Source: an uncultured Chthonomonas sp. (GTDB lineage Bacteria > Armatimonadota > Chthonomonadetes > Chthonomonadales > Chthonomonadaceae). From it: a DNA stretch of 64,000 nucleotides. Within the stretch, counting starts at the first letter, position 1. Every line of letters begins with the position of its first letter. The DNA is taken from contig CAIONQ010000032.1 in assembly GCA_903859705.1 (NCBI GenBank), positions 1 through 64,000 of the forward strand, in the 5' to 3' direction. Shown one piece after another: positions 1-64,000 of this stretch. A program made the translations under genes and the position numbers. The notes under the pieces are model-generated. The model saw nothing but the letters and a program-made list of their open reading frames with translations. It was not told where the DNA came from and did not search any database.

Positions 1-759
1 ATCTACCTAGGCGAGGCGCTGGGAGATGCAGCCATGCGCGATGCTGGCATTGCTGGCTACGCTATGGAAACCTCTGCAACCATGGAGTACTGGTTTAACA
101 GGGGCGGAGATGTGTTTCCACCGCAATGGAAGCACCCCGTAACAGGGATGGTGTGGAGTGGAGGCAAAGTATATGGCACCTACTTCACCGGAGACCCGGC
201 CTGGATTTATGCCATACAGTGGCTGCCGGCATCCCCTATGCTTTCCTACCTGGTTAAGGATAAGACCGCAGCTGTGGCTAGCTGGCGTAATATGACCACA
301 GACTTTGAAAAGCATGAGGTTGAGGAGTCGCACAAACCCGAGAACCAGGCAAACGGATATGTTGCTAAAAAAGCTACCGTAGAGAGCTTCGGACCGGCAC
401 TTGGCAGCGTGATGCTTGGCTACAGGCTAATGTACGATCCCAAATGGGCCATCAATCAACTGGATACCCTGTGGAATACACCGGGAGATAAAGTGGCACA
501 CAATGCAGACGAAATGGCGATTATCTACTACCTTGCAAACGCTGCTGCGTCTTTAGGGGATCCAGATTGGAGCGTATCCTGCTCCGCTGCATCTGCCATG
601 GCATATAAAAATCCAGCCACAGGCAAACGACAGTACATTGTGTGGAACCCTGGTTCGGCGGCCACACGAGTAACATTCTATGCGAATGGAGCCAGCATAG
701 GCAAACTAAACGCCAGGCCTCATGCGCTCACATCCGCAAGTCAGCTGCTAACTCCATAA
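1..759 (+). CDS. GH81 endo-1,3-beta-glucanase, C-terminal part (5' truncated by window edge)
   Basis: The reading frame is open from base 1, so the N-terminus lies outside the window; 252 residues remain. The pattern EYWFNRGGDVFPPQW, then GMVWSGGKVYGTYF and YAIQWLPASPMLSYL matches the conserved C-terminal half of GH81 laminarinases, which hydrolyse internal beta-1,3-glucosidic bonds of fungal or algal glucans. Such enzymes are normally 600-900 residues and exported, but the signal peptide cannot be seen here. The last 50 or so residues (YIVWNPGSAATRVTFYANG) resemble a small beta-rich accessory segment. The gene ends just before a perfect hairpin shared with the convergent neighbour. Family assignment is by recalled motif similarity; the catalytic residues were not located individually. 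Confidence 0.8.
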   Translation: MYLGEALGDAAMRDAGIAGYAMETSATMEYWFNRGGDVFPPQWKHPVTGMVWSGGKVYGTYFTGDPAWIYAIQWLPASPMLSYLVKDKTAAVASWRNMTTDFEKHEVEESHKPENQANGYVAKKATVESFGPALGSVMLGYRLMYDPKWAINQLDTLWNTPGDKVAHNADEMAIIYYLANAAASLGDPDWSVSCSAASAMAYKNPATGKRQYIVWNPGSAATRVTFYANGASIGKLNARPHALTSASQLLTP

Positions 760-764
760 TAAAC

Positions 765-804
765 AGAAATCCCGATCGCATCCTCTGATGCGATCGGGAT
801 TTCT
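765..804. terminator. bidirectional hairpin terminator
   Basis: A perfect 18-bp stem (left arm starts AGAAATCCCGATCG) with the 4-base loop CTCT sits between the convergent ends of the GH81 gene and the metallopeptidase gene. The arms end in A-rich and T-rich bases, so it could terminate transcription from both sides. Confidence 0.85.
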
Positions 805-830
805 CACATTGCAAGCCTCTGATTGAGCAG

Positions 831-1559
831 CTACTTGAGAGTTTGCACAAATAAATCCCACAGCTCATCCACCGATTTGCCGGTGTAATCCTTCCAAAGT
901 TCAGGAGTGTACGTTCCGTCTCTGCCCGCAGCGTTCAGCTTTACTACAATCTCATGATCGTAGTTCTTTGCAAGAAACTCAAGAAAGGCAGCCGTGGTTT
1001 GATAGGCATCCCGGTAAGATGTTTTCTCACCATTGCGTTTCAACGGGTGCACCGGCCTGCGCACGGCAGCGGGTTCAAACTTCCACCACCGAATGTAGTC
1101 TGCAATGCCTTCTGTTAACCAGCCCGGCATCGGGTTCCGCCTGCCTGCACGGCCATACTGCTGTGCCACATGCACAAGCTCATGAATAACCGAACCAACG
1201 GCCTCATTCACAGGTCCACGAGCGCGCTGGCTCCGTACCCAATCCGGACTCACCATCACATGCGTTCCCGCAGTAGCCGCAACCCCTTTGTACCCATTAT
1301 CTATCTTGATATCGTAATGCATGGGCGGGGCAAAGCCCTCACTAGGCAAGTCGGCAAGAATAATGGGGTACCACTTGTCTACCGCTGGCTTCAGCTCTTT
1401 CTCCAGCCAATCCTTCAAATCTGGCGCATCCGTGCAATCGTAATCTACTACCGCAACCTTCTGCTTACCCACCGGCTGTGCCCCTGCGATCCGTGCGGAA
1501 GCGCCAAGTAAACCGGTACAAAATGTTAGAACTGCAACCATGCCGACCAGGTATTTCAT
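831..1559 (-). CDS. secreted basic secretory protein (BSP) family metallopeptidase
   Basis: 242 residues with a signal peptide (MKYLVGMVAVLTFCTGLLG). The zinc-binding motif HELVHVAQQYG at about residues 129-139, followed by GWLTEGIADYIRWW, is diagnostic of the plant/bacterial basic secretory protein family (PF04450). These are predicted zinc metallopeptidases in which the second and later conserved residues (TEGIADY) complete the site. An ATG two codons upstream is also possible; 1559 is preferred because AGGA lies five bases ahead of it. It is 46 bases downstream of the TolC-like gene on the same strand, so the two may be cotranscribed. Probably periplasmic or extracellular; the substrate is unknown. 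Confidence 0.8.
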   Translation of the reverse strand: MKYLVGMVAVLTFCTGLLGASARIAGAQPVGKQKVAVVDYDCTDAPDLKDWLEKELKPAVDKWYPIILADLPSEGFAPPMHYDIKIDNGYKGVAATAGTHVMVSPDWVRSQRARGPVNEAVGSVIHELVHVAQQYGRAGRRNPMPGWLTEGIADYIRWWKFEPAAVRRPVHPLKRNGEKTSYRDAYQTTAAFLEFLAKNYDHEIVVKLNAAGRDGTYTPELWKDYTGKSVDELWDLFVQTLK

Positions 1560-1605
1560 CGTCATCCTGCTTTCTGATTAGTGGGATGCGGCGAAATTGT
1601 CATCC

Positions 1606-2949
1606 TCACTTTACTACCGATTCGCCAACTGCTGCATTCAGTGCATCTTCTGCCTTCTTAAGCGCCAACAGACAGTTAATATATCCCGTTCGGGCTGAAC
1701 GCAGTGTGGTTTCGGCATCGATCACCGGCAGTATACCCGTAGCACCCTCCCGGTATCCTGCCTGAGCCATTTCCCGCAGGGTAATTGATGGTTTTAGGAT
1801 ATCTGCAGCGTAACCGTTTAGCTGATCTCTGGCTTGCTGATACGCAACAACGGCATCGTTTACCTGTTGCGCAACCTGCTGCTGAATGCCCTTTAGCTGT
1901 GCAGCAGCCTGCTTGCGGCTCGCCTCGGCAGAGCGTACCTGATAGCGGTTTGCGCCAAAATCCACCAGAGGCATATGGATGCTCAGCACCAGCGCATCTA
2001 CAGCCTGAATTACAGAGCGCTGGTAGTCCACACTGAAATCCGGCATATTGGCGGCGCGATTTTGCTTCACGGTATAGGCGGCGGCCTTCTCAAGCTGTGA
2101 AGCGGCCAGCACAGCCGAGCGACGTGCAAGGGCGCGTGCTGCCAGAGATTTTGGATTAAACGCCGAAACCGCTGAGGATACTGGCGCAGCAGCAATATCA
2201 ATCTGAAGTGTTATAGGAAGCTCTGGTGCGCGGCCAAGCAGAGTATTCAGGGCTGAAAGAGCCTCTTTCTCAGCGCCAATGGCAGCCAAATCAGCCTGTT
2301 TTGCATTGGCAACATCGATGCCAGATCGAACCACATCGATGCGGGGAGACTGACCTACCGCCTGCTGTGCCTTTACCAGATTGTAGATCTTTTCGGCCTC
2401 CTGAACGGTCTGGTGGTTATACGTTAAAAGTGCCCTGGCGGCAGCAAGTCCCCAGTAGGCATCCTTCGTCTGCTGCTCCAGTGTAAGTTGCGTTTCACCA
2501 AACGTGAACCAGGCGGAGAGATACTGTGCGTGGGCACTCGCAGCCTGATACCGCCGCTGCCCCGATGTATCCAGAGACTCAGAAATCTCGATAAATGTAT
2601 CTGTATTTGTGCCGCTTATTGTTGGCGACGTGCTGGAACCGTTTGCGTAACTCACACCAAGCGAAGGCGATGGCAAAGATGCAAGCGAACGGTAGGATGC
2701 GAGGGCACTCTCCGCCCCTGCCCGTGCGGCAGCAGCAGCTGGGTTTCGTTCCAGGCAGATCTGTACTGCCTGCTCAACGCTGAGTAACGATGGGAACGTG
2801 AGCTGGCTTTGCAGTTTTCCTTGTAATTTGCCCTGAATGCCCCCGCCTGTTTGGCTTTGAGCACGGCACATTGAAATAGAGCACAGCAACGATACGGTAA
2901 GAACTGCAGGAATGGCGATATTAATCGAACGATATCGAATGAAATTCAC
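1606..2949 (-). CDS. TolC-family outer membrane efflux protein
   Basis: 447 residues from a GTG start, chosen because GGGAG lies seven bases upstream and a signal sequence (IAIPAVLTVSLLC) follows; the farther ATG at 2976 has no ribosome site. The body shows the long Ala/Gln-rich helical pattern of outer-membrane efflux proteins: two related halves, each with a paired helical hairpin (LTLEQQTKDAYWGLAAARA, QVAQQVNDAVVAYQQARDQL) and short beta stretches (LVLSIHMPLVDFGANRY). TolC-type proteins trimerise into an outer-membrane channel for RND or ABC exporters. No inner-membrane pump or adaptor is nearby, so the partner is unknown. The presence of the family supports a diderm envelope. Confidence 0.85.
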   Translation of the reverse strand: MNFIRYRSINIAIPAVLTVSLLCSISMCRAQSQTGGGIQGKLQGKLQSQLTFPSLLSVEQAVQICLERNPAAAAARAGAESALASYRSLASLPSPSLGVSYANGSSTSPTISGTNTDTFIEISESLDTSGQRRYQAASAHAQYLSAWFTFGETQLTLEQQTKDAYWGLAAARALLTYNHQTVQEAEKIYNLVKAQQAVGQSPRIDVVRSGIDVANAKQADLAAIGAEKEALSALNTLLGRAPELPITLQIDIAAAPVSSAVSAFNPKSLAARALARRSAVLAASQLEKAAAYTVKQNRAANMPDFSVDYQRSVIQAVDALVLSIHMPLVDFGANRYQVRSAEASRKQAAAQLKGIQQQVAQQVNDAVVAYQQARDQLNGYAADILKPSITLREMAQAGYREGATGILPVIDAETTLRSARTGYINCLLALKKAEDALNAAVGESVVK

Positions 2950-3388
2950 TTCTAAACTCCCAGCACGCGCGAACATTTATGTTCTGCGTTCATTTCGATT
3001 ATGGCCCGATAACATCGCGCGATGCCACAATGCAGCCCCCTTGTTAGCATAGTCTAAGGATGGCAACGTAATCGCCGAATTGTTATCGTAAGAATCGAGA
3101 GTGGCTGCCAGGGTAGATCCTGGTGCGCCCGGTAATGGCTCCGAGGGCCCAGTGTACATTTCCGTGGCCGAAGTTCACAAGTTATGCAATCCGCAAAAAC
3201 TGCGGCTTTAACCGCTATATTCAGGTTACCACCTTTATTGTGCATTATGCGAGATCAACACCACAATTCTGGTGGATATCCGCCCGTAAAGGGCATGAAT
3301 TAAGCTCTCACCGAACCCGAGTAACCCGCATAAGCGCTGTACAGGGTAAATTCCATATACATAATAGTCCGCCAGAAAGGCACTCCAT
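2950..3388. other. gene-free divergent intergenic region
   Basis: About 440 bases separate the divergently transcribed TolC-like and endonuclease/exonuclease/phosphatase genes. Short open frames here lack ribosome sites and any recognisable protein pattern. The promoters for both genes should lie here, but I see no box pair with good spacing that I would call. Confidence 0.5.
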
Positions 3389-4213
3389 ATGCCCACCCCA
3401 TTCACCGCAATGAGTTTTAATCTGCGCAATATGCGCGCCGGAGATGGGGATGACGGATGGGAGCACCGCGTTGAAGCGGTTGGCAGAGCAATTCATCTCG
3501 CCACTCCAGATATACTGGGAACTCAGGAGGGCTACATGCCTCAGATAGAATCGCTGAAGTCTATGCTTCCAGAGTACGGCTGCGTTGCCACCGGGCGAGA
3601 CAATGGTGCCGACGAGGGTGAAACCTGCGCTCTATTTTATTTACATAGCCGATGGAAGTTGCTGTCAAGCGGAACGTTCTGGTTTTCTGAAACGCCACAT
3701 GTGGCTGGATCACACCACTGGACGCATCACCTGAGACGCATCTGTACCTGGGCAACGCTGGAAGATAACGCATCTGGGTGGCCTGTAACTGTGTGTTGCG
3801 TTCACCTGGATCATGAGTCTGTATCAGCGCGGGCAAACAGTATAGATATGCTTATGGAACCATGGCAGTTTATGCCCGGCGCACCGGCCACTGGAACAAG
3901 CATTGTGATGGGAGACTTCAACATGACCCCAGATGATACCGATTTGAACCGACTGCTTGCACCCAAAACGGGCTGGAATGATAGCTGGATAAAAGCCTGT
4001 TCCGGCACTACCTTGTCATCCTCAGCACATGATGGTACGTTTCACGACTTCACGGGCCGAACCGATATGGGCAGGATAGATTACATCCTTACTAGGGGCG
4101 GGATTAAAACCAGAACCGCCCGGATATGGAACCAGAGAGATTCCGCCACCGGGCGCTTCGCATCGGATCACTTTCCAATTTCGGCCGAGTTAGAGCTGCT
4201 GCCTGAGGCTTAG
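3389..4213 (+). CDS. endonuclease/exonuclease/phosphatase family protein
   Basis: 274 residues, preceded by AAAGG at eight bases. It carries the family's ordered metal-site motifs: MSFNLRNM near the N-terminus, the metal-binding glutamate in LGTQEGY at about residue 47, HLDHES in the middle, GDFNMTPDD at about 175, and the C-terminal SDHFPISAEL. This is the Mg-dependent phosphodiesterase fold shared by DNase I, exonuclease III and inositol polyphosphate phosphatases. There is no clear signal peptide, so it may be cytoplasmic, although close relatives in this clade are often secreted. Its stop codon abuts the stop of the convergent SMP-30 gene with no spacer. The substrate cannot be deduced. 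Confidence 0.85.
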   Translation: MPTPFTAMSFNLRNMRAGDGDDGWEHRVEAVGRAIHLATPDILGTQEGYMPQIESLKSMLPEYGCVATGRDNGADEGETCALFYLHSRWKLLSSGTFWFSETPHVAGSHHWTHHLRRICTWATLEDNASGWPVTVCCVHLDHESVSARANSIDMLMEPWQFMPGAPATGTSIVMGDFNMTPDDTDLNRLLAPKTGWNDSWIKACSGTTLSSSAHDGTFHDFTGRTDMGRIDYILTRGGIKTRTARIWNQRDSATGRFASDHFPISAELELLPEA

Positions 4214-5122
4214 CTACTGGCTGCCAACACCATGCGTTCGCATTTGAATGCCGTAAACAGATTTGCTGGCGGTTATAAACAGCAGGTGTTTATCCTTGCC
4301 TCCGAAGCATACATTGGCGGTCCATGGCTCCTCAATATCTATATGCTCAATCTGTTTGCCGGCCTTGTTGAACACGGTAACGCCTTTGCCGGTAAGGTAT
4401 ACGTTGCCGTCGCTATCGATGGTCATACCATCCGAACCGAGCTCGCAGAATAGCTTCTTGTTGGTGATGCTTCCGTCCTTTTGTATGGAATACGAGTAGG
4501 TTTTGTTTGCCCGGATATCCGCAACATAGAGTGTTTTGCCGTCTGGAGTGCCGATGATACCGTTTGGCTTTACCAGGTCGGATGCCACAAGTTCCAGCTC
4601 ATTTCCGCCAGCTTTCAGGTAGTAAACACCCTCGCAGGGCTGCTCTATGGGGCCACGGTTCCAGTAGTCTCGCTGATAAAACGGGTCCGAAAGGTACATT
4701 CCACCATCCGGCCGTATCCACACATCGTTTGGCCCATTCAGCAGTTTGCCTTTATAGCTGGCAACCACAACGGTATGTTTGCCATCCATGCCAATGCTCC
4801 ACAGTGCATTCTTCTCATCGGCACAGGTCCATAGATTGCCTTTAGAATCGAAGCATGTTCCGTTGGATCGGCCTGCTGGCTGCAGAAAGGTGCTGAGCGT
4901 GCCGTCCACGCTCCACTTGATGATGCGATCGTTAGGCTGATCTGTGAAGTAGATATTGCCGTGCGCATCGCTCGAAGGTCCTTCGGTAAATGAATAGTCC
5001 GAAGAAAACTTTTGAAGCTTCGCTCCCGGGGCAATAATGCCTTTACCCTCCCCTTCCGAGCTTATCGCGCTCACCAGGGCAGCCGCCGCAAACACTGCAC
5101 ACAAAACCGTAGCCACAGTCAT
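4214..5122 (-). CDS. secreted SMP-30/gluconolactonase-like beta-propeller protein
   Basis: 302 residues with an N-terminal signal or anchor (VLCAVFAAAALVSAIS). The SMP-30 signatures are visible in order: FTEGPSSDAHGNIYFTDQ, LNGPNDVWIRPDGGMYLSD, VKPNGIIGTPDGKTLYVAD and SDGMTIDSDGNVYLT. In characterised members the glutamate, asparagine and aspartate of these motifs hold a divalent metal that supports hydrolysis of sugar lactones such as gluconolactone. It is the last gene of a minus-strand operon, 23 bases after the DUF1501 gene. Such lactonase-like proteins are commonly found beside DUF1501/DUF1549 pairs in planctomycete-type genomes. Function on a sugar lactone is inference. Confidence 0.85.
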   Translation of the reverse strand: MTVATVLCAVFAAAALVSAISSEGEGKGIIAPGAKLQKFSSDYSFTEGPSSDAHGNIYFTDQPNDRIIKWSVDGTLSTFLQPAGRSNGTCFDSKGNLWTCADEKNALWSIGMDGKHTVVVASYKGKLLNGPNDVWIRPDGGMYLSDPFYQRDYWNRGPIEQPCEGVYYLKAGGNELELVASDLVKPNGIIGTPDGKTLYVADIRANKTYSYSIQKDGSITNKKLFCELGSDGMTIDSDGNVYLTGKGVTVFNKAGKQIEHIDIEEPWTANVCFGGKDKHLLFITASKSVYGIQMRTHGVGSQ

Positions 5123-5145
5123 TCGTTGTCCTCCAAAGGTAACCT

Positions 5146-6600
5146 TTATGCCAGCACCGGTTTGATGACCTCGCCGTAAACATCGGTGAGGCGGCGCTTT
5201 AGTCCATCGTGATAATAGGTAAGTTTCTTGTGATCCAGGCCAAGCAAATGCAGCACAGTGGCATGGAAATCGTACACCGTGGTCACATCCTGTGTGGCCC
5301 TGTAGCCAAAATCATCGGTTGCACCATGGCTTACGCCACCCTTTACTCCTGCGCCCGCCATCCAAACGGTAAATCCTGCAGGGTTATGATCTCGGCCCGC
5401 CGTACCGGTTTGGTGCATCGGCATGCGTCCAAACTCCGTGGTCCACAACACCAGCGTATCCTCAAGCAGCCCGCGCTGTTTCAGGTCTTTCAGCAGGGCA
5501 GCTGTTGGCTGATCCAGAATGGGTCCATGCCTGTCGTAATCAGCCTTCAGAGTTCTGTGCGCATCCCAGTTCAAAAGGCCATCCACTCCCGATGCTCGAG
5601 ATCCACAGTATAGCTCTACAAATCGAACGCCGCGCTCTATGAGTCGGCGAGCCAGAATAGAGTTGCGAGCGTACCCGGCCTTTAACGGATTGGGGCTATC
5701 GGCGCCATACATACGGAGAGTTTCAGGGCTCTCTTTAGAGATATCTGTTACTTCCGGTGCAGATAGCTGCATACGGGCGGCCAACTCATACGCAGAAACT
5801 CTGGCAGCAAGTTCTGAGTAGCCAGGGTTCTGGTTATCGTACTCACTGTTCATATGCTGCAGAAAGCCACGAACCCGCTTTTCGGAGGAGTTGCTGGATC
5901 CCGATGGCGACTTAAGATCGGCAATCGGCTGATCGGTATTGAAAGAGGTTCCCTGATAGGCAGCAGGCAAAAAGCCAGACATCCAGTTACTTGGCCCATT
6001 GGGAGGCATGCCGCGCATATCCGGGATTACCACAAACGCGGGCAGATCCTGGCTTGCAGTACCAAGTGCGTAAGTTACCCACGCACCCACGCTGGGAAAA
6101 CCATCGAACACATAGCCAGTGTTCATCTGCAACAGGCCGGGGCCATGGGTGTTGCTGCGTGCTGTCATCGAGTGAATAAAGGCGATATCATCCACGCAAT
6201 CCCCGATTAACGGCAGCATATCCGTAACCCATTTGCCGGATTTGCCTTTTTGAACCCAGTTGTATGGGCTCTTCATAAGATTGCCGTTGGTGCCCTGAAA
6301 CGTGGTTGGAGGCGCGCCAGGCATAGGCTGATCATGCATCTTGATCAGTTCAGGCTTGTAGTCAAATGTATCCAACTGGCTTACGGCGCCGGGGCAAAAG
6401 ATCTGTATTATCCGTTTCGCCTTTGCCGGAAACATCGGCAATTTTGGCGAGAGTGGTGACGCGGGCGGGGCATATGCCATGGCCTCTTCATTTAGTAGGC
6501 AGGCAAGAGCGATGCTGCCAAGGCCGGAGCCCATGCTGCCCATAAACTGCCTTCGATCCAACCACCGTCGCCTGGATACTACGTCAAAATCATCCGTCAT
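5146..6600 (-). CDS. DUF1501 family secreted protein (sulfatase-like fold)
   Basis: 484 residues. The N-terminus (RRRWLDRRQFMGSMGSGLG) is a Tat-like signal, and FCPGAVSQLDTFDYKPEL then begins the DUF1501 body. Further family motifs are MTARSNTHGP, RGVRFVELYCGSR, LVLWTTEFGRMP and GRDHNPAGFTVWMAGAG. DUF1501 proteins share the alkaline phosphatase/sulfatase fold, but their reaction is not established. They are almost always paired with a DUF1549/DUF1553 cytochrome-like protein, as here: that gene lies 49 bases upstream. The pair is thought to be exported to the periplasm or cell surface. This is one of two DUF1501 copies in the window; the other is at 37714-39132. Confidence 0.9.
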   Translation of the reverse strand: MTDDFDVVSRRRWLDRRQFMGSMGSGLGSIALACLLNEEAMAYAPPASPLSPKLPMFPAKAKRIIQIFCPGAVSQLDTFDYKPELIKMHDQPMPGAPPTTFQGTNGNLMKSPYNWVQKGKSGKWVTDMLPLIGDCVDDIAFIHSMTARSNTHGPGLLQMNTGYVFDGFPSVGAWVTYALGTASQDLPAFVVIPDMRGMPPNGPSNWMSGFLPAAYQGTSFNTDQPIADLKSPSGSSNSSEKRVRGFLQHMNSEYDNQNPGYSELAARVSAYELAARMQLSAPEVTDISKESPETLRMYGADSPNPLKAGYARNSILARRLIERGVRFVELYCGSRASGVDGLLNWDAHRTLKADYDRHGPILDQPTAALLKDLKQRGLLEDTLVLWTTEFGRMPMHQTGTAGRDHNPAGFTVWMAGAGVKGGVSHGATDDFGYRATQDVTTVYDFHATVLHLLGLDHKKLTYYHDGLKRRLTDVYGEVIKPVLA

Positions 6601-6649
6601 TGGTCACCATCCGTTTACGGGCACATCGCGCTCCGTCTAAGAAAAACGA

Positions 6650-9445
6650 TCAGTAGTACAAAAACTCGTTTGCGTTGTAAAGCGCGCGGCACAGCGCCGA
6701 CAGCCCGTCCGATTTCACGAGCGCAGCTGCTTCCGAGCGCTCCATTGCGGTTGGAATTCTGCCAAAAGCCAACCGGAAGGCGGCATCGGTTTGTTTGCCT
6801 GCATCCTGCCCGGCAACCGCCTCAACACGTTTTGCAAAGTACCCAGCCTGATCGTTCAGAAACTTTCCGTTCAGCATGCTGAGTGCCTGCAGAGCCGTGG
6901 TGGTGCTGGTGCGGTGCGCGGCCCGCTCAGATGAATCCGGGCAATCAAATGTTCCCAGCAAATCATCGCGAATGCCGCGGGCAGGGATCTGATAAACCCC
7001 TCTGCGCCACGTATCTGGCCCCTGATCCTCTCTTGTTTCGTAGATAGCCACGTTAAGTACCGAGTACTTAAACAGCTGATAACCGGGGCCACCCGCAGCC
7101 TTCAGGTTCATGCATCCACTTACGTAAAGCACAGAGTCGCGAACTGCCTCCGCTTCCATGCGCCGAAGAGGCATGTGCCATACAAGCCGGTTGTCTCCAT
7201 CTTTTGCGGTGCCCGGGCCAACCGCCTTGCTGGTTTGCTGATAACTGTAGGACGTAACAATCATCCGATGCAGGCGCTTTATCTGCCAGCCATGGCTCAT
7301 AAAATCAGCAGCCAGCCAGTCCAGCAATTCTGGGTGACTTGGCGGAGAGCCCATATTACCGAAGTCGCTCGGGGTATCCACAATACCATGTCCGAAGTGA
7401 TGCTCCCACACCCGGTTTACAAATACGCGAGCGGTAAGCGGATTGGAAGAGCTTGCGAGCCATTGCGCCAGCTTGAGGCGCGCTTCAGAACCGGCTTCAG
7501 TACCCAGATCGCCAGAAACACCAGGGAATGTAGAGATTGCGCCGGGAGTTAGCAGATCGCCGCGCTTCATTACATCCCCACGCTGCAACTGATAGATAGG
7601 TTCTGGTTTATCGAAACGGCCAACGTAGGCCGAGCGCATAGGCATCAGTGCAGTCTGCCTGGCCTGCAGGCCCCCTTTGCTGGCCAGCAAAGTATCCAGT
7701 TTTGCCTGCTCCGCAGCGCTCAGGCGCGCTCGAAGTTTCGAAATATCGGATTCCGTTGCTCCAACAGCTCTGTCTGCGCTGGAGCTAACCTGCTTCCAGG
7801 TTTTTCCATCCTCAGAAACCTCTATGCGATACCCCGTGGGTGTTCTATCGGTAAGCTTGCGCTCAAAGTCTCTGCCCCACACTACGCGGTCTATCTTACA
7901 TACTGTTGGAAGCTCAATCTGTGCCCAGCCGGCTCCCGGCTCGTTGCTGATCCAGGAGTGTGGATTGCCATACTGCCCATCGTTAAGGTGAGATATCTTG
8001 TGAAAATCGTAACCTGGCAGTTCCGAAGATGCGGTTGCTTTTGCACCGGAGGATGCCATTGCGATGTTATTGCCGCCAGTATCCGGGCCGTAAATCTCAA
8101 TTTCATCTACGCAAGGTTCGCTGCCAGTGTTGGTTGAGGTTACCGTAAAGCGCACAAAGCGCGCCGATACGGTTGCAAAGGCATCCAGATTATGAGCGGG
8201 AGATACGGCCTCGCGCAGCCCACCTGTGGTCTTTCGTTTTGCAACAGCAATCAGATCATCCAAATCGCGGGTAACAGTTCTCAATTCGGTTGATATCTGA
8301 TCCAATGTTGCCTGTTGCGAAGCTGGCAGCGGGCGTGGGCTAAGCTCGCGTTCAGCATGTCGCACTTCGGAGAGGGCGGCGGTCATCCGATAATAATCGC
8401 GTGTTGGTATTGGATCAAACTTATGATCGTGGCAGCGGGCACAGTTCAGAGATATCCCAAGAAATGTAACGCCTGTGGTGGAGACAACGTCATCCAGATC
8501 GTTGGCGCGCTGCTGGCGAGTGCCTTCGTCGGTAAGGATCGGAACCGTATCGTGGATGCCTGCTACCAGGAAGCCGGTGGCAACTTCTGAATCCGGATTG
8601 CCCTTTGCAATAATATCGCCGGCAATCTGCTCCATAACAAACTGATTGTATGGCTTATCCTGATTAAATGAGCGGATAACGTAATCGCGATAGGGCCAGG
8701 CATTGGCGCGCAGGTGGTTCTGCTCATAGCCATGGCTTTCGCCGTATCGCACAATATCCAGCCAGTGCCTGCCCCAGCGCTCGCCATACTGCGGAGACGC
8801 AAGGAGCTTTTCCACAACACGCACATAAGCATCCGGCCGTTTATCCGATGTGAATGCTGCAATCTCCTGCGGCGTGGGAGGCAGGCCAATGAGATCGAAA
8901 TAGACGCGGCGCAGCAGTCCCCTGCGCTCTGCAGGGGCAGAAGGCGCGAGCCCGGCTTTTTGAATGCGGGCAAACAGAAAGCTATCGATGGGGTTCGCAG
9001 AAAGCTTGTCGAAAGCCGAAGTAGGCACCGCAACTTTCTTGATTGGCTGCATCGACCATGGCAGCTTGCGCTGCGGCGATGCCGCCTCCAGTTTCGGTTG
9101 CGAATACGCCGCGCCAGATGCGGTCCAGTCCTTAAGCAATTTGATCTCTGCACCGCTGAGCTTGCCATCTGGAGGCATTTTGCCCTCCGCAGCAACGGCG
9201 GCAACACGTGCAGATGCGCCATCCGAAATGGCACCGGTAGAAACCGCAAGGGCACGCGTGGAGAGATCGACGCCGCCCGATTTCTTTTCGGAATTGTGGC
9301 AGCGAATGCAGCGTGTGCTTAGTAGAGATGCAGCGCGCGCAGGCAGATCACCGCTCTGTTGGGCCAGGGAAGTTGACGCAGCAAAGCAGGTTGCAAACAT
9401 GGGCACCAATGGCAGCAACACTCCGCGTTTAAACGTGGCTAACAT
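6650..9445 (-). CDS. DUF1549/DUF1553 protein with N-terminal CxxCH domain and inserted discoidin (F5/8C) domain
   Basis: 931 residues with a signal peptide (LLPLVPMFATCFAAS). A planctomycete-type cytochrome c domain follows, with the haem-binding motif RCIRCHN at about residues 46-52 and the distal methionine region GKMPPDGKLSG. DUF1549 spans roughly 155-370 (FDLIGLPPTPQEIAAF, GERWGRHWLDIVRYGES, ARCHDHKFDPIPTRDYY) and contains a second CxxCH. A discoidin-like domain of about 140 residues (SARFVRFTVTSTNTGSEPC to YRIEVSEDGKTWKQV) interrupts the protein before DUF1553 (FVNRVWEHHFGHGIVDTP, MPLRRMEAEAVRDS). It leads an operon with DUF1501 and SMP-30 genes. The discoidin insert suggests glycan binding; electron transfer is inferred from the haem motifs only. 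Confidence 0.9.
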   Translation of the reverse strand: MLATFKRGVLLPLVPMFATCFAASTSLAQQSGDLPARAASLLSTRCIRCHNSEKKSGGVDLSTRALAVSTGAISDGASARVAAVAAEGKMPPDGKLSGAEIKLLKDWTASGAAYSQPKLEAASPQRKLPWSMQPIKKVAVPTSAFDKLSANPIDSFLFARIQKAGLAPSAPAERRGLLRRVYFDLIGLPPTPQEIAAFTSDKRPDAYVRVVEKLLASPQYGERWGRHWLDIVRYGESHGYEQNHLRANAWPYRDYVIRSFNQDKPYNQFVMEQIAGDIIAKGNPDSEVATGFLVAGIHDTVPILTDEGTRQQRANDLDDVVSTTGVTFLGISLNCARCHDHKFDPIPTRDYYRMTAALSEVRHAERELSPRPLPASQQATLDQISTELRTVTRDLDDLIAVAKRKTTGGLREAVSPAHNLDAFATVSARFVRFTVTSTNTGSEPCVDEIEIYGPDTGGNNIAMASSGAKATASSELPGYDFHKISHLNDGQYGNPHSWISNEPGAGWAQIELPTVCKIDRVVWGRDFERKLTDRTPTGYRIEVSEDGKTWKQVSSSADRAVGATESDISKLRARLSAAEQAKLDTLLASKGGLQARQTALMPMRSAYVGRFDKPEPIYQLQRGDVMKRGDLLTPGAISTFPGVSGDLGTEAGSEARLKLAQWLASSSNPLTARVFVNRVWEHHFGHGIVDTPSDFGNMGSPPSHPELLDWLAADFMSHGWQIKRLHRMIVTSYSYQQTSKAVGPGTAKDGDNRLVWHMPLRRMEAEAVRDSVLYVSGCMNLKAAGGPGYQLFKYSVLNVAIYETREDQGPDTWRRGVYQIPARGIRDDLLGTFDCPDSSERAAHRTSTTTALQALSMLNGKFLNDQAGYFAKRVEAVAGQDAGKQTDAAFRLAFGRIPTAMERSEAAALVKSDGLSALCRALYNANEFLYY

Positions 9446-9530
9446 TCTACTTATGCTCCGCTCCGGGCTCTGCTGAAATGCCCTGAGGTTCCGTGGCTTC
9501 TTGCGCCAACTGTTCGAGTATGTGAATTGG

Positions 9531-9561
9531 AATCCCTGCTACCGCTCATATAGCAGGGGTT
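9531..9561. repeat. hairpin in divergent intergenic region
   Basis: Arms AATCCCTGCTA and TAGCAGGGGTT form an 11-bp stem with one G:U pair around a 9-base loop. It lies between two divergent genes, so it is unlikely to be an ordinary terminator. Confidence 0.55.
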
Positions 9562-9619
9562 ACAACGCACATCTTATTCCTAATAATCAGGATCTGTATC
9601 GTCACAGAAACGTTATGGC

Positions 9620-9651
9620 AATCACACCCGACTAATATAGCGGGTGTGATT
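9620..9651. repeat. second hairpin in the same intergenic region
   Basis: Arms AATCACACCCG and CGGGTGTGATT form a perfect 11-bp stem. CTA/TAG pairs extend it inside, past one bulged A. It lies 45-76 bases before the ATG of the TPR-like gene and could act as an operator or a leader structure. Confidence 0.6.
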
Positions 9652-9695
9652 GATGGCTGCCTTTCCACACGCCATAATCTGTATGGAGGTTAAGG

Positions 9696-10634
9696 ATGAT
9701 TAAACGGACTTGTATGCCATTTCTGGCTCTCCTTCTCCTTGTAACGGGCGCAAGCCGGAGCATTGCACAAATGAGTGCATTTGGCACATATATCAACCTC
9801 TCCGGAATTCCAGAGTGCTTTAGTTCACCCGTTGCTTGGATTGGCATGGGTAAATTAGGTCCCGTAAATGAAGAGTTGAAGCACGCATATGAGTTGAGTT
9901 ACGACCACCCGGATGCTGCCAGAAAGCTGTTCAGAAAGCTTCAGACCTTGAATCCGGAGGAACCGTTAGCATTTATTGGGGAAACTCAGCTTACCAAAAT
10001 GCGCGGACTGCCGTTAGCCATCCACCGATACAAATCGTTGTTGACTGCTGCAATGGGGTATCCACGCCGAGAAGCGGCCCTGTGCTTTGCAATTGGCAAT
10101 GCCATGAATACTCTGCAAGAATGTGAGTGGCTTAACGCCGAGAAGTATACTTTTACAGACGAACCACGCAAATGTCTGCTCAAAGCCATTAACCTCGCGC
10201 CCGATAACATAGTCTATCGTCTCGGTCTTGCAGAGATTGATACGGTCGACGTTCATCAAAACTCTCACGAAGCACGCTTCCAGTACGAATCTGCTATCAA
10301 ACTCCGCCCTGAACTGAAGCAAGCACTTCTTTACTTGCATGCTGAAACGTGGGACCTGCCATTACCCAGAACTCCAGAACAAATAAAAAAGCTAAAATCC
10401 AGGAACTCCAATGCCGAGCTTGTGAGGCCGCAAAATCCCGAACAAGCCATATCCGAGTTAAAGCACCTCACCGTAGAATATCCCAAATTCCATTGGAGCT
10501 ATCAGTTAATCTCGGATAACTATGCAATCCTCGGCAATAAAGCCGAAGCAGATAAATACCGCATCTTACTGAACACATTAGTAACTGATAACGCAGCAAG
10601 CCGCAGGCAGAATAAGCGCAAGCCTGCGGAATAA
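9696..10634 (+). CDS. secreted TPR-like protein of unknown function
   Basis: 312 residues, preceded by GGAGG at six bases. A signal peptide (FLALLLLVTGASRSIAQ) is followed by helical pairs that look like tetratricopeptide repeats: HPDAARKLFRKLQTLNPEEP, the stretch around LGLAEIDTVDVHQNSHEARF, YESAIKLRPELKQALLYLHA and EQAISELKHLTVEYPKF. TPRs mediate protein-protein contacts; nothing here indicates catalysis. The C-terminus is Lys/Arg-rich (ASRRQNKRKPAE). It stands alone between a divergent operon and a convergent PEP-CTERM gene. I do not recognise a specific family. Confidence 0.65.
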   Translation: MIKRTCMPFLALLLLVTGASRSIAQMSAFGTYINLSGIPECFSSPVAWIGMGKLGPVNEELKHAYELSYDHPDAARKLFRKLQTLNPEEPLAFIGETQLTKMRGLPLAIHRYKSLLTAAMGYPRREAALCFAIGNAMNTLQECEWLNAEKYTFTDEPRKCLLKAINLAPDNIVYRLGLAEIDTVDVHQNSHEARFQYESAIKLRPELKQALLYLHAETWDLPLPRTPEQIKKLKSRNSNAELVRPQNPEQAISELKHLTVEYPKFHWSYQLISDNYAILGNKAEADKYRILLNTLVTDNAASRRQNKRKPAE

Positions 10635-10714
10635 CCCTTCACCAACACTGCCTAACAATATCGCAAGACATCGGGGATCCGATCTACATTGCTGTAACAA
10701 GTAATGAGGTAGCT

Positions 10715-10743
10715 GGCACCTCAAACCGGTTGTTTGAGGTGCC
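10715..10743. terminator. hairpin between convergent genes
   Basis: A perfect 12-bp stem (GGCACCTCAAAC pairing with GTTTGAGGTGCC) with the loop CGGTT sits between the ends of the TPR-like gene and the PEP-CTERM gene. There is no U-tract on either side, so termination is inferred from position and stem strength. Confidence 0.6.
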
Positions 10744-10758
10744 CAACTGGGGGGCGAA

Positions 10759-11592
10759 TTAACCCACTGCAACTGGGAATTTGCCTGGCCGCCGCTTCCT
10801 TAACAGGCTGAGCACGCAGGTTAGGCCTGCGGCGCAAAGCGCTATTGGCCCCGGCTCCGGTGTATCGGCGTTGCCATAAACGTCAACTGAGAAGTTATCG
10901 TAATACACGCTGGTACCACGATTTGAGCCAAAGCTTGCAGTTGAATTAGAACCGACGAAACCAAAATCGATAGCACTGCCAGCATAAGTAAAATCTGGGT
11001 GCTCGACGCCAAATTGGCTTGCATTAGGTCCCCACAGATAAAAGTCTCCTGCAGTCAAACTCGTGTATGAATTGGCCGTCCACGAACCCGAAGTTAGATA
11101 TCCAACTTTCAACAGGTAGGTTTTGCCGCTCTGTTCAAGGGCAAAGGTGCTACCCTGTGCAGCGCCAATGTTCTGATCCCCCGCACCGGTCCATGTATTG
11201 TTATTTAAACTGTCGATAGCCATTGAAACCGTAGTGATTGCCCCCTGTGTTGCCGGGTTGTACTCATGCGTTTTGTCGAAGGCAAACTCAGTTAATGATG
11301 ATGAGTGTCCATCCTGGCTGATAGGCGACCAGGATGCCACATGGGTTGTAATCATGAGCGTGTTACCAGATGGGTTGCCATCCGACGAGTGCCCGGATAT
11401 CACATCGGCACCTCCCGATCCAGTATTCCCATCCGAGTAGTTTCCCGACTGAACATCAATACCACTCCAATCATTATCGTGAAAGGAGGAATTGATCGTT
11501 TGTCCTATTGCGGGGCAAGCCAGCATTGCAGCAAGGGCAATTGTTGTAACAGTTGTTTTGACTGTTTGCTTTGATACGAGGTGCGATTTCAT
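10759..11592 (-). CDS. PEP-CTERM sorting domain protein, Ser/Gly/Asn-rich
   Basis: 277 residues. A signal peptide (TTIALAAMLACPAIGQ) is followed by a beta-rich low-complexity body (SGHSSDGNPSGNTLMI, FYLWGPNASQFGVEHPDF, TSVYYDNFSVDVYGNAD) and a canonical PEP-CTERM tail: PEPGPIALCAAGLTCVLSL, then RKRRPGK. PEP-CTERM proteins are recognised by an exosortase at the inner membrane and sent to the surface or extracellular matrix. No exosortase gene is in the window. GGAGGA lies about eight bases ahead of the ATG. The region between signal and tail could be a concanavalin-like or carbohydrate-binding domain, but I cannot name it. Confidence 0.85.
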   Translation of the reverse strand: MKSHLVSKQTVKTTVTTIALAAMLACPAIGQTINSSFHDNDWSGIDVQSGNYSDGNTGSGGADVISGHSSDGNPSGNTLMITTHVASWSPISQDGHSSSLTEFAFDKTHEYNPATQGAITTVSMAIDSLNNNTWTGAGDQNIGAAQGSTFALEQSGKTYLLKVGYLTSGSWTANSYTSLTAGDFYLWGPNASQFGVEHPDFTYAGSAIDFGFVGSNSTASFGSNRGTSVYYDNFSVDVYGNADTPEPGPIALCAAGLTCVLSLLRKRRPGKFPVAVG

Positions 11593-12227
11593 GACTGGTG
11601 TCCTCCGTGCTTCACGTCAGGGTATTAAATTGCCGTAATCGGCGAGTTGGAGCAGAAGCTGACGTTTTTGTAGATGCAACTCTTAACTGGCACGAAACAT
11701 GGAATGATATATTCCGATTGGTTCCGGCCGTAGAGTTCTGGCGAGCGCAGTTTTTTCGTGTTGAGCATGCCGGTGTATACGCACATGCCAACAACGCATA
11801 TGTGTCACCCGGAGTGCTTAGCCCACAGCGTTCCAACCCGAAAATGGTAGCAACACAACCTCCTCTGTGTCTGGCCTCAGATTGCCATCGTGCACTATCC
11901 GGGATTGATGCTATCAGCCACCGTGTACATGTATTAGGGTTAGCAGCACAGGGTATCCACCGTAAAATTGCCAGCAGTTGCCTTTGCGTTAAGCTATACC
12001 GAACGCACTCAGCTCTTTACCCTGTTAATTGATAAAGCTCTGAATGGTACGGATAAAGCCTGCACGGATTTGAGCGCCCCCTACAGACCGAGTTATGCAC
12101 CAGGCCATGCCGTTTGCCAGATTATCTGTCTCCATTTGAATTTTAAAGGCTTAAGCGTCACGAAACCGTCATAAAAATACAGCAAAACCAATACACGGCA
12201 GATTTTTTCTATAAGGCACGATTATTT
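11593..12227. other. gene-free intergenic region
   Basis: About 635 bases between the start of the PEP-CTERM gene and the end of the SARP-type regulator, both on the minus strand. A GTG-initiated open frame of 144 codons (11598-12032, plus strand) shows no domain, no ribosome site and Cys/His-rich, non-coding-like composition. The left part should carry the PEP-CTERM promoter. The right end (12170-12240) is AT-rich. Confidence 0.5.
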
Positions 12228-14180
12228 TTAAACTTTATTTACTGATTTCAGGCACGTAAGTGCAGCTCTTGCTTTCGCTACGGTGCCCGGATCGAGATCT
12301 GGCTCCAGCATCCGAAGTGCGCTTCGTAGGAGGGCTCTTGCTTCCAATGCATCGCCTTTTTGCTGCTTTATGGCAGCAAGGGCCACCAGGCATTGCGCTT
12401 CGCCAACAGGGTCGGTAGCATCCATGCGGATTTCAAGGGAAATGCGGAGGTCTTGTTCAGCCTCGGCAACCCTGCCCTGTTTCATGCTGATTTCCGCGAG
12501 CCAGAAGCGGCAGTTTGCCACATTAAGCGCCAGCGAACTGTTGGCAACAAAATATGCTTCGGCCGCACGCAATGTAGCGGAAGCCTCTTTGTAGTCTCCG
12601 ATCGCGATCAGAATTTCGGATTGGAATACGCGAGTAAGTGCAACACTCATGTGATCGCCTGATGCTCGATACTTCTCCAGCAAAATGTCGGATTGACGGA
12701 GTGCAGATTCATGTTCGCCAGAGTGATGCAGCGCAACAATCAACAGGTTGGGCGCATCAAATGGGTCCTGTGAATTGTCAATTGCACATTTGATGGACAG
12801 TGAGTACCACTCAACTGCCTCAGCAAACTGATTGCACTCTGCATAATATCTGCCAATACATTTGCTGCAAAACGCTGCGGTATCGGGAGTATCTGCAAAC
12901 CCACCTGCAACATTAACTGCCCAGGGTAACATTCTTGCAGCTTCTTCTAACCTACCTGCCGCACGCAGCATTGCAAATAAGTAGACACTGTTCATGCTGC
13001 CTTGCTGGTCTTTTACCCAATCAACACTCAGGTGTATCTGATCTTCGATATCAAGCGCACAAATCTGCGGCTCCGCTACTTTCGGCAAATCTGGATAAAC
13101 AATACAATCAAGCCAATGTACACATCGATCGAGCCGCACCTGGTTTACTGCTCCCATTGTGCGCGCATAAGATGATGAACTATCTCGGAAGAACTCAGAA
13201 ATAGCAGGCAGAAGAACGTATCTTCCATCTACATGTCTGTCGATCAGGTTATCATTTACCAGTTGTTCGATCACTGGCACGTGTAACTGTACAAGGTGCC
13301 ATGCTGTATTGGCGGTAAATGGTGCGCGAATGCATGCCAGGCGTTGAAGTGCTGCGCGTCTTGCACTGGGTAGTTGCTTAATATGGCTTGAGAGCGCTTT
13401 TTCAAACACAACTCTTTCCCGGGCCGGCAACGGGCCAGCACTCAGCCCACGGTCTCGCAACTTTGAGATAGCTGTTTCAAAGCTATCGAGCGATGCCAGG
13501 GTTTCAGGCACGAGAGGTCGCTTGATGACTGAGCCAAGCCTGAGCAGTTCCCCATCCAGATCGGCCCTATCTGGACGAATTGCACGCAACCTGCACAATG
13601 TATCAAACGCAGACTCCAGTTGCCCGGCTTGAGTATGTGCCCTATACAGCAACATCAAACAGCTATCTATCAACACACTTACCCTGCTGCGCTGTAAGGA
13701 AAGCCATGCAAAGCCTGCATCGTCCTCCGGCACCACACCTTCCAGCAGGTCGCCAGAGACAAGGGACTCCGCTCTCGAAAGTAGTTCGATACGCGAATCC
13801 AGATCGTGATCCGGCAGCGTGTTTGCCAGTTTTATCAATTGCTGCAGTTCCTGAATGTCAGTAGTGAACCATTCAGAATTCAGATACACAAAGTCTCTAT
13901 CTGCGATAACTGCATCTACTCCAAAACAGCTCCTGTAACTCGATATGGCCTGTCGCAACCCATGCCGTGGATTAGATGTTGTGCCCCAAAATCTTTCCGA
14001 TAGCACACTTCGGGCTGTAGCCTTATCCGGTTGACTCAGGCTTGTGCCGGTGTCAGCGATCAATAGATTTGCAAGTGCGCCCCACGCGGCACGAGACCGC
14101 AAGGATGCCGTTTCACTTCCTCGGTGCGCTCGAGGGATGCCAAGAAGAGTGATTTGCCAACGGTCACAGCCAGAATTCAT
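12228..14180 (-). CDS. SARP/BTAD-type transcriptional regulator with TPR C-terminus
   Basis: 650 residues. The N-terminal 90 or so (WQITLLGIPRAHRG, then SRAAWGALANLLIAD, and RHGLRQAISSYRSCFG) have the pattern of the OmpR-like winged helix of AfsR/SARP regulators. Residues of about 110-230 are a bacterial transcriptional activation domain (AESLVSGDLLEGV, FAWLSLQRSRVSVLIDSC, LESAFDTLCRLRAIRPDRAD). The C-terminal half is a row of TPR-like helix pairs (ALRQSDILLEKY, LRAAEAYFVANSSLAL, RVAEAEQDLRISLEIRMDA). A middle NTPase domain is not evident: I see no P-loop. The start has no good ribosome site and may be translationally linked to the HEAT gene 53 bases upstream. Target genes are unknown. Confidence 0.75.
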   Translation of the reverse strand: MNSGCDRWQITLLGIPRAHRGSETASLRSRAAWGALANLLIADTGTSLSQPDKATARSVLSERFWGTTSNPRHGLRQAISSYRSCFGVDAVIADRDFVYLNSEWFTTDIQELQQLIKLANTLPDHDLDSRIELLSRAESLVSGDLLEGVVPEDDAGFAWLSLQRSRVSVLIDSCLMLLYRAHTQAGQLESAFDTLCRLRAIRPDRADLDGELLRLGSVIKRPLVPETLASLDSFETAISKLRDRGLSAGPLPARERVVFEKALSSHIKQLPSARRAALQRLACIRAPFTANTAWHLVQLHVPVIEQLVNDNLIDRHVDGRYVLLPAISEFFRDSSSSYARTMGAVNQVRLDRCVHWLDCIVYPDLPKVAEPQICALDIEDQIHLSVDWVKDQQGSMNSVYLFAMLRAAGRLEEAARMLPWAVNVAGGFADTPDTAAFCSKCIGRYYAECNQFAEAVEWYSLSIKCAIDNSQDPFDAPNLLIVALHHSGEHESALRQSDILLEKYRASGDHMSVALTRVFQSEILIAIGDYKEASATLRAAEAYFVANSSLALNVANCRFWLAEISMKQGRVAEAEQDLRISLEIRMDATDPVGEAQCLVALAAIKQQKGDALEARALLRSALRMLEPDLDPGTVAKARAALTCLKSVNKV

Positions 14181-14233
14181 TTACAGGTCCAGATAAACGG
14201 TCGTCAACCCTGGCTATACAGTAAGGCCAGCGA

Positions 14234-15211
14234 TTATTCTTTTTCGTGCTTCACTCGCTCCAATATGAGCCTTGGTGCACCATTATGCATGGTGCTTTTC
14301 CAATTTGCCATTTCAGTTAGAGCAGGTAATGCCTTCTTGCGGATTGCTGCATAAACAGCGCTATCCGGCTTTTGCGTAAGCATCATCAACACCATAGTGC
14401 CTTTGTTTCTATCGGTCCAGATAGGTGAGTTCACCATTTCTATAAAGGGATCTGGCGAGATGCGGATTTGCTTTTCCGGGTTGCTGTTTGCATAGTTGGC
14501 AATCACACCGATGGCGCGTGTGGCGTTATTTCTAACCTCTTCATCTGCATCATTTACAGCACCTAACAGGCAATCCGCCGCTGCGCGCTTGTCCGGGGAA
14601 TACCCCACCACCTGAGCCGCAAGGGCACGGTGGTGTGCATCCGAGCTTTTCATTAGCACATCCCGTAGCAGGGCGAAGTGCTCTGAGGCAAAATGCAAAT
14701 ACCCCTGTTGCACGGCACGCATATCGGGATTGTGCGCCAGGGCATGCCCCTGACTGTCGTCTTCGGTGAGGTCACCAGACACCGCAGCCGCAATCAGTGC
14801 CTTTTCAAATCTCCTATTGGCGGCAATAAGCTCCTCTGGCAGACGAACATTCCCTGTTGGGGCCGGACGATAGGCTGGTTTTATGCCGCCCACTTCCTGA
14901 ATGCCCACATAAAGAATTGCGCGCCCCGCATCGCAGCAAACGCCAGAAATATGCACATTCTGTACGCCAGGCAGCGCCTTTAGCCGCGTGGTAGCAGCTG
15001 CCTTAACGGTATCGTCGGGGATAGCATCTCCCTCCTTAATTCCGAGGGCCTTGCGCAGTGCCACTGAGCTTAATTTATGGTTACCATAGAAATCAACAAT
15101 GCCAATAGGCGGTATCTGCTGCAAACCAAATGCGGCTGCACTAACAGCGGTAATACCCATTACCGCCAGCATAATCGCCTTCCGTTTTCCAGCATTTTGT
15201 ATTTTAATCAA
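14234..15211 (-). CDS. exported protein with POTRA/FtsQ-like domain fused to HEAT repeats
   Basis: 325 residues from a TTG start (AAGGAG nine bases upstream). A signal or anchor helix (AIMLAVMGITAVSAAAF) is followed at about 33-103 by a POTRA-like unit: IGIVDFYGNHKLSSVALRKA, KEGDAIPDDTVKAAATTRL, LPGVQNVHISGVCC, and RAILYVGIQEV. Residues of about 170-320 contain HEAT-like repeats (HALAAQVVGYSPDKRAAADC, DADEEVRNNATRAIGVIANY). POTRA domains normally sit in outer-membrane assembly proteins or FtsQ, but there is no beta-barrel or cytokinesis gene here. HEAT repeats provide protein-binding surfaces. It lies directly upstream of the SARP-type regulator in the same orientation. Function unknown. Confidence 0.7.
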   Translation of the reverse strand: MIKIQNAGKRKAIMLAVMGITAVSAAAFGLQQIPPIGIVDFYGNHKLSSVALRKALGIKEGDAIPDDTVKAAATTRLKALPGVQNVHISGVCCDAGRAILYVGIQEVGGIKPAYRPAPTGNVRLPEELIAANRRFEKALIAAAVSGDLTEDDSQGHALAHNPDMRAVQQGYLHFASEHFALLRDVLMKSSDAHHRALAAQVVGYSPDKRAAADCLLGAVNDADEEVRNNATRAIGVIANYANSNPEKQIRISPDPFIEMVNSPIWTDRNKGTMVLMMLTQKPDSAVYAAIRKKALPALTEMANWKSTMHNGAPRLILERVKHEKE

Positions 15212-15367
15212 CAGGAACCACTCCTTACCATTTCTCGCTTGCTCTGTTTAGATTACCACCTGCAACCGCCCCACTGGATGGAACCCGAAAACTGGGAAGG
15301 TTCACAATTGCTGATCATCGAACTGATGATCATAGCCACTCTCCGAACGAATCGATGAGGATACACA

Positions 15368-17776
15368 ATGCCCTGGCACATATTGGCGATGCATAAAAAC
15401 AGGAATGTGAATGCGTCTCAGTTTTGGATTCGAATGCTGCGAATATCAAGAGCCGTGTGCCTGGTGAGCGTTGCCTTTGCCCATGCCAATACGCTGGCAT
15501 TGGCCCATGCAGACCCAACAGAGCCTGCACCACAAGTGAAGGCACAACCATTTGCCCTGCAGGATGTGCGCCTTACAGGCGGCCCGCTTAAAGCTGCGCA
15601 GGATATTGGTGGCAAATACCTCCTGAGCCTGAGCGCCGATCGCCTGCTTTCACGCTTCAGGGGAGAAGCGGGCCTTAAACCCAGGGCACCCCAGTATCCA
15701 GACTGGGAAGACAAAATATTGCCAGGTGTGGGTGCTAGCTTCTATCTTTCCGGGTTGGCACGAATGGCTGCAGTAACCGGAGATCGCCGCTACTACAACC
15801 GGCTTGTGTACATGATTGACGAGCTGGAAACATGCCAGAAAGCCAACAAAGATGGCTTTTTGCTGGCGACGGTAGGCGCACGTAAATTTGTTGAACAGAT
15901 AGAGCGCGGCGACATAAGGTACACGGGTGGGTGGCTATTAAACGATAGGCCAGAGCCTTATTATGCACTGGAGAAGCTATTTTCCGGATTGCGCGATGCC
16001 TACCGCGTCGCTGGCATACGAAAGGCACTTACAATAGAGGTCTCACTTGCAGATTGGCTTGCCAGGCACATGGCTCACCTCTCTGATGCGCAACTACAGC
16101 ACATAATGGCCTGTGAATACGGCGGCATGAATTGGGTGCTTGCAGACCTGTATGCAGATACAGCTAAGGCAAGCTATCTGGTGATGTCTCGAAGGTGGGA
16201 CGACAAAGAGATCCTCGATCCACTTTCTCGCGGCATCGATTGCCTGCCGGGGCATCATGCAAACACGCAATTCCCCAAGATATCTGGCCTTGCTGCGAGG
16301 TATACCGTTGCGGGTGCCGCCAGTGATTTAGTAACAGCCAGCTTCTTCTGGGATAGAGTGGTATACCACCACACCTACGCCTCGGGAGGCAACAGCGATG
16401 GGGAGCACTTCGGCCCCCCAGATAAGCTGAATGACAGGCTGAGCCCCGCAACCACCGAAAGTTGCAACGTGTACAACATGCTGCGCCTAACGCAATTGCT
16501 TTACAGTATAGAACCCCGGGCAGAATACGCCGAATATGTGGAACGGGCCCTTCTAAACCATGTGCTTTCTGCTCAACATCCTGATGGCCGCGTGTGCTAC
16601 TACTTGCGGCTTGGACCAGGAGCCGAAAAGCATTACGAAACCCTTCAAAACAACTTTAGCTGCTGCGTTTGCAGCAGCATGGATAGCTACGCTAAGATCG
16701 CGGATTACATCTATGCGCACGATTCCGATGGCATCTTTGTAAACCTGTTCGCGCCATCAACCGTGAAGTGGGCACAAAAGAGTGTGGCACTTACACAGGA
16801 AACTGACTTTCCCAATAACTCATCTGTGAAAGTTATTGTTCAGACACTTCGCCCCACAAATATGGCTCTGAGAATACGATGCCCGAAGTGGGCCGGAAAT
16901 GGGTTCGGCGTATCGGTTAATGGCATTGACAAGGGGGTAGTGGGTGTACCCGGCAACTACCTTGCGCTGAGCCGTACATGGCGTAACGGAGACTATGTTG
17001 AGTTTAAACTGCCAATGCCCTTGCACACCGAGCCAATACCAGACAACGCTGCTCGCATTGCGATTTTTAAAGGCCCTGTTTTGCTGGCGGGCATGTTATC
17101 ACCAGCCAACAAGACCAACGGCCTGCCTTATATTGTTGACAACAACATGAACAACGCTATCAAACACATCACCGCTACCAGTGCCCGGTGCAAATTTGCA
17201 GCAAATGATCAGCAAGTAACTGTTCCGCTTGTTCCGTTTTATTCAGTGCACAATGGCAGCTACCAGGTTTACTGGGATGTTGTTACGCCAGCACAGCTGC
17301 AAGCCCGCCAGGCAGTTGTAGCGGCCGAAGCTGCACGGAACAAACAGCTGGATGCACAGACAACGGATATGGTGAGGATTGGCGATGAGGCATCCGAAAA
17401 AACACACGGTTTTGCCGGCGAACACAGCAACACCGGGTATGGTGCGTACGGAACGCACCTGGAAACCCGCTGGCGAGATGCGCAGGGATGGTTTAGCTAC
17501 CGCCTGAAGGTAGGTGGCGGTAAACCGCTGAGTGTGAGGGGCACCTACTGGGGCGGTGAACTTGGCGCGCGCACCTTTAATATCCTGCTTGATGGCGTAA
17601 AGATAGGTGAACAGAAGCTAGATAACACCCGCCCGGGCGAATTCTACAACGTACTTTACCCAATCCCACCCGCGCTAATAAAGGGCAAAACAATCGTAAC
17701 GGTGCGGTTTGAGGCTCACCCTGGCAACACTGCGGGCGGCCTTTTCGGGCTTAGAATAGTGGGTGAAGAGGCATAG
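15368..17776 (+). CDS. GH127 beta-L-arabinofuranosidase-like enzyme (DUF1680)
   Basis: 802 residues; GAGGA stands just before the ATG, although a signal peptide starting at the later MLRISRAVCLVSVAFAHA is also plausible. The body matches GH127/DUF1680: LTGGPLKAAQDIGGKYLLSL, PGVGASFYLSGLARMAAVTG, NVYNMLRLTQLLYSIEP and CCVCSSMDSYAKIADYIY. GH127 uses a zinc-bound cysteine nucleophile; the matching glutamate and cysteine of TTESCN (about 363-365) and the cysteine pair of SCCVC (about 431) are present. The last 130 residues (HSNTGYGAYGTHLETRW onward) form a jelly-roll accessory module as in DUF6805. It probably releases L-arabinose from plant arabinans or arabinosylated proteins. It starts the carbohydrate island. 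Confidence 0.88.
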   Translation: MPWHILAMHKNRNVNASQFWIRMLRISRAVCLVSVAFAHANTLALAHADPTEPAPQVKAQPFALQDVRLTGGPLKAAQDIGGKYLLSLSADRLLSRFRGEAGLKPRAPQYPDWEDKILPGVGASFYLSGLARMAAVTGDRRYYNRLVYMIDELETCQKANKDGFLLATVGARKFVEQIERGDIRYTGGWLLNDRPEPYYALEKLFSGLRDAYRVAGIRKALTIEVSLADWLARHMAHLSDAQLQHIMACEYGGMNWVLADLYADTAKASYLVMSRRWDDKEILDPLSRGIDCLPGHHANTQFPKISGLAARYTVAGAASDLVTASFFWDRVVYHHTYASGGNSDGEHFGPPDKLNDRLSPATTESCNVYNMLRLTQLLYSIEPRAEYAEYVERALLNHVLSAQHPDGRVCYYLRLGPGAEKHYETLQNNFSCCVCSSMDSYAKIADYIYAHDSDGIFVNLFAPSTVKWAQKSVALTQETDFPNNSSVKVIVQTLRPTNMALRIRCPKWAGNGFGVSVNGIDKGVVGVPGNYLALSRTWRNGDYVEFKLPMPLHTEPIPDNAARIAIFKGPVLLAGMLSPANKTNGLPYIVDNNMNNAIKHITATSARCKFAANDQQVTVPLVPFYSVHNGSYQVYWDVVTPAQLQARQAVVAAEAARNKQLDAQTTDMVRIGDEASEKTHGFAGEHSNTGYGAYGTHLETRWRDAQGWFSYRLKVGGGKPLSVRGTYWGGELGARTFNILLDGVKIGEQKLDNTRPGEFYNVLYPIPPALIKGKTIVTVRFEAHPGNTAGGLFGLRIVGEEA

Positions 17777-17891
17777 TAACGCCGGAGGCACTATCTCGCA
17801 ACTCGCGACTGTTTCTCCACCGTATGGCATAATTTACACGAACTAACCAATGTAAGCACCGTTTATTGCTCGTTAACAGGAACCCATTTCT

Positions 17892-20477
17892 ATGCCTAAA
17901 CGCATTCAACCAATTTGGGCTGCAGTTGCCGCATCGGCCCTATATATGCCGGCCGCACAAATCCCGGCAAACGCTCAGGAAGCGGCATTTCGTGCGCCCG
18001 CCGTTCCACTTGTGGCCTCCAACCCCTATCTTAGCATCTGGAGCGAAGCGGATAAGCTTACCGATGATGTAACACGCCACTGGACCGGAAGGCCGCACCC
18101 GCTAAGCAGCCTTATCCGTATAGATGGCAAAGCCTACCGCCTTATGGGCAACTCGCCAACCACCGTACAGGCGCTGCCACAAACTGGAATGGAAGTGCTG
18201 CCCACGCGCTCTATCTATCAGTTTTCTGGAGCAGGTGTACATGTATCGCTACTCTTCACCACGCCCATCCTGCCGCAAAATCTGGACGTTCTTACCCGAC
18301 CTGTAACCTACATTACCTGGAATGTACAGGCTACCGATGGCAAAACACACAGCGTTGCCATCTATGTGTCTGCTGCCTCGGACCTTACCGTGAACGATAC
18401 CGCACAGAAGGTGGTGTGGGCACGGGAGCGTATGGGCGATGTAACCGCGCTGAAAGTAGGAACAGAAGAGCAGCCCATCCTGCAAAAGGCCGGCGATGAC
18501 ATTCGCATCGACTGGGGATATGCCTACCTCGCAGCGCCATCTCGAGGTTGTGATACTGCGGCCGGAAATGGTGCAGACCTGCAATCCGAGTTTGTGAAGG
18601 CAGGACACATCGCATCCACAATCGATCCGCGAATGCCGCGCGCCGTGAAAGATGCAAATCCAACAGTTGCCATAGCATTCCCAGCTTCCGTGGCTTCCAG
18701 CACGGTTCTCAGCAGGCATGTGCTCATTGGATACGATGAGATCTACAGCATCGATTACTTTGGTAAACGCCTGCGTCCCTACTGGCGCCGCAATGGTGCC
18801 ACCCCATCTACTCTGCTTCAAACTGCCGATAAAGAGTATCCCGCGTTAATGCAACAGTGCGCGAAGTTTGATGCTGAACTTGTGGCTGATCTTACAAAAG
18901 CTGGCGGAGCACGCTATGCAAAGATAGCCTCGCTGGCGTACAGGCAGTGCCTGGCGGCAACCGGTATCGCTGCAGATAGCCGCAAGCAGATGCTGCTTTT
19001 TACAAAAGAAAACACCAGCAATGGCGATATTGCCACGGTGGACGTAATCTTCCCGATGGATCCCATGCTGCTGTTCCTCAGCCCCACCCTCGCCAAGGCA
19101 TCGCTGGTGCCGATTATGCAGTACGCCGCGTCTCCGCGCTGGAAGTTCCCCAACTCCCCGCACGATCTGGGCACCTACCCGCTGGCTCATGGCACCGACG
19201 ATGGCGGCGAAGGCATGCCGGTTGAAGAGAGCGGCAATATGATTTTGCTTTGCGATGCCATTGCACAATCTGAGGGCAACGCCAACTTTGTTTCGCCCTG
19301 GTGGCATAAAATTCAGCAGTGGGAAGATTATCTGGAGAAATACGGCAACGATCCTGAGGATCAGCTCTGCACAGATGACTTTATGGGCCATCTGGCACAC
19401 AACTCTAACCTCTCCATCAAGGCGATCCTTGCCATTGCAGCCTATGGGGATCTGTGCGAAATACGCGGCGATCATGCTGCCGCAGTGCGTGCAAAGGGCC
19501 TTGCAAAGAACTTCGCAATCCACTGGATAGAGGTTGCCGAGGATGGCGGACACTCCCGCCTGGCCTTTGATCAGCCAAAAACCTGGAGCCAGAAATACAA
19601 CCTGGTGTGGGATCGCATACTCAATCTCAACGTTTTCCCGGCATCGGTTGCAGAACGGGAAGTTGCGTTTTACAAGAGCGTGATGCAGCCATACGGGGTA
19701 CCGCTGGATTCCAGAACGCGGCTGACAAAAACCGACTGGTCAGTGTGGTCCGCAACGCTTGCCACAAAGCAATCCGACTTTGAAACCATCGTATCTCCCA
19801 TCTACGATTACCTTACCAAAACCAGCGCACACCAGCCCCTTTCGGATTCCTACATTACAGATAACATCAAGAGCGATGGCATGCATGCCCGCTCTGTAGT
19901 TGGTGGCATCTTTATTAAGATGCTGGCGGAGCCTGCATTGTGGAAGAAGTGGGTATCGCGAGACAAGAGCACAGTCGGCCCCTGGGCCGCCCTGCCGGTG
20001 CCACCGAAGGTAACCGAAATTGTGCCTACTGGCCGCACTGCACCTCAGGAGTGGAGCTACACCACCGCAAGGCCGGCAGCAGCCTGGACGAAGGTAGGCT
20101 TTGACGACAGCAAATGGCAGAAGGGCCAGGCAGGTTTTGGCTCCGAGGGTACGCCAGGAGTAGCAATCCACACAAAGTGGACATCTGAAGACATCTGGAT
20201 AAGGAAGAGCATCACCATCCCGGCAGACGCAAAGGGCAACCTGCAGTTTCTGGCCTACCATGATGAAGATGTTGAAATTTATGTAAATGGCATCCTTGCT
20301 TCCGGACAGGGCGGCTTTACAACCAGCTACACTCCGCTCGCAATATCACCTGCAGCCCTCACACTTCTGAAACCAGGAGCGAATGTTACGGTAGCAGTAC
20401 ACTGCCATCAAACTACAGGCGGGCAGGGCATCGATGTTGGCCTGGCCACAGTAGAAGAGGTAAAGCAACCGGAGTAG
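17892..20477 (+). CDS. glutaminase A-like protein (DUF4964/DUF5127/DUF4965/DUF1793) with C-terminal jelly-roll module
   Basis: 861 residues with a signal peptide. The domain order is that of GtaA-like proteins: DUF4964 (VASNPYLSIWSEADKLTD), DUF5127 to about 330, DUF4965 and DUF1793 (SPHDLGTYPLAHGTDDGGEG, EESGNMILLCDAIAQSEGN, QKYNLVWDRILNLNVFP). Fungal members are described as glutaminases, but the (alpha/alpha)6 toroid suggests glycosidase ancestry, so the substrate in this bacterium is uncertain. The last 150 residues (AWTKVGFDDSKWQKGQAGFG, FLAYHDEDVEIYVNG) form a GH2-type sugar-binding jelly roll not found in the fungal enzymes. It follows the GH127 gene by 115 bases and ends at a strong terminator. 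Confidence 0.85.
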   Translation: MPKRIQPIWAAVAASALYMPAAQIPANAQEAAFRAPAVPLVASNPYLSIWSEADKLTDDVTRHWTGRPHPLSSLIRIDGKAYRLMGNSPTTVQALPQTGMEVLPTRSIYQFSGAGVHVSLLFTTPILPQNLDVLTRPVTYITWNVQATDGKTHSVAIYVSAASDLTVNDTAQKVVWARERMGDVTALKVGTEEQPILQKAGDDIRIDWGYAYLAAPSRGCDTAAGNGADLQSEFVKAGHIASTIDPRMPRAVKDANPTVAIAFPASVASSTVLSRHVLIGYDEIYSIDYFGKRLRPYWRRNGATPSTLLQTADKEYPALMQQCAKFDAELVADLTKAGGARYAKIASLAYRQCLAATGIAADSRKQMLLFTKENTSNGDIATVDVIFPMDPMLLFLSPTLAKASLVPIMQYAASPRWKFPNSPHDLGTYPLAHGTDDGGEGMPVEESGNMILLCDAIAQSEGNANFVSPWWHKIQQWEDYLEKYGNDPEDQLCTDDFMGHLAHNSNLSIKAILAIAAYGDLCEIRGDHAAAVRAKGLAKNFAIHWIEVAEDGGHSRLAFDQPKTWSQKYNLVWDRILNLNVFPASVAEREVAFYKSVMQPYGVPLDSRTRLTKTDWSVWSATLATKQSDFETIVSPIYDYLTKTSAHQPLSDSYITDNIKSDGMHARSVVGGIFIKMLAEPALWKKWVSRDKSTVGPWAALPVPPKVTEIVPTGRTAPQEWSYTTARPAAAWTKVGFDDSKWQKGQAGFGSEGTPGVAIHTKWTSEDIWIRKSITIPADAKGNLQFLAYHDEDVEIYVNGILASGQGGFTTSYTPLAISPAALTLLKPGANVTVAVHCHQTTGGQGIDVGLATVEEVKQPE

Positions 20478-20513
20478 GCATCAGATTGATTGCTTAATCG
20501 CATGAAATGCAAT

Positions 20514-20556
20514 ATCGGCTCTGGCCAGAGGTAATCCTGGCCAGAGCCGATTTGTC
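20514..20556 (+). terminator. rho-independent terminator
   Basis: A perfect 15-bp stem (ATCGGCTCTGGCCAG pairing with CTGGCCAGAGCCGAT), an 8-base loop and a following TTTGTCTTT tract lie 36 bases after the glutaminase A-like gene. Confidence 0.9.
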
Positions 20557-20691
20557 TTTAACTGGAATTTTAGGGGTTAAAATTCACATGCTGAGAGATA
20601 ACAGATTCATCTAGCTTCCTATCAAAATGTGTCATAAGTCTGTTTAAAACATACTAATAACCTCCGAAGTCTGTTAAAGAGAGACAAACTC

Positions 20692-20720
20692 TTGCTTAAA
20701 TCTCTGCAGTTTGGTATACT
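20692..20720 (+). promoter_or_regulatory. sigma70-like promoter for the IPT/TIG protein gene
   Basis: TTGCTT and TATACT are separated by 17 bases. The expected transcription start near 20727 leaves a leader of about 60 bases before the ATG at 20788. Confidence 0.6.
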
Positions 20721-20787
20721 CTAAACAGATAGCCCTCCCCTGGCAACCCGTACTCTTTTCGCTTCGAATCGCGAGGTTTTGGAAGAC

Positions 20788-21807
20788 ATGAAACTTTCCA
20801 TCAAATCCGCCGCAATGCGGATGGTGCCGGCAGCAGTTCTGGCTGTGGCATCTTTCTGCGGCACACTAACTACTGGCTCCGCGTCTGCGGCAGCGCCAAC
20901 CATCACTGCTATCAGCGTTAGCAGTGTAACCACTCCAAGTGCAGCCTTCACGTTTACAGTTACCGGCACCAACTTTGTACAGGCAACCCGCAGAGTGCGC
21001 GGTACCTATGTTGCCACCGAAGAGTATGGCTCCGTTAACGCAACATACAACTCGGCCACACAGCTAACGGTAAGTGTTCCAACACTGGAGGCCGTAACCT
21101 CTGCAGTTACCCTCCACTTTTATGTATCAACACCGGGGCAAGGCCGCAGTGTAGCAGCAGCGGATCAGGTTTTCACAATCAATCCACCGGTTCAGGGTCC
21201 GCCACCAACCATTGCCGCTCTCAGCACAACATCTGTTACTACTCCAACAGCCGCATTCACCTTCACTGTATCCGGCACAAATTTTGTGGCTGGCACAACT
21301 GCGCTGCCGTTTCATTCTGAGGTTGTGAGCGATGAGTGGGGCGAGCTCAAGACTACCGTTAACTCGGCAACCCAGGTAACGGTTAGTATGCGGGCGCTGC
21401 CGAAGGTGAAAACAGCAACAACGCTGCACCTGTATGTAGAAAACCCGGATGGCACTCGCAGCGATGTGGCCAGCGAACTTACCTTCACCATCAATCCGCC
21501 CGCTCCGGGCACTCCGCCGACGCTTACAGCACTTAGCGCAATTGGCGTTACCACACCGGCACGCAACGTTACGTTTACCGTAACGGGTACTGGATTTGTA
21601 ACTGGCAAGGGCTGGAATAACCAGACAACGGTTGCTTCGGAAGAGTACGGCCCACTGGATACGCAGGTTAACTCGGCCACTGGCCTAACAGTCTATCTGG
21701 GAACATTTCGAAAGGTGCGAACGCCGATCACGCTCCACCTGTACGTGCTGAACCCGGATGGTACCCGCAGCGATGCCTCTACAGATATCGTTTTCACGAT
21801 AAACTGA
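20788..21807 (+). CDS. secreted protein made of three IPT/TIG-like repeats
   Basis: 339 residues from the ATG (a TTG three codons upstream is also open). A signal peptide (AAVLAVASFCGTLTTG) is followed by three tandem units of about 103 residues, each with the order PTITAISVSSVTTP, FTFTVTGTNFV, YNSATQLTVSVP, TLHLYVENPDGTRSD and FTINPP. The GTNFV/GTGFV core and immunoglobulin-like strand spacing identify the IPT/TIG fold, common in adhesins and in accessory domains of surface enzymes. There is no catalytic domain or anchor, so it is probably a secreted adhesion or matrix protein. It forms a single transcription unit with its own promoter and terminator. Repeat identity looks high enough for recombination between units. 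Confidence 0.75.
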   Translation: MKLSIKSAAMRMVPAAVLAVASFCGTLTTGSASAAAPTITAISVSSVTTPSAAFTFTVTGTNFVQATRRVRGTYVATEEYGSVNATYNSATQLTVSVPTLEAVTSAVTLHFYVSTPGQGRSVAAADQVFTINPPVQGPPPTIAALSTTSVTTPTAAFTFTVSGTNFVAGTTALPFHSEVVSDEWGELKTTVNSATQVTVSMRALPKVKTATTLHLYVENPDGTRSDVASELTFTINPPAPGTPPTLTALSAIGVTTPARNVTFTVTGTGFVTGKGWNNQTTVASEEYGPLDTQVNSATGLTVYLGTFRKVRTPITLHLYVLNPDGTRSDASTDIVFTIN

Positions 21808-21872
21808 GGCTGCCTGCACGTTTGAGGATTTGAGCATCTAAACTGTTTCTCTTTAGCAAAACTTTCTCAAAC

Positions 21873-21905
21873 CCCTGTGCGCCTCTGTGCGCACAGGGCT
21901 TTTTT
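21873..21905 (+). terminator. rho-independent terminator
   Basis: A 10-bp GC-rich stem (CCCTGTGCGC pairing with GCGCACAGGG) with a 6-base loop is followed by CTTTTTTT. It ends the IPT/TIG gene before the convergent gene at 21927. Confidence 0.92.
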
Positions 21906-21926
21906 TACGTTACACCGTGCCGATGA

Positions 21927-22925
21927 TTACTTATTGCCGATCGAGAGTGAATCCATGAACTCATCGACGTGGCTGGTCCCCAGAGCAGCGGCTGTCTGAC
22001 TTATCACCATCAACTGTACAAGCTCACCTTTGAAGTAAATATTGCGAGATACCGCGACGCCAATCTCGATATCATCCTGCATTACCTTCAGCACTAATTC
22101 GCGCCCAGGGCAATCTCCCACGGTAATCCATCGCTCTTCAACCAGTTTGGCACCCAGGCCAGCGATAGTGCCTTCTCGGCTGTTGTCCAGAATTTTCTCG
22201 CGCTCCTCTGGCGTAGCTGCCGGGGTTTTTACGCCGCCGTGGCCGGCAATATACACCACCCTGGTTGCAGGATCCATGGATTGCCACACATGCATTTCGG
22301 TGTTATCACTGGTGGTGCCTGTTCGCGGTTTGGGCTCTCCCGGGATTTTAACGGTAGTTCCGCCCATGTTCAGTGGCTTAAATGCCGCTGGTAGCGTCCC
22401 ATGGTTTCTAATTTTGAACGACGTGAAAAATGCATCTACGGACGGGGAATTTATCGATTGGGGGCTGCCGATATACCAGAGGGTGTAAATCCGGTGATCA
22501 ATCAGGAAGAAACGCGCTCTTGCACCCAGATGAGAATCAATCTCAACTACCTGTTCGCGTCCGGGCCAGTTACCAAGTGTCAATTTCTTCTCAGAAATCA
22601 TCTTGCCCTTGCTGGATCGCTTCAGTTGAGCCTGCGCATTGTCCAGTATAGCAGCAGTTCCAGCGGCCATTCTCGCTGGTGTCAGATCGCCAAATGAGAT
22701 ATCAAATGAGCTTGCGCCGAGGTCTGCTTTGCAGTCTGTAGAGCCGAGGTCGCCAGGTACTGATTTATTCGGTTTGTTTATCGTAACTGCGGGATGTGAT
22801 GGGAACTTGATAGAAAACCGGCCGACCTGAGATATGTAGGTCATCATGGCAGGGACAGTTTGTGCGGATACTGAAACTGGAAGCAGCAACGGCAATAGGA
22901 GCGATAGGCTCAGAGTTCGCTTCAT
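21927..22925 (-). CDS. secreted protein with two related domains, function unknown
   Basis: 332 residues, with AGAGG ahead of the ATG and a clear signal peptide (LSLSLLLPLLLPVSVSAQ). Two related halves of about 140 residues are visible. Compare KLTLGNWPGREQVVEIDS with WITVGDCPGRELVLKVMQ, and SPSVDAFFTSFKI with TSHVDEFMDSLSI. The pattern VGRFSIKFPSHPAVT near the start and the ending VDAFFTSFKI recall small secreted alpha/beta domains of the PsbP/DUF1795 type, but I cannot assign a family. It stands alone, convergent with the IPT/TIG gene and divergent from the GH gene at 23082. Confidence 0.7.
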   Translation of the reverse strand: MKRTLSLSLLLPLLLPVSVSAQTVPAMMTYISQVGRFSIKFPSHPAVTINKPNKSVPGDLGSTDCKADLGASSFDISFGDLTPARMAAGTAAILDNAQAQLKRSSKGKMISEKKLTLGNWPGREQVVEIDSHLGARARFFLIDHRIYTLWYIGSPQSINSPSVDAFFTSFKIRNHGTLPAAFKPLNMGGTTVKIPGEPKPRTGTTSDNTEMHVWQSMDPATRVVYIAGHGGVKTPAATPEEREKILDNSREGTIAGLGAKLVEERWITVGDCPGRELVLKVMQDDIEIGVAVSRNIYFKGELVQLMVISQTAAALGTSHVDEFMDSLSIGNK

Positions 22926-23081
22926 TAGGGCCTCTTTCTGGAGACACAGCGTGGTAGGCAGTATGGATGGTATGTTACGCCCATTCGTTTACTTTTCCTC
23001 CGACATGCGCTGCACGTTAGCATCCACGTTAACACAGGCATATCTCTCAATATCGGCGAATATTTCACTCAGAGGTAAACA

Positions 23082-24701
23082 ATGAACCGTTTTCTGAGTT
23101 CGGCCCGGTGGGCCATAACAATGGTTGCGAGTGTGGTGTTTGTGGGCGGTGCTCTGCGGGCGAATGCGCAGCCCCTTCCACATATCGATCGATCTTATCA
23201 CGGCGTGCCCACACTATTTGTAGATGGCAAACCGTTTCTGGTAGTGGGAGCCCAGTGCGATATCTGGCGAAGCACCCGGCAGGATGCTAAGACAGTCCAG
23301 TTTTTCGACGCGTTCAAAGAGATGCATGCCACCACCGTTGGCATTGGCATACCCTGGTCGAAGATAGAAACTGCGGAAGACCATTACGACTTTACGTTCT
23401 TAGACTGGTTTATAGACAGGGCAAGAGAGCACGGACTCCGCCTTGGTATCAACCTTTTTAATACCAATGTATGCGGCAAAGTGGAGGAGGGCAACGATGC
23501 CAGCGCTTTCCCAGTTTACACGCCAAAGTACATACTGAGTCAGCCACAGAAGTACCGCCGCATGCAACTGCCCTACCCTTACAAATATGCTGCCGGCGGG
23601 CCGCCAATGTGCCCCAACGACCCTGCTACCCTGCAGCGTGAAGTTAAGTATGTTACGCGCGTTGCGGAACACCTGAAACAGGCAGACACACGGCATACCG
23701 TTGTGCTGGTACAGCTTGATAATGAGTTTTACTACCAGCAATGGGAAGGCAACCGGCCAGATTATGGCAGCGCAACCGAGAAGGCTGTGCGGTGCAAGTG
23801 CGAAAACTGCAACCAACTATGGAGCAAAGCTCCCTCAAAAGATGGCGAAACCTTTATGTTTGATAGCTTTGCCCGCTATGCAAAGGCGTTATCCGACGCC
23901 ATTTACAAAACGCATCCGTTACCCATGTATTTAAACAGCCCGTGGTGGCCACCCTACCTCGTGCCAACTTTTCTGGATGCATGCCCCAACATAGATATGG
24001 TGGGCATTGATGGGGTACTTACTCCGAGAGAGCCCGGCATCTTCTCAGATTCTCAGCGCAGCCGCAACCTACCCTTTGCTGCCGAAAACCCCACCGAAAA
24101 TAGCGAAGTGCGCCTTAATCTAGATGTGCTGCCGTGGTACACCATTGCGGGAAGGCCGGGAATAGGTAACCTACTGTGGGAGTGTGGTCCGCCACACACC
24201 ATTGTGGATGACCCTGTTTGCAGGCAGCGATATGGCGCAGCACTTGGGCCGATACGTGATGCCATGTTCCCACTATGCGTATATCGTGGCACGGAGGCCA
24301 TGGCAGCGTGGTTCGCATTGCGAGAGATTCCGGCTGGTTTAAAAACAGATGACCCCGGCAACTTTCAGGATGTATCGGGCGTTACTAGCCGATTTATGAT
24401 TCGGCAGGCGGCAACTTCAAAAGCTGTCGACGCTGCAGGTCTGGAAGTAACTGTTGGCGGGCATATATTTAAGCTTTCTGCCACCAGTGCCGGAGCTTTA
24501 ATTCACATAGCACCTCAGCAGATACTTCTGATAACATCTGCAGGCACTCTTCACATGGCAGATAGGCCACGTGTGGCAGAGCGCGGACACTATGAAGGCA
24601 CCACCTGGGTTCGGGAAGACAGTGTTTCCATAGCTGCCGATAAAAACGGGTTTGCAATTGTCATCAGTAAGCCAGGTGTCTTACGCCTGACTTACCCGTA
24701 A
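23082..24701 (+). CDS. secreted clan GH-A glycoside hydrolase (beta-galactosidase-like)
   Basis: 539 residues, with AGAGG seven bases before the ATG and a signal peptide (ITMVASVVFVGGALRANA). A TIM-barrel beta-galactosidase-like start is visible: LFVDGKPFLVVGAQCDIW, EMHATTVGIGIPWSKIET and FLDWFIDRAREHGLRLGI. VVLVQLDNEFYY places the likely acid/base glutamate at about residue 214, and NLLWECGPPH at about 367 is a candidate nucleophile. This layout resembles GH35 and GH42 enzymes with a short C-terminal beta domain. It probably trims beta-galactosides or related glycans at the cell surface or outside. The exact GH family is uncertain. A terminator follows at 24734. Confidence 0.75.
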   Translation: MNRFLSSARWAITMVASVVFVGGALRANAQPLPHIDRSYHGVPTLFVDGKPFLVVGAQCDIWRSTRQDAKTVQFFDAFKEMHATTVGIGIPWSKIETAEDHYDFTFLDWFIDRAREHGLRLGINLFNTNVCGKVEEGNDASAFPVYTPKYILSQPQKYRRMQLPYPYKYAAGGPPMCPNDPATLQREVKYVTRVAEHLKQADTRHTVVLVQLDNEFYYQQWEGNRPDYGSATEKAVRCKCENCNQLWSKAPSKDGETFMFDSFARYAKALSDAIYKTHPLPMYLNSPWWPPYLVPTFLDACPNIDMVGIDGVLTPREPGIFSDSQRSRNLPFAAENPTENSEVRLNLDVLPWYTIAGRPGIGNLLWECGPPHTIVDDPVCRQRYGAALGPIRDAMFPLCVYRGTEAMAAWFALREIPAGLKTDDPGNFQDVSGVTSRFMIRQAATSKAVDAAGLEVTVGGHIFKLSATSAGALIHIAPQQILLITSAGTLHMADRPRVAERGHYEGTTWVREDSVSIAADKNGFAIVISKPGVLRLTYP

Positions 24702-24733
24702 CGCACAACCCACGATGTTAGCCTTCAATCGTG

Positions 24734-24771
24734 AACTAAATGCCCCGCAACTAGCGCGGGGCGTTTTAGTT
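24734..24771 (+). terminator. hairpin terminator
   Basis: A GC core (GCCCCGC pairing with GCGGGGC) is flanked by AACTAAA and TTTAGTT arms with one bulge. The right arm contains TTTT. It lies 33 bases after the GH-A hydrolase gene. Confidence 0.75.
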
Positions 24772-24886
24772 GCCTGTTATCATGCGTTAATATCATTGCT
24801 CTTCAGAGATACAGCGGCTAGAATCTGAAATGTGCAGGATGCGTTTCATCCTGGCCGAGTTTGATATCGATTGGATTGATGTACCC

Positions 24887-27601
24887 ATGAAGAAACTTCC
24901 CCTAATGCTTGCTGCCATCGCTGCGGCCGCCCTACCCACAGGCATTGCCCAAGCGCAATCTGGCGATCCACTTGCCGCGTATGATGTTGTTTGGGGCACT
25001 CCCTCTGCAGATGCCGCAGGCTCCATGCCGATTGGAAATGGTGAAGTCGTTCTCAATGTTTGGGTGGAAAAGGCCACGGGAGACGTGCTGTTTTATATTG
25101 GCCGAACAGACTCGTTATCAGAGATCAGCCGGGTACTTAAAATCGGTGGCGTCCGGGTGCATATGGTGCCTTCCCCATTTGTTAATGCAGCCGTCTTTCG
25201 GCAGCACCTTATTCTGCGAGATGGCCGCATAGAGTTTTGCGGTGATGGGGCGCACCTCGGACTATTTGTGGATTCCGGAGCCCATGTTGTTCACCTATCT
25301 GGCTCATTTCAAAAGCCCACGCGCGTGCAGGTGCAATCGATGCAATGGCGAAACCAGCCACACACGCTGCTTCCTGGCGAAAATGGGTCTGCCTGGTCCG
25401 TACATGATGCGCCATTCACCCGCACCGAGGCCGCAGATGTGTACCTGCCAGATGCTGGCAACTCTATTACCTGGTATCACCGCAACGAAACCTCGATCGT
25501 GCCGGCACTGTGGGAAAACCAGTCGCTAACTGGCCTACCGGGCACCTTTGATCCCATTATCCATCGCACATTTGGCGCGACCATCCAGGGGGTTGGCCTG
25601 GTGCGCAATTCACCAACTGTGCTTGAAAGCAACGGCCCGGTGAGGCAGTTTGCATTTAGAGTGGCAACTCACGCAGCACAAACGGCTACGGTGGCCGAAT
25701 GGAAGCGAGGGCTGCGGGCAGAATCTGCAAAGTCTAGCCTGGAAGCAGCCATGGTTAGAACGCGAAATTGGTGGCATGCCTACTGGCAGCGATCTTATGT
25801 GTTTATTCATGGAGATGAGAGCGGCGCAAATATCTCAGCAAACAAGCACAGTTTGCGCAAAGGGTTTGATAGCAATAACCAGAACAAATTTGTTGGCAAG
25901 CTGGAAAAATGGAAGTGTGTAGACCGAGTTTTAACCGAAGCAGAGATGGCGGCCTACTTCCGTGGGGCGAGCCCGGGCCTGCCACAGGCGGTAGCATCTT
26001 CCACATTTAAGCATGGCATTACACTGCTTGCAAGCATTCAGCCAGATACGATGGGGCCGGCGCGCATATTCGATAAGGTTACTGCCGGCGCATCGGATGG
26101 CTTTTTGTTTGACATTCAGCCCGGCAACAGCCTGCGGCTAATTATTGGCCCGGACATTTTGACAGCGCCAGGCTGCCTGATCGCGGGCAAACAGCAGGAT
26201 GTAGCGGCAACGTACAACCCGGCAACGGGCGAGGCTACGATCTATGCAGATGGCAAGCGAGTAGCGGTTCGGTTGCCGGAATCAGGGTCTACTATAACCC
26301 GTGGGTACGTGCTTCAGCGCTATGTTCAGGCCTGCCAGAGCCGCGGACAGTACCCGGTAAAATTTAACGGCGGCTACTATACGGTAGAGCCCCACGCAAT
26401 GGGCATGCCCTACAATGCCGATTACCGAAATTGGGGAGATAGCATATGGCTGCAGAATGTGCGGCATATGTACCACCCGATGTTGGCCAGTGGCGACTTT
26501 GAGATGACAGAAGCCTTCTTTAGGCTATACGAAGCTGCACGCCCTCTGGCAGAATCCCGAACACGGAAGTACCACGGCAGTGAAGGTGCCTACTTCCCAG
26601 AGACTATGACCTTATGGGGAACTTACAGTGGTGGTGATTATGGCTGGGACCGCACTGGCCATGTTCCTGCCGACGTACTATGCCCCTACTGGGCATTTGC
26701 CTGGAATCAGGGACCAGAGATTGTGGCGCTGATGCTGGACCGCTGGGACTACACCCGAGATACCCAGTTTCTGCAGAGACGCGTTCTACCGATGGCGGAA
26801 TCTGTGTTACGATACTTCGATACCCGCTTTAAGAAGGACACAAGGGGCAAAGTAATTCTGGATCCCACGCAGGCCGTAGAGACCTACTGGTACGGTGTGG
26901 TGAACGATATGCCCACAACGGCAGGCCTCATCGCAATCACAAGTAGGCTGAAGGCACTGCCCGCAGGATTGGTCGATGCTCGCCGTAAGAGCTTCTTTGA
27001 GCACATGCGCCAGGCGTGCCCGGATATTCCAGTGCAGATGCATGAAAGCGCCCGGGAACTGGCACCCGCACAGAAGTACAACCCACAAACCAGCAACTGC
27101 GAAAATAGCCAACTCTACGCAGTTTGGCCATTTCAGGTAGTTACCCTTGCGAAGCCCGCTCTGTTGCCAGAGGCGCGGCGAGCCTATGAACACCGCTTGA
27201 ACCACCTGGATGCTGGTTGGGGATACGACGGCAATGTGGCCGCACTGCTTGGCATGCGAGATGAGGCAGCGCGAATACTAAAAGTGAAAGCCCGCAACTC
27301 GCACCCGGCATATAGGTGGCCGGCAACCTGGGGTCCTAATTACGATTGGCTGCCGGATCAAAACCATGGCGGCAACCTGTTAAACACCACGCAATTAATG
27401 TTAATGCAGGCAGAACCAATAGAATCTGGGGGCGCAATTCTTCTTCTGCCAGCATGGCCAAAGCAGTGGGATGTCTCCTTCAAGCTCCATGCCCCTGGCA
27501 ATACTACCGTAGAATGCACCTATCGCAAAGGGAAAGTTGTTACCCTGCGGGTTACTCCGGAAGATCGCGCCAAAGACGTCCGGGTGCTGCTGCCAAAGTG
27601 A
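24887..27601 (+). CDS. DUF5703 glycoside hydrolase (GH95-like toroid) with inserted LamG-like domain
   Basis: 904 residues from the ATG that begins a signal peptide (KKLPLMLAAIAAAALPTGIA). The DUF5703 N-terminal module is recognised by YDVVWGTPSADAAGSMPIGN, VVLNVWVEKATGDVLFYIG and RVLKIGGVRVHMVP. The C-terminal half is an (alpha/alpha)6 barrel like GH95 fucosidases (SIWLQNVRHMYHPMLASGDF, YFPETMTLWGTYSGGDYGWD, LPDQNHGGNLLNTTQLMLMQ). Between them, at about residues 305-470, sits a concanavalin/LamG-like insert (LEKWKCVDRVLTEAEMAAYF, PARIFDKVTAGASDGFLFDI, ATYNPATGEATIYADGKRVA). The substrate may be a fucosylated or related plant glycan; no experimental DUF5703 activity is known to me. It closes the carbohydrate island. 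Confidence 0.8.
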   Translation: MKKLPLMLAAIAAAALPTGIAQAQSGDPLAAYDVVWGTPSADAAGSMPIGNGEVVLNVWVEKATGDVLFYIGRTDSLSEISRVLKIGGVRVHMVPSPFVNAAVFRQHLILRDGRIEFCGDGAHLGLFVDSGAHVVHLSGSFQKPTRVQVQSMQWRNQPHTLLPGENGSAWSVHDAPFTRTEAADVYLPDAGNSITWYHRNETSIVPALWENQSLTGLPGTFDPIIHRTFGATIQGVGLVRNSPTVLESNGPVRQFAFRVATHAAQTATVAEWKRGLRAESAKSSLEAAMVRTRNWWHAYWQRSYVFIHGDESGANISANKHSLRKGFDSNNQNKFVGKLEKWKCVDRVLTEAEMAAYFRGASPGLPQAVASSTFKHGITLLASIQPDTMGPARIFDKVTAGASDGFLFDIQPGNSLRLIIGPDILTAPGCLIAGKQQDVAATYNPATGEATIYADGKRVAVRLPESGSTITRGYVLQRYVQACQSRGQYPVKFNGGYYTVEPHAMGMPYNADYRNWGDSIWLQNVRHMYHPMLASGDFEMTEAFFRLYEAARPLAESRTRKYHGSEGAYFPETMTLWGTYSGGDYGWDRTGHVPADVLCPYWAFAWNQGPEIVALMLDRWDYTRDTQFLQRRVLPMAESVLRYFDTRFKKDTRGKVILDPTQAVETYWYGVVNDMPTTAGLIAITSRLKALPAGLVDARRKSFFEHMRQACPDIPVQMHESARELAPAQKYNPQTSNCENSQLYAVWPFQVVTLAKPALLPEARRAYEHRLNHLDAGWGYDGNVAALLGMRDEAARILKVKARNSHPAYRWPATWGPNYDWLPDQNHGGNLLNTTQLMLMQAEPIESGGAILLLPAWPKQWDVSFKLHAPGNTTVECTYRKGKVVTLRVTPEDRAKDVRVLLPK

Positions 27602-28023
27602 GATTAATTGGGAATTATTCGTGCCACCATGCGATCATGCACGAGGGCTGGGCATGCCAGCATAGTCACTCCCGGCAGCAGGATCTAGCGCTCCACCAGC
27701 CAGGCGGTTTCTGGATCAAGAGCACACCGGGTCTGCCGGCAGCAATCCAGGCGCGCGTGTAGAGCCAGCGGACAATGCGGTAGTAGTCCCGCTGGTCACC
27801 GAAATTGCGGTAGAGTTATACGCCATGGACCTCACTGGTAAGTCGCCACGGTATTCCTGCCTGAGAAGACTTCTCTCCACGTATACACCATAATCGTCGT
27901 GCATCCGAAGTACTACAAACGTGAGGCGAAACTTGGCTGCCGGAGCCGGATATTACATTTGCGGATTGTATTGAGGACTTGGGAGCTTGAGTGTCGAACC
28001 TCCCCCTTACCTGAGGAGCCCTG
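27602..28023. other. gene-free region, possibly decayed sequence
   Basis: About 420 bases between the DUF5703 enzyme and a gene of different base composition. A short frame near 27780 reads PLVTEIAVELYAMDLTGKS before a stop and looks protein-like, but it has no start or recognisable family. It may be a gene remnant. GAGGAG at 28013-28018 belongs to the next gene. Confidence 0.4.
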
Positions 28024-30255
28024 ATGCCTCAAAGGTCTATCTCACTATTTGTCGATGAACCCGAACTTGGAGAGAAATGGGCTGGAAGGGCCAATGTACA
28101 TATGATTGTAAGAACACTCGGAATCGCGTTAGCTCTCGGGTTGTTCGGCGTTACCGCCGCAATGGCGCAAGGTACACCGGCAAGACGCACGCCGATCATC
28201 CTTCTGTCATTTGTCAATAAGACCGGTGATCCACAGGCACGATACTGGAAGTTTGCCATCGATCGAATCGTTGGCCACCAGCTCAACGCAGTCCGAGCAT
28301 TGCGCCTGCTCGATGGTGAGAACTCTGCCATGAACCTGCTGAAGATCACGGAGGGGGCGCCTATCTCGCTGCAGCAGAAGCGTCGCATCGGCGCGATGGT
28401 GGAGGCGCAGCGCCTGATTTCAGGAGAGTTCCAGCGTACCAGAGACGCATGGCGGCTGACGGCACGCGTCCTGAATGTCAACACCGGAACCGCTTCGCAG
28501 GAGCTGATCCTGGAAAACGCCGATCTCGTCGAGGCGTGTAGGGCGCTCTCTTACAGGTTGCTGTCGGAGATGCATGTCATCCCGACGCCGGAACAGCGAT
28601 CGGAAATAGACCTGCCGGTGACACAATCTGCCACAGCGCTGGAGTTGGCGGCGAAGGCACTGGCGATTCAAGATAAAGGCGGCTCAATGCTGGAGGTGCG
28701 CAAGCTCCTGACGGACGCCGTACATGTGGATCCACGGTTCATTTGGGCCTACCTTGGACTGGCGGCGACCTTCGGAGCGGAGCAAAAGTTCGAGGAGGCG
28801 CGCGCCGCACTCCAGAAGGCGAACGAGATCGCTCCGAAAGATGCCCACGTGCATTCCACTCTCGGCGTGCTGACGATGGTCCAGGGGCAGATCGACGAGG
28901 CAAACAGGGAGCTGATGGAAGCTAAACGTCTCGACCCGGACGAAGAGGAGACAGAAGAACGTCTTGGCGAACTCGCCCTGCTTCGCAACGATCTAGATGC
29001 CGGTATCACCCACTTTCGAGAGGCGTTACGCCTGAGCCCATTGACCGCATCGGCGCACGCACACCTGGGAAGCGCTCTCGCCTATCGAGGTGACTCCGTC
29101 GGCGCGGTTGCTGAGCTTAAGGAGGCAGGCCGAATCGCCCCCAACGATATTAACACACTGCAAATGCTATTTATTGGTTACGACACGCTGAAGGATGCTC
29201 CGAAAGCCGCCGACGCCGGAGTCCGGTTCATGGAGGCTGCGCGCAAGTCCGGCACAAGGATTCCTGACGACCTGGTTGCACATATCTCCTATCTCAAAGG
29301 CACACTGACTCCGACGTACCTCTCTGCACCACTTCCGAAGACATACACCCCAACAGAACTGCAGCGTGCGCTGCGCAGCCGCCTGACTCCGACCGAGTTG
29401 CAGAAGCTCGAATATCCGCTGGAAGAGGCGCCCGGAATGAGTGCGTGGGCAAAGCAGTTGACGCAAGGGACTCATACGGAGATCGATAGCGCGCGTGCGA
29501 TCTTCAATGCCCTGCTCAAGCGCCCTGTTGGAAGTGCGTCCGGCAGCATGCGGACAGCGAAACAGGTGTACGCACTCTGGAAGCGCCCGGATGAGACCTT
29601 CAACTGTCAGGAGTACGCCAAGCTCTATGTCGTGCTTGCCCGCGCCGTTGGTCTGAAGGCATTTATGGTGCATTTGGAAAGGGACTTCGAGAACAACGTC
29701 GTTTACCACGACTGCGCCGCGGTCTTCGTCGACCGTAAGGCGGTTCTGGTCGATCTGGCCTACCTCTGGTTCGGGCCGAACCATCGGGAGCACGTCATTT
29801 TGGACGATGTCCAGGCAATTGCGCACCTGATGTTTCAGTCCGACGGACGCGCTAATGCGTCGGAACGCGCCCAGATCGCGAGCAAACTGCACCCCGGTTT
29901 GGCCTGGGGACAGGTCGCCTACGCCACGTCGCTGTTGGCAAACGACCGGTGGGCCGAGGCGGAAAAAGTGCTCGCGGTGGCAGATCATCTTGAGCCGAAC
30001 CGATGGGATAGCCTTCAGAAGCGCGGCGTGATAGCCGCGCGCAAGCAGAAATTCGAATCCGCGCTCGTACTGCTAAAGCAATCGCGCGCCATCAATCCGA
30101 ACGAGCCGTATACCTGCTACTACATCGGCAAAATCTACAGGGCACTTGGCAACTCACAGGCTGCACTGGAGGCGCTGCGTGCCTGCGTGAGGCTCTCGCC
30201 ACCTGAAAGTATCGGCGACGAAGCACGACAGTGGATCGTCGAACTTACTCCATAG
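28024..30255 (+). CDS. TPR protein with TolB-N-like and transglutaminase-like domains
   Basis: 743 residues; GAGGAG lies five bases before the ATG, but a signal peptide starts only at residue 27 (MIVRTLGIALALGLFGVTAA), so a start at 28102 is possible. Residues of about 50-190 resemble the TolB N-terminal/FlgO-type fold (PIILLSFVNKTGDPQARYW, RIGAMVEAQRLISGEF). TPRs follow at about 220-400. A transglutaminase-like core at about 520-600 has Cys in FNCQEYAKLYVVLARAVG, His in VVYHDCAAVF and Asp in KAVLVDLAYLWF, so the triad is present. More TPRs fill 630-740. The gene is visibly GC-richer, with G/C third positions, than its neighbours, suggesting transfer. Role unknown; it could process or crosslink envelope peptides. 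Confidence 0.75.
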   Translation: MPQRSISLFVDEPELGEKWAGRANVHMIVRTLGIALALGLFGVTAAMAQGTPARRTPIILLSFVNKTGDPQARYWKFAIDRIVGHQLNAVRALRLLDGENSAMNLLKITEGAPISLQQKRRIGAMVEAQRLISGEFQRTRDAWRLTARVLNVNTGTASQELILENADLVEACRALSYRLLSEMHVIPTPEQRSEIDLPVTQSATALELAAKALAIQDKGGSMLEVRKLLTDAVHVDPRFIWAYLGLAATFGAEQKFEEARAALQKANEIAPKDAHVHSTLGVLTMVQGQIDEANRELMEAKRLDPDEEETEERLGELALLRNDLDAGITHFREALRLSPLTASAHAHLGSALAYRGDSVGAVAELKEAGRIAPNDINTLQMLFIGYDTLKDAPKAADAGVRFMEAARKSGTRIPDDLVAHISYLKGTLTPTYLSAPLPKTYTPTELQRALRSRLTPTELQKLEYPLEEAPGMSAWAKQLTQGTHTEIDSARAIFNALLKRPVGSASGSMRTAKQVYALWKRPDETFNCQEYAKLYVVLARAVGLKAFMVHLERDFENNVVYHDCAAVFVDRKAVLVDLAYLWFGPNHREHVILDDVQAIAHLMFQSDGRANASERAQIASKLHPGLAWGQVAYATSLLANDRWAEAEKVLAVADHLEPNRWDSLQKRGVIAARKQKFESALVLLKQSRAINPNEPYTCYYIGKIYRALGNSQAALEALRACVRLSPPESIGDEARQWIVELTP

Positions 30256-30327
30256 TCCGATCCAAGCGCGGTGGCGACAACCATGGCGCGCAAACATCGT
30301 GACAAGCCCGAATGGCAAAACACATAA

Positions 30328-30361
30328 AAAGCCGACGGCACATGAATGTGCTGCCGGCTTT
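30328..30361. terminator. bidirectional hairpin terminator
   Basis: Arms AAAGCCGACGGCACAT and ATGTGCTGCCGGCTTT pair with one mismatch and one G:U pair, between convergent genes. The A/T-rich ends suit termination in both directions. Confidence 0.75.
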
Positions 30362-30379
30362 AACGGGCTTATAAACTAC

Positions 30380-30892
30380 CTACTTGCTTCTTCGCCGTCG
30401 AACGAAAACTGCGGCCCCCGTGGTCATCACTCCGCTCAACAGTGCGAGTGATCCTGGCTCCGGAGTTCCAAACTGTTCACTGTTTCCGAACTGGGAACCG
30501 CCGAGTGGTGCCAGGCCACCAAAGCCACCACCGGAATTGCCAGACGAAGATGAGCGCGATGATGCAGAGCCACCGCCAGCACCAAGCGTCTCGGCACCAT
30601 ACGCTGCAAGGCCAGTTGCGAGCAATGGAGCAAGGAATCCAAAAGAAATACCACCAACACCAGCAGCTACCACAGCCGGAGTACCATAATCGCTTTCGAG
30701 AGCCATATCTTCTTCGCTCCCGACTAACGTTTCAGATATATCCAATGTCGCAGGTGCGGAATTGCTTGTGCTTCCCAGCATCGGAGCCAGGTTAACAGCA
30801 CCGCCGTTTCCTTCAGCATAAGCGCCCTGAGAGGCTACAGCCAGCGCAGTAAGCGCAACACTCACACCGAGAACAGTTCCTAATCTCTGCAT
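30380..30892 (-). CDS. small PEP-CTERM sorting domain protein
   Basis: 170 residues from the ATG preceded by GAGGAG; a longer frame extends upstream but lacks such a site. A signal peptide (TVLGVSVALTALAVASQGA) is followed by an Ala-rich hydrophobic stretch (VVAAGVGGISFGFLAPLLA), a Gly/Ser-rich linker (SASSRSSSSGNSGGGFGG) and the tail TPEPGSLALLSGVMTTGAAV plus RRRRSK. The tail is a classic exosortase-sorted PEP-CTERM. The sorted part is small and of low complexity, so it may be a structural or matrix component. It is the second PEP-CTERM gene in the window and is convergent with the TPR/transglutaminase-like gene. Confidence 0.85.
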   Translation of the reverse strand: MQRLGTVLGVSVALTALAVASQGAYAEGNGGAVNLAPMLGSTSNSAPATLDISETLVGSEEDMALESDYGTPAVVAAGVGGISFGFLAPLLATGLAAYGAETLGAGGGSASSRSSSSGNSGGGFGGLAPLGGSQFGNSEQFGTPEPGSLALLSGVMTTGAAVFVRRRRSK

Positions 30893-31441
30893 TCTAACTC
30901 CTCTGCTGCACAAGAACTCTCGTTCAAATCTATGCTGCGTGTAAACCAAAATCCACGATGCGGTGTCACGCCATAGTCGCAATCCGAACATGATGCATTA
31001 GTTTAGCAGGTCACGTTCGGAATTCAATCAAGATTGCTGCAAGAATCGCAAATATATTTGTCGAGGTTTTGCCGTTCGCAGGACAATTCGAGAGCTAAAC
31101 TCAGGCAATTCACAATCGTAAGGTTGTATTAGTTTGAGAAATGTAACTAAATACGGTCGCTCTTATCCCGTATATAATCCATCGTCAAAATACTCGGATA
31201 GTGGGCGGTCTATCTCAGGCTTCACCCGGGTCCCTCCAATTCCTTATCGGCAGATGTTACTCCATGAATGGATTTTGCTTCTGGCTGAGCACAAGTGAAT
31301 TGTTTGAATTTGCCGGATTGGCAAGTACAGATGCTGAACGCACAGAAGTGACGTCGGTAAAAAAATGGAAGGAGTGTGCGCCCAACAGATTACCGTATGT
31401 AGCCGCACCTCCCTCCCCTTTATCACGACATCTCCAGGAAT
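30893..31441. other. gene-free intergenic region
   Basis: About 550 bases between the start of the small PEP-CTERM gene and the end of the GH78 gene. The left part should contain the PEP-CTERM promoter. The sequence from 31010 to 31200 is AT-rich. A 90-codon open frame at 31201-31473 has no ribosome site, no recognisable family, and runs into the end of GH78; I do not call it a gene. Confidence 0.5.
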
Positions 31442-33790
31442 TTATCCGGCCTGATGCCCTGCGTGCAGCGTAATGACCCTGCTATGGCCAGGCAGGGAAA
31501 GCTCACCATTTGTCCCGGCTGGTAGCGTTATTTCATACTTCAGCTTGCCACTGTTCTTTTTAAACGATATGTTAATGAAGCCATGCGGTGTGGGAACCGT
31601 GCCTCTTGCCCAGTTAAGGCCGCCGAGTTGTGGCGCAATCTTTACGCTTTTCCATCCTGGTGAAACAGGGCGAACGCCAAGCACCGTTGAGCTCATTTGG
31701 ATCATGGGGGCACTGCCCCAGGCATGGCTCAAATCCCCCTCTACCCACATTTCGTGGTAGGTCTGCGTATCAGGCAATATGTTCCAACGCGCAATTACTG
31801 CCGGTGCATCCTGCTCAAACCTGCCGGAATGGGCGAGCGCTTCCAGCACATAATACATAAAATACGGCTCGCAGTTCAGAGGCTGCTCTCGCTTCTGAAT
31901 GCGCTCCATAATGGCCGATTGCTTATCCTGCGGTGCAAGATCGTACAGAACGGCCATGGTGTTTACATGCGGGCTAAAGGTTTCGATATCCTTATCGGCA
32001 GGCAGCCATGTTCCAGGTTGAACATGAGTTTGGAAAGGTCTTCCGTCCCGGTATAGCCCCGTACGCTCCGACCAGAGTTCCCGCTGGAATGCCGTGCTTA
32101 TTTCAATACGCCGATTGTTGTACCGGGCCACACGCAGCCCATCGCCAGTAACCTCGGCAACACGCCTGCCATCCATCAGGGCTCGATAGTAGAAGGCAGT
32201 CATGTAACCCTGCCCGATCACAGCCGGAGGATGGTGGCACTCGAACCCTGCGATCCGAACCCAATCCATAAACATATAGTTCGGAGCTTCTGAAATGAGC
32301 CCGTTGGTACCCACCCAGCTGTTAAAGGTCTCCAGAAGTGCATGTACCTCTGGCGCAAGCTCCTTCACCAGCGATGAATCGCCGGTATGATCGTAGTACG
32401 CCATCAGCATCTGCAGCCACAATAGCGAGTAGCTGGTGTGGAAGTTTCGATAGTTGAGGTCTTTTAAAAGGAGCCCAAATTTGCGCAAGTCCTGCCTGGC
32501 CAACCATGGGCTGCCAAAGGTGTAATAGTTCGCATGCGACTCAATAAGGTAATCCCCGGGATCGCAGATCGGTTCCTGATGATTGGGAGAATCCAGATGA
32601 TGCGTTTGCATACAGATCTGGGTTAACCAGCGCGACGTTTTCCACAGGCGGTTCCACTCCGGGCTGCTGCACTCGAAACTGCCTTTGTACTCAACCGCTG
32701 CAGAGCTAAACACGCTGTGCAGTTTCAATACCTTAATTGGGGCCGTTACGCCGGTAAACTCGAGGCGTAGCACGGAGTAACTATCCAGAAAAGGGTATTC
32801 AAACTGCTGCAAGCCATCTCGCAGATGAAGGGTGAGTGTTCGCGATAGGTTTCCTTCTTGCTCCCCAGGAATAATGCGAAGCGTGGCACCTTTTATGCCC
32901 TGAATTACGAGTCCAGGATAAGCGGAAAGCACACGTGAATGCTTGAGGGTAACTGCACTATCTGCCGTAATAGTTAATGGATTAGTGGGTGCCGGTGCAG
33001 GCGTGGTAAACGGATATTCAGCCTCCATCAACGGGGGCAATTCACTTGCTACCAGAGGCGTCCATACTGTACCTACTGAGCCTGCGCTGCTCCAGCCGGC
33101 ATCGCTATAGCCTGGAAGCTGCCAGCCAATGTCCTCTTTTTCTGCACTCCATTGTCCATCCGCGCCCCAGGCGGCATCAGGCTTTACTTTCCAGCTTTCA
33201 TCCGTTTTTACGCGCACTTCACCGTTTTGCGTCTTTATCGCTGCCTCTAAGAGCAGGCCATGTTTGCCTCGAGATACCCGCGACCCTACAAAACCACGAG
33301 AGAAAACCTCGGCAGCAATCTCATTCTTGCCACTGTGCAGATAGGGCCCAAGATCCCGGCAATCGTACATCCAACGCGGAGCGCGTTCTTCGCGGTCGTA
33401 ATCGCGCCCCATATCGGCCGGCCCGCGAGAAACCAATCTCCCGTTAATATATAGCCGGTATATCACATCCGCACTAATCCAGAAGTGCGCTGAATTGGGG
33501 CTTTTCAGCTCAATCGTTTTCCGAAATCTAACAAGCGTTGGGTTGGATTGATCGGCCTCAGGCAGCCAGATCCACTTCGCACCGAAGGCATCATGCTTGA
33601 TGCCGTTGTTAAGATATCGATAGCCTTTCGCCTCTACACGGCCCTCTCCCACGGTAACGTGCATCCCGGGAGTTTCAATTGGCCCCTGCAGGCGATTCGC
33701 CGCTGCAAAATTCAGCCCTTGTCCTGTCGCGGGGCTTCCCAGCAGCGAAGCGGCACTCAGCAGCGATGCAAAAGATAAAGTACGGATCAT
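31442..33790 (-). CDS. secreted alpha-L-rhamnosidase-like enzyme (GH78)
   Basis: 782 residues from the ATG at 33790, which begins a signal peptide (RTLSFASLLSAASLLGS); a longer frame would overlap the upstream gene. An N-terminal jelly roll (FWISADVIYRLYINGRLVSR, then GRDYDREERAPRWMYDC) and a further beta domain precede an (alpha/alpha)6 barrel. The GH78 active-site region is visible as HHLDSPNHQEPICDPGDYL, whose aspartate/glutamate positions correspond to the usual acid residues. Later motifs are SLLWLQMLMAYYDHTGDSS and EMWVEGDLSHAWGSAPMIQM. GH78 enzymes release terminal L-rhamnose from pectin (rhamnogalacturonan) or flavonoid glycosides. It is the last gene of a five-gene operon, 23 bases after the cytochrome-WD40 gene. 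Confidence 0.85.
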   Translation of the reverse strand: MIRTLSFASLLSAASLLGSPATGQGLNFAAANRLQGPIETPGMHVTVGEGRVEAKGYRYLNNGIKHDAFGAKWIWLPEADQSNPTLVRFRKTIELKSPNSAHFWISADVIYRLYINGRLVSRGPADMGRDYDREERAPRWMYDCRDLGPYLHSGKNEIAAEVFSRGFVGSRVSRGKHGLLLEAAIKTQNGEVRVKTDESWKVKPDAAWGADGQWSAEKEDIGWQLPGYSDAGWSSAGSVGTVWTPLVASELPPLMEAEYPFTTPAPAPTNPLTITADSAVTLKHSRVLSAYPGLVIQGIKGATLRIIPGEQEGNLSRTLTLHLRDGLQQFEYPFLDSYSVLRLEFTGVTAPIKVLKLHSVFSSAAVEYKGSFECSSPEWNRLWKTSRWLTQICMQTHHLDSPNHQEPICDPGDYLIESHANYYTFGSPWLARQDLRKFGLLLKDLNYRNFHTSYSLLWLQMLMAYYDHTGDSSLVKELAPEVHALLETFNSWVGTNGLISEAPNYMFMDWVRIAGFECHHPPAVIGQGYMTAFYYRALMDGRRVAEVTGDGLRVARYNNRRIEISTAFQRELWSERTGLYRDGRPFQTHVQPGTWLPADKDIETFSPHVNTMAVLYDLAPQDKQSAIMERIQKREQPLNCEPYFMYYVLEALAHSGRFEQDAPAVIARWNILPDTQTYHEMWVEGDLSHAWGSAPMIQMSSTVLGVRPVSPGWKSVKIAPQLGGLNWARGTVPTPHGFINISFKKNSGKLKYEITLPAGTNGELSLPGHSRVITLHAGHQAG

Positions 33791-33813
33791 CCCAACCCCT
33801 GTTTTCCGAACAT

Positions 33814-35256
33814 TCAGCGTGCTGGCCCTGTTGGCCCTGTTGGCCTGGCAAAAAACGAATGCAGGCACTGGCCTGTTTTTGATTCCCACAACTTCACTTC
33901 ACCATCGCTGGAGCCAGTTGCCAGCAGGCCGGATGCACGGTCGAAATCTACGGTACACACCCAATCGTGGTGGCCCGCAAACGTTTGCACTTCCTTCATC
34001 TCCGCGATGTCGAACTCTTTTACCTGGCCATCTGCCGAGGCCGCGAACAGGCGATTATCGCTGAGCACGGTTGCAAGCACGGGGCGCGTAAAGCCATGTG
34101 GCAGGTACTTTGTGTGGCCCTGCTTCATGAACCGCTCTTCCATATCTGCGGCAGATCCGGCCTCTTCTTTCGTTTTCTCCGGGTTCCATAACTGTATCCA
34201 TTTACCGCCTCCTGCACTGGCGGCGGTATCGGTTGCAGAGCTGAAGCGTACAGAGTACACAGGATCTTGCCCACGGTACTGACCAAGTTGTTTGTTATGG
34301 CCAGTATAAGTTGTGTAGAGGGTGCCATCCTGCGCATTGTGCAGCTTCACTGTCATATCTTTGCTTGCGCTAGCCACAAAGCGGCCGTCCTGGCTAAAGC
34401 TAACAGCCGTTACCCAATCGGAATGCAGGTTGCTTACCCACTGCCGTTTGAGACTGGCTGCCGAGTAAACACTTACTCCGCCATCTGCAGAGCCAACAGC
34501 TATCTTCTGCTCAGTTTTGTCATAAACGGCCGTAAGCGCAACATCGAGGTAGGTTCCCAGCGGTTCGGGCTTTGCTGCGCCACTAAGGTGAATTACATCC
34601 GCCTCACCATACTCGCCGGGGCTGCCTCCCGCAGTAAGTAGCGTAGCACCATCCGCACTGAACGAAAGCGACTGTATGCGCTGAGGCAACCCGCCAATGC
34701 GGCGTAGCAGCACTCCCTGGGCCGAGTAGATGAGTACCTCGTGATAACCAGCAACCGCTACGGATTTGCCGCCCGGGGCCAGGGCCACCGCAAACACTGG
34801 CACCGCAGTTGTATAGGTTGCGGGTGCAGGCGGTTGCTTACGTGGGCCAATTGCAAGGCGCAACAGCATAGCCTGATCTGGGCCATCGTAATGGGCTCCC
34901 TCAACAATCCACTTTCTAATAAGCTCTATCTGTGGGGCACTTAGGGCATCGTCGTACTTGGGCATTCGTACTGTGGAGATTGAAGAGGCTACCAGCCTGT
35001 AAAGCGTGCTTTCTGCAGGTTTGCCCGGCACAACAGGGCGCAAACCGGAGGCGGCGGGCTTCATAAGGTACTGAAATGTATGCGCCCTATACCCACCCTG
35101 GTTGCTCTTTTCGCCATGGCAACCTGTGCACTTCTTCAAAAGAAGCGGGGCTACATCCTTAAGAAAGCTCACATCCGCGCGAGCAGTGCTATGGAATGTA
35201 AGCAGTGAGCCCACTACCACGAGGCATGCCGCAGATTTTATCGAAGTAAACCGCAT
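33814..35256 (-). CDS. planctomycete-type cytochrome c domain fused to WD40 propeller
   Basis: 480 residues with a signal peptide (AACLVVVGSLLTFHSTARA). The N-terminal domain carries the haem motif KKCTGCHGEKSNQGGYRAHT at about residues 42-60 and the distal region STVRMPKYDDALSAPQIELI. From about 140 to the end run WD40 repeats (FAVALAPGGKSVAVAGYHEV, WVTAVSFSQDGRFVASASKD, VCTVDFDRASGLLATGSSDG). The protein ends in a short Thr-Gly-Pro repeat (RPTGPTGPAR) encoded by a 9-base tandem repeat. Such fusions accompany DUF1549/DUF1553 and DUF1501 genes. It probably acts in the periplasm in an electron-transfer or scaffold role, which is inference. Spacing to the upstream gene is 25 bases. Confidence 0.88.
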   Translation of the reverse strand: MRFTSIKSAACLVVVGSLLTFHSTARADVSFLKDVAPLLLKKCTGCHGEKSNQGGYRAHTFQYLMKPAASGLRPVVPGKPAESTLYRLVASSISTVRMPKYDDALSAPQIELIRKWIVEGAHYDGPDQAMLLRLAIGPRKQPPAPATYTTAVPVFAVALAPGGKSVAVAGYHEVLIYSAQGVLLRRIGGLPQRIQSLSFSADGATLLTAGGSPGEYGEADVIHLSGAAKPEPLGTYLDVALTAVYDKTEQKIAVGSADGGVSVYSAASLKRQWVSNLHSDWVTAVSFSQDGRFVASASKDMTVKLHNAQDGTLYTTYTGHNKQLGQYRGQDPVYSVRFSSATDTAASAGGGKWIQLWNPEKTKEEAGSAADMEERFMKQGHTKYLPHGFTRPVLATVLSDNRLFAASADGQVKEFDIAEMKEVQTFAGHHDWVCTVDFDRASGLLATGSSDGEVKLWESKTGQCLHSFFARPTGPTGPAR

Positions 35257-35281
35257 CTATTCATCACTCCGCACTGTGCTA

Positions 35282-37714
35282 TTAGTGCTGAAACAGAAAC
35301 TCCCGCGTGTTCAACACCGTCCACAACAAATCGGTAAGGTGCTCGCTCTTATCGCCAGGGCGGGCCAGAAACTTCCTCGCTGTTGCTCGTTCCACAGTTG
35401 TTGGGTATCGGCACAGGGCTGAAAGGTAGATGTTATCCAGAGCAGCATCCTCGCCAATTGCTGCCAGTTTGCCTGCACCATTGCGCGCCATTCCGTAAAA
35501 CTGTGGGCCGTTCAAGACCTCCAACGCCTGTATAAGCGTTGGCCCGCTCTGCCGCTCGCTTGCGCAGGAAGTTAGCCTCTCTGGCTGCCCAAATGCCCGA
35601 GTAAAGCCAGAATTCTCCGGGAAGGAGCGTTCCGTAGCGTACAGATCCCTGCTGTTTTCATCTGGCACAGCTTGCAGAGACCCGGAAGCAACAGCAACCG
35701 CATCTTTCAGCTGTTCAGCGGTAAGCAATCGAATACTTGCCCTTGAAAAAAGAGTTATCTCTCCCTCAGGGATGACGGATGGCGCTGCCGACCGCTGATA
35801 TGCGTTCGACAGGCAAATACCCCGAATCATCGCTTTGCAATCGTATCCTGTTTTTTCAAACTTGCTGGCCAGTGCTGCCAAAAGTCCGCCGTTTGCTGCC
35901 GGATTGGAGCTGCGGAAATCATCGATCGGATCCACTATTCCACGCCCGAATAGCGAAGCCCAGATGCGGTTAACAGCAACGCGCGCGAAGTACGGATTGC
36001 TGGGTTTCACCAGCCAATCGGCAAACGCAACACGCCTGTCTGTAGATGGGTCTGTATGCGCGGCTGTTGTCAGTCCGTATGGCTTCATTACTTCGCCCGT
36101 GCTGGGATGTGTGGATTCCCCAGAATCGGCGGCGGAGACTACGCCATTCTTCTCCTGCGTACGCGCAAACACCGCCCCAATTCGGTAGTAATCTTTCTGT
36201 GTCCAGTTTTCAAATGGGTGGTTGTGGCAATGCGCACACTCTATGCGAGACCCCATAAAGAGCTCGGCGGTCATCTCTGTGCGCTCTTCCATGGTGGGGA
36301 TGGCTACGAAGTAGCATGCCTGCGGGGTTTTGTCGCTGTCTCCAGATGCGGTTATGATCTCATGGGCATACCTGTCGTATCCCATGTTTGTTCTCACTGC
36401 ATCGGTAATCCAGGCGTAGAACTTCTTCGCCCGGTCTCCCTTAAGCCTTGCAGGGGTAACGCGCATCAGGTCGGCACGCTGCAGTGCCCAGAAGCGTGCA
36501 TACTCCTCAGAACCCAGCAGCGCATCCACTAGCTTTTCTCTTTTATCAGGGCTCTTATCTGCCATAAAGGCGCGCGCCTTCTCTGCACCTGGAAGCAAAC
36601 CGGTAATATCCAGAGACACACGGCGCAGATATTCGCTATCCGTGCACAGCGCCGAAGGCAGGTAAGTCAGCGTCTTAAGGCGCTCATTCACCAGGCGATC
36701 TATCACACTCTCGATAGCTGGCTCTTTCCACTTAGCGTCAAATCCAGCTATCGGCTCTACCGAGGTGAAATGAACCGATTGCAAATGCTCAAGGTACCGA
36801 ACACTAACGGCCACCTGCCCTTTGCCGTGAGACTCCGCAAGTCCAGCCGGGTTTACCGTTACTGAGGCAGCACTAGAAGTTTCGAAGGCCGCAATTGCGG
36901 TTACATCGCGCTCGGTTCCATCCGAATACGAGGCAATTACGCTCAGTTGCTGGCTGTTATGCCCAGGTGCAAGTAGCTGCTCACCCTGTGGATAGATTTT
37001 GATACCCGTGCATTCCACGGCAGGCAGATCGGTGTTGGCGCCTTCCGAAATCCAGCGCGTCAACAGGCCATAACCAACATCCTCTTTTCGCAGCCTTTTT
37101 CCGCCAACATGGGGCAGTTGCAGGGAAGGCTTCTTAATCATCAGGCTATCCGCAGGCTCAAGTGTATTTATCCGCCTGCTGTAACCATCACGCGTTAGCG
37201 CTGTTCTATCCGTAGCCGGGTCGTAACCAAACAGAGATAGCTGAAACCCACCTTTGCCATGCGGCGAGCCGTGGCACGATCCGGTTGAGCACCCCTGTTT
37301 TGTGAGGATCGCCATTGTCTCAAACTTAAAGCTTACAGGGTCTGGCCGGGATGTATTGGATACCATAACGGGCATCGTCACACTCTTGCCCGCGGCCACC
37401 ACGGTTATCGAGGCGGCTCCATCCCCCACGGCAGCCACAATGCCTGCCCCGGGGATTGACCTTGCAACGGCAGGCTTGGATGTTTGCACCTCGGCAGCGT
37501 GCGTTAAGTCGGTCGTGCGCCCATCGGCATAGGTGCCTGTAACTATCAGCTGCCTCACATCGCGTTTGCTGCTCAACAGCAGCTTCTGCGGGTAAACACT
37601 TATCTTCACAATGCCACTGGCATTACGCACCGGGGCGGCCACAGAGGGTGCGCATGCCAATGTACCAAAAAGCAGTGCGGCCCCAACACGGGCAAAACAA
37701 CTGTTGTATCGCAT
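35282..37714 (-). CDS. Big2-DUF1549-DUF1553 protein with CxxxxCH motif
   Basis: 810 residues with a signal peptide ([20 protein letters not shown]). A Big2-type domain ([20 protein letters not shown]) is followed by an atypical haem-like motif [18 protein letters not shown] at about residues 138-155, with four residues between the cysteines. A second Big2 domain follows ([20 protein letters not shown]), then DUF1549 ([40 protein letters not shown]) with a standard CxxCH, and DUF1553 ([40 protein letters not shown]). Its ATG overlaps the stop of the upstream DUF1501 gene as TGATG, implying translational coupling. Together these form the second planctomycete-type pair of the window. Confidence 0.9.
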
Positions 37715-39132
37715 CAGAATAGCTCCGGTATTGGGCGGCCCTTTGAGGCCAGATACACAGGTTTGCCGATGGATGTGGACATAGGCTTGCTGCGGTCTAT
37801 CCCCATCTTTTCGTAAACAGTTGCCGCATAATCATCGATGGTGTACGCCATGGAGCTTGTGATATACCCGCCATCTCTATCCGTGGCACCAACCACCTGC
37901 CCGCCCGGCACCCCTGCACCCGCAAACGCGAAGCTGAATGCGTTGGTCCAGTGATCGCGCCCCTGCCGGTCATTAATCCGCGGCGTGCGCCCAAACTCGG
38001 TTACAAAACACACCAGTGTATCGACCAGAAGACCGCGCTGATGCATATCTTCAATCAGGGCGGAGAATGCCTGATCAGTTGATCCCATCATCGGCCAGGT
38101 GCCAATGCCGAAGCGGCCGGCGCCGGGCCCACCATTGGGAATATTGGTATGCGACGTGGAGTAGATGGCATCATGATGATCCCAGTTCATATTGTTGCCG
38201 CCATCGTAAACCACAGATTTGCCATCGCGGTATGAGTGCATGGGCTCCCGTACGTCCACCGTAACCACACGCACCCCGGCCTCTATAAGCTTGCGCCCCA
38301 GCAGGTAACACTGTCCCCTGTGCCCAAGGCCGTACCGTTCGCGCACTGCGTCCGGCTCTGCACCCAGGTCAAATGCCTTGCGGGTTCTCACATTGGTAAG
38401 CATGTCCGCAGCCTGCTCTACCAGCGAGTGCATGGCCTCCGCATCACGAGACTTCGCCTGGCTAACCAGGCCCACATCCAGCGAGCTCAACAGATCGTGC
38501 CTGTCCTTAAACCGTCTTTCATCTATACCAGCAGCCAGCCCCAGGTTAGGAACTTTCCATTTAGGGTCGGCAGGGCTCGCTCCGGTTTTGAACACGGCAA
38601 ACCCGGGCGGCAGATACCCTACCCGAGACATGCTTGCCTGTTCATCAGTACCCGGAACCAGAATATTGGATGGCAGATACAGTGCGTTGGAGCCCAGTCT
38701 GCTGGCAATAACGGAGCTCATATCCGGCAATTCCACAGGGCCGCCGGGTGCCTCGCCAGAGTAGATGTATTGTGAGCCCAGTGGGTGAGAGTTGCCAATG
38801 CCCGGAGTTGGCTGCATCATGCAGCGCACCACAGTCAGGTGGTGCGCCAGTTTGGATGTCTTTGTTAGCAGCTCCGTAAACTGAATGCCCGGCACCGATG
38901 TGTTGATGGTTTTGAAGGGGCTGCGATGTTCCGCAGGTGCATCTGGCTTGGGATCAAAAGTATCGATTTGAGATACTCCGCCCTGTTCAAAAAGCACCAG
39001 AAGGCGTTTTGCTTTGCCTCCTGCTCCCGCTGCCATGGCAAAACTGCTTTCAGAAGAGCCGGTTAATGCGGCAGTTAAGGAGCCAAGCCCGATCCCGAGA
39101 AAGCTCCTGCGGTTTAATCCATGCAGATGCAC
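37714..39132 (-). CDS. DUF1501 family secreted protein, second copy
   Basis: 472 residues from a GTG start with GGGAGGG upstream. A Tat signal (NRRSFLGIGLGSLTAAL) leads into the DUF1501 body: LLVLFEQGGVSQIDTFDPKP, VVRCMMQPTPGIGNSHPLGS, VRVVTVDVREP, CFVTEFGRTPRINDRQGRDH and YTIDDYAATVYEKMGID. The final part of the family resembles sulfatase C-termini. It differs clearly from the copy at 5146-6600 and is translationally coupled to the DUF1549/1553 gene. The S9 peptidase gene lies 39 bases upstream on the same strand. Reaction unknown; export by Tat suggests folding or cofactor insertion in the cytoplasm. Confidence 0.9.
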   Translation of the reverse strand: MHLHGLNRRSFLGIGLGSLTAALTGSSESSFAMAAGAGGKAKRLLVLFEQGGVSQIDTFDPKPDAPAEHRSPFKTINTSVPGIQFTELLTKTSKLAHHLTVVRCMMQPTPGIGNSHPLGSQYIYSGEAPGGPVELPDMSSVIASRLGSNALYLPSNILVPGTDEQASMSRVGYLPPGFAVFKTGASPADPKWKVPNLGLAAGIDERRFKDRHDLLSSLDVGLVSQAKSRDAEAMHSLVEQAADMLTNVRTRKAFDLGAEPDAVRERYGLGHRGQCYLLGRKLIEAGVRVVTVDVREPMHSYRDGKSVVYDGGNNMNWDHHDAIYSTSHTNIPNGGPGAGRFGIGTWPMMGSTDQAFSALIEDMHQRGLLVDTLVCFVTEFGRTPRINDRQGRDHWTNAFSFAFAGAGVPGGQVVGATDRDGGYITSSMAYTIDDYAATVYEKMGIDRSKPMSTSIGKPVYLASKGRPIPELF

Positions 39133-39171
39133 TGCAACCCTCCCAACCCTGAACCAGGGAAGTCAACTCCC

Positions 39172-41313
39172 CTATTTGCCCCACATCTTAAAGGCATCGA
39201 AGAAAAACTCCATCATACGATCATGGTTGAGAGCCGTATGCCCCATATCTGGCCCAACCTGCACTTCAAACCCCTTCCGAGCCCGCTGCAGAGCCGTTAT
39301 AAGCTGCATGGCATTGTTAGGATGCACGTTGTCATCAGCGGTGCCGAAGTAGATCATTAGCCGCCCCTTAAGCTGCTCCACATACGTTACTGCTGCACCC
39401 GCTGTGTAACCAGAGCCATTCTCTTGCGGAACTCCCATATACCGCTCAGTGTACACCGTATCGTAGTTACGCCAATCGGTAACAGCAGACATGGCACAGG
39501 CAGCGGTATACACTTCGGGATGCCTCAACAGCGCCATGGCGGAGGCATACCCACCATAAGAGGTGCCCTGAATACCAACACGCGCCGTATCCACATATCC
39601 CCGTTGAATAATGGCCTTAACACCGGCGGCCTGGTCGTCGATATCCACCACTCCGAGCTTACCGTAGGTTGCCTGTTCAAATGCTCGACCACGGTTAGGA
39701 GTTCCCCGATTATCGAAGGAAGCAATCAGGAATCCAAGCCCAGTTTCCGCGTTGGGGCCGGAATATCGCTCACTCAGCACACTCACCGTCGGCCCACCAT
39801 ACACGCTTACTAAAAGCGGGTACTTTTTGGATGGATCAAAACCGGCGGGCTTATAGAGCAATCCGTAAAGATCCGTTTTGCCATCGGCCGCCTTGCACAC
39901 AATCAGCTCTGGTGCCGGAACCTTTAAAGCATCTACTTTCGATGTGTCCGATTTACCGAGCACTACTGGCTTTGCGCCAGTCTTCGCCTCCAGCAGCCGC
40001 GTTTCCGGTGCATGGTCGTGGCTTTCAGCCACATCCAAAAAGTGGGTTTCATCCGGAGATAGGGTTACAGAATGGGTGAGCGATACATCCGTAAGGCGCA
40101 CATCCTGCGCAGAGCCGGTAAGCGAAACACGATGCAGCTGAAGTTTCATGGCGTTATCGCCATCGTGCGCCATGTAAAACAGCTTGTCGCCTGCCTCATC
40201 CAGCCGAACGATATCTGCCACATCTGCTGACAGTTGCGTAACAGGGCGGATCAGCTTGCCAGACATATCATATAAATAGAAGTTCTTGTAGCCAGATCGT
40301 CCGGAGGTAATCAGAAACCGCTTGCCATCCGCCAGAAATGAAAATGGCGGCAGGTTCTCTGTATAGCCGCTTGGGTTGGCTTCCCTCACTACCACGCGCG
40401 ATGCCCCGGTAGCAGGGTCGGCGGCGGTAATCTCCATTACCTTCTGCAGTCTATCCGTTCGGTTGTACAGCAGTTCCTTGCCGTCTGGCGACCAGCGCAC
40501 ATTGTAAACATAGTAGCCAGGCACATCGTTGTTCGCTGGTTTGCCATCGCGGGTATCTACGCGCGTAGTTTTCTTGGTCGCCAAATCATAAACAAATATA
40601 TCTGCTGTTGGGTTGGGGGCTCCGGCCTTGGGGTAGGCTTCTGTATCCAGGCCATCCTGCACGCCAGAAACGTTGTTCAGCGTGTAAAAGTCGATGACTT
40701 TGCTCTCATCAAATCGGTAATAAGCCAGCTTTTTGCTATCTGGCGACCACCAGAACGCGGAGCGCTGTTCCAGCTCCTCACCGTAAACCCAGCTTGCAGT
40801 TCCATACTTTATGCGCGTTTGCACACTTCCATCGGTGGTTACTGCAGATGCGTTCTTATCGGATTCTGCATCCATCACCCACAGATTACGATCTTTATAA
40901 ACCGCCTTGAGCTTTCCATCCGGCGAGTCTACCGATGTGGCCTGGCGCCCTCTGCCCGGGCCGCCACCTCTGAATCGTCGACCACCGCCACCACCTGCCG
41001 GAGCCTTTGTATCGCTCTCCTTCACTTCGCCATAGGTTCCTGCCGCAATATCATACCTAACCTGCTTGCCCGCTTTGCGCAGCACTACGCCCTTGCCATC
41101 GGCCGTAAACGAGGCTCCCGGGCCACTTTGCATCACCGCAAATCGCGCATCGCTTACCTGCTGGCTGAATGCACGGTAAGCGCTGTAAGTTGGAGCGCTC
41201 GGCAACCTATCCTGCGCGAATGCTGCCACGGAAATCGCGAGCAAGCCAAATGCTGCACTGATTGTTGTAAGATTGGATTTGCAAAGAAAGAATGAAGGCT
41301 GATTGATGGGCAT
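39172..41313 (-). CDS. S9 family prolyl oligopeptidase / DPP-IV-like peptidase
   Basis: 713 residues from the ATG at 41313, which starts a signal peptide (TISAAFGLLAISVAAFA). The N-terminal part is a DPP-IV-type beta-propeller (RFRGGGPGRGRQATSVDSPD, GEELEQRSAFWWSPDSKKLA, YVYNVRWSPDGKELLYNRTD). The C-terminal alpha/beta hydrolase has the nucleophile in GIQGTSYGGYASAM (Ser about 585), the acid in GTADDNVHPNNAM (Asp about 659) and His in MGHTALNH (about 691). It should remove dipeptides, often Xaa-Pro, from the N-terminus of peptides in the periplasm. It is the first gene of the five-gene operon with DUF1501, DUF1549/1553, cytochrome-WD40 and GH78, which hints at combined protein and pectin use. 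Confidence 0.92.
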   Translation of the reverse strand: MPINQPSFFLCKSNLTTISAAFGLLAISVAAFAQDRLPSAPTYSAYRAFSQQVSDARFAVMQSGPGASFTADGKGVVLRKAGKQVRYDIAAGTYGEVKESDTKAPAGGGGGRRFRGGGPGRGRQATSVDSPDGKLKAVYKDRNLWVMDAESDKNASAVTTDGSVQTRIKYGTASWVYGEELEQRSAFWWSPDSKKLAYYRFDESKVIDFYTLNNVSGVQDGLDTEAYPKAGAPNPTADIFVYDLATKKTTRVDTRDGKPANNDVPGYYVYNVRWSPDGKELLYNRTDRLQKVMEITAADPATGASRVVVREANPSGYTENLPPFSFLADGKRFLITSGRSGYKNFYLYDMSGKLIRPVTQLSADVADIVRLDEAGDKLFYMAHDGDNAMKLQLHRVSLTGSAQDVRLTDVSLTHSVTLSPDETHFLDVAESHDHAPETRLLEAKTGAKPVVLGKSDTSKVDALKVPAPELIVCKAADGKTDLYGLLYKPAGFDPSKKYPLLVSVYGGPTVSVLSERYSGPNAETGLGFLIASFDNRGTPNRGRAFEQATYGKLGVVDIDDQAAGVKAIIQRGYVDTARVGIQGTSYGGYASAMALLRHPEVYTAACAMSAVTDWRNYDTVYTERYMGVPQENGSGYTAGAAVTYVEQLKGRLMIYFGTADDNVHPNNAMQLITALQRARKGFEVQVGPDMGHTALNHDRMMEFFFDAFKMWGK

Positions 41314-41457
41314 GTACCGTTCCCTGTCTGAAGTCGGAAAGTCTGCATTTTCGCCACAGACGCCGGAGCGAAAAGTTATTACGTGATGGTACCCGTTCAA
41401 GAGCAGGTTCTCAAATCCCCCGGCGGCCCAATCAAGCAGTTTGTCATCAAAACAAAA

Positions 41458-41500
41458 GGCCCCACCCTTATTGCAGGTAAGACTGCATCGGGGTGGAGCC
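41458..41500 (-). terminator. intrinsic terminator
   Basis: On the minus strand, GGCTCCACCC pairs with GGGTGGGGCC around a loop containing a small TGCAG/CTGCA hairpin, and TTTTGTTTTG follows. It lies after the secreted-protein gene that ends at 41533. Confidence 0.8.
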
Positions 41501-41532
41501 TGGCATACAGATTTCGGGCCAACGCCATGAAC

Positions 41533-42384
41533 TCAGTTTGCTGTTCGATATCCACAGAAAATATCGATATCATCTTTCTTAGTTGGCACCCAGTTCTTCC
41601 GAACAAACTTGAGTGAGGCAACACCAGCCTCGGGCTGGGATGGGCCCGACCAAACCACCGCACCCACAGGCAGTTTGGCTACGGAAGCACCGTTTGCCTT
41701 GCCACTACCGGTGGCAGCCATTTTTAACTGAATTGCGTGAATTGGTGTTTGCACCCGGCTATTCTTAAACACTACTGTAACCTCAGTACTGCCGATTGGT
41801 CCATGCCAGGAAGCACCTGTGTGAAGCACATAGGCCGCCTCTTTCACTTCACCTGGTTTCCCATCGATCGATGCAAGCCCACCGCCAATATCCTGCGTGT
41901 ACAGGTCGCGCACATGCAGGGTTTCGTTCGCTTTAAAGCTCACCATCTTTGTGTGCCAGTACTCGCCACCCTTATTGGCACGCACAAGGCCCGTTTTTGC
42001 AGGTTTGCCACTTACCCACGATTTGAAACTGGTAAACGTTGTTTGCGGAGGCGTCCTCGCAATATCGTCCTTGCTTCGCTCTTCATCGGGGTCCATCGCA
42101 CCAATTCCCCGATCAGGAAAGCCCATGCGCACGGTGCATGCTGGCCCATGGTTGGTAAATGTAAAATCACAATCTACTTTAACGGCATCTTCACCCACCA
42201 GAATGCGTATTTTCTCCGCTTCCATGGTTACGCTGGGATGCCCGTTTAGCAGCCCGGGGCTGCCGCCCATCGCAATTCCGCCATCATTGGGGAAGGCATA
42301 AGCTATTGGACTGTTAATCACAAGAGCAGTAATGGCTATCACTGCATAAGAAACTGCCGCAGGTCGAAACCCTGAGCGGAACAT
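41533..42384 (-). CDS. secreted protein, possibly DUF4424-like
   Basis: 283 residues from the ATG with GAGGA six bases upstream. A signal peptide (VSYAVIAITALVINSPIAYA) is followed by FPNDGGIAMGGSPGLLNGHP and ITMEAE-type beta strands such as VKVDCDFTFTNHGPACTVRM. The mixture of a leading Gly-rich segment, an 'extended' Ig-like beta domain and the phrase MGFPDRGIG recalls DUF4424 proteins of unknown role, but the match is from memory and weak. There is no transmembrane anchor at the C-terminus. A terminator follows at 41458-41500, and the gene appears to be transcribed alone. Function unknown. Confidence 0.65.
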   Translation of the reverse strand: MFRSGFRPAAVSYAVIAITALVINSPIAYAFPNDGGIAMGGSPGLLNGHPSVTMEAEKIRILVGEDAVKVDCDFTFTNHGPACTVRMGFPDRGIGAMDPDEERSKDDIARTPPQTTFTSFKSWVSGKPAKTGLVRANKGGEYWHTKMVSFKANETLHVRDLYTQDIGGGLASIDGKPGEVKEAAYVLHTGASWHGPIGSTEVTVVFKNSRVQTPIHAIQLKMAATGSGKANGASVAKLPVGAVVWSGPSQPEAGVASLKFVRKNWVPTKKDDIDIFCGYRTAN

Positions 42385-42795
42385 TTTTGTCCTCTTTCCA
42401 TTGAAGAAAAGGTGTGATTGAGAAAGTGAGTTTGCCGGTTGCCCCAACCCATTAGTAAGGGCAGTATCCGAAATTCGGCACGAACACAACGGCGGGCAGG
42501 TCCGTAATATGGCTTTCGTACGTGCCAGCAGTTGTCTGTGCTGCTTCTGCCAGACGAAGCTACCGCAGCACAGGTTTCACGTCTTTGTTGTGCCTTATTA
42601 CCGAATTCACAATAACGGAATTATGGCTGAGTTCTGTCGCCACCACCGCTACGCAGATGCGTTCGTACAGAAAGCTACCAGCCGCTGTTGCATGCTTCGC
42701 AACAAAATAGGGGCAGCCAGAATGCCTGCCGCGCAGTATCGATACCCACGCATGCAAAAAACAATCCAGCTGCCCCTATTCTGTTTAAGCCACAA
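42385..42795. other. gene-free intergenic region
   Basis: About 410 bases between two minus-strand genes. It contains a 12-bp inverted repeat (42706-42780) that probably ends the oxidoreductase transcript, and the promoter region of the 41533-42384 gene. No coding potential was recognised. Confidence 0.55.
42706..42780 (-). terminator. long-loop inverted repeat after the oxidoreductase gene
   Basis: Perfect 12-bp arms (AATAGGGGCAGC and GCTGCCCCTATT) are separated by 51 bases. On the minus strand the distal arm is followed by TTTGTT. It begins 15 bases after the oxidoreductase stop codon. Confidence 0.55.
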
Positions 42796-43926
42796 TTACA
42801 GCGGCAGCACATCTACCCATTTGCGCTCAGCACTGGCTTCGATCACCGCATCGATCACCAGCTGCGAACGCAGCCCATCTGTAAGATCCGGGCTGATTGT
42901 TTTTGCACCATCACGAATTGCACTCACCCAACGGTAGGTATTGTTAACACCATTCAGGCGGCCAGGGCGGAAGAAATCTTCATCATCCGGGCCGATTTCG
43001 GTGTGGGCAACCGTATCTTCGATGCTAAAGGTTTCCCAGCGGTTTTCGCCCACCTTAAGTGCCTTAAGAGAGGTGCCGGTATGCGTGGCCAGGAACCGAA
43101 GACGGCCAGCCATGCCGTAAACTTCCAGCTCCTGATGCTGTACATACGTTGCCTGGAAGGCAACCCAGCTTGTGTGGAAAATACCCTGTGCACCGCTCTT
43201 GAACTCTGCAAGAAAGGCACATGAGTCATCATTGCGATCCCCAACGCGAGGGTCTTCAGAACGCACCTTCAACAACGGTGAGCCTTCGGGCCGAATAACC
43301 GTCATGCTGGAGGTAGTAACGCTGGAGAAATCTTCGCCAGTTGCATACCAGGCAAGATCGATGAGGTGCGAGCCGAGATCTCCCAGAATTCCGGAGCCAG
43401 ACTGCGAGCGAGACCCTCGCCAGTTCGGCGAGCCAGATAGGCCAAAGCCACCATGATACTGGCCAGAAACATGCAGCACATCCCCAATAAAGCCCTCTGC
43501 AATCAGCTGCTTCATTTTCTGTGCAGCTGGGTTGGACCTATAAGGGAAGTTGCACATGCCAAGCAGGCCATTATCCGCGGCGGTTTTTGCCATCTCGCGC
43601 GCTTCCGTTGCATTCATTGCAACAGGCTTTTCGGTATTCACATGGATTCCCCTTTTGAGCGCCTCCATGGTTGCCGGGTGATGAACAACGTTTGGCGTAC
43701 AGACAATAACGCCATCCGGTTTCACTTCATCCATCATCTGGCAGTAATCCGTATACATTGGGATCTCTTTGCCAGAGCCATACTTCTCGGCTACAGCACC
43801 GGGATCGCGCGGTTTGCTGGCACATAGCGCCACAATCTCTGCGTCCGGGTGTGCAAGCAAAGCGGGCAAGTGCCAGTAATCCACCCACCAGCTCGGACCA
43901 ATAATGCCAATTCGTACCTTGCTCAA
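42796..43926 (-). CDS. Gfo/Idh/MocA family NAD(P)-dependent oxidoreductase
   Basis: 376 residues from a TTG start with GAGGGGG upstream. The N-terminal Rossmann fold is visible (KVRIGIIGPSWWVDYWHLPA, then AEIVALCASKP), followed by the family signature HHPATMEALKRGIHVNTEKP, in which EKP is the conserved catalytic-site motif. The C-terminal half has the alpha/beta substrate domain (SQSGSGILGDLGSHLIDLAW). These enzymes oxidise or reduce sugar or inositol derivatives with NAD(P). There is no signal peptide, so it is cytoplasmic. It is not in an operon. The substrate is not deducible, but the surrounding carbohydrate genes suggest a sugar. Confidence 0.9.
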   Translation of the reverse strand: MSKVRIGIIGPSWWVDYWHLPALLAHPDAEIVALCASKPRDPGAVAEKYGSGKEIPMYTDYCQMMDEVKPDGVIVCTPNVVHHPATMEALKRGIHVNTEKPVAMNATEAREMAKTAADNGLLGMCNFPYRSNPAAQKMKQLIAEGFIGDVLHVSGQYHGGFGLSGSPNWRGSRSQSGSGILGDLGSHLIDLAWYATGEDFSSVTTSSMTVIRPEGSPLLKVRSEDPRVGDRNDDSCAFLAEFKSGAQGIFHTSWVAFQATYVQHQELEVYGMAGRLRFLATHTGTSLKALKVGENRWETFSIEDTVAHTEIGPDDEDFFRPGRLNGVNNTYRWVSAIRDGAKTISPDLTDGLRSQLVIDAVIEASAERKWVDVLPL

Positions 43927-44037
43927 AGCAATTTCCCCCTCAATTTAAGTGCGATGTGGCAAGCCTATACTACCTGCCGTTACCGCCAAAGTTATTCTGT
44001 AAATTAAGGTTAGACTCCTGCGGAGGGGAGCACACGT

Positions 44038-44151
44038 ATGCAAACACCATGGATTAATGTATCCGCGACGGTTGATATGATTGCTGACATCACTTTGCGG
44101 CTCAAAGAGATCTACAAATCAGGCGTAGATGCAGACCATGCGGGCTGTTAA
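44038..44151 (+). CDS. possible small protein of 37 residues
   Basis: An ATG with a very good ribosome site (GGAGGGGAG, eight bases upstream) opens a frame encoding 37 residues. It begins MQTPWINVSATVDMIADITL and ends with a Cys after an amphipathic helix-like stretch (RLKEIYKSGVDADHAG). The composition is protein-like and there is no signal peptide or membrane segment. No family is recognised. It could be a real small protein, a leader peptide for the downstream GT4 gene, or the remnant of a longer gene. The GT4 promoter lies after it, so it would need its own upstream promoter, which I could not identify. Confidence 0.4.
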   Translation: MQTPWINVSATVDMIADITLRLKEIYKSGVDADHAGC

Positions 44152-44219
44152 CCTTTTCACATCGCCTCTTACAAACTCAAATAAGCGCATCTGTTGCATG
44201 CCCGTAGCGTTATTGTTAT

Positions 44220-44248
44220 TTGACAGGCAACCGGCATAACGCTATAAT
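44220..44248 (+). promoter_or_regulatory. consensus sigma70 promoter for the GT4 gene
   Basis: TTGACA and TATAAT are separated by exactly 17 bases, a full match to the sigma70 consensus. The expected start near 44255 gives a leader of about 78 bases. A promoter this strong suggests high or constitutive expression. Confidence 0.85.
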
Positions 44249-44332
44249 GAGCGTGCTCAGCAGCAGGTCGACTTGCTATTCTCTGAACGCTGTTTCACGC
44301 TCAGATCCGACTTCTGCGGGAAAGTTCACAGG

Positions 44333-45580
44333 ATGCGAATTGCACTCTTTTCTGAATGTTACAGTCCTGTAGCCAACGGAGTTGTCACCTCCGTGGCGAC
44401 GTTGCGGAACGAACTTCGTGCTCAGGGCCATAAGGTGTATTTGTTTGCCCCCGGCACTCGCCAACCCGGCGATGACGAGGATATTTTCCGCCTGCCCGAG
44501 CTGCCATTTCCTCGCCACCCGTACCATATGGCGAGGCCATTTCCACGTTTGCACTTCGATTTTGCATCTCTACAGGCAGATGTTATTCATTGCCATCACC
44601 CATTTACTGTTGGCCGCCTTGGCTCAGACATTGCCCGTAAATATGGGCTACCGATGGTTTACACAGCCCACTCGTTGTACGATAGCATGGCCCAAAATGC
44701 AAAATCGCCCATCGTTCGCACAATGAGCGAAAAGGCCGCCCTGGGCGTAGTGCGGCGCTTCTGTTCCAAAGCCGATTACGTTATCACGCCATCCAGATAC
44801 ACCCGCGATGCCCTGAAGCAAAACGGTATTCAAAACCGATTTGCCGTTATCCCCAGCGGAGTTACGGCCCCTGTTGCCTCGCCCGGTGCCCGCGAACGCG
44901 TACGTGAAAGTTTGCATGTAGCGCCGGATGCACCACTGATGCTGTTTATTGGCCGCCTTGGGCCCGAGAAGCATGTGGATATTTTGATACACATGACGAA
45001 GCTGCTGGCAGATCGTAAACTTCCCGCTTCCCAGGCTAACTTTAAACTCGCTCTTGTTGGGGATGGCATGTCTCGAGAAGAGCTGGAGCTCATGGGGCAG
45101 GAGCTCGGAATATCCGATAGACTGCTGTTTTTAGGGGAGCGCCCCCATGCCGAAGTGGGTGACTTCTATAGTGCTGCCGACCTGTTTACCTTTAGCAGCC
45201 CATCCGAAACACAGGGATTGGTGCTGGTGGAAGCGATGCTGGCTGGCTTGCCGTGCGTGGCTGCCGATTACGGTGGCCCACGAGAAATTGTGCTTCAAAA
45301 CGAAACCGGTATAAGAGTGCCTCTAGAGCCAAAAGCCTTTGCTTCTGCCGTCGAGAGGCTGCTGCTAAACCCGAGAGAGGCCCGCAAAATGGGCCAGAGT
45401 GGCATGAAGCGTGCGGAGCGATACTCACCACAAAACATGGCAGCCGCCGTTATGGAAGTGTATGAAAACGTGGTGCGCCTGCCAAGGCGCGCTCAAAAGC
45501 CGCGCAAGCCCTTGCTTCCCCGGCACGTGCCAACAGTTACCGATGGCCGGGTAAAAACACCTCGCCGCCGTGCCCGTTAG
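44333..45580 (+). CDS. GT4 family glycosyltransferase
   Basis: 415 residues from the ATG that begins the canonical N-terminus (MRIALFSECYSPVANGVVTS); an upstream in-frame start would add 20 unrelated residues. The N-terminal Rossmann domain contains DVIHCHHPFTVGRLG and YTAHSLYDSM. The C-terminal domain has the nucleotide-sugar-binding motifs LFIGRLGPEKHVDILI and SSPSETQGLVLVEAMLAGLP, the latter carrying the E-x7-E pair. This is the retaining GT-B family 4 layout found in mannosyl- and glucosyltransferases of glycolipid or polysaccharide synthesis, close to the diacylglycerol glycosyltransferase type. The C-terminus is Arg/Lys-rich (RRAQKPRKPLLPRH) and may bind the membrane. The last 4 bases overlap the convergent HExxH gene. 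Confidence 0.9.
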   Translation: MRIALFSECYSPVANGVVTSVATLRNELRAQGHKVYLFAPGTRQPGDDEDIFRLPELPFPRHPYHMARPFPRLHFDFASLQADVIHCHHPFTVGRLGSDIARKYGLPMVYTAHSLYDSMAQNAKSPIVRTMSEKAALGVVRRFCSKADYVITPSRYTRDALKQNGIQNRFAVIPSGVTAPVASPGARERVRESLHVAPDAPLMLFIGRLGPEKHVDILIHMTKLLADRKLPASQANFKLALVGDGMSREELELMGQELGISDRLLFLGERPHAEVGDFYSAADLFTFSSPSETQGLVLVEAMLAGLPCVAADYGGPREIVLQNETGIRVPLEPKAFASAVERLLLNPREARKMGQSGMKRAERYSPQNMAAAVMEVYENVVRLPRRAQKPRKPLLPRHVPTVTDGRVKTPRRRAR

Positions 45581-46578
45581 CGCGACTTCGGCCGGAGAGG
45601 GTGATTGCGCGTTCTAAAGGCGTTCCACTTCTGCTGCCGCCACAATAGCGCCTGTTCCACCGTTTTTTGCATCCCTTTATTAATGAGAAACTGGTGTATT
45701 GTTGGCCAGGCAGCAACTCCCCGTGTGCGCATAGCCCAGTATGCAAGCTCAAACTCAATTACATAATCCGGCACGCGCCTATCGGCAAGCAATCCATGCA
45801 GTTTCACTGTTTTGTTTGCCGCAAACCAATAGGATGTGCCCGTTTGCCGCAGGGATGCATTGAGCCACTCCACAGCAAACACAGGCTCTCCTTGCCCTGC
45901 ACCTATCCGCTGAAACATACGGTGTGCTACCTTCCGCAACTCTTCCATATCTCGGCATCCCGGCACATTGGTAACTCGCTCGGCCCATATAATATCAACT
46001 ACTGAGGCCGTTACGTTCTTTCTATACTCAATATCTCCGCAATGCTTGCTGTACACCGCTTCCCAGTTGGCTTTGCGCCAAACTTCCGCTGCCTCCTCAA
46101 CAGGGGCCAGCCCTCGTTTGGCAAGCTCCTTATCCACTACCCCACCCCGATGCGGATCGGAGTACCGTTTTGGTAAACCACTTCCAAAGCCATGCACATA
46201 GTGCGCCAGCTCATGCGCGATAGTGCCATCCACAACAAACGCAGGCACCTCTTCGAGGGCGAACAGGCGATTTATCAGGATAATTGTCTTGCCATTGCGG
46301 GCAGCAATCGAGCCGAAACGATACCTAGCCCGGATACCAAACCGAATAACTATGGGGTACCCGCTAGGCAAATCAGGGTAATGCACACGAATGATAGTGC
46401 GCATGCGGTCCTCAAGCCATGCATCGGTGCGCATATTCTGGTACGCTGGGCCACCATCACCAATTGGCAGATCGTCTGTTTCATCTGTTTCACTGCCACT
46501 TTCGGTGTCATCGTTCATATCGCAGTCGTTCTCGGCTTCACCGTCAAACAGGTTAAGTTCGCCCTGCTCTTTTGCCAT
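45577..46578 (-). CDS. HExxH metalloprotease-like (SprT-like) protein
   Basis: 333 residues from ATG 46578; the frame stays open upstream to a weak TTG, but that part would overlap the LptD-like gene. An acidic N-terminus (DMNDDTESGSETDETDDLP) precedes a folded domain with IVIRFGIRARYRFGSIAARN and the zinc motif GTIAHELAHYVHGFG. A possible third ligand lies in SDPHRGGVVDKELAKRGL. The strand-then-HELAH layout resembles SprT-like or YgjP-type zincins, which act on protein substrates near DNA or ribosomes, but the length and tail are atypical. A C-terminal section (VEWLNASLRQTGTSYWF) is not assigned. There is no signal peptide, so it is cytoplasmic. Its 3' end overlaps the GT4 gene by four bases. 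Confidence 0.65.
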   Translation of the reverse strand: MAKEQGELNLFDGEAENDCDMNDDTESGSETDETDDLPIGDGGPAYQNMRTDAWLEDRMRTIIRVHYPDLPSGYPIVIRFGIRARYRFGSIAARNGKTIILINRLFALEEVPAFVVDGTIAHELAHYVHGFGSGLPKRYSDPHRGGVVDKELAKRGLAPVEEAAEVWRKANWEAVYSKHCGDIEYRKNVTASVVDIIWAERVTNVPGCRDMEELRKVAHRMFQRIGAGQGEPVFAVEWLNASLRQTGTSYWFAANKTVKLHGLLADRRVPDYVIEFELAYWAMRTRGVAAWPTIHQFLINKGMQKTVEQALLWRQQKWNAFRTRNHPLRPKSR

Positions 46579-46683
46579 CTGGCTATAGTGCCCCCCTGTG
46601 CATACTTCATGCGCAACTCGTGCGCTGAATCGCTCATGCGCTATAATAGGATACTCTCGTGTGCTTGCATTAAGAGGTTTTTC

Positions 46684-48546
46684 ATGATGCTCATACCATT
46701 TGCAAATACCGCGCACCAATTGTGCAGCCGTAAGGGCCGCAACGTTCGAACAGCGCTGTTAAAATTGTGTGCTACTGGTATGATGCTGCCAGCCCTGCTT
46801 GGTACCATGCGCGCATGCGCGGATGAGATTACGCCTACCACGGCCGCACCGTCTTATGCACCCTTTGTTCTGGATGATGAAACAGTATATCCGCTCAATG
46901 CAGATGTTACACCCAATCAAGTACGTGGCCGCAAAGCGGGCGCATCGAAGAAGAAACCACCTACCAATCAAGACACCGTTGAGATGCAGGAGAACTATCG
47001 TGTATCAACGCAGTTCACCGGAGTAAGCACAGGGTCTATTGGGGGATTGAGTTCCGGGCACATAGAGCGCAATGTGGTAGTTACGTTTACGGGAGTAACC
47101 TCCGGCCGAGTTGTTAAGATATATGCCAATGTGCTGGATTACGACGGCAAATCTGGTTACCTCAGCGCATCCGGGTTGCCGGGCGCCCCGGTTCGTATGA
47201 TTACCCAGGGTGGTGTATTCACAGGCTCCAGCCTGTACTACAGCGTTTCTTTACGGAGTGGCTCCATTAGCGATGCCGCCCTGGATACGGATGCCTTTCA
47301 TCTGCGTGGCGACATAATTGAAATGCGTACGGACGGTTCCTATAACGCGCACAACGCCATGTTTACGGGCTGCAACCATGGAGATATCCGGGCAACAGGG
47401 CACTCCAATGTGCCGGATTACCGAATATCTGCCGGTCAGATGACGGTTATGCCAGACGAGTATGTAACAGCTCGCCGGGTAACCTTGTACCTGGGTGGCA
47501 CAAAAACACTGCCGCTGCCCTCCTTTAAACGCAATCTCAACACCGAAACTCCCATTAGTAACCTGCCGCTGCCCAGCTACAATCGGCGCGATGGATTGAC
47601 TTTACACATGTTGGGCTCACCAGTCTCTGAGCGGCACAAAACGTTCGATTATGATGTGCTCACAGCTATCACGCATCTTCCCACTGGCTATTTCCTGTAT
47701 CAGGATGACCTCTCCCGCACCACGCCACGTGCCCTGCCACCCAGAGGAATTCTGCCAAGTCTGGGCGATCCGCTAAACAGTATTCTGGAACAGTTTACAC
47801 CTCCTAGCTATAAGGCTTACTCCGAAGGCCACGCCTATGAAGAGTATCCGGATCGCGTAAGTTGGTATGCTGTGCTTGGCAACCAGCAGTACATCTTTAA
47901 CCGAACCAATAACAACCTTGCTCTAAGTCGCTTACCAGAAGTTGGTATCCATTTTGCCAACGTTCTTGGGCACCTGCCAACGGATGAGTCGGAAGAACTC
48001 AAGCTGAGGCGTGGGCAGATTCCATATGCCCCGGCTCTGCTAGAGGGCTATCTCTCGTTTGGTGTTCTCCATGAAAGCCCAACTGGCATAACATCGGGCC
48101 GGGCATACTCTCGCATTAACTTTGCCACCCAGCCCTGGGTAATTGGCCGCCGGCTAAGCTGGCGATTTGCCGCAACCAACTGGCTGAACGCCTATACGCG
48201 TGGCACAGTATATGATCTGATTGCCCCGGAGGTCGAGCTGGACTATGTGCCAACACGCTCTTCCCTGTTTAATGTAGGGTACAGATACCTCACAGATGCG
48301 GGGTCTACACCCTTTCTGGCAGATAGGCGAGACATACGGCACGAGCTGCGCATTCAGTATCAGGTTGGTGGCCCGTATGTATTTGGCGTTACCAGCAAAA
48401 TTGATCTCGAAGAGATGCACGCTTACGACCAGGAATTTTCGATAGTACGAAGGCTGGATTGCATACAATACGGTGTTGCCTACCATACGCGCTCTCAAAG
48501 CTTCAACATCATCATAAACCTGTTGCCTGCAAAGGGCAAAGATTAG
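46684..48546 (+). CDS. LptD/OstA-like outer membrane protein
   Basis: 620 residues from the ATG preceded by AAGAGG at six bases; TATAAT at 46642-46647 may be its -10 box. After the signal (TALLKLCATGMMLPALLGTM) the N-terminal beta-jellyroll has OstA-like features: VVKIYANVLDYDGKSGYLSA, YNAHNAMFTGCNHGDIRATG, then YRISAGQMTVMPDEYVTARR. The FTGC segment with the following 'ISA...V.P' line matches the lipopolysaccharide-assembly LptD signature. The C-terminal 300 residues have alternating beta strands typical of an outer-membrane barrel (LSWRFAATNWLNAYTRG, RSSLFNVGYRYLTDAG). LptD inserts LPS into the outer leaflet. LptE or other Lpt genes are not adjacent, and the barrel looks shorter than in E. 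coli LptD. Confidence 0.75.
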   Translation: MMLIPFANTAHQLCSRKGRNVRTALLKLCATGMMLPALLGTMRACADEITPTTAAPSYAPFVLDDETVYPLNADVTPNQVRGRKAGASKKKPPTNQDTVEMQENYRVSTQFTGVSTGSIGGLSSGHIERNVVVTFTGVTSGRVVKIYANVLDYDGKSGYLSASGLPGAPVRMITQGGVFTGSSLYYSVSLRSGSISDAALDTDAFHLRGDIIEMRTDGSYNAHNAMFTGCNHGDIRATGHSNVPDYRISAGQMTVMPDEYVTARRVTLYLGGTKTLPLPSFKRNLNTETPISNLPLPSYNRRDGLTLHMLGSPVSERHKTFDYDVLTAITHLPTGYFLYQDDLSRTTPRALPPRGILPSLGDPLNSILEQFTPPSYKAYSEGHAYEEYPDRVSWYAVLGNQQYIFNRTNNNLALSRLPEVGIHFANVLGHLPTDESEELKLRRGQIPYAPALLEGYLSFGVLHESPTGITSGRAYSRINFATQPWVIGRRLSWRFAATNWLNAYTRGTVYDLIAPEVELDYVPTRSSLFNVGYRYLTDAGSTPFLADRRDIRHELRIQYQVGGPYVFGVTSKIDLEEMHAYDQEFSIVRRLDCIQYGVAYHTRSQSFNIIINLLPAKGKD

Positions 48547-48560
48547 TAACTTTGATACCG

Positions 48561-48582
48561 GGCGGCAGCCAGGCTTGCCGCC
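48561..48582 (+). terminator. small GC hairpin after the LptD-like gene
   Basis: A 7-bp perfect stem (GGCGGCA and TGCCGCC) with an 8-base loop lies 15 bases after the stop codon. There is no U-tract, so it may terminate weakly or act as an RNA 3' end stabiliser. Confidence 0.45.
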
Positions 48583-48674
48583 TCACAACGCATATCATAT
48601 CAGTGCAAATGGGCGCATAGCGCTACTACATGCGCAACCAACTGCATCTGTACGAAGGGATACAAGCTTTCACC

Positions 48675-50084
48675 ATGGCCGCGCAAAGTCTCGAACAGAT
48701 TGTTTCGCTGTGTAAACGAAGAGGTTTCATATTTCCGGGAAGCGAGATTTACGGAGGCTTTCAGGGAACCTACGATTATGGGCCTCTTGGCGTGGAGCTG
48801 AAGAACAACCTGCGCCGCCTGTGGTGGAAGCACAATGTTTACGAGCGGGACGATATGGAAGGTGTAGAAACCGCAATCCTTATGAGCCGCTGGGTGTGGA
48901 AGTACTCCGGGCATGAGGCAGAGTTCTCAGACCCGATGGTGGATTGCAAAACCTGCAAAGGCCGCTTCCGAGAAGACAAAATGGCAGATGCCGTTTGCCT
49001 TAAGCACTCCAAGCTGCATCCCGGAGAGTGCGAAGGTGAGTTCACCGAGCCGCGCCCGTTCAACATGATGTTCAAAACTGCCGTCGGCCCTGTTCCGGAC
49101 CCGGAGTCTTTTGCATACCTGCGCCCAGAAACCGCTCAGGGCATGTTTGTGAATTTCAAGAACGTGCTTGATTCCACAAACCGAAAGCTGCCATTCGGTA
49201 TCGCACAGCAGGGCAAAGGATTCCGCAACGAAATTACTCCGCGCAACTTTATCTTCCGTGTTCGCGAACTGGACATGATGGAGATTGAGTACTTTGTTAT
49301 GCCCGGCGAAGATGAAACCGCCCACGACGAGTGGATTACAGATCACCTTAACTGGTGGATTGATGAGGTTGGCCTCAGCCGAGACAGACTTAAACTGTAT
49401 GAGCACCCTAAAGAAAAGCTGAGCCACTACTCCAAGCGAACAGTGGATATTCTTTACGAGTTCCCCACCCTTGGCTTTGACGAGCTGGAAGGCTTTGCAA
49501 ACCGAACAGATTTCGACCTCGGCTCCCATTCCCGCGATCAGGATAAGCTTGGCCTCACCGCCAAAGTGATGAAGAACGACCACTCTACGGAGCGGCTTAC
49601 CTACTTCGATCAGCCGAATAACCGCCACATTGTGCCGTACGTAATTGAACCGGCTGCTGGTGTGGATCGAGGTTGCCTGGCAGCATTGTGCGAAGCGTAC
49701 GATGAAGAGGTGCTGGAGAACGGCGAAACCCGCATTGTGCTGCGCTTTAAACCTGCACTTGCGCCTATAAAGGTGGCTGTGTTGCCGCTGGCGCGTAACA
49801 AGCCAGAGATTGTTGCCGCGGCAAAGGCTATCAAAAACATGCTGCAGGCAAGCGGTGATCTGCGCGCGGTGTATGATGACTCGGCAAGTATCGGTCGCCT
49901 GTACCGCCGCCAGGATGAGGTAGGTACCCCCTTCTGCGTTACCGTAGATTACGATACCCTTGGCCAAAGCCGCGACGGCGGAACAGAGCTGAAAGATACC
50001 GTTACCATTAGAGACCGAGACTCCATGAAGCAGGAGCGCATCCCGATATCTGAGCTGCTAGCCTATGTAAAGGCTCGCATTTAA
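48675..50084 (+). CDS. glyQS: glycyl-tRNA synthetase, alpha2 (class IIa) type
   Basis: 469 residues from the ATG preceding [20 protein letters not shown]; a 15-codon longer start exists. The class II core is clear: [20 protein letters not shown], motif 2 with [32 protein letters not shown], and motif 3 with [20 protein letters not shown] and [16 protein letters not shown]. The anticodon-binding domain ends the protein. It charges tRNA-Gly with glycine using ATP. This is the single-chain homodimeric enzyme shared with Thermus, Gram-positive and eukaryotic lineages, not the alpha2-beta2 form of many Proteobacteria. A long hairpin follows the gene. Confidence 0.95.
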
Positions 50085-50106
50085 GGTTACCGTGCGCAAA
50101 AAAAAA

Positions 50107-50141
50107 TGGGCGGCCACTTCCAAAACGGAGGCGGCCTCCCA
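50107..50141. terminator. imperfect hairpin between glycyl-tRNA synthetase and PEP carboxylase genes
   Basis: A stem of about 13 paired bases out of 15 (TGGGCGGCC pairing toward GGCGGCCTCCCA) has a 5-base loop and A-rich and TTTT flanks. It sits between convergent genes and may serve both. Confidence 0.65.
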
Positions 50142-50169
50142 ATTCTGTTTTATCTGCTAATCCAGCAGA

Positions 50170-52965
50170 TCAGCCTGTGTTTCTAAGCCCCGCAGAAATA
50201 CCGTTGATCGTAGCGGCAAGTGCGTAGTTTAGCGATTCTGCCTGTTCGTTAGTACTGGCCTCACCGCGGCGCTTGCGCTTCAGTAGATCCAACTGGATCA
50301 GGCTAATGGGATCAACATACGGGTTGCGCAGGCGGATAGACTCTGCCAGAACAGGGTTTGTTTCCAGCAGCTCCTTCTGGCCGGTAATCCTCAGGATCAT
50401 CGCAAGGGTTCGGGAATACTCCTCTGAGATCATCAGGAATACGCGCTCTCGAATCTCCTCATCGGAAACCAGATCGGCATACCTTCTTGCAATGGCCAGA
50501 TCTACCTTTGCCATACCGGTTTCAACATTGCGAATAAGATCTTCAAACAGGGGAAACTGTTTGATCATCGTCTGCAGCGTTTTCTCATTTGCGGCATCTT
50601 CACTCAGATACTTCTCAATTGCATGCCCCACCCCAAACCAGCCGGGTAGCACGTGGCGGCTCTGCATCCATCCAAACACCCATGGGATGGCTCGCAGATC
50701 GTCAAGCGTGCGGCTAGATGTTCTGCGTGCTGGCCGAGAGCCAATGCGCGCATGCGCAAGCTCTTCTACGGGTGTAGCCTGCTCAAAGTACGGCAGAATA
50801 TCGGGATTGCTGTAAACATTCTCTCTATAGTAACCAAAGGCATCTTCAGAGAGCTGCTCCATAGCGGCTTCCCATGTGGCATCGATATGTGCACCCCAAC
50901 CACCAGAACGGGTAAGGGCCTCCAGCGAAGCCGCAGCCATCAGCTCCAGGTTGCGTTCTGCAACGGTGGCATCAGCATACTTCCAGTTGAGTACTTCGCC
51001 CTGTTCGGTAATCTTGATTTCGCCGGTAAACGCACCGGGGGGCTGCGCTGCGATAGCACGGTGCGTTGGCCCGCCGCCACGCCCAACCGTGCCGCCTCTG
51101 CCATGGAACAGGCGAAGCTTAACGCCGCACTCACGGGCAACGGCATGCAGAGCTCGGTGGGCCTTAAATATCTCCCAGGTGCTGGTGAGCATGCCTCCAT
51201 CTTTGTTTGAGTCTGAATACCCGAGCATTACCTCCTGCCAGCCGCCCCAGGAATCCAGAAGCTTGCGATAAGTGGGATTGGTCCAGAGCTCCCGGCAAAT
51301 TTGCGGGCAGTTTCGCAGGTCTTCAATAGATTCAAACAGGGGGGCGGGCATCAGGCCCGGGTCGCTCTCACTTCCGGCAACTTTAATGCCAAATGCCTGC
51401 ATTAACCAGATGAGTGATATTACGTCCTCTGCACAGGTAGTTCCGCTTATTACGTAAGTACGGATGGACTCTGGCGGGAAGTCTGCCTTCAACGCGGCAA
51501 TTTCACGCAGCGTACCGGTTAGGGTAAGAGTTTCGGGAGAAACTTCATCGGGCATAGATGCATCGGCACCACGCAAAACGGCTCCAGCCGCAAGCTCCTG
51601 CACAGCCTTTGCATGAATTCTGGCGTGCTGCCGAATATCCAGCGTACAAAGGTGAAAGCCAAACGTTCGTACCTGCCGTACCAGGGGATCTATAAACTTC
51701 AGCGCTATCCGCTCGCATGCACTCTCATACAGGCTGCGACGCACCAGTGCCAAATCGTCCAAAAACTCCGCAGGAGACTTGTAGGCATGCGGCCCTCTTG
51801 AATTGTCTCGCGATACTTTCAGTCGATAGGCTACATGCGCAAAGAAGTGCCGGTAAATCTCATCCTGAGATCTTGTTCGAATATCCGTATCCAGAAGCCG
51901 GTACTGATCTTTGTACTCCCTCAGCTTCGCCTTAAGCTCATCAGAAGAGGGGCGCTGCCAATCGGAAAGGCTGAGATGCTCAATCATGAGGGTAACTGCG
52001 TTCATGTACGCAGTAAGCGCCTCAGTTCGGGCAATGGTTAGGGCGCTTCGGGTGGCATCCGGCGTAACAAACGGGTTGCCATCGCGGTCTCCCCCAATCC
52101 AAGAATGAAACTGCACAATCTCTGGTACGTCTGCCACAGACAAATCCACGTTGTATACGCGTTCAAAGGCATCGGCCACCTCGCGATAAAGGTGGGGAAT
52201 AGTTGCAATAAGGCTGTTAGGAAAGTAATCCAGCCCCATCCGAATTTCATCCCGAACAGTTGGTGCCCTCCGGCGCACCTCATCGGTTTGCCACAGAGCG
52301 GTAATGGCCGCACCTATTGTCTCCTGGCGCTCCAGCGCTTCGGCATCGGTAAGTGGCAGCCAATCTATCTGCTCAATCTCATGTGCAATAGATCGGCGTT
52401 TGTACAGAACCGTTCGGCGTGCCACCTCGGTTGGATGCGCGGTGAATGTTGGGATAACTTTGATCTCGGCAAGGCGCTGCAATGCTTCCTCTGCCGTAAC
52501 GCCATTGGCCTTCATGCGCTCAAACGTACCGCGCATCGAGCCGGGTTGTGGGCGCGCCGATGCATTTACTCGCCCTGCCCTTAATCTGCGTTTGCGGTGG
52601 TTGGCTTCGGCCAGGTTGGTAAGTTCAAAATAGGTTGCAAAAGCCTTGGTAACCCGGTAGGCCTGCATCGTATCCAGATCCCGCACGGTTTGCTCAAAGG
52701 TGCTGATACCCGGGGCGGCCGCCTCGCCAATGCGAGTGGGTTCCGTATCTGTTTCCCTGTGCTGAATTGCCAGTGTGCGCAACTGCTCCACCAGCTCGTA
52801 CAGTTGCGGCCCTGCCTGCTCCTTCATCACATCACCCAGCAGAATACCAAGCGATCGAACATCCCTGCGTAGGGGGCGTTCTTTGGTTTCATCATCCCCA
52901 GATAGCATTTCAGCCAGGCGCAAGGTCTGGTCATCCGCAGCCCACAACGGTCTCTTACGAGTCAT
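50170..52965 (-). CDS. ppc: phosphoenolpyruvate carboxylase
   Basis: 931 residues from the ATG at 52965 (GGAGAG upstream). The catalytic signatures are intact: FTAHPTEVARRTVLYKRR, WIGGDRDGNPFVT, VMLGYSDSNKDGGML, LRLFHGRGGTVGRGGGPTHR and the C-terminal GISAGLRNTG. The enzyme carboxylates PEP with bicarbonate to oxaloacetate, replenishing the TCA cycle. Length and motif order match bacterial Ppc. It is convergent with glycyl-tRNA synthetase and divergent from the PknG-like operon, with which it shares a 318-base intergenic region. That proximity is notable because PknG-type pathways control TCA-cycle entry through 2-oxoglutarate dehydrogenase; the functional link is inference. Confidence 0.97.
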   Translation of the reverse strand: MTRKRPLWAADDQTLRLAEMLSGDDETKERPLRRDVRSLGILLGDVMKEQAGPQLYELVEQLRTLAIQHRETDTEPTRIGEAAAPGISTFEQTVRDLDTMQAYRVTKAFATYFELTNLAEANHRKRRLRAGRVNASARPQPGSMRGTFERMKANGVTAEEALQRLAEIKVIPTFTAHPTEVARRTVLYKRRSIAHEIEQIDWLPLTDAEALERQETIGAAITALWQTDEVRRRAPTVRDEIRMGLDYFPNSLIATIPHLYREVADAFERVYNVDLSVADVPEIVQFHSWIGGDRDGNPFVTPDATRSALTIARTEALTAYMNAVTLMIEHLSLSDWQRPSSDELKAKLREYKDQYRLLDTDIRTRSQDEIYRHFFAHVAYRLKVSRDNSRGPHAYKSPAEFLDDLALVRRSLYESACERIALKFIDPLVRQVRTFGFHLCTLDIRQHARIHAKAVQELAAGAVLRGADASMPDEVSPETLTLTGTLREIAALKADFPPESIRTYVISGTTCAEDVISLIWLMQAFGIKVAGSESDPGLMPAPLFESIEDLRNCPQICRELWTNPTYRKLLDSWGGWQEVMLGYSDSNKDGGMLTSTWEIFKAHRALHAVARECGVKLRLFHGRGGTVGRGGGPTHRAIAAQPPGAFTGEIKITEQGEVLNWKYADATVAERNLELMAAASLEALTRSGGWGAHIDATWEAAMEQLSEDAFGYYRENVYSNPDILPYFEQATPVEELAHARIGSRPARRTSSRTLDDLRAIPWVFGWMQSRHVLPGWFGVGHAIEKYLSEDAANEKTLQTMIKQFPLFEDLIRNVETGMAKVDLAIARRYADLVSDEEIRERVFLMISEEYSRTLAMILRITGQKELLETNPVLAESIRLRNPYVDPISLIQLDLLKRKRRGEASTNEQAESLNYALAATINGISAGLRNTG

Positions 52966-53283
52966 ACTTGCTCTCTCTCCATAACACAACGTGAGGTAAA
53001 GGATTCGCTGTGAACTAAACAATTACCTACAGAGATTATGAATACAACTGTGCAGCATCCACAAGTACTGATCCGGATTATGTGAGCAAATAACTCAACG
53101 AACACAAAATGCCCTTAGCTATCCAGCAAAATTGGCTTGCTCATTGCATATGTATAGTTTTTTCTATTTCTTAAAGCATAATATTTGCTGTATTAAATGA
53201 CACTGAACACCATACTCGGGCCGTATTGCGTTGTGATGAAACTATTGATCGGGTAGGGCCGGAAAGCCCCTTGGAGCCACGCA
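52966..53283. other. divergent intergenic region between ppc and the kinase operon
   Basis: 318 bases, strongly AT-rich from about 53100 to 53200. Promoters for both ppc and the six-gene kinase operon should be here, but no box pair with good spacing was clear to me. GGAG at 53273-53276 is the ribosome site of the next gene. Confidence 0.5.
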
Positions 53284-54513
53284 TTGTCAGCAATGACTAC
53301 TGAAGAGATTGACGACGCACTGGATGAATGGCGATCCAGGCTCAAAGTGTCTTCTCAAAACCTGATTGCAATTGACGACCTGTTTACATTTCGCAGGCTT
53401 AACGGGGAAGGCGGAGTATCTGCACCGGTGTTAACCGGGGTTACCGCTCTACAAGTCCCTGCTGCGGTTACCGCTATAGGCAAGCTCTGGGAGTACCAGC
53501 AGATGCTCGGTGCCATCGTGGAAGATGCTGAAGACCTGCGCAAATCGCTGCCATCACTGTTCGGTGCAGATAAAATTCGCCAGCAGATTACCAGTATTTT
53601 GCAGGGGGCATCCATCGATTTTCCCGCCATAGAAACCCCGCTGGCAGAGCGCGGGCTGCTAACCCCCACACAGCAGCAATCTTCTGTTACGCCGCATCAG
53701 CTTCTGGAGATTATGTCGCGAACATTTGAGGTTTCCAGGGCCATCATCCTGCAGGTGGATGAAGCCTGGAGCAAGCTCGATCCACAATTGGCCGCATTGA
53801 ACGAAGAGGCCGATCGGCTTCAGGCACTTGCGGTGGCCGCAGGTGAGGCTGCAATTCCTGAACTGGCACAAATTCGCCAGCGGATTGTAGATATTAACCA
53901 GTGCGTTGCCACCGACCCGCTGGGTGCAGGGATAAATGCGGAACAGAGCCTGCTGCCCCTCATGCAGCAGGTTAAGCAGAGGCTGGAATTATCGGCTGCT
54001 GCCAGGCAAAAGGTTGTTACCAACCTTGCAACCTGCGCCGCACTAATGGCAGACCTGGAAAAGTTGCAGATACGAACATGTGCCGCAGCCACGAGTTTGC
54101 AACAGCACGTTACCACAGAATCAGCCCCTCTTAAAATGCTGGACGATACGGTAGTAACAGAACTTAAAGCATGGCTAAACACGCTAACTACGAGCTTTGA
54201 AGCGGGCAACTGGCGGCCCACAGCGGTGGGCCTGGAGCGATGGCAGGCTTCTGCAGGGGCTGCATTAGATTCAGTTCAGGCTGCTCTAACCCGGGCAAAC
54301 TACATGCTGGAAGCCGCTTCCGAGCTTAAAGGGCGATTGCTTGCCCAGAAGGCTCGCGCAGAAGGGGCCGTGCGCCGGGGCACCGTGATACCGGAGGCAC
54401 TGAATGCCCTTGCGGATGAAGCCGAACAGACTTTGAGGTTAAAGCCAGTGCCGCTGGATAGGGTTCAGCACCTGGTAGAGGATTACGAAAAGAAGCTTGG
54501 AGCCCTGCTATAG
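53284..54513 (+). CDS. helical protein of unknown function, first gene of PknG-like operon
   Basis: 409 residues from a TTG with GGAG seven bases upstream (the ATG three codons later is less well placed). The protein is almost wholly alpha-helical, with heptad-like stretches (LAALNEEADRLQALAVAAGE, LELSAAARQKVVTNLATCAA, LKGRLLAQKARAEGAVRRGT) and only one short linker region at about 120-135 (PTQQQSSVTPHQLL). There is no signal peptide or membrane segment, so it is cytoplasmic and could form coiled coils or helical bundles. It precedes the kinase gene by 67 bases in one operon. A scaffold or kinase-regulator role is inference; no family is recognised. Confidence 0.75.
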   Translation: MSAMTTEEIDDALDEWRSRLKVSSQNLIAIDDLFTFRRLNGEGGVSAPVLTGVTALQVPAAVTAIGKLWEYQQMLGAIVEDAEDLRKSLPSLFGADKIRQQITSILQGASIDFPAIETPLAERGLLTPTQQQSSVTPHQLLEIMSRTFEVSRAIILQVDEAWSKLDPQLAALNEEADRLQALAVAAGEAAIPELAQIRQRIVDINQCVATDPLGAGINAEQSLLPLMQQVKQRLELSAAARQKVVTNLATCAALMADLEKLQIRTCAAATSLQQHVTTESAPLKMLDDTVVTELKAWLNTLTTSFEAGNWRPTAVGLERWQASAGAALDSVQAALTRANYMLEAASELKGRLLAQKARAEGAVRRGTVIPEALNALADEAEQTLRLKPVPLDRVQHLVEDYEKKLGALL

Positions 54514-54580
54514 GCCAGCACCAGGGCCAGTGGATTTTTTGAGGTGGAAAGTACGACTGGAAGGATGATTGGATCGTACC

Positions 54581-56797
54581 ATGGCGGAAACCTGTAAACG
54601 GCCAGGATGCTCTGGCAAACTTGTGGATGGAATATGTGAAGACTGCGGCAGGCCACCGGCCGGGCAGTCTTTGCTTGCTAAATCTGGAACAGCAAACTCC
54701 AAACGTGTTGCCGAGGCCGCTGCCGCCGGCACCTCCGGCCGCAGCGCCAGCGCGTCCTCGGCCAGCTACTCGTCTTCATCTTCCAGCTCTTCCGGCCGAA
54801 CCGGTTCTGGCACACGCGGGTCTGGCCGAAGCGGGCGCGTAAGCACAAGGCGCACTCTCGGCGCAGGCATGATTACGCTGCCAGAGCTGCCATCGATGGA
54901 TCCCATGCTTTCAATCATGGCCGATGCATCGGTTCCAGAACGCAAACGTTTCTGCAGTGCGTGCTCGGCTAAGCTCTCGCATGAAAAAGGCTTCTGCCCC
55001 ATGTGTGGGCATGAGTATTCGTTTTTTCCAACCCTCAAGCCCGGCGATGTGGTGCACGGGCAGTATGAAGTTAAGGGGGCAATTGCCTACGGCGGCCTGG
55101 GCTGGATCTACCTTGGCTGGGACAAAACCCTCTCCCGATGGGTGGTACTGAAGGGCCTGCTCAACTCCAAAGACGAAGCAAGTGCCGCCGCCGCCCTCGC
55201 AGAACGCCAGTTCCTTGCCGCAGTTAAACACCCTAAGATTGTGGGAATTTACAACTTTGTTACAGATGGCACCGAAGGGTACATCGTTATGGAGTACGTC
55301 GGCGGCAAAACACTAAAGGCCATTCGGCAGGAGCGTGGTCCATTGCCCCCCGCCGAAGCAATTGCGTATATCCACGCCATCTTACCGGCATTTACCTATC
55401 TCGAACGCCAGGGGTTGGTGTTCTGCGACTTTAAGCCCGATAACGTGATGCTTGAAGGAGATGATGTAAAGCTGATTGATATGGGCGGCGTTCGCCGGGC
55501 AGATGATACCCAGGGTGATATTTATGGCACGAAGGGCTATTCTGCCCCGGAGGCAACGCAGGACCCCTCCTTCACATCGGACCTGTATACGCTTGCTCGT
55601 ACTCTGGCAATCTTGATGATGGATTTCAAATTTCAGGGTGCCTATGAGTTTACGCTGCCCACGCCCGCAGAGCAGCCGCTGTTTGCACAGCACGAATCGC
55701 TGTACAGGTTTCTGTTGAAGGCCACCCATCAAGATCCCGCCATGCGGTTTCAAACCGCTGAGGAAATGGGCGATCAGTTAATTGGTATTCTGCGCGAAAT
55801 TGTTGCAGAAACCGCACCCACACGCTCGCTTGAGAGCACACTTTTTGGTGGAGATGCCCTTACACATCTGGATAATACGGAGGGCAACATCAACGAGATA
55901 GAAGCCTATCTGCAGCTGCCAACTCTAAAGACAGACCCAACAGACCCTGCCGCAAATGTGATATTAGCTGCATCCGGAGCAACGGATGCTGCCAGACGCG
56001 CCACTTACGAGCAGGCAATGAAACAGTATCCGGATTCCTCGGAAGCACCCCTCAGGCTTGCAGATTGCCTCATCGATGCCGGCAACTATCAGGAAGCCGA
56101 TATTGCTCTGGCACACGCACAGGAGCTTGACTCCTACGATTGGCGGATCCTCTGGTATCGGGGCAAGAGCCTGCTAAAACAACATCAGTGGCGAGAAGCA
56201 GGCGCATGCTTTAACCGCTTGCTGGATGAACTTCCTGGCGAGCTTGCCCCCAGGCTCGCGGTTGCCCTTACTGCAGAAAAACTGGAAGATACGGCAAGAG
56301 CTACTGTCCTTTATGATCTGGTTTCGCGCACGGAACCAGGCTTTGTAGCCGCAGCATTCGGGCTGGCAAGGTGCAAACAGCGCACGGAAGATAGAGCCGG
56401 TATTGTGAACGCCTGCGATAGAATTCCCGCTGCCTCAAGCCTCTACACCGCAGCAAGAATGACGCTGGCACGGGCCCTAATGCAGCAATCCCCTACGCCT
56501 CCCGGCGAGCCCGAGCTTAAACGGGCGTCGGAGGTGATAATGGGCCTCACAATTGAAGGCATTACCCTGCACCGCCTGTCTGCAGATCTGTTGTTAACTG
56601 CTATCTCTCAGATATCGGCAAGCACATTAACGGCCAACCCCGGCACAACATTGCTAAACCAGCCGTTGGAGTTGCGGGCGCTGAAGCTTGGTGCCGAACG
56701 AGAGCTGAGAGCCTGCGCACACCACGCAAAATCGATGGAAGAGCGCATAGCTCTCGTAGATCAGGCAAACAGCATTCGCCCCGTAACCATTATCTAA
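54581..56797 (+). CDS. pknG: PknG-like serine/threonine kinase (zinc ribbon, rubredoxin-like, kinase, TPR)
   Basis: 738 residues from ATG 54581. An N-terminal zinc ribbon (CKRPGCSGKLVDGICEDCG) and a Ser/Gly-rich linker precede a rubredoxin-like CxxC pair (FCSACSAKLSHEKGFCPMCG, about 123-141). The kinase domain has the Gly loop AIAYGGLGWIYLGW, catalytic Lys in WVVLKGLL (about 190), non-RD loop VFCDFKPDNVML (Asp about 282) and DMG in place of DFG. Its spellings follow M. tuberculosis PknG closely (GGLGWIYL, IVMEYVGG). A TPR domain fills the C-terminal half (PGELAPRLAVALTAEK) and ends ANSIRPVTII. In Actinobacteria PknG phosphorylates the FHA protein GarA/OdhI; an FHA gene lies downstream here. 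The name is by homology. Confidence 0.93.
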   Translation: MAETCKRPGCSGKLVDGICEDCGRPPAGQSLLAKSGTANSKRVAEAAAAGTSGRSASASSASYSSSSSSSSGRTGSGTRGSGRSGRVSTRRTLGAGMITLPELPSMDPMLSIMADASVPERKRFCSACSAKLSHEKGFCPMCGHEYSFFPTLKPGDVVHGQYEVKGAIAYGGLGWIYLGWDKTLSRWVVLKGLLNSKDEASAAAALAERQFLAAVKHPKIVGIYNFVTDGTEGYIVMEYVGGKTLKAIRQERGPLPPAEAIAYIHAILPAFTYLERQGLVFCDFKPDNVMLEGDDVKLIDMGGVRRADDTQGDIYGTKGYSAPEATQDPSFTSDLYTLARTLAILMMDFKFQGAYEFTLPTPAEQPLFAQHESLYRFLLKATHQDPAMRFQTAEEMGDQLIGILREIVAETAPTRSLESTLFGGDALTHLDNTEGNINEIEAYLQLPTLKTDPTDPAANVILAASGATDAARRATYEQAMKQYPDSSEAPLRLADCLIDAGNYQEADIALAHAQELDSYDWRILWYRGKSLLKQHQWREAGACFNRLLDELPGELAPRLAVALTAEKLEDTARATVLYDLVSRTEPGFVAAAFGLARCKQRTEDRAGIVNACDRIPAASSLYTAARMTLARALMQQSPTPPGEPELKRASEVIMGLTIEGITLHRLSADLLLTAISQISASTLTANPGTTLLNQPLELRALKLGAERELRACAHHAKSMEERIALVDQANSIRPVTII

Positions 56798-56848
56798 CAC
56801 TGAGCGAGATAGCACCGGCCAGGAAGCCAGGCAAAGGTGGATTTAAGC

Positions 56849-57889
56849 ATGCAATGTGAATCTTGTGGTGAAGCAATTGAGCCAGAACATCGTTTTTGTG
56901 AGAGTTGCGGACACCCACTCATCGAGTCAGCCGTAGCAGTAACGCCTGCTCCGGCACCATTCGCCAAAACAGACAAAGAAAAAGAACCCGAGCCTACTTA
57001 TGCTTCCTCATGTAGATGCGGCGCACAATCGGATGCCCGCGATGCCGACGGATACTGCTCTGTATGCGGACTAAAGTTTGACATTGTAACCGTTGCTTCC
57101 GCCGGCCGAAATCATCGAGAAACGATACTGAACAACACATTTGTGGCTATAACCGATATTGGCAAGCGCCACCACACAAATCAGGATGATACCGGCATCT
57201 CTCTGCTTCCAGAAGGCACGGGAGCAACCATCGCAGTGTGCGATGGCCTCAGCAGCTCCTGCGCCGCCGAAGCCGCTTCTGAGGTTGCCGTAGCCGCCAT
57301 CCTGGATGCCCTTATCAAACATGCTGCCCCGAGCGATGCCAGTGTAATGCGCGCTGCCATTTCCTGTGCGCAGGCAGCAGTTTGTACCATTCCGTCTCCA
57401 CAGGGAGCTATTGGCGAACCGCCAGCAACTACAGTGGTTGCCGCACTCGTAAACGGAAATCACGCCGTTTTAGGCTGGGTTGGGGACAGCCGGGCGTACC
57501 TTGTTGGCCCAAGTGCAGACGACTGCCGATTGCTTACACATGACCACTCCTGGGTGAACACCGTGGTGGATTCAGGAGAGATGACAGAAGCAGACGCGTT
57601 GGCCTCGCCATTTGCACATGCAATAACACAATGCCTTGGCCCACTTACAGAGGAAGATGGTAGCCGCTCTCCCGATCCGGTGCCATCAATACTTGAGCTG
57701 GATATTCCAGCCGGTACCACCTTAATGCTGTGCTCGGATGGTTTCTGGAATTTCCTATCCGATCCAGCTCAGATAGCGCCATTCATGCAAGCCCCGGATT
57801 TTATTACTGCCGCCCGGCAAATGATTGATTACGCAAACGGCAAAGGCGGGCGAGACAATATCACAGTAGCCCTTTATTGCCCCAACTAA
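56849..57889 (+). CDS. PP2C-family protein phosphatase with N-terminal zinc ribbons
   Basis: 346 residues; AGGTGG stands eight bases before the ATG. Two zinc-ribbon modules come first: CESCGEAIEPEHRFCESCG, then CRCGAQSDARDADGYCSVCG. The PPM core follows at about 100-345 with the metal-site motifs TDIGKRHHTNQDD, IAVCDGLSSS, VGWVGDSRAY, LMLCSDGFWNF and GKGGRDNITVALY. These hold two Mg/Mn ions that dephosphorylate Ser/Thr. As the third gene of the operon it is the natural opposing enzyme to the PknG-like kinase and may reset the FHA protein. The zinc ribbons recall those of the kinase and FHA protein. Confidence 0.92.
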   Translation: MQCESCGEAIEPEHRFCESCGHPLIESAVAVTPAPAPFAKTDKEKEPEPTYASSCRCGAQSDARDADGYCSVCGLKFDIVTVASAGRNHRETILNNTFVAITDIGKRHHTNQDDTGISLLPEGTGATIAVCDGLSSSCAAEAASEVAVAAILDALIKHAAPSDASVMRAAISCAQAAVCTIPSPQGAIGEPPATTVVAALVNGNHAVLGWVGDSRAYLVGPSADDCRLLTHDHSWVNTVVDSGEMTEADALASPFAHAITQCLGPLTEEDGSRSPDPVPSILELDIPAGTTLMLCSDGFWNFLSDPAQIAPFMQAPDFITAARQMIDYANGKGGRDNITVALYCPN

Positions 57890-57942
57890 CCCGTTTCTGG
57901 CCCCATACAGCCATTAGTTTGTGATGACATCGGAGGAAAAAG

Positions 57943-59223
57943 ATGCAATTCCGCCTCGAAACATTTGTCAACTCTTATCTGCCCGTTGGCGCAACCCGGG
58001 TGGATGCGGTGGTTTCGGTTACAGCAGAAGGCAGTGCTGCTACACCAGGCAACCCGCTGGCGCAAGCTTCTACTTCGGGAGCGATAATTGGAATCATTGT
58101 GGATGTATCGGGATCCATGCAGGGCGATAGGATGCTCTCTGCAAAGCACGCGGTACGCAAGGCAATAGAGCTGCTTGATGAAAGCACCATGTTCTTCATC
58201 GTAGCATTTTCGGGCCGGGCTACACTCATATCTCCACTGCACCTCGCCACCTCCGAAAACAAGTATCAGGCGGATGCTCAGGTTCAGCGCCTGGAGGCAG
58301 GAGGCGGCACCTGCATGTCGTCGGCATTACTGGCGTCACAACAGGAGTTTAACAAAAGGCCAGAACTGCTCCACTATGCCCTGTTTTTAACGGATGGCAA
58401 GAACTCTGACGATGACCGAGCTGGCCTCGAGAGCGCCCTGGCCGTGTGTGAAGGCGTATTCCAGTGCGATTGTCGCGGAGTAGGAACAGACTGGCAGCCA
58501 CGAGAACTGCAGAAGATTTCGTCCAAACTGCTTGGCTCGGCAATGATCATCGCGCAGCCTGCCGGCATCGAAGCCGACTTCCGGGCGGCGATAAAAGCAG
58601 CCATGGCACGGTCGATTGGCGGGGTGAGGTTGCGGCTATGGACCCCAAAAACAGCAAAGGTGATTGCCTGCAAGCAGGTTAGCCCGGAAATTGTTGTGCT
58701 TACCGATAGATCTACCCAGGTGGATGCACAAACACTTGATTTTCCTACCGGTGCCTGGGGCAATGAGTCCCGAGATTACTACGTGGCATTTGAAATAGCA
58801 TCGGGAGACATAGCCGATGAGGTGCTCGCCTGCCGCCCGAGCATTGTTTACAGCGAAAACGGGCAGGATGTAAAGAGCCCTGCACCGCCAATTGTGGCAA
58901 CGTGGACCGATGATGAGGCACTTTCTACCCGCATCAACGACCATGTTGCGCACTACACTGGCCAGGAGGAGCTTGCGCAATCCATACAACAGGGCCTGGA
59001 GGCGCGCGATAGAGGTGATATCGATGCCGCCACACATATGCTTGGAAAAGCCGCGAAGCTGGCGGCCGAATCTGGCAATGAAGACACGTTCCGAAAGCTG
59101 GCAAAAGTGGTGGATGTGGTGGATGCCGCCCAGGGGACCGTACGCCTGAAAGCCCATGTTGATAAAGCGGATGAAATGGATCTGGATCTGTCTTCAACCC
59201 GTACTTCCCGAGCGCATCGATAA
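57943..59223 (+). CDS. von Willebrand factor A domain protein in the kinase operon
   Basis: 426 residues; GGAGG lies just ahead of the ATG. The VWA domain spans about 45-235, with an intact MIDAS beginning (IGIIVDVSGSMQGDRM), the middle metal residue region GGGTCMSSALLASQQEFN and ALFLTDGKNSDDDRAG. The C-terminal half has beta-rich then helical segments (TGQEELAQSIQQGLEARDRG) and resembles the tail of tellurium-resistance or YfbK-type VWA proteins. There is no signal peptide or anchor, so it is cytoplasmic. It sits between phosphatase and FHA genes, so it may bind phosphorylated partners or act as an adapter; that role is inference. Confidence 0.88.
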   Translation: MQFRLETFVNSYLPVGATRVDAVVSVTAEGSAATPGNPLAQASTSGAIIGIIVDVSGSMQGDRMLSAKHAVRKAIELLDESTMFFIVAFSGRATLISPLHLATSENKYQADAQVQRLEAGGGTCMSSALLASQQEFNKRPELLHYALFLTDGKNSDDDRAGLESALAVCEGVFQCDCRGVGTDWQPRELQKISSKLLGSAMIIAQPAGIEADFRAAIKAAMARSIGGVRLRLWTPKTAKVIACKQVSPEIVVLTDRSTQVDAQTLDFPTGAWGNESRDYYVAFEIASGDIADEVLACRPSIVYSENGQDVKSPAPPIVATWTDDEALSTRINDHVAHYTGQEELAQSIQQGLEARDRGDIDAATHMLGKAAKLAAESGNEDTFRKLAKVVDVVDAAQGTVRLKAHVDKADEMDLDLSSTRTSRAHR

Positions 59224-59256
59224 TAACTTCTGTAAAGCAAGCGCGATAAGGACCAT

Positions 59257-59997
59257 ATGGCCATGACCTACACCTGCCCCAAAAATGCGGCGCATCAAAG
59301 TGATGATCCCGAATACTGCTCTGTATGCGGTGCAAAGATGGCTGGTGCGCCATCCAGCATAACGGCACCATCAACGCCTGCCCAGAGCCCAACTCCTCCC
59401 GAAGCAGTAATCGGCACATCAACGGGGCAAACATGCCCGGATTGCGGTACGCCACGCCACCCTGGAGCCCGGTTTTGCGAGATATGCCGTTATAACTACG
59501 ACACAGGCACTGCAGGTGGAGTTGCCGCAGTAACCAGCGTTGCACCGGTTCCGGCCGCTGCACCAGCGGCTCCAGCTCCGGTAGTGGCGGCTGTTCAGCC
59601 AGCCTCTCCGGTAGCAGAGAGCGTAACCGCCGCCCGTTGGGAAGCGGTGATATCGGTAGATGCCTCGCTGTACGTCGATCCAGATCCGGCAGTGCCCTGC
59701 CCCACTTCAGACCCGGACCGCGTGTTTCCGCTGGATCTGGCGGAGAGCCTGATTGGCCGCAGAAGCGATCGCCTGGATATTCACCCGGAGATCCCACTTA
59801 CAGACCCCGGGATATCACACAGGCACGCAAAGTTATACAGGCAAACAGATGGATCACTCTTGATACTGGATGTTGGTTCTACTAACGGCACGCAGGTAAA
59901 TGGCACAGAACTTACCCCCGGAGTAAAGAAGGCTCTGCAGAGCGGCGATGAGATTACCATTGGCTGCTGGACGCGCGTAAAGATTATTCTGCTCTAA
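59257..59997 (+). CDS. FHA domain protein with two zinc ribbons (possible GarA/OdhI counterpart)
   Basis: 246 residues. The N-terminus has two zinc-ribbon modules (CPKNAAHQSDDPEYCSVCG; CPDCGTPRHPGARFCEICR), then a Pro/Ala/Val linker of about 45 residues, then an FHA domain at about 165-245. Key FHA residues are present: LIGRRSDRLDIHPEIPLTDP, the conserved ISHRHAKLYR and LDVGSTNGTQVNG. FHA domains bind phosphothreonine. In Actinobacteria PknG phosphorylates GarA/OdhI, a small FHA protein that then releases 2-oxoglutarate dehydrogenase; here the FHA gene is in the kinase operon. The N-terminal ETTS phosphorylation motif of GarA is not visible, so the analogy rests on domain and context only. 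Confidence 0.9.
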   Translation: MAMTYTCPKNAAHQSDDPEYCSVCGAKMAGAPSSITAPSTPAQSPTPPEAVIGTSTGQTCPDCGTPRHPGARFCEICRYNYDTGTAGGVAAVTSVAPVPAAAPAAPAPVVAAVQPASPVAESVTAARWEAVISVDASLYVDPDPAVPCPTSDPDRVFPLDLAESLIGRRSDRLDIHPEIPLTDPGISHRHAKLYRQTDGSLLILDVGSTNGTQVNGTELTPGVKKALQSGDEITIGCWTRVKIILL

Positions 59998-60040
59998 TCC
60001 CAACTAATGCCCGGATCTACCAGATGGAAAAGATCAAATC

Positions 60041-61420
60041 ATGATTGTTGCACAACCCGGTACAACCACGTCTCGCCCAAAGCTCAGCACGGCCACAATT
60101 GCAACCACCCCGGGGCAAATACAGGTGTTCGCAATTGTCATCACCCTTGCATCAGCCATGCTGTGGGCCGTGGCACAAAGCGGCATCGCATCAATGGGTC
60201 ATTCTATCCAGACAATCGGAAAAGACACAGTCCCCAGCATTGTTGCTGCCGAAAAAATACGCGCCAGCCTGGCAGATATGGATGCCAACGCGGCAAACTG
60301 CTTCTTTAGCCAGGGCACGCGTGAAGCGCGTGCCGCATATGAAACAGATCGGCACTCCGCAGCAGATAGCCTTGTATCCGCAGCAAACAACATCACCTAT
60401 GGCAAAGAAGAACGCGTGCCGATCCTTACTATGGTTGATGGTTTGCAGGGGTATGTAGGGCTGGTTGAAACCGCCCGGTCGAAAGGTTTCCCTCTGGGTA
60501 TGGATGCGCTCAGGCAATCCTCAGAGCAGATGCACACACAACTGCTTCCCGCTGCCGAGGCACTTGACAAAGCGAACTTCTCTCACCTGGATGAGATATA
60601 TAAAACCAGCAAAGAAGCCATTCCCGCGGCTAAACTACGCCTGTGGGTGGTTGGACTCTTAGTATTGTTTGCGCTCATCGGTTTGCAGTTTTACATTGCG
60701 GTACGAATGAAGCGCCTCATAACCATTCCTGTAACGGCAGCAGCCGTAGTGCTTATTGGCTGGCTACTGATGATGGGTAATGCCATAGGGGCGGTGGAGA
60801 GCGATCTAAAGACCGCGAAAGAAGATGCATTCGACTCAGTGCATGCACTCTGGAAAACCCGCGCGGTTGCGTATGATGCCAATGCCGATGAAAGCCTCTA
60901 TCTTCTGGAACGCGGCAGTGTGCGTACACCCGAATCTGGTGCCACACTGGAACAGGCCTTCAAACAAAACGTATCCCAGATAATTGGCCCAACAGAACCA
61001 GAGAAGATACTGCAGCAAGTTGGCACCGGCAAACCTAACCTTACTGGTTTTCTCGGCGAGGAAATGAGAAACATCACTTTTGACGGCGAAAAAGAAGCTG
61101 CGGTAGAGGTTGTAAAGACCTATGCAGCCTATCTGAGCGTAGACGAGAAGATACGGCAATTAGAAACAACAGGCAACCACCAGCAAGCCGTAGAACTGTG
61201 TACAGGCAGCAAAGTAGGAGAATCCAACTGGTGCTTCAATCAATTCGACAAAGCGCTTGGCAAAGTTCTGGATATCAACCAGAAAGCATTTGATAGTTCC
61301 ATCGAAAAAAGCTTCGGAGACATCGCGGGATTAACCATAGCCGCCCCCATCGTATCGGCAATCATCATCGCACTGGTCTGGATAGGCATACTGCCAAGGC
61401 TGAGAGAGTACAGGGCATAA
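60041..61420 (+). CDS. four-helix membrane sensor, GlnX-like
   Basis: 459 residues with four hydrophobic helices at about 28-46 (VFAIVITLASAMLWAVAQ), 200-222 (LWVVGLLVLFALIGLQFYI), 228-247 (TIPVTAAAVVLIGWLLMMG) and 430-450 (LTIAAPIVSAIIIALVWIG). Two long extracytoplasmic helical segments lie between helices 1-2 and 3-4. Actinobacterial GlnX has the same four-helix, two-sensor-loop layout and sits beside pknG with glnH. The second loop contains YDANADESLYLLERGSV. It is the last gene of the operon, 43 bases after the FHA gene. In Actinobacteria the binding protein GlnH signals via GlnX to PknG; no GlnH gene is seen here. Assigned by layout and context. Confidence 0.78.
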   Translation: MIVAQPGTTTSRPKLSTATIATTPGQIQVFAIVITLASAMLWAVAQSGIASMGHSIQTIGKDTVPSIVAAEKIRASLADMDANAANCFFSQGTREARAAYETDRHSAADSLVSAANNITYGKEERVPILTMVDGLQGYVGLVETARSKGFPLGMDALRQSSEQMHTQLLPAAEALDKANFSHLDEIYKTSKEAIPAAKLRLWVVGLLVLFALIGLQFYIAVRMKRLITIPVTAAAVVLIGWLLMMGNAIGAVESDLKTAKEDAFDSVHALWKTRAVAYDANADESLYLLERGSVRTPESGATLEQAFKQNVSQIIGPTEPEKILQQVGTGKPNLTGFLGEEMRNITFDGEKEAAVEVVKTYAAYLSVDEKIRQLETTGNHQQAVELCTGSKVGESNWCFNQFDKALGKVLDINQKAFDSSIEKSFGDIAGLTIAAPIVSAIIIALVWIGILPRLREYRA

Positions 61421-61574
61421 CAACCGCCCAGATCAACGCCAAAGTCAGCTTAAAAGCACACATAGGGGCACCGGTTGCTGTGCCCGGTTCGGGCTCGCTC
61501 ACCAAAAACTTATGACAGTAAACACGCAGTGCCGGGGGGTAGAACACCACCCATCCGGCAGGCGCGCATCATGT

Positions 61575-61650
61575 TCCTCTCCCGCGTTGCCTGCCTGTTG
61601 CGATAGCAACGACGAGGTAGGGCGAGCTTGCGAGCAAATGTGGGAGAAGC
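61575..61650. repeat. palindromic repeat element, copy 1
   Basis: About 76 bases with terminal inverted arms (CCTCTCCC and GGGAGAA) and a central hairpin GTTGCGATAGCAAC. Followed by AAGCAAGG. Shares this layout with copy 2, 127 bases away in the same orientation. Confidence 0.8.
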
Positions 61651-61776
61651 AAGGAAGTGTTCTCTGCCGTGCCCGAAGAATGAGGGATTCAACGGTAGAG
61701 CAGGGCCGCACATAGTGCCGGAAAAGCTGCCGCCTTCCGCCAAACCATTGCCAAACGGTACCGTTGCCGTCATAAC

Positions 61777-61850
61777 TTCCTCTCGGGTTCCCTGCGCGTT
61801 GCGATAGCAACTACGGCGTAGGGGCGAGGAACGAGCCATTTGGGAGAGGC
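61777..61850. repeat. palindromic repeat element, copy 2
   Basis: About 74 bases with arms CCTCTCGG and GGGAGAGG and the same central GTTGCGATAGCAAC hairpin. The identity to copy 1 is highest at the ends and centre, with variable internal bases, as expected for a REP or MITE-like family. Such elements often occur many times per genome. Confidence 0.8.
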
Positions 61851-61958
61851 TATGAGAGGCCCAAAGGTTACGAGTTAATAACACTTATCTACGCTAAATA
61901 TCGCATTACAGACCGGTGATGACGGTCAGGAGGCGGTTACCCATCCTCCTTCCGTCCC

Positions 61959-61991
61959 GAACCGTACGTGCGGGTTTCCCGCATACGGCTC
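61959..61991 (-). ncRNA. group II intron domain V
   Basis: The minus strand reads GAGCCGTATGCGGGAAACCC followed by GCACGTACGGTTC, the highly conserved catalytic domain V hairpin with GAAA-type loop and a bulge. It lies eight bases after the maturase stop codon and is the core of the ribozyme. Confidence 0.93.
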
Positions 61992-61999
61992 TCCGCCAT

Positions 62000-63427
62000 T
62001 TATTCCTTCCGGAAGGGAGCCCCGAGATTGTGTTGCCTATAGATGCGTTGCAGTTCACCCGGCCATATTAAGCCCAGGTTGGCAAGCATTTCATTGGTGA
62101 TGGTGCTATTCCACCATCCACTTCCTACTCTGCCCACAATGGATGATCGTACGCGGCCTCGAAGGTATTTATCAAGGTGTTTGAACGGTTCCTGAAAGGG
62201 CACATCTATGTGCTTGAAATACCAGTGCCAACCACGCATAAAGTCGTTTAGCTTTCGTATTATCTCCGTCACCCTCTGATTTCTCTTCAAGCGGGCAAAG
62301 GTAACATGGCGTCGCTTCACGGCCCTCTGCGTGATCAAGCGAGGAGTACGTTTTCGGACGGCGTCGCGAAATCGAGCGACCGACTTGGAACGAACCATCT
62401 TGCATTGAACACCGGTCTTCTCATACCGAAAGTAGCGGAAACCCAGAAATTCGAAGCCCGTGCTTACCGAAACAACGCGGGTCTTCTCTGGGTGCAGCAT
62501 CAGCCCTAACTGCCCCTCCAGTATCTCTCTGGACGCCAGCAAGGCGGAATGTGCTTCGTCTTCACTTTTGGTAAAGATGACAAAGTCGTCGGCGTAGCGT
62601 ACCAGACCAAATCCGGCCATTGTGATCGCCTTATCAAAGGCGTGAAGGTAGATATTGGCTAACAGAGGAGAAATAGGTCCTCCTTGTGGTGTGCCAAGCT
62701 CGGTAGGCTCTGTTCTGGATATGTCAGGAAGCTGTACGCCTGCTTTGAGAATGTATCGTATCAGGCGCAATATGCTTCCATCCGCAACTTCCTCGTTAAT
62801 GGCGCTCAGGAGTTTCTCGTGATCGACAGTATCGAAGAAGGATGCGATGTCAGCATCAACTACCCAGCTATACCCATGTCGTATCGCCTTATCCACAACC
62901 TGTAGGGCGGTGGAACATCCACGCTCCGGCCGAAAGCCGTGGCTACGGACGCTGAATATTCCCTCGAAGATCGGTTCGAGTATCTGACGTAGTGCCTGCT
63001 GCACGATCCGATCTCTAATAGTGGGAATGCCCAGAGGGCGCGTACCTCCTGCGCCTTTTGGTATGAACACCCGTCGGACAGGTACTGGCCGATAGGTCTT
63101 CTGTCGCAGATCAAGGCTAAGCTCACGAAGCCGATCCTCAGCATTCTTGCCGAACTGCTGGACAGTTATTCTGTCTATGCCCGGCGCGCCGTCGTTTTCT
63201 GCTACCGTTTGCCATGCCTTGGTGAGGTTGGAAAGAGCGTACACCTTGTAATACAACGAATGCCACTTGAGCTTTCGTACTGGTTTGCTCCTGGGTTGGG
63301 GGGCCGTCTGACTCTCAGCAGACCCGTTATATTGGGTTCCCTGCGCTTCGTCTTTCTCGTCTTCCATAGGAAGAGAGAACGTAAACGACAGTTGGCCTAC
63401 TCCGATCTTTGACTGCCGATTGCTCAC
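62000..63427 (-). CDS. ltrA: group II intron reverse transcriptase/maturase
   Basis: 475 residues from a GTG start, chosen because GGAGGG lies four bases upstream; a frame with no such site extends further. The reverse-transcriptase blocks are in order: NDGAPGIDRITVQQFG, RPLGIPTIRDRIVQQALR, HGFRPERGCSTALQ, ADIASFFDTVDHEKLL, LGTPQGGPISPLLANIYLHA and YADD at about residues 278-281. The X/maturase domain follows (FLGFRYFRYEKTGVQ, WHWYFKHIDVPFQEP). No HNH endonuclease zinc finger is seen at the C-terminus, so it belongs to an endonuclease-free class. It splices its own intron RNA and copies it at the target by target-primed reverse transcription. Confidence 0.93.
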   Translation of the reverse strand: MSNRQSKIGVGQLSFTFSLPMEDEKDEAQGTQYNGSAESQTAPQPRSKPVRKLKWHSLYYKVYALSNLTKAWQTVAENDGAPGIDRITVQQFGKNAEDRLRELSLDLRQKTYRPVPVRRVFIPKGAGGTRPLGIPTIRDRIVQQALRQILEPIFEGIFSVRSHGFRPERGCSTALQVVDKAIRHGYSWVVDADIASFFDTVDHEKLLSAINEEVADGSILRLIRYILKAGVQLPDISRTEPTELGTPQGGPISPLLANIYLHAFDKAITMAGFGLVRYADDFVIFTKSEDEAHSALLASREILEGQLGLMLHPEKTRVVSVSTGFEFLGFRYFRYEKTGVQCKMVRSKSVARFRDAVRKRTPRLITQRAVKRRHVTFARLKRNQRVTEIIRKLNDFMRGWHWYFKHIDVPFQEPFKHLDKYLRGRVRSSIVGRVGSGWWNSTITNEMLANLGLIWPGELQRIYRQHNLGAPFRKE

Positions 63428-63867
63428 CGGTCCCTCCAAACACCTGTTCTGACTGCGGTCCCTTTGCTTTTCCCTGCTTTCACAGGGTGTCAACGCTACT
63501 ATGAACCGCTCTGACTCCTCGCAGCCCCACTCCCATGGCATTTCAGCTTCAGAAAGCAGTTCCGGAGAGCCTTTCGGGACTCGCCGGAGCATACGAGGTC
63601 TCCCTCGGTCACGCACTTCTCTGTTCCCATCATCGCGACGCCAACCACGCTATGAGTTTCCTGTGCTGGGCTTCGCCTTCCCTAGCCGGCTCGCCCACTC
63701 ATCTCGCCGAATCGCGTTCACTTGAGTTTCGCGCTAATGTTTGGCTCCGACCCTTCACCGTTTCCCTCGCGGTAGCGGCTGTCATTGCCTACTGGGGGTG
63801 ATACTCTTACACAGGATCCCCCAAGCGAGATTTTAACTCGCTAGAGAAGTGCGCTGCGAGGCGCACT

Positions 63868-63983
63868 AGGGGCGCCGCTTACCGCGCCCGGAAAGGATTC
63901 TGTACCGCAACCATCAAATGAAACCAGCTCGAGGGTAAAATTCGCCCAAAATTTTCGATTGCAAACCCAAATAGGGCGCCCCT
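63868..63983. repeat. inverted repeat in the 5' exon of the intron
   Basis: AGGGGCGCC (63868-63876) and GGCGCCCCT (63975-63983) form a 9-bp stem across a 98-base loop. In intron orientation the right-hand arm ends one base before the intron 5' end. The sequence between is not coding. The remaining bases to the window end show nothing further. Confidence 0.6.
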
Positions 63984-64000
63984 CCGTGCTTCATCGCTTC

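Follow-up and report, generated by a model that had tools for sequence, protein, structure and literature searches.

Introduction

The membrane protein GlnX and the binding protein GlnH control the kinase PknG in Corynebacterium glutamicum and in mycobacteria (PMC9769921, PMC6069109). Few Ser/Thr kinase systems of bacteria have an external input that is known; GlnX-PknG is one of them, and GlnH is believed to be required for its input. In C. glutamicum GlnX the two extracytoplasmic bundles are reported to superimpose well, an acidic finger of helix H4' has been assigned as the site that contacts GlnH, and Sundermeyer et al. raised the idea that the protein might bind ligands itself (PMC9769921). 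PknG homologues have been noted in Calothrix and Ktedonobacter (PMC8546545). We found no paper on partnerless GlnX in the open-access literature, and the literature found, which does mention PknG (Calothrix), makes no mention of a sensor of the cyanobacterial PknG.

Here we describe a GlnX-family protein encoded at positions 60041..61420 of a 64,000-nucleotide stretch of DNA (the window) from an uncultured Chthonomonas sp. of the phylum Armatimonadota. Like the GlnX of the GlnH-GlnX-PknG-OdhI/GarA systems of Corynebacterium and Mycobacterium it belongs to the GlnX family, has four TM helices and two extracytoplasmic helical domains, and is encoded in an operon with a PknG containing kinase and TPR domains and with an FHA protein as candidate substrate. 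It differs from them in that GlnH is absent from the operon, from the genus and, with few exceptions, from the clade to which the protein belongs. Comparison of sequences and of predicted structures leads us to propose, with a probability of roughly 0.55, that this GlnX is the transmembrane relay of a clade that works without a binding protein (SBP), a small solute being bound directly by the outer four-helix bundles.

Results and discussion

The operon consists of six genes on the plus strand, separated by gaps of 33-55 bases, of which glnX is the last. The first gene (53284..54513) encodes a 409-aa helical protein without a family match, for which the AlphaFold2 (AF2) model is confident (pLDDT 89.6), yet no fold match was found in the PDB; this protein is a conserved neighbour of PknG, kept beside it from cyanobacteria to actinobacteria. 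It is followed by PknG itself (54569..56797), with rubredoxin-like, kinase and TPR domains (PF16919; PF00069, 107 bits; PknG TPR PF16918, 205 bits; 2pzi, E=4e-127), a PP2C-type phosphatase with a zinc ribbon (56837..57889, PF13672), a VWA-domain protein (57943..59223, VWA PF13519 and VWA_3_C PF18571) and an FHA-domain protein with a zinc ribbon (59257..59997, PF00498), a candidate substrate or effector of PknG. In comparison with the described systems the operon thus adds the PP2C, VWA and 409-aa proteins, and its FHA protein is not OdhI, scoring 34 bits against the OdhI equivalog where the cut-off is 200.

The glnX reading frame opens with an ATG 43 bases past the FHA gene and encodes 459 residues, in which hydropathy analysis gives exactly four peaks: TM1 (residues 27-45, 60119..60175), TM2 (203-221) and TM3 (226-244), which with the short cytoplasmic linker between them occupy 60647..60772, and TM4 (433-451, 61337..61393). 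The cytoplasmic stretches are positively charged and both large extracytoplasmic loops are acidic. An AF2 model built from an alignment of 36 homologues (pLDDT 93.3, pTM 0.88) places TM1 in a long helix (23-89) and folds the two loops into extracytoplasmic helical bundles, domain 1 (residues ~53-199, 60197..60637) and domain 2 (~253-425, 60797..61315), with short cytoplasmic ends, the C-terminal one carrying the sequence RLREY (453-457, 61397..61411). Hydropathy and structure prediction therefore agree with the GlnX layout of four helices and two extracytoplasmic helical segments given in a preliminary description of this DNA, and the prediction of the loops revealed no differing topology. NCBIfam NF058618 ('GlnX family signal transduction membrane protein') matches at 320.1 bits, above its cut-off of 250, and matches all 36 aligned homologues at E<=0.01, covering paired and partnerless GlnX alike, so that the family name is silent on this difference; the equivalog for kinase-G-activating GlnX, NF041460, scores 112.4 bits, below its cut-off of 780. 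In the model, helix H4' (395-458) runs unbroken and lacks the acidic finger at which GlnH is proposed to make contact in C. glutamicum, and domain 2 has an extra cap (~297-349) that is not a feature of the described systems and that ends in an NITF.GE loop, here NITFDGE (344-350, 61070..61090).

The preliminary description had found no glutamine-binding-protein-like gene in the operon and had suggested, as one of three options between which it made no choice, that the binding protein is encoded elsewhere. The operon indeed contains no SBP gene: a Pfam search detected no SBP domain in the other five proteins, and their N-termini do not have the look of signal peptides by eye, so there is no evident extracytoplasmic partner among them. 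The contig stops 2.9 kb past glnX, and a group II intron with a reverse transcriptase/maturase lies within that stretch (61919-63776, minus strand, ~0.5 kb past glnX), so the absence of glnH from this contig is weak evidence if taken by itself. A search of the window genome (6.24 Mb, 95.7% complete) for a glnH-like gene returned a single SBP_bac_3 protein, on another contig, a fusion with an ABC permease that is encoded beside an ABC ATPase gene. No second glnX accompanied by glnH was found in this genome; indeed no second glnX was found at all, the next matches being weak and to a 623-aa sensor kinase. A second genome of the same genus (G155, 96% complete) retains the cluster, split over two contigs, with a convergent TolC-like gene next downstream of glnX. 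No SBP is encoded in the 9 kb downstream of this glnX and no SBP_bac_3 gene anywhere in G155, which makes a GlnH-type partner elsewhere very unlikely and, since the cluster is kept there, indicates that such a partner is dispensable. G155 also rules out that glnH was lost via the downstream intron, as it has no glnH although its downstream region is uninterrupted, and it makes the permease-fused protein an unlikely partner, as it has no such protein. Of the suggestion that the binding protein lies elsewhere, what stands is the part concerning SBPs of another class, since both genus genomes hold one strong Peripla_BP_6 and six SBP_bac_8 proteins each.

GlnX is rare in the phylum of the window, with three clear cases among the 251 genomes searched. 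PknG_TPR scored above threshold in 4 of 291 genomes, two of them with partial, weak TPR matches, and 5 of the 339 genomes in the cyanobacterial phylum sample gave a match. A scan of named genomes with a PknG alignment yielded 80 loci, which were annotated by six-frame profile searches, GC-rich loci included. The same SBP-free order of 409-aa protein, PknG, PP2C, VWA, FHA and GlnX recurs in Nostoc, Calothrix, Tolypothrix and other cyanobacteria, in an Acidobacteriaceae MAG and in an Amycolatopsis MAG (L060), and rearranged versions of the cluster, likewise without a binding protein, occur in Burkholderiales and Pseudanabaena. Clusters with GlnX and no neighbouring SBP are cyanobacterial, armatimonadotal, burkholderial and probably acidobacterial; in two loci (L034 and L047) the sequence stops less than ~200 bases past glnX, where a downstream SBP would be unseen. 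In 37 loci glnX has an SBP_bac_3 gene as its neighbour; almost all of these loci are actinobacterial, and actinobacterial GlnX is hardly ever without an adjacent GlnH. TelA-family genes (toxic anion resistance) precede the cluster in Burkholderiales and in an actinobacterial MAG (L046:3761-4978, L050:3696-4916, L107:3328-4557), and one genome of the cyanobacterial phylum (G337) carries two paralogous VWA-FHA-GlnX-409-aa clusters, L117 and L118, the latter running on into PknG and PP2C.

In the GlnX tree the GlnH-free loci form one clade (23 rows, 22 without GlnH, SH-aLRT 100) spanning Cyanobacteriota, Armatimonadota, Acidobacteriota, Pseudomonadota and the Amycolatopsis MAG. The GlnH gap is real and lineage-wide, extending beyond one genome. 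An Actinomadura GlnX (L097) nests within the clade, beside the partnerless Amycolatopsis protein, and a Dormibacteraeota GlnX (L053) is sister to it; both loci have a window-like gene order and then an SBP_bac_3 lipoprotein gene directly after glnX. The tree, from a quick search, is unrooted and gives no resolution of the direction of change, and L107 and L052 are long branches in it.

The partnerless clade and the GlnH-paired proteins differ most clearly in the conservation of their outer domains. Among partnerless GlnX, loop 2 is the best-conserved region, with a mean pairwise identity between phyla of 41%, compared to 33% for loop 1 and 23-30% for the membrane parts, whereas among the GlnH-paired proteins no region is less conserved (27%, loop 1 41%). 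The partnerless loop 2 has the signature AY.AN.DES.YLLD, NITF.GE, Y...D..IR.LE..G.H and IN...F (in short, AY.AN.DES...NITF.GE...IN). Most GlnH-paired rows have either a gap or nothing recognisable in the place of the NITF.GE cap. When 33 loop-2 sites were picked on the cyanobacterial and armatimonadotal rows and then scored on held-out rows, partnerless rows retained 21-32 of them but GlnH-paired rows 8-15; the membrane and cytoplasmic sites were retained by both groups alike. The G337 paralogues, which stood outside the site selection, keep NVTFQGE and NITFKGE. All 36 aligned GlnX share R225, in the cytoplasmic linker, G449, R453 and E456, and nearly all share N228 and Y457, which would fit a PknG-facing side common to all members of the family.

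In those in-clade rows whose glnX adjoins an SBP gene, the signature of loop 2 is eroded: L053 keeps 22 of the 33 sites, L097 18 and L052 17, compared to 28 in L060, the partnerless sister of L097. These values overlap those of the most divergent partnerless rows (21 and 24; L118 keeps 21 against 22 in L053), so the erosion is no more than suggestive, the SBP-adjacent in-clade cases being few (three), with L052 a long branch whose neighbour is frameshifted. As the partnerless rows are one clade, the conservation contrast mostly represents one phylogenetic event. The pattern nevertheless favours direct binding by the outer bundles, loop 2 being most conserved where GlnH is missing, least where it is paired and eroded where an SBP adjoins. 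Among the options of the preliminary description, that in which ligand binding has moved into the loops is therefore the best supported, by loop-2 conservation and by the predicted four-helix-bundle fold; the word 'moved', however, assumes a direction that an unrooted tree does not give, and binding by the loops may be ancestral.

Binding proteins of other classes take the place beside GlnX in several lineages. A PotD-like SBP_bac_8 protein, a Tat-type lipoprotein by eye, directly adjoins glnX and replaces GlnH in four Acidimicrobiales loci (L059:1306-2445, L061:1472-2959, L077:5802-6992, L081:5392-6564), in a Streptosporangiaceae MAG the gene directly before glnX encodes a PstS-like PBP_like_2 protein (L086:5810-7132), and a Peripla_BP_6 gene, possibly LivJ-like, is found ~0.5 kb downstream of glnX in the cyanobacterial MAG L052 (10380-11867), its N-terminal part frameshifted. 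Such swaps make plausible the remaining option of the preliminary description, a ligand other than glutamate, aspartate or glutamine. Together with the Peripla_BP_6 and SBP_bac_8 proteins of both genus genomes, they also speak for GlnX working via an SBP of a different class (LivJ-like, PotD/sugar-type or PstS-like) whose gene lies away from the cluster and which would dock on domain 2 at its conserved face. We consider this unlikely, as clade members with enough flanking sequence have the cluster without an adjoining SBP gene, the in-clade members that do adjoin one have an eroded rather than a sharper loop-2 signature, and loop 2 is poorly conserved in those GlnX that dock GlnH.

Besides the GlnH-dependent cascades, the nearest known systems are chemoreceptors, whose four-helix-bundle ligand-binding domains (Vc1313/MCP-DRK, Tar, Tsr, MCP2201) the predicted extracytoplasmic fold of GlnX appears to resemble. 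GlnX differs from them in that a single chain with its four TM helices contains two tandem bundles; it also lacks HAMP and MCP output domains and has no significant sequence match to them. Pfam 4HB_MCP_1 (PF12729) scores 17.2 bits, below its cut-off of 27, and profile searches with loop 1 and loop 2 against PDB chain sequences gave chance matches only. A Foldseek search of the GlnX model against the PDB yielded nothing at E<=0.001; the best ligand-bound match was Vc1313 with D-Arg/D-Lys (8bsa; TM-score by target 0.81, probability 1.00, with a non-significant E of 0.057 and the matched bundle unspecified), followed by Tsr and then the aspartate receptor. TTYH channels, the top whole-chain matches, were discarded at TM-scores of ~0.2. 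In Vc1313 the ligand is contacted by Asn43, Asp47 and Thr48 of helix 1, Thr105, Trp107 and Glu111 at the helix 2-3 loop and Asn176 of helix 4 (PMC10390336). The conserved polar positions N281/S285, N344/T346/E350 and N413 of GlnX appear to match these contacts in order and with similar spacing, a correspondence read by eye without coordinates that we offer as a lead. Domain 1 has a related motif of its own, NIT..G..E, and in a comparison of the two domain profiles NITF.GE aligns with NITYG..E (E 0.00086, probability 24%), which hints at an internal duplication.

Conservation of this kind could also reflect protein binding or a buried polar network instead of a small molecule. Four-helix-bundle sensors can function without a small ligand bound, and the high conservation of loop 2 would equally fit a protein interface, as expected if what the outer domain senses were no small solute but a physical state, or if it bound a second protein or a component of the envelope. 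Still, the invariant polar residues R274, Y278, N281 and S285, at 4-3-4 spacing, would lie on one face of H1', as for a bundle interior, and we regard sensing of this kind as quite improbable. That the clade simply lost GlnH and retains GlnX as a constitutive PknG scaffold would account for the missing gene and the invariant cytoplasmic residues, but is highly implausible, because unconstrained outer domains should drift and domain 2 is instead the best conserved across phyla.

Direct sensing thus being most likely, judged from sequence and model, we suggest that the four-helix bundles outside the membrane enclose a polar pocket in which a small solute of the periplasm is bound, probably an amino acid or a metabolite like it. 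The likelier site would be domain 2, where R274/Y278/N281/S285 of H1', the N344-I-T-F-x-G-E350 loop, Y364/D368 of H3' and N413 of H4' could line the pocket, with domain 1 containing the related motif. Binding would shift the continuous TM1-H1 and H4'-TM4 helices, and the cytoplasmic parts, the R225/N228 linker and the terminal RLREY, which do not differ between paired and partnerless proteins, would then work on the TPR domain of the PknG from the same operon. PknG would in turn phosphorylate the co-encoded FHA protein, and perhaps the VWA protein, opposed by the PP2C phosphatase.

Conclusions

A multi-phylum clade that lacks GlnH but shows stronger conservation of the outer domain makes ligand binding by GlnX itself testable; the conserved residues provide a short list for mutation, and other signals are suggested by the binding proteins that have been swapped in. 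Direct binding by the partnerless clade would also mean that in cyanobacteria an amino-acid-type signal is sensed directly upstream of a PknG kinase. More speculatively, and in our view rather doubtfully, GlnX could at root be a self-contained, chemoreceptor-like Ser/Thr-kinase receptor to which SBPs (GlnH, PotD-like, PstS-like, LivJ-like) were recruited several times independently, the built-in pocket decaying each time. If so, GlnX-PknG would be a modular input platform, its ligand changed by swapping or dropping the binding protein.
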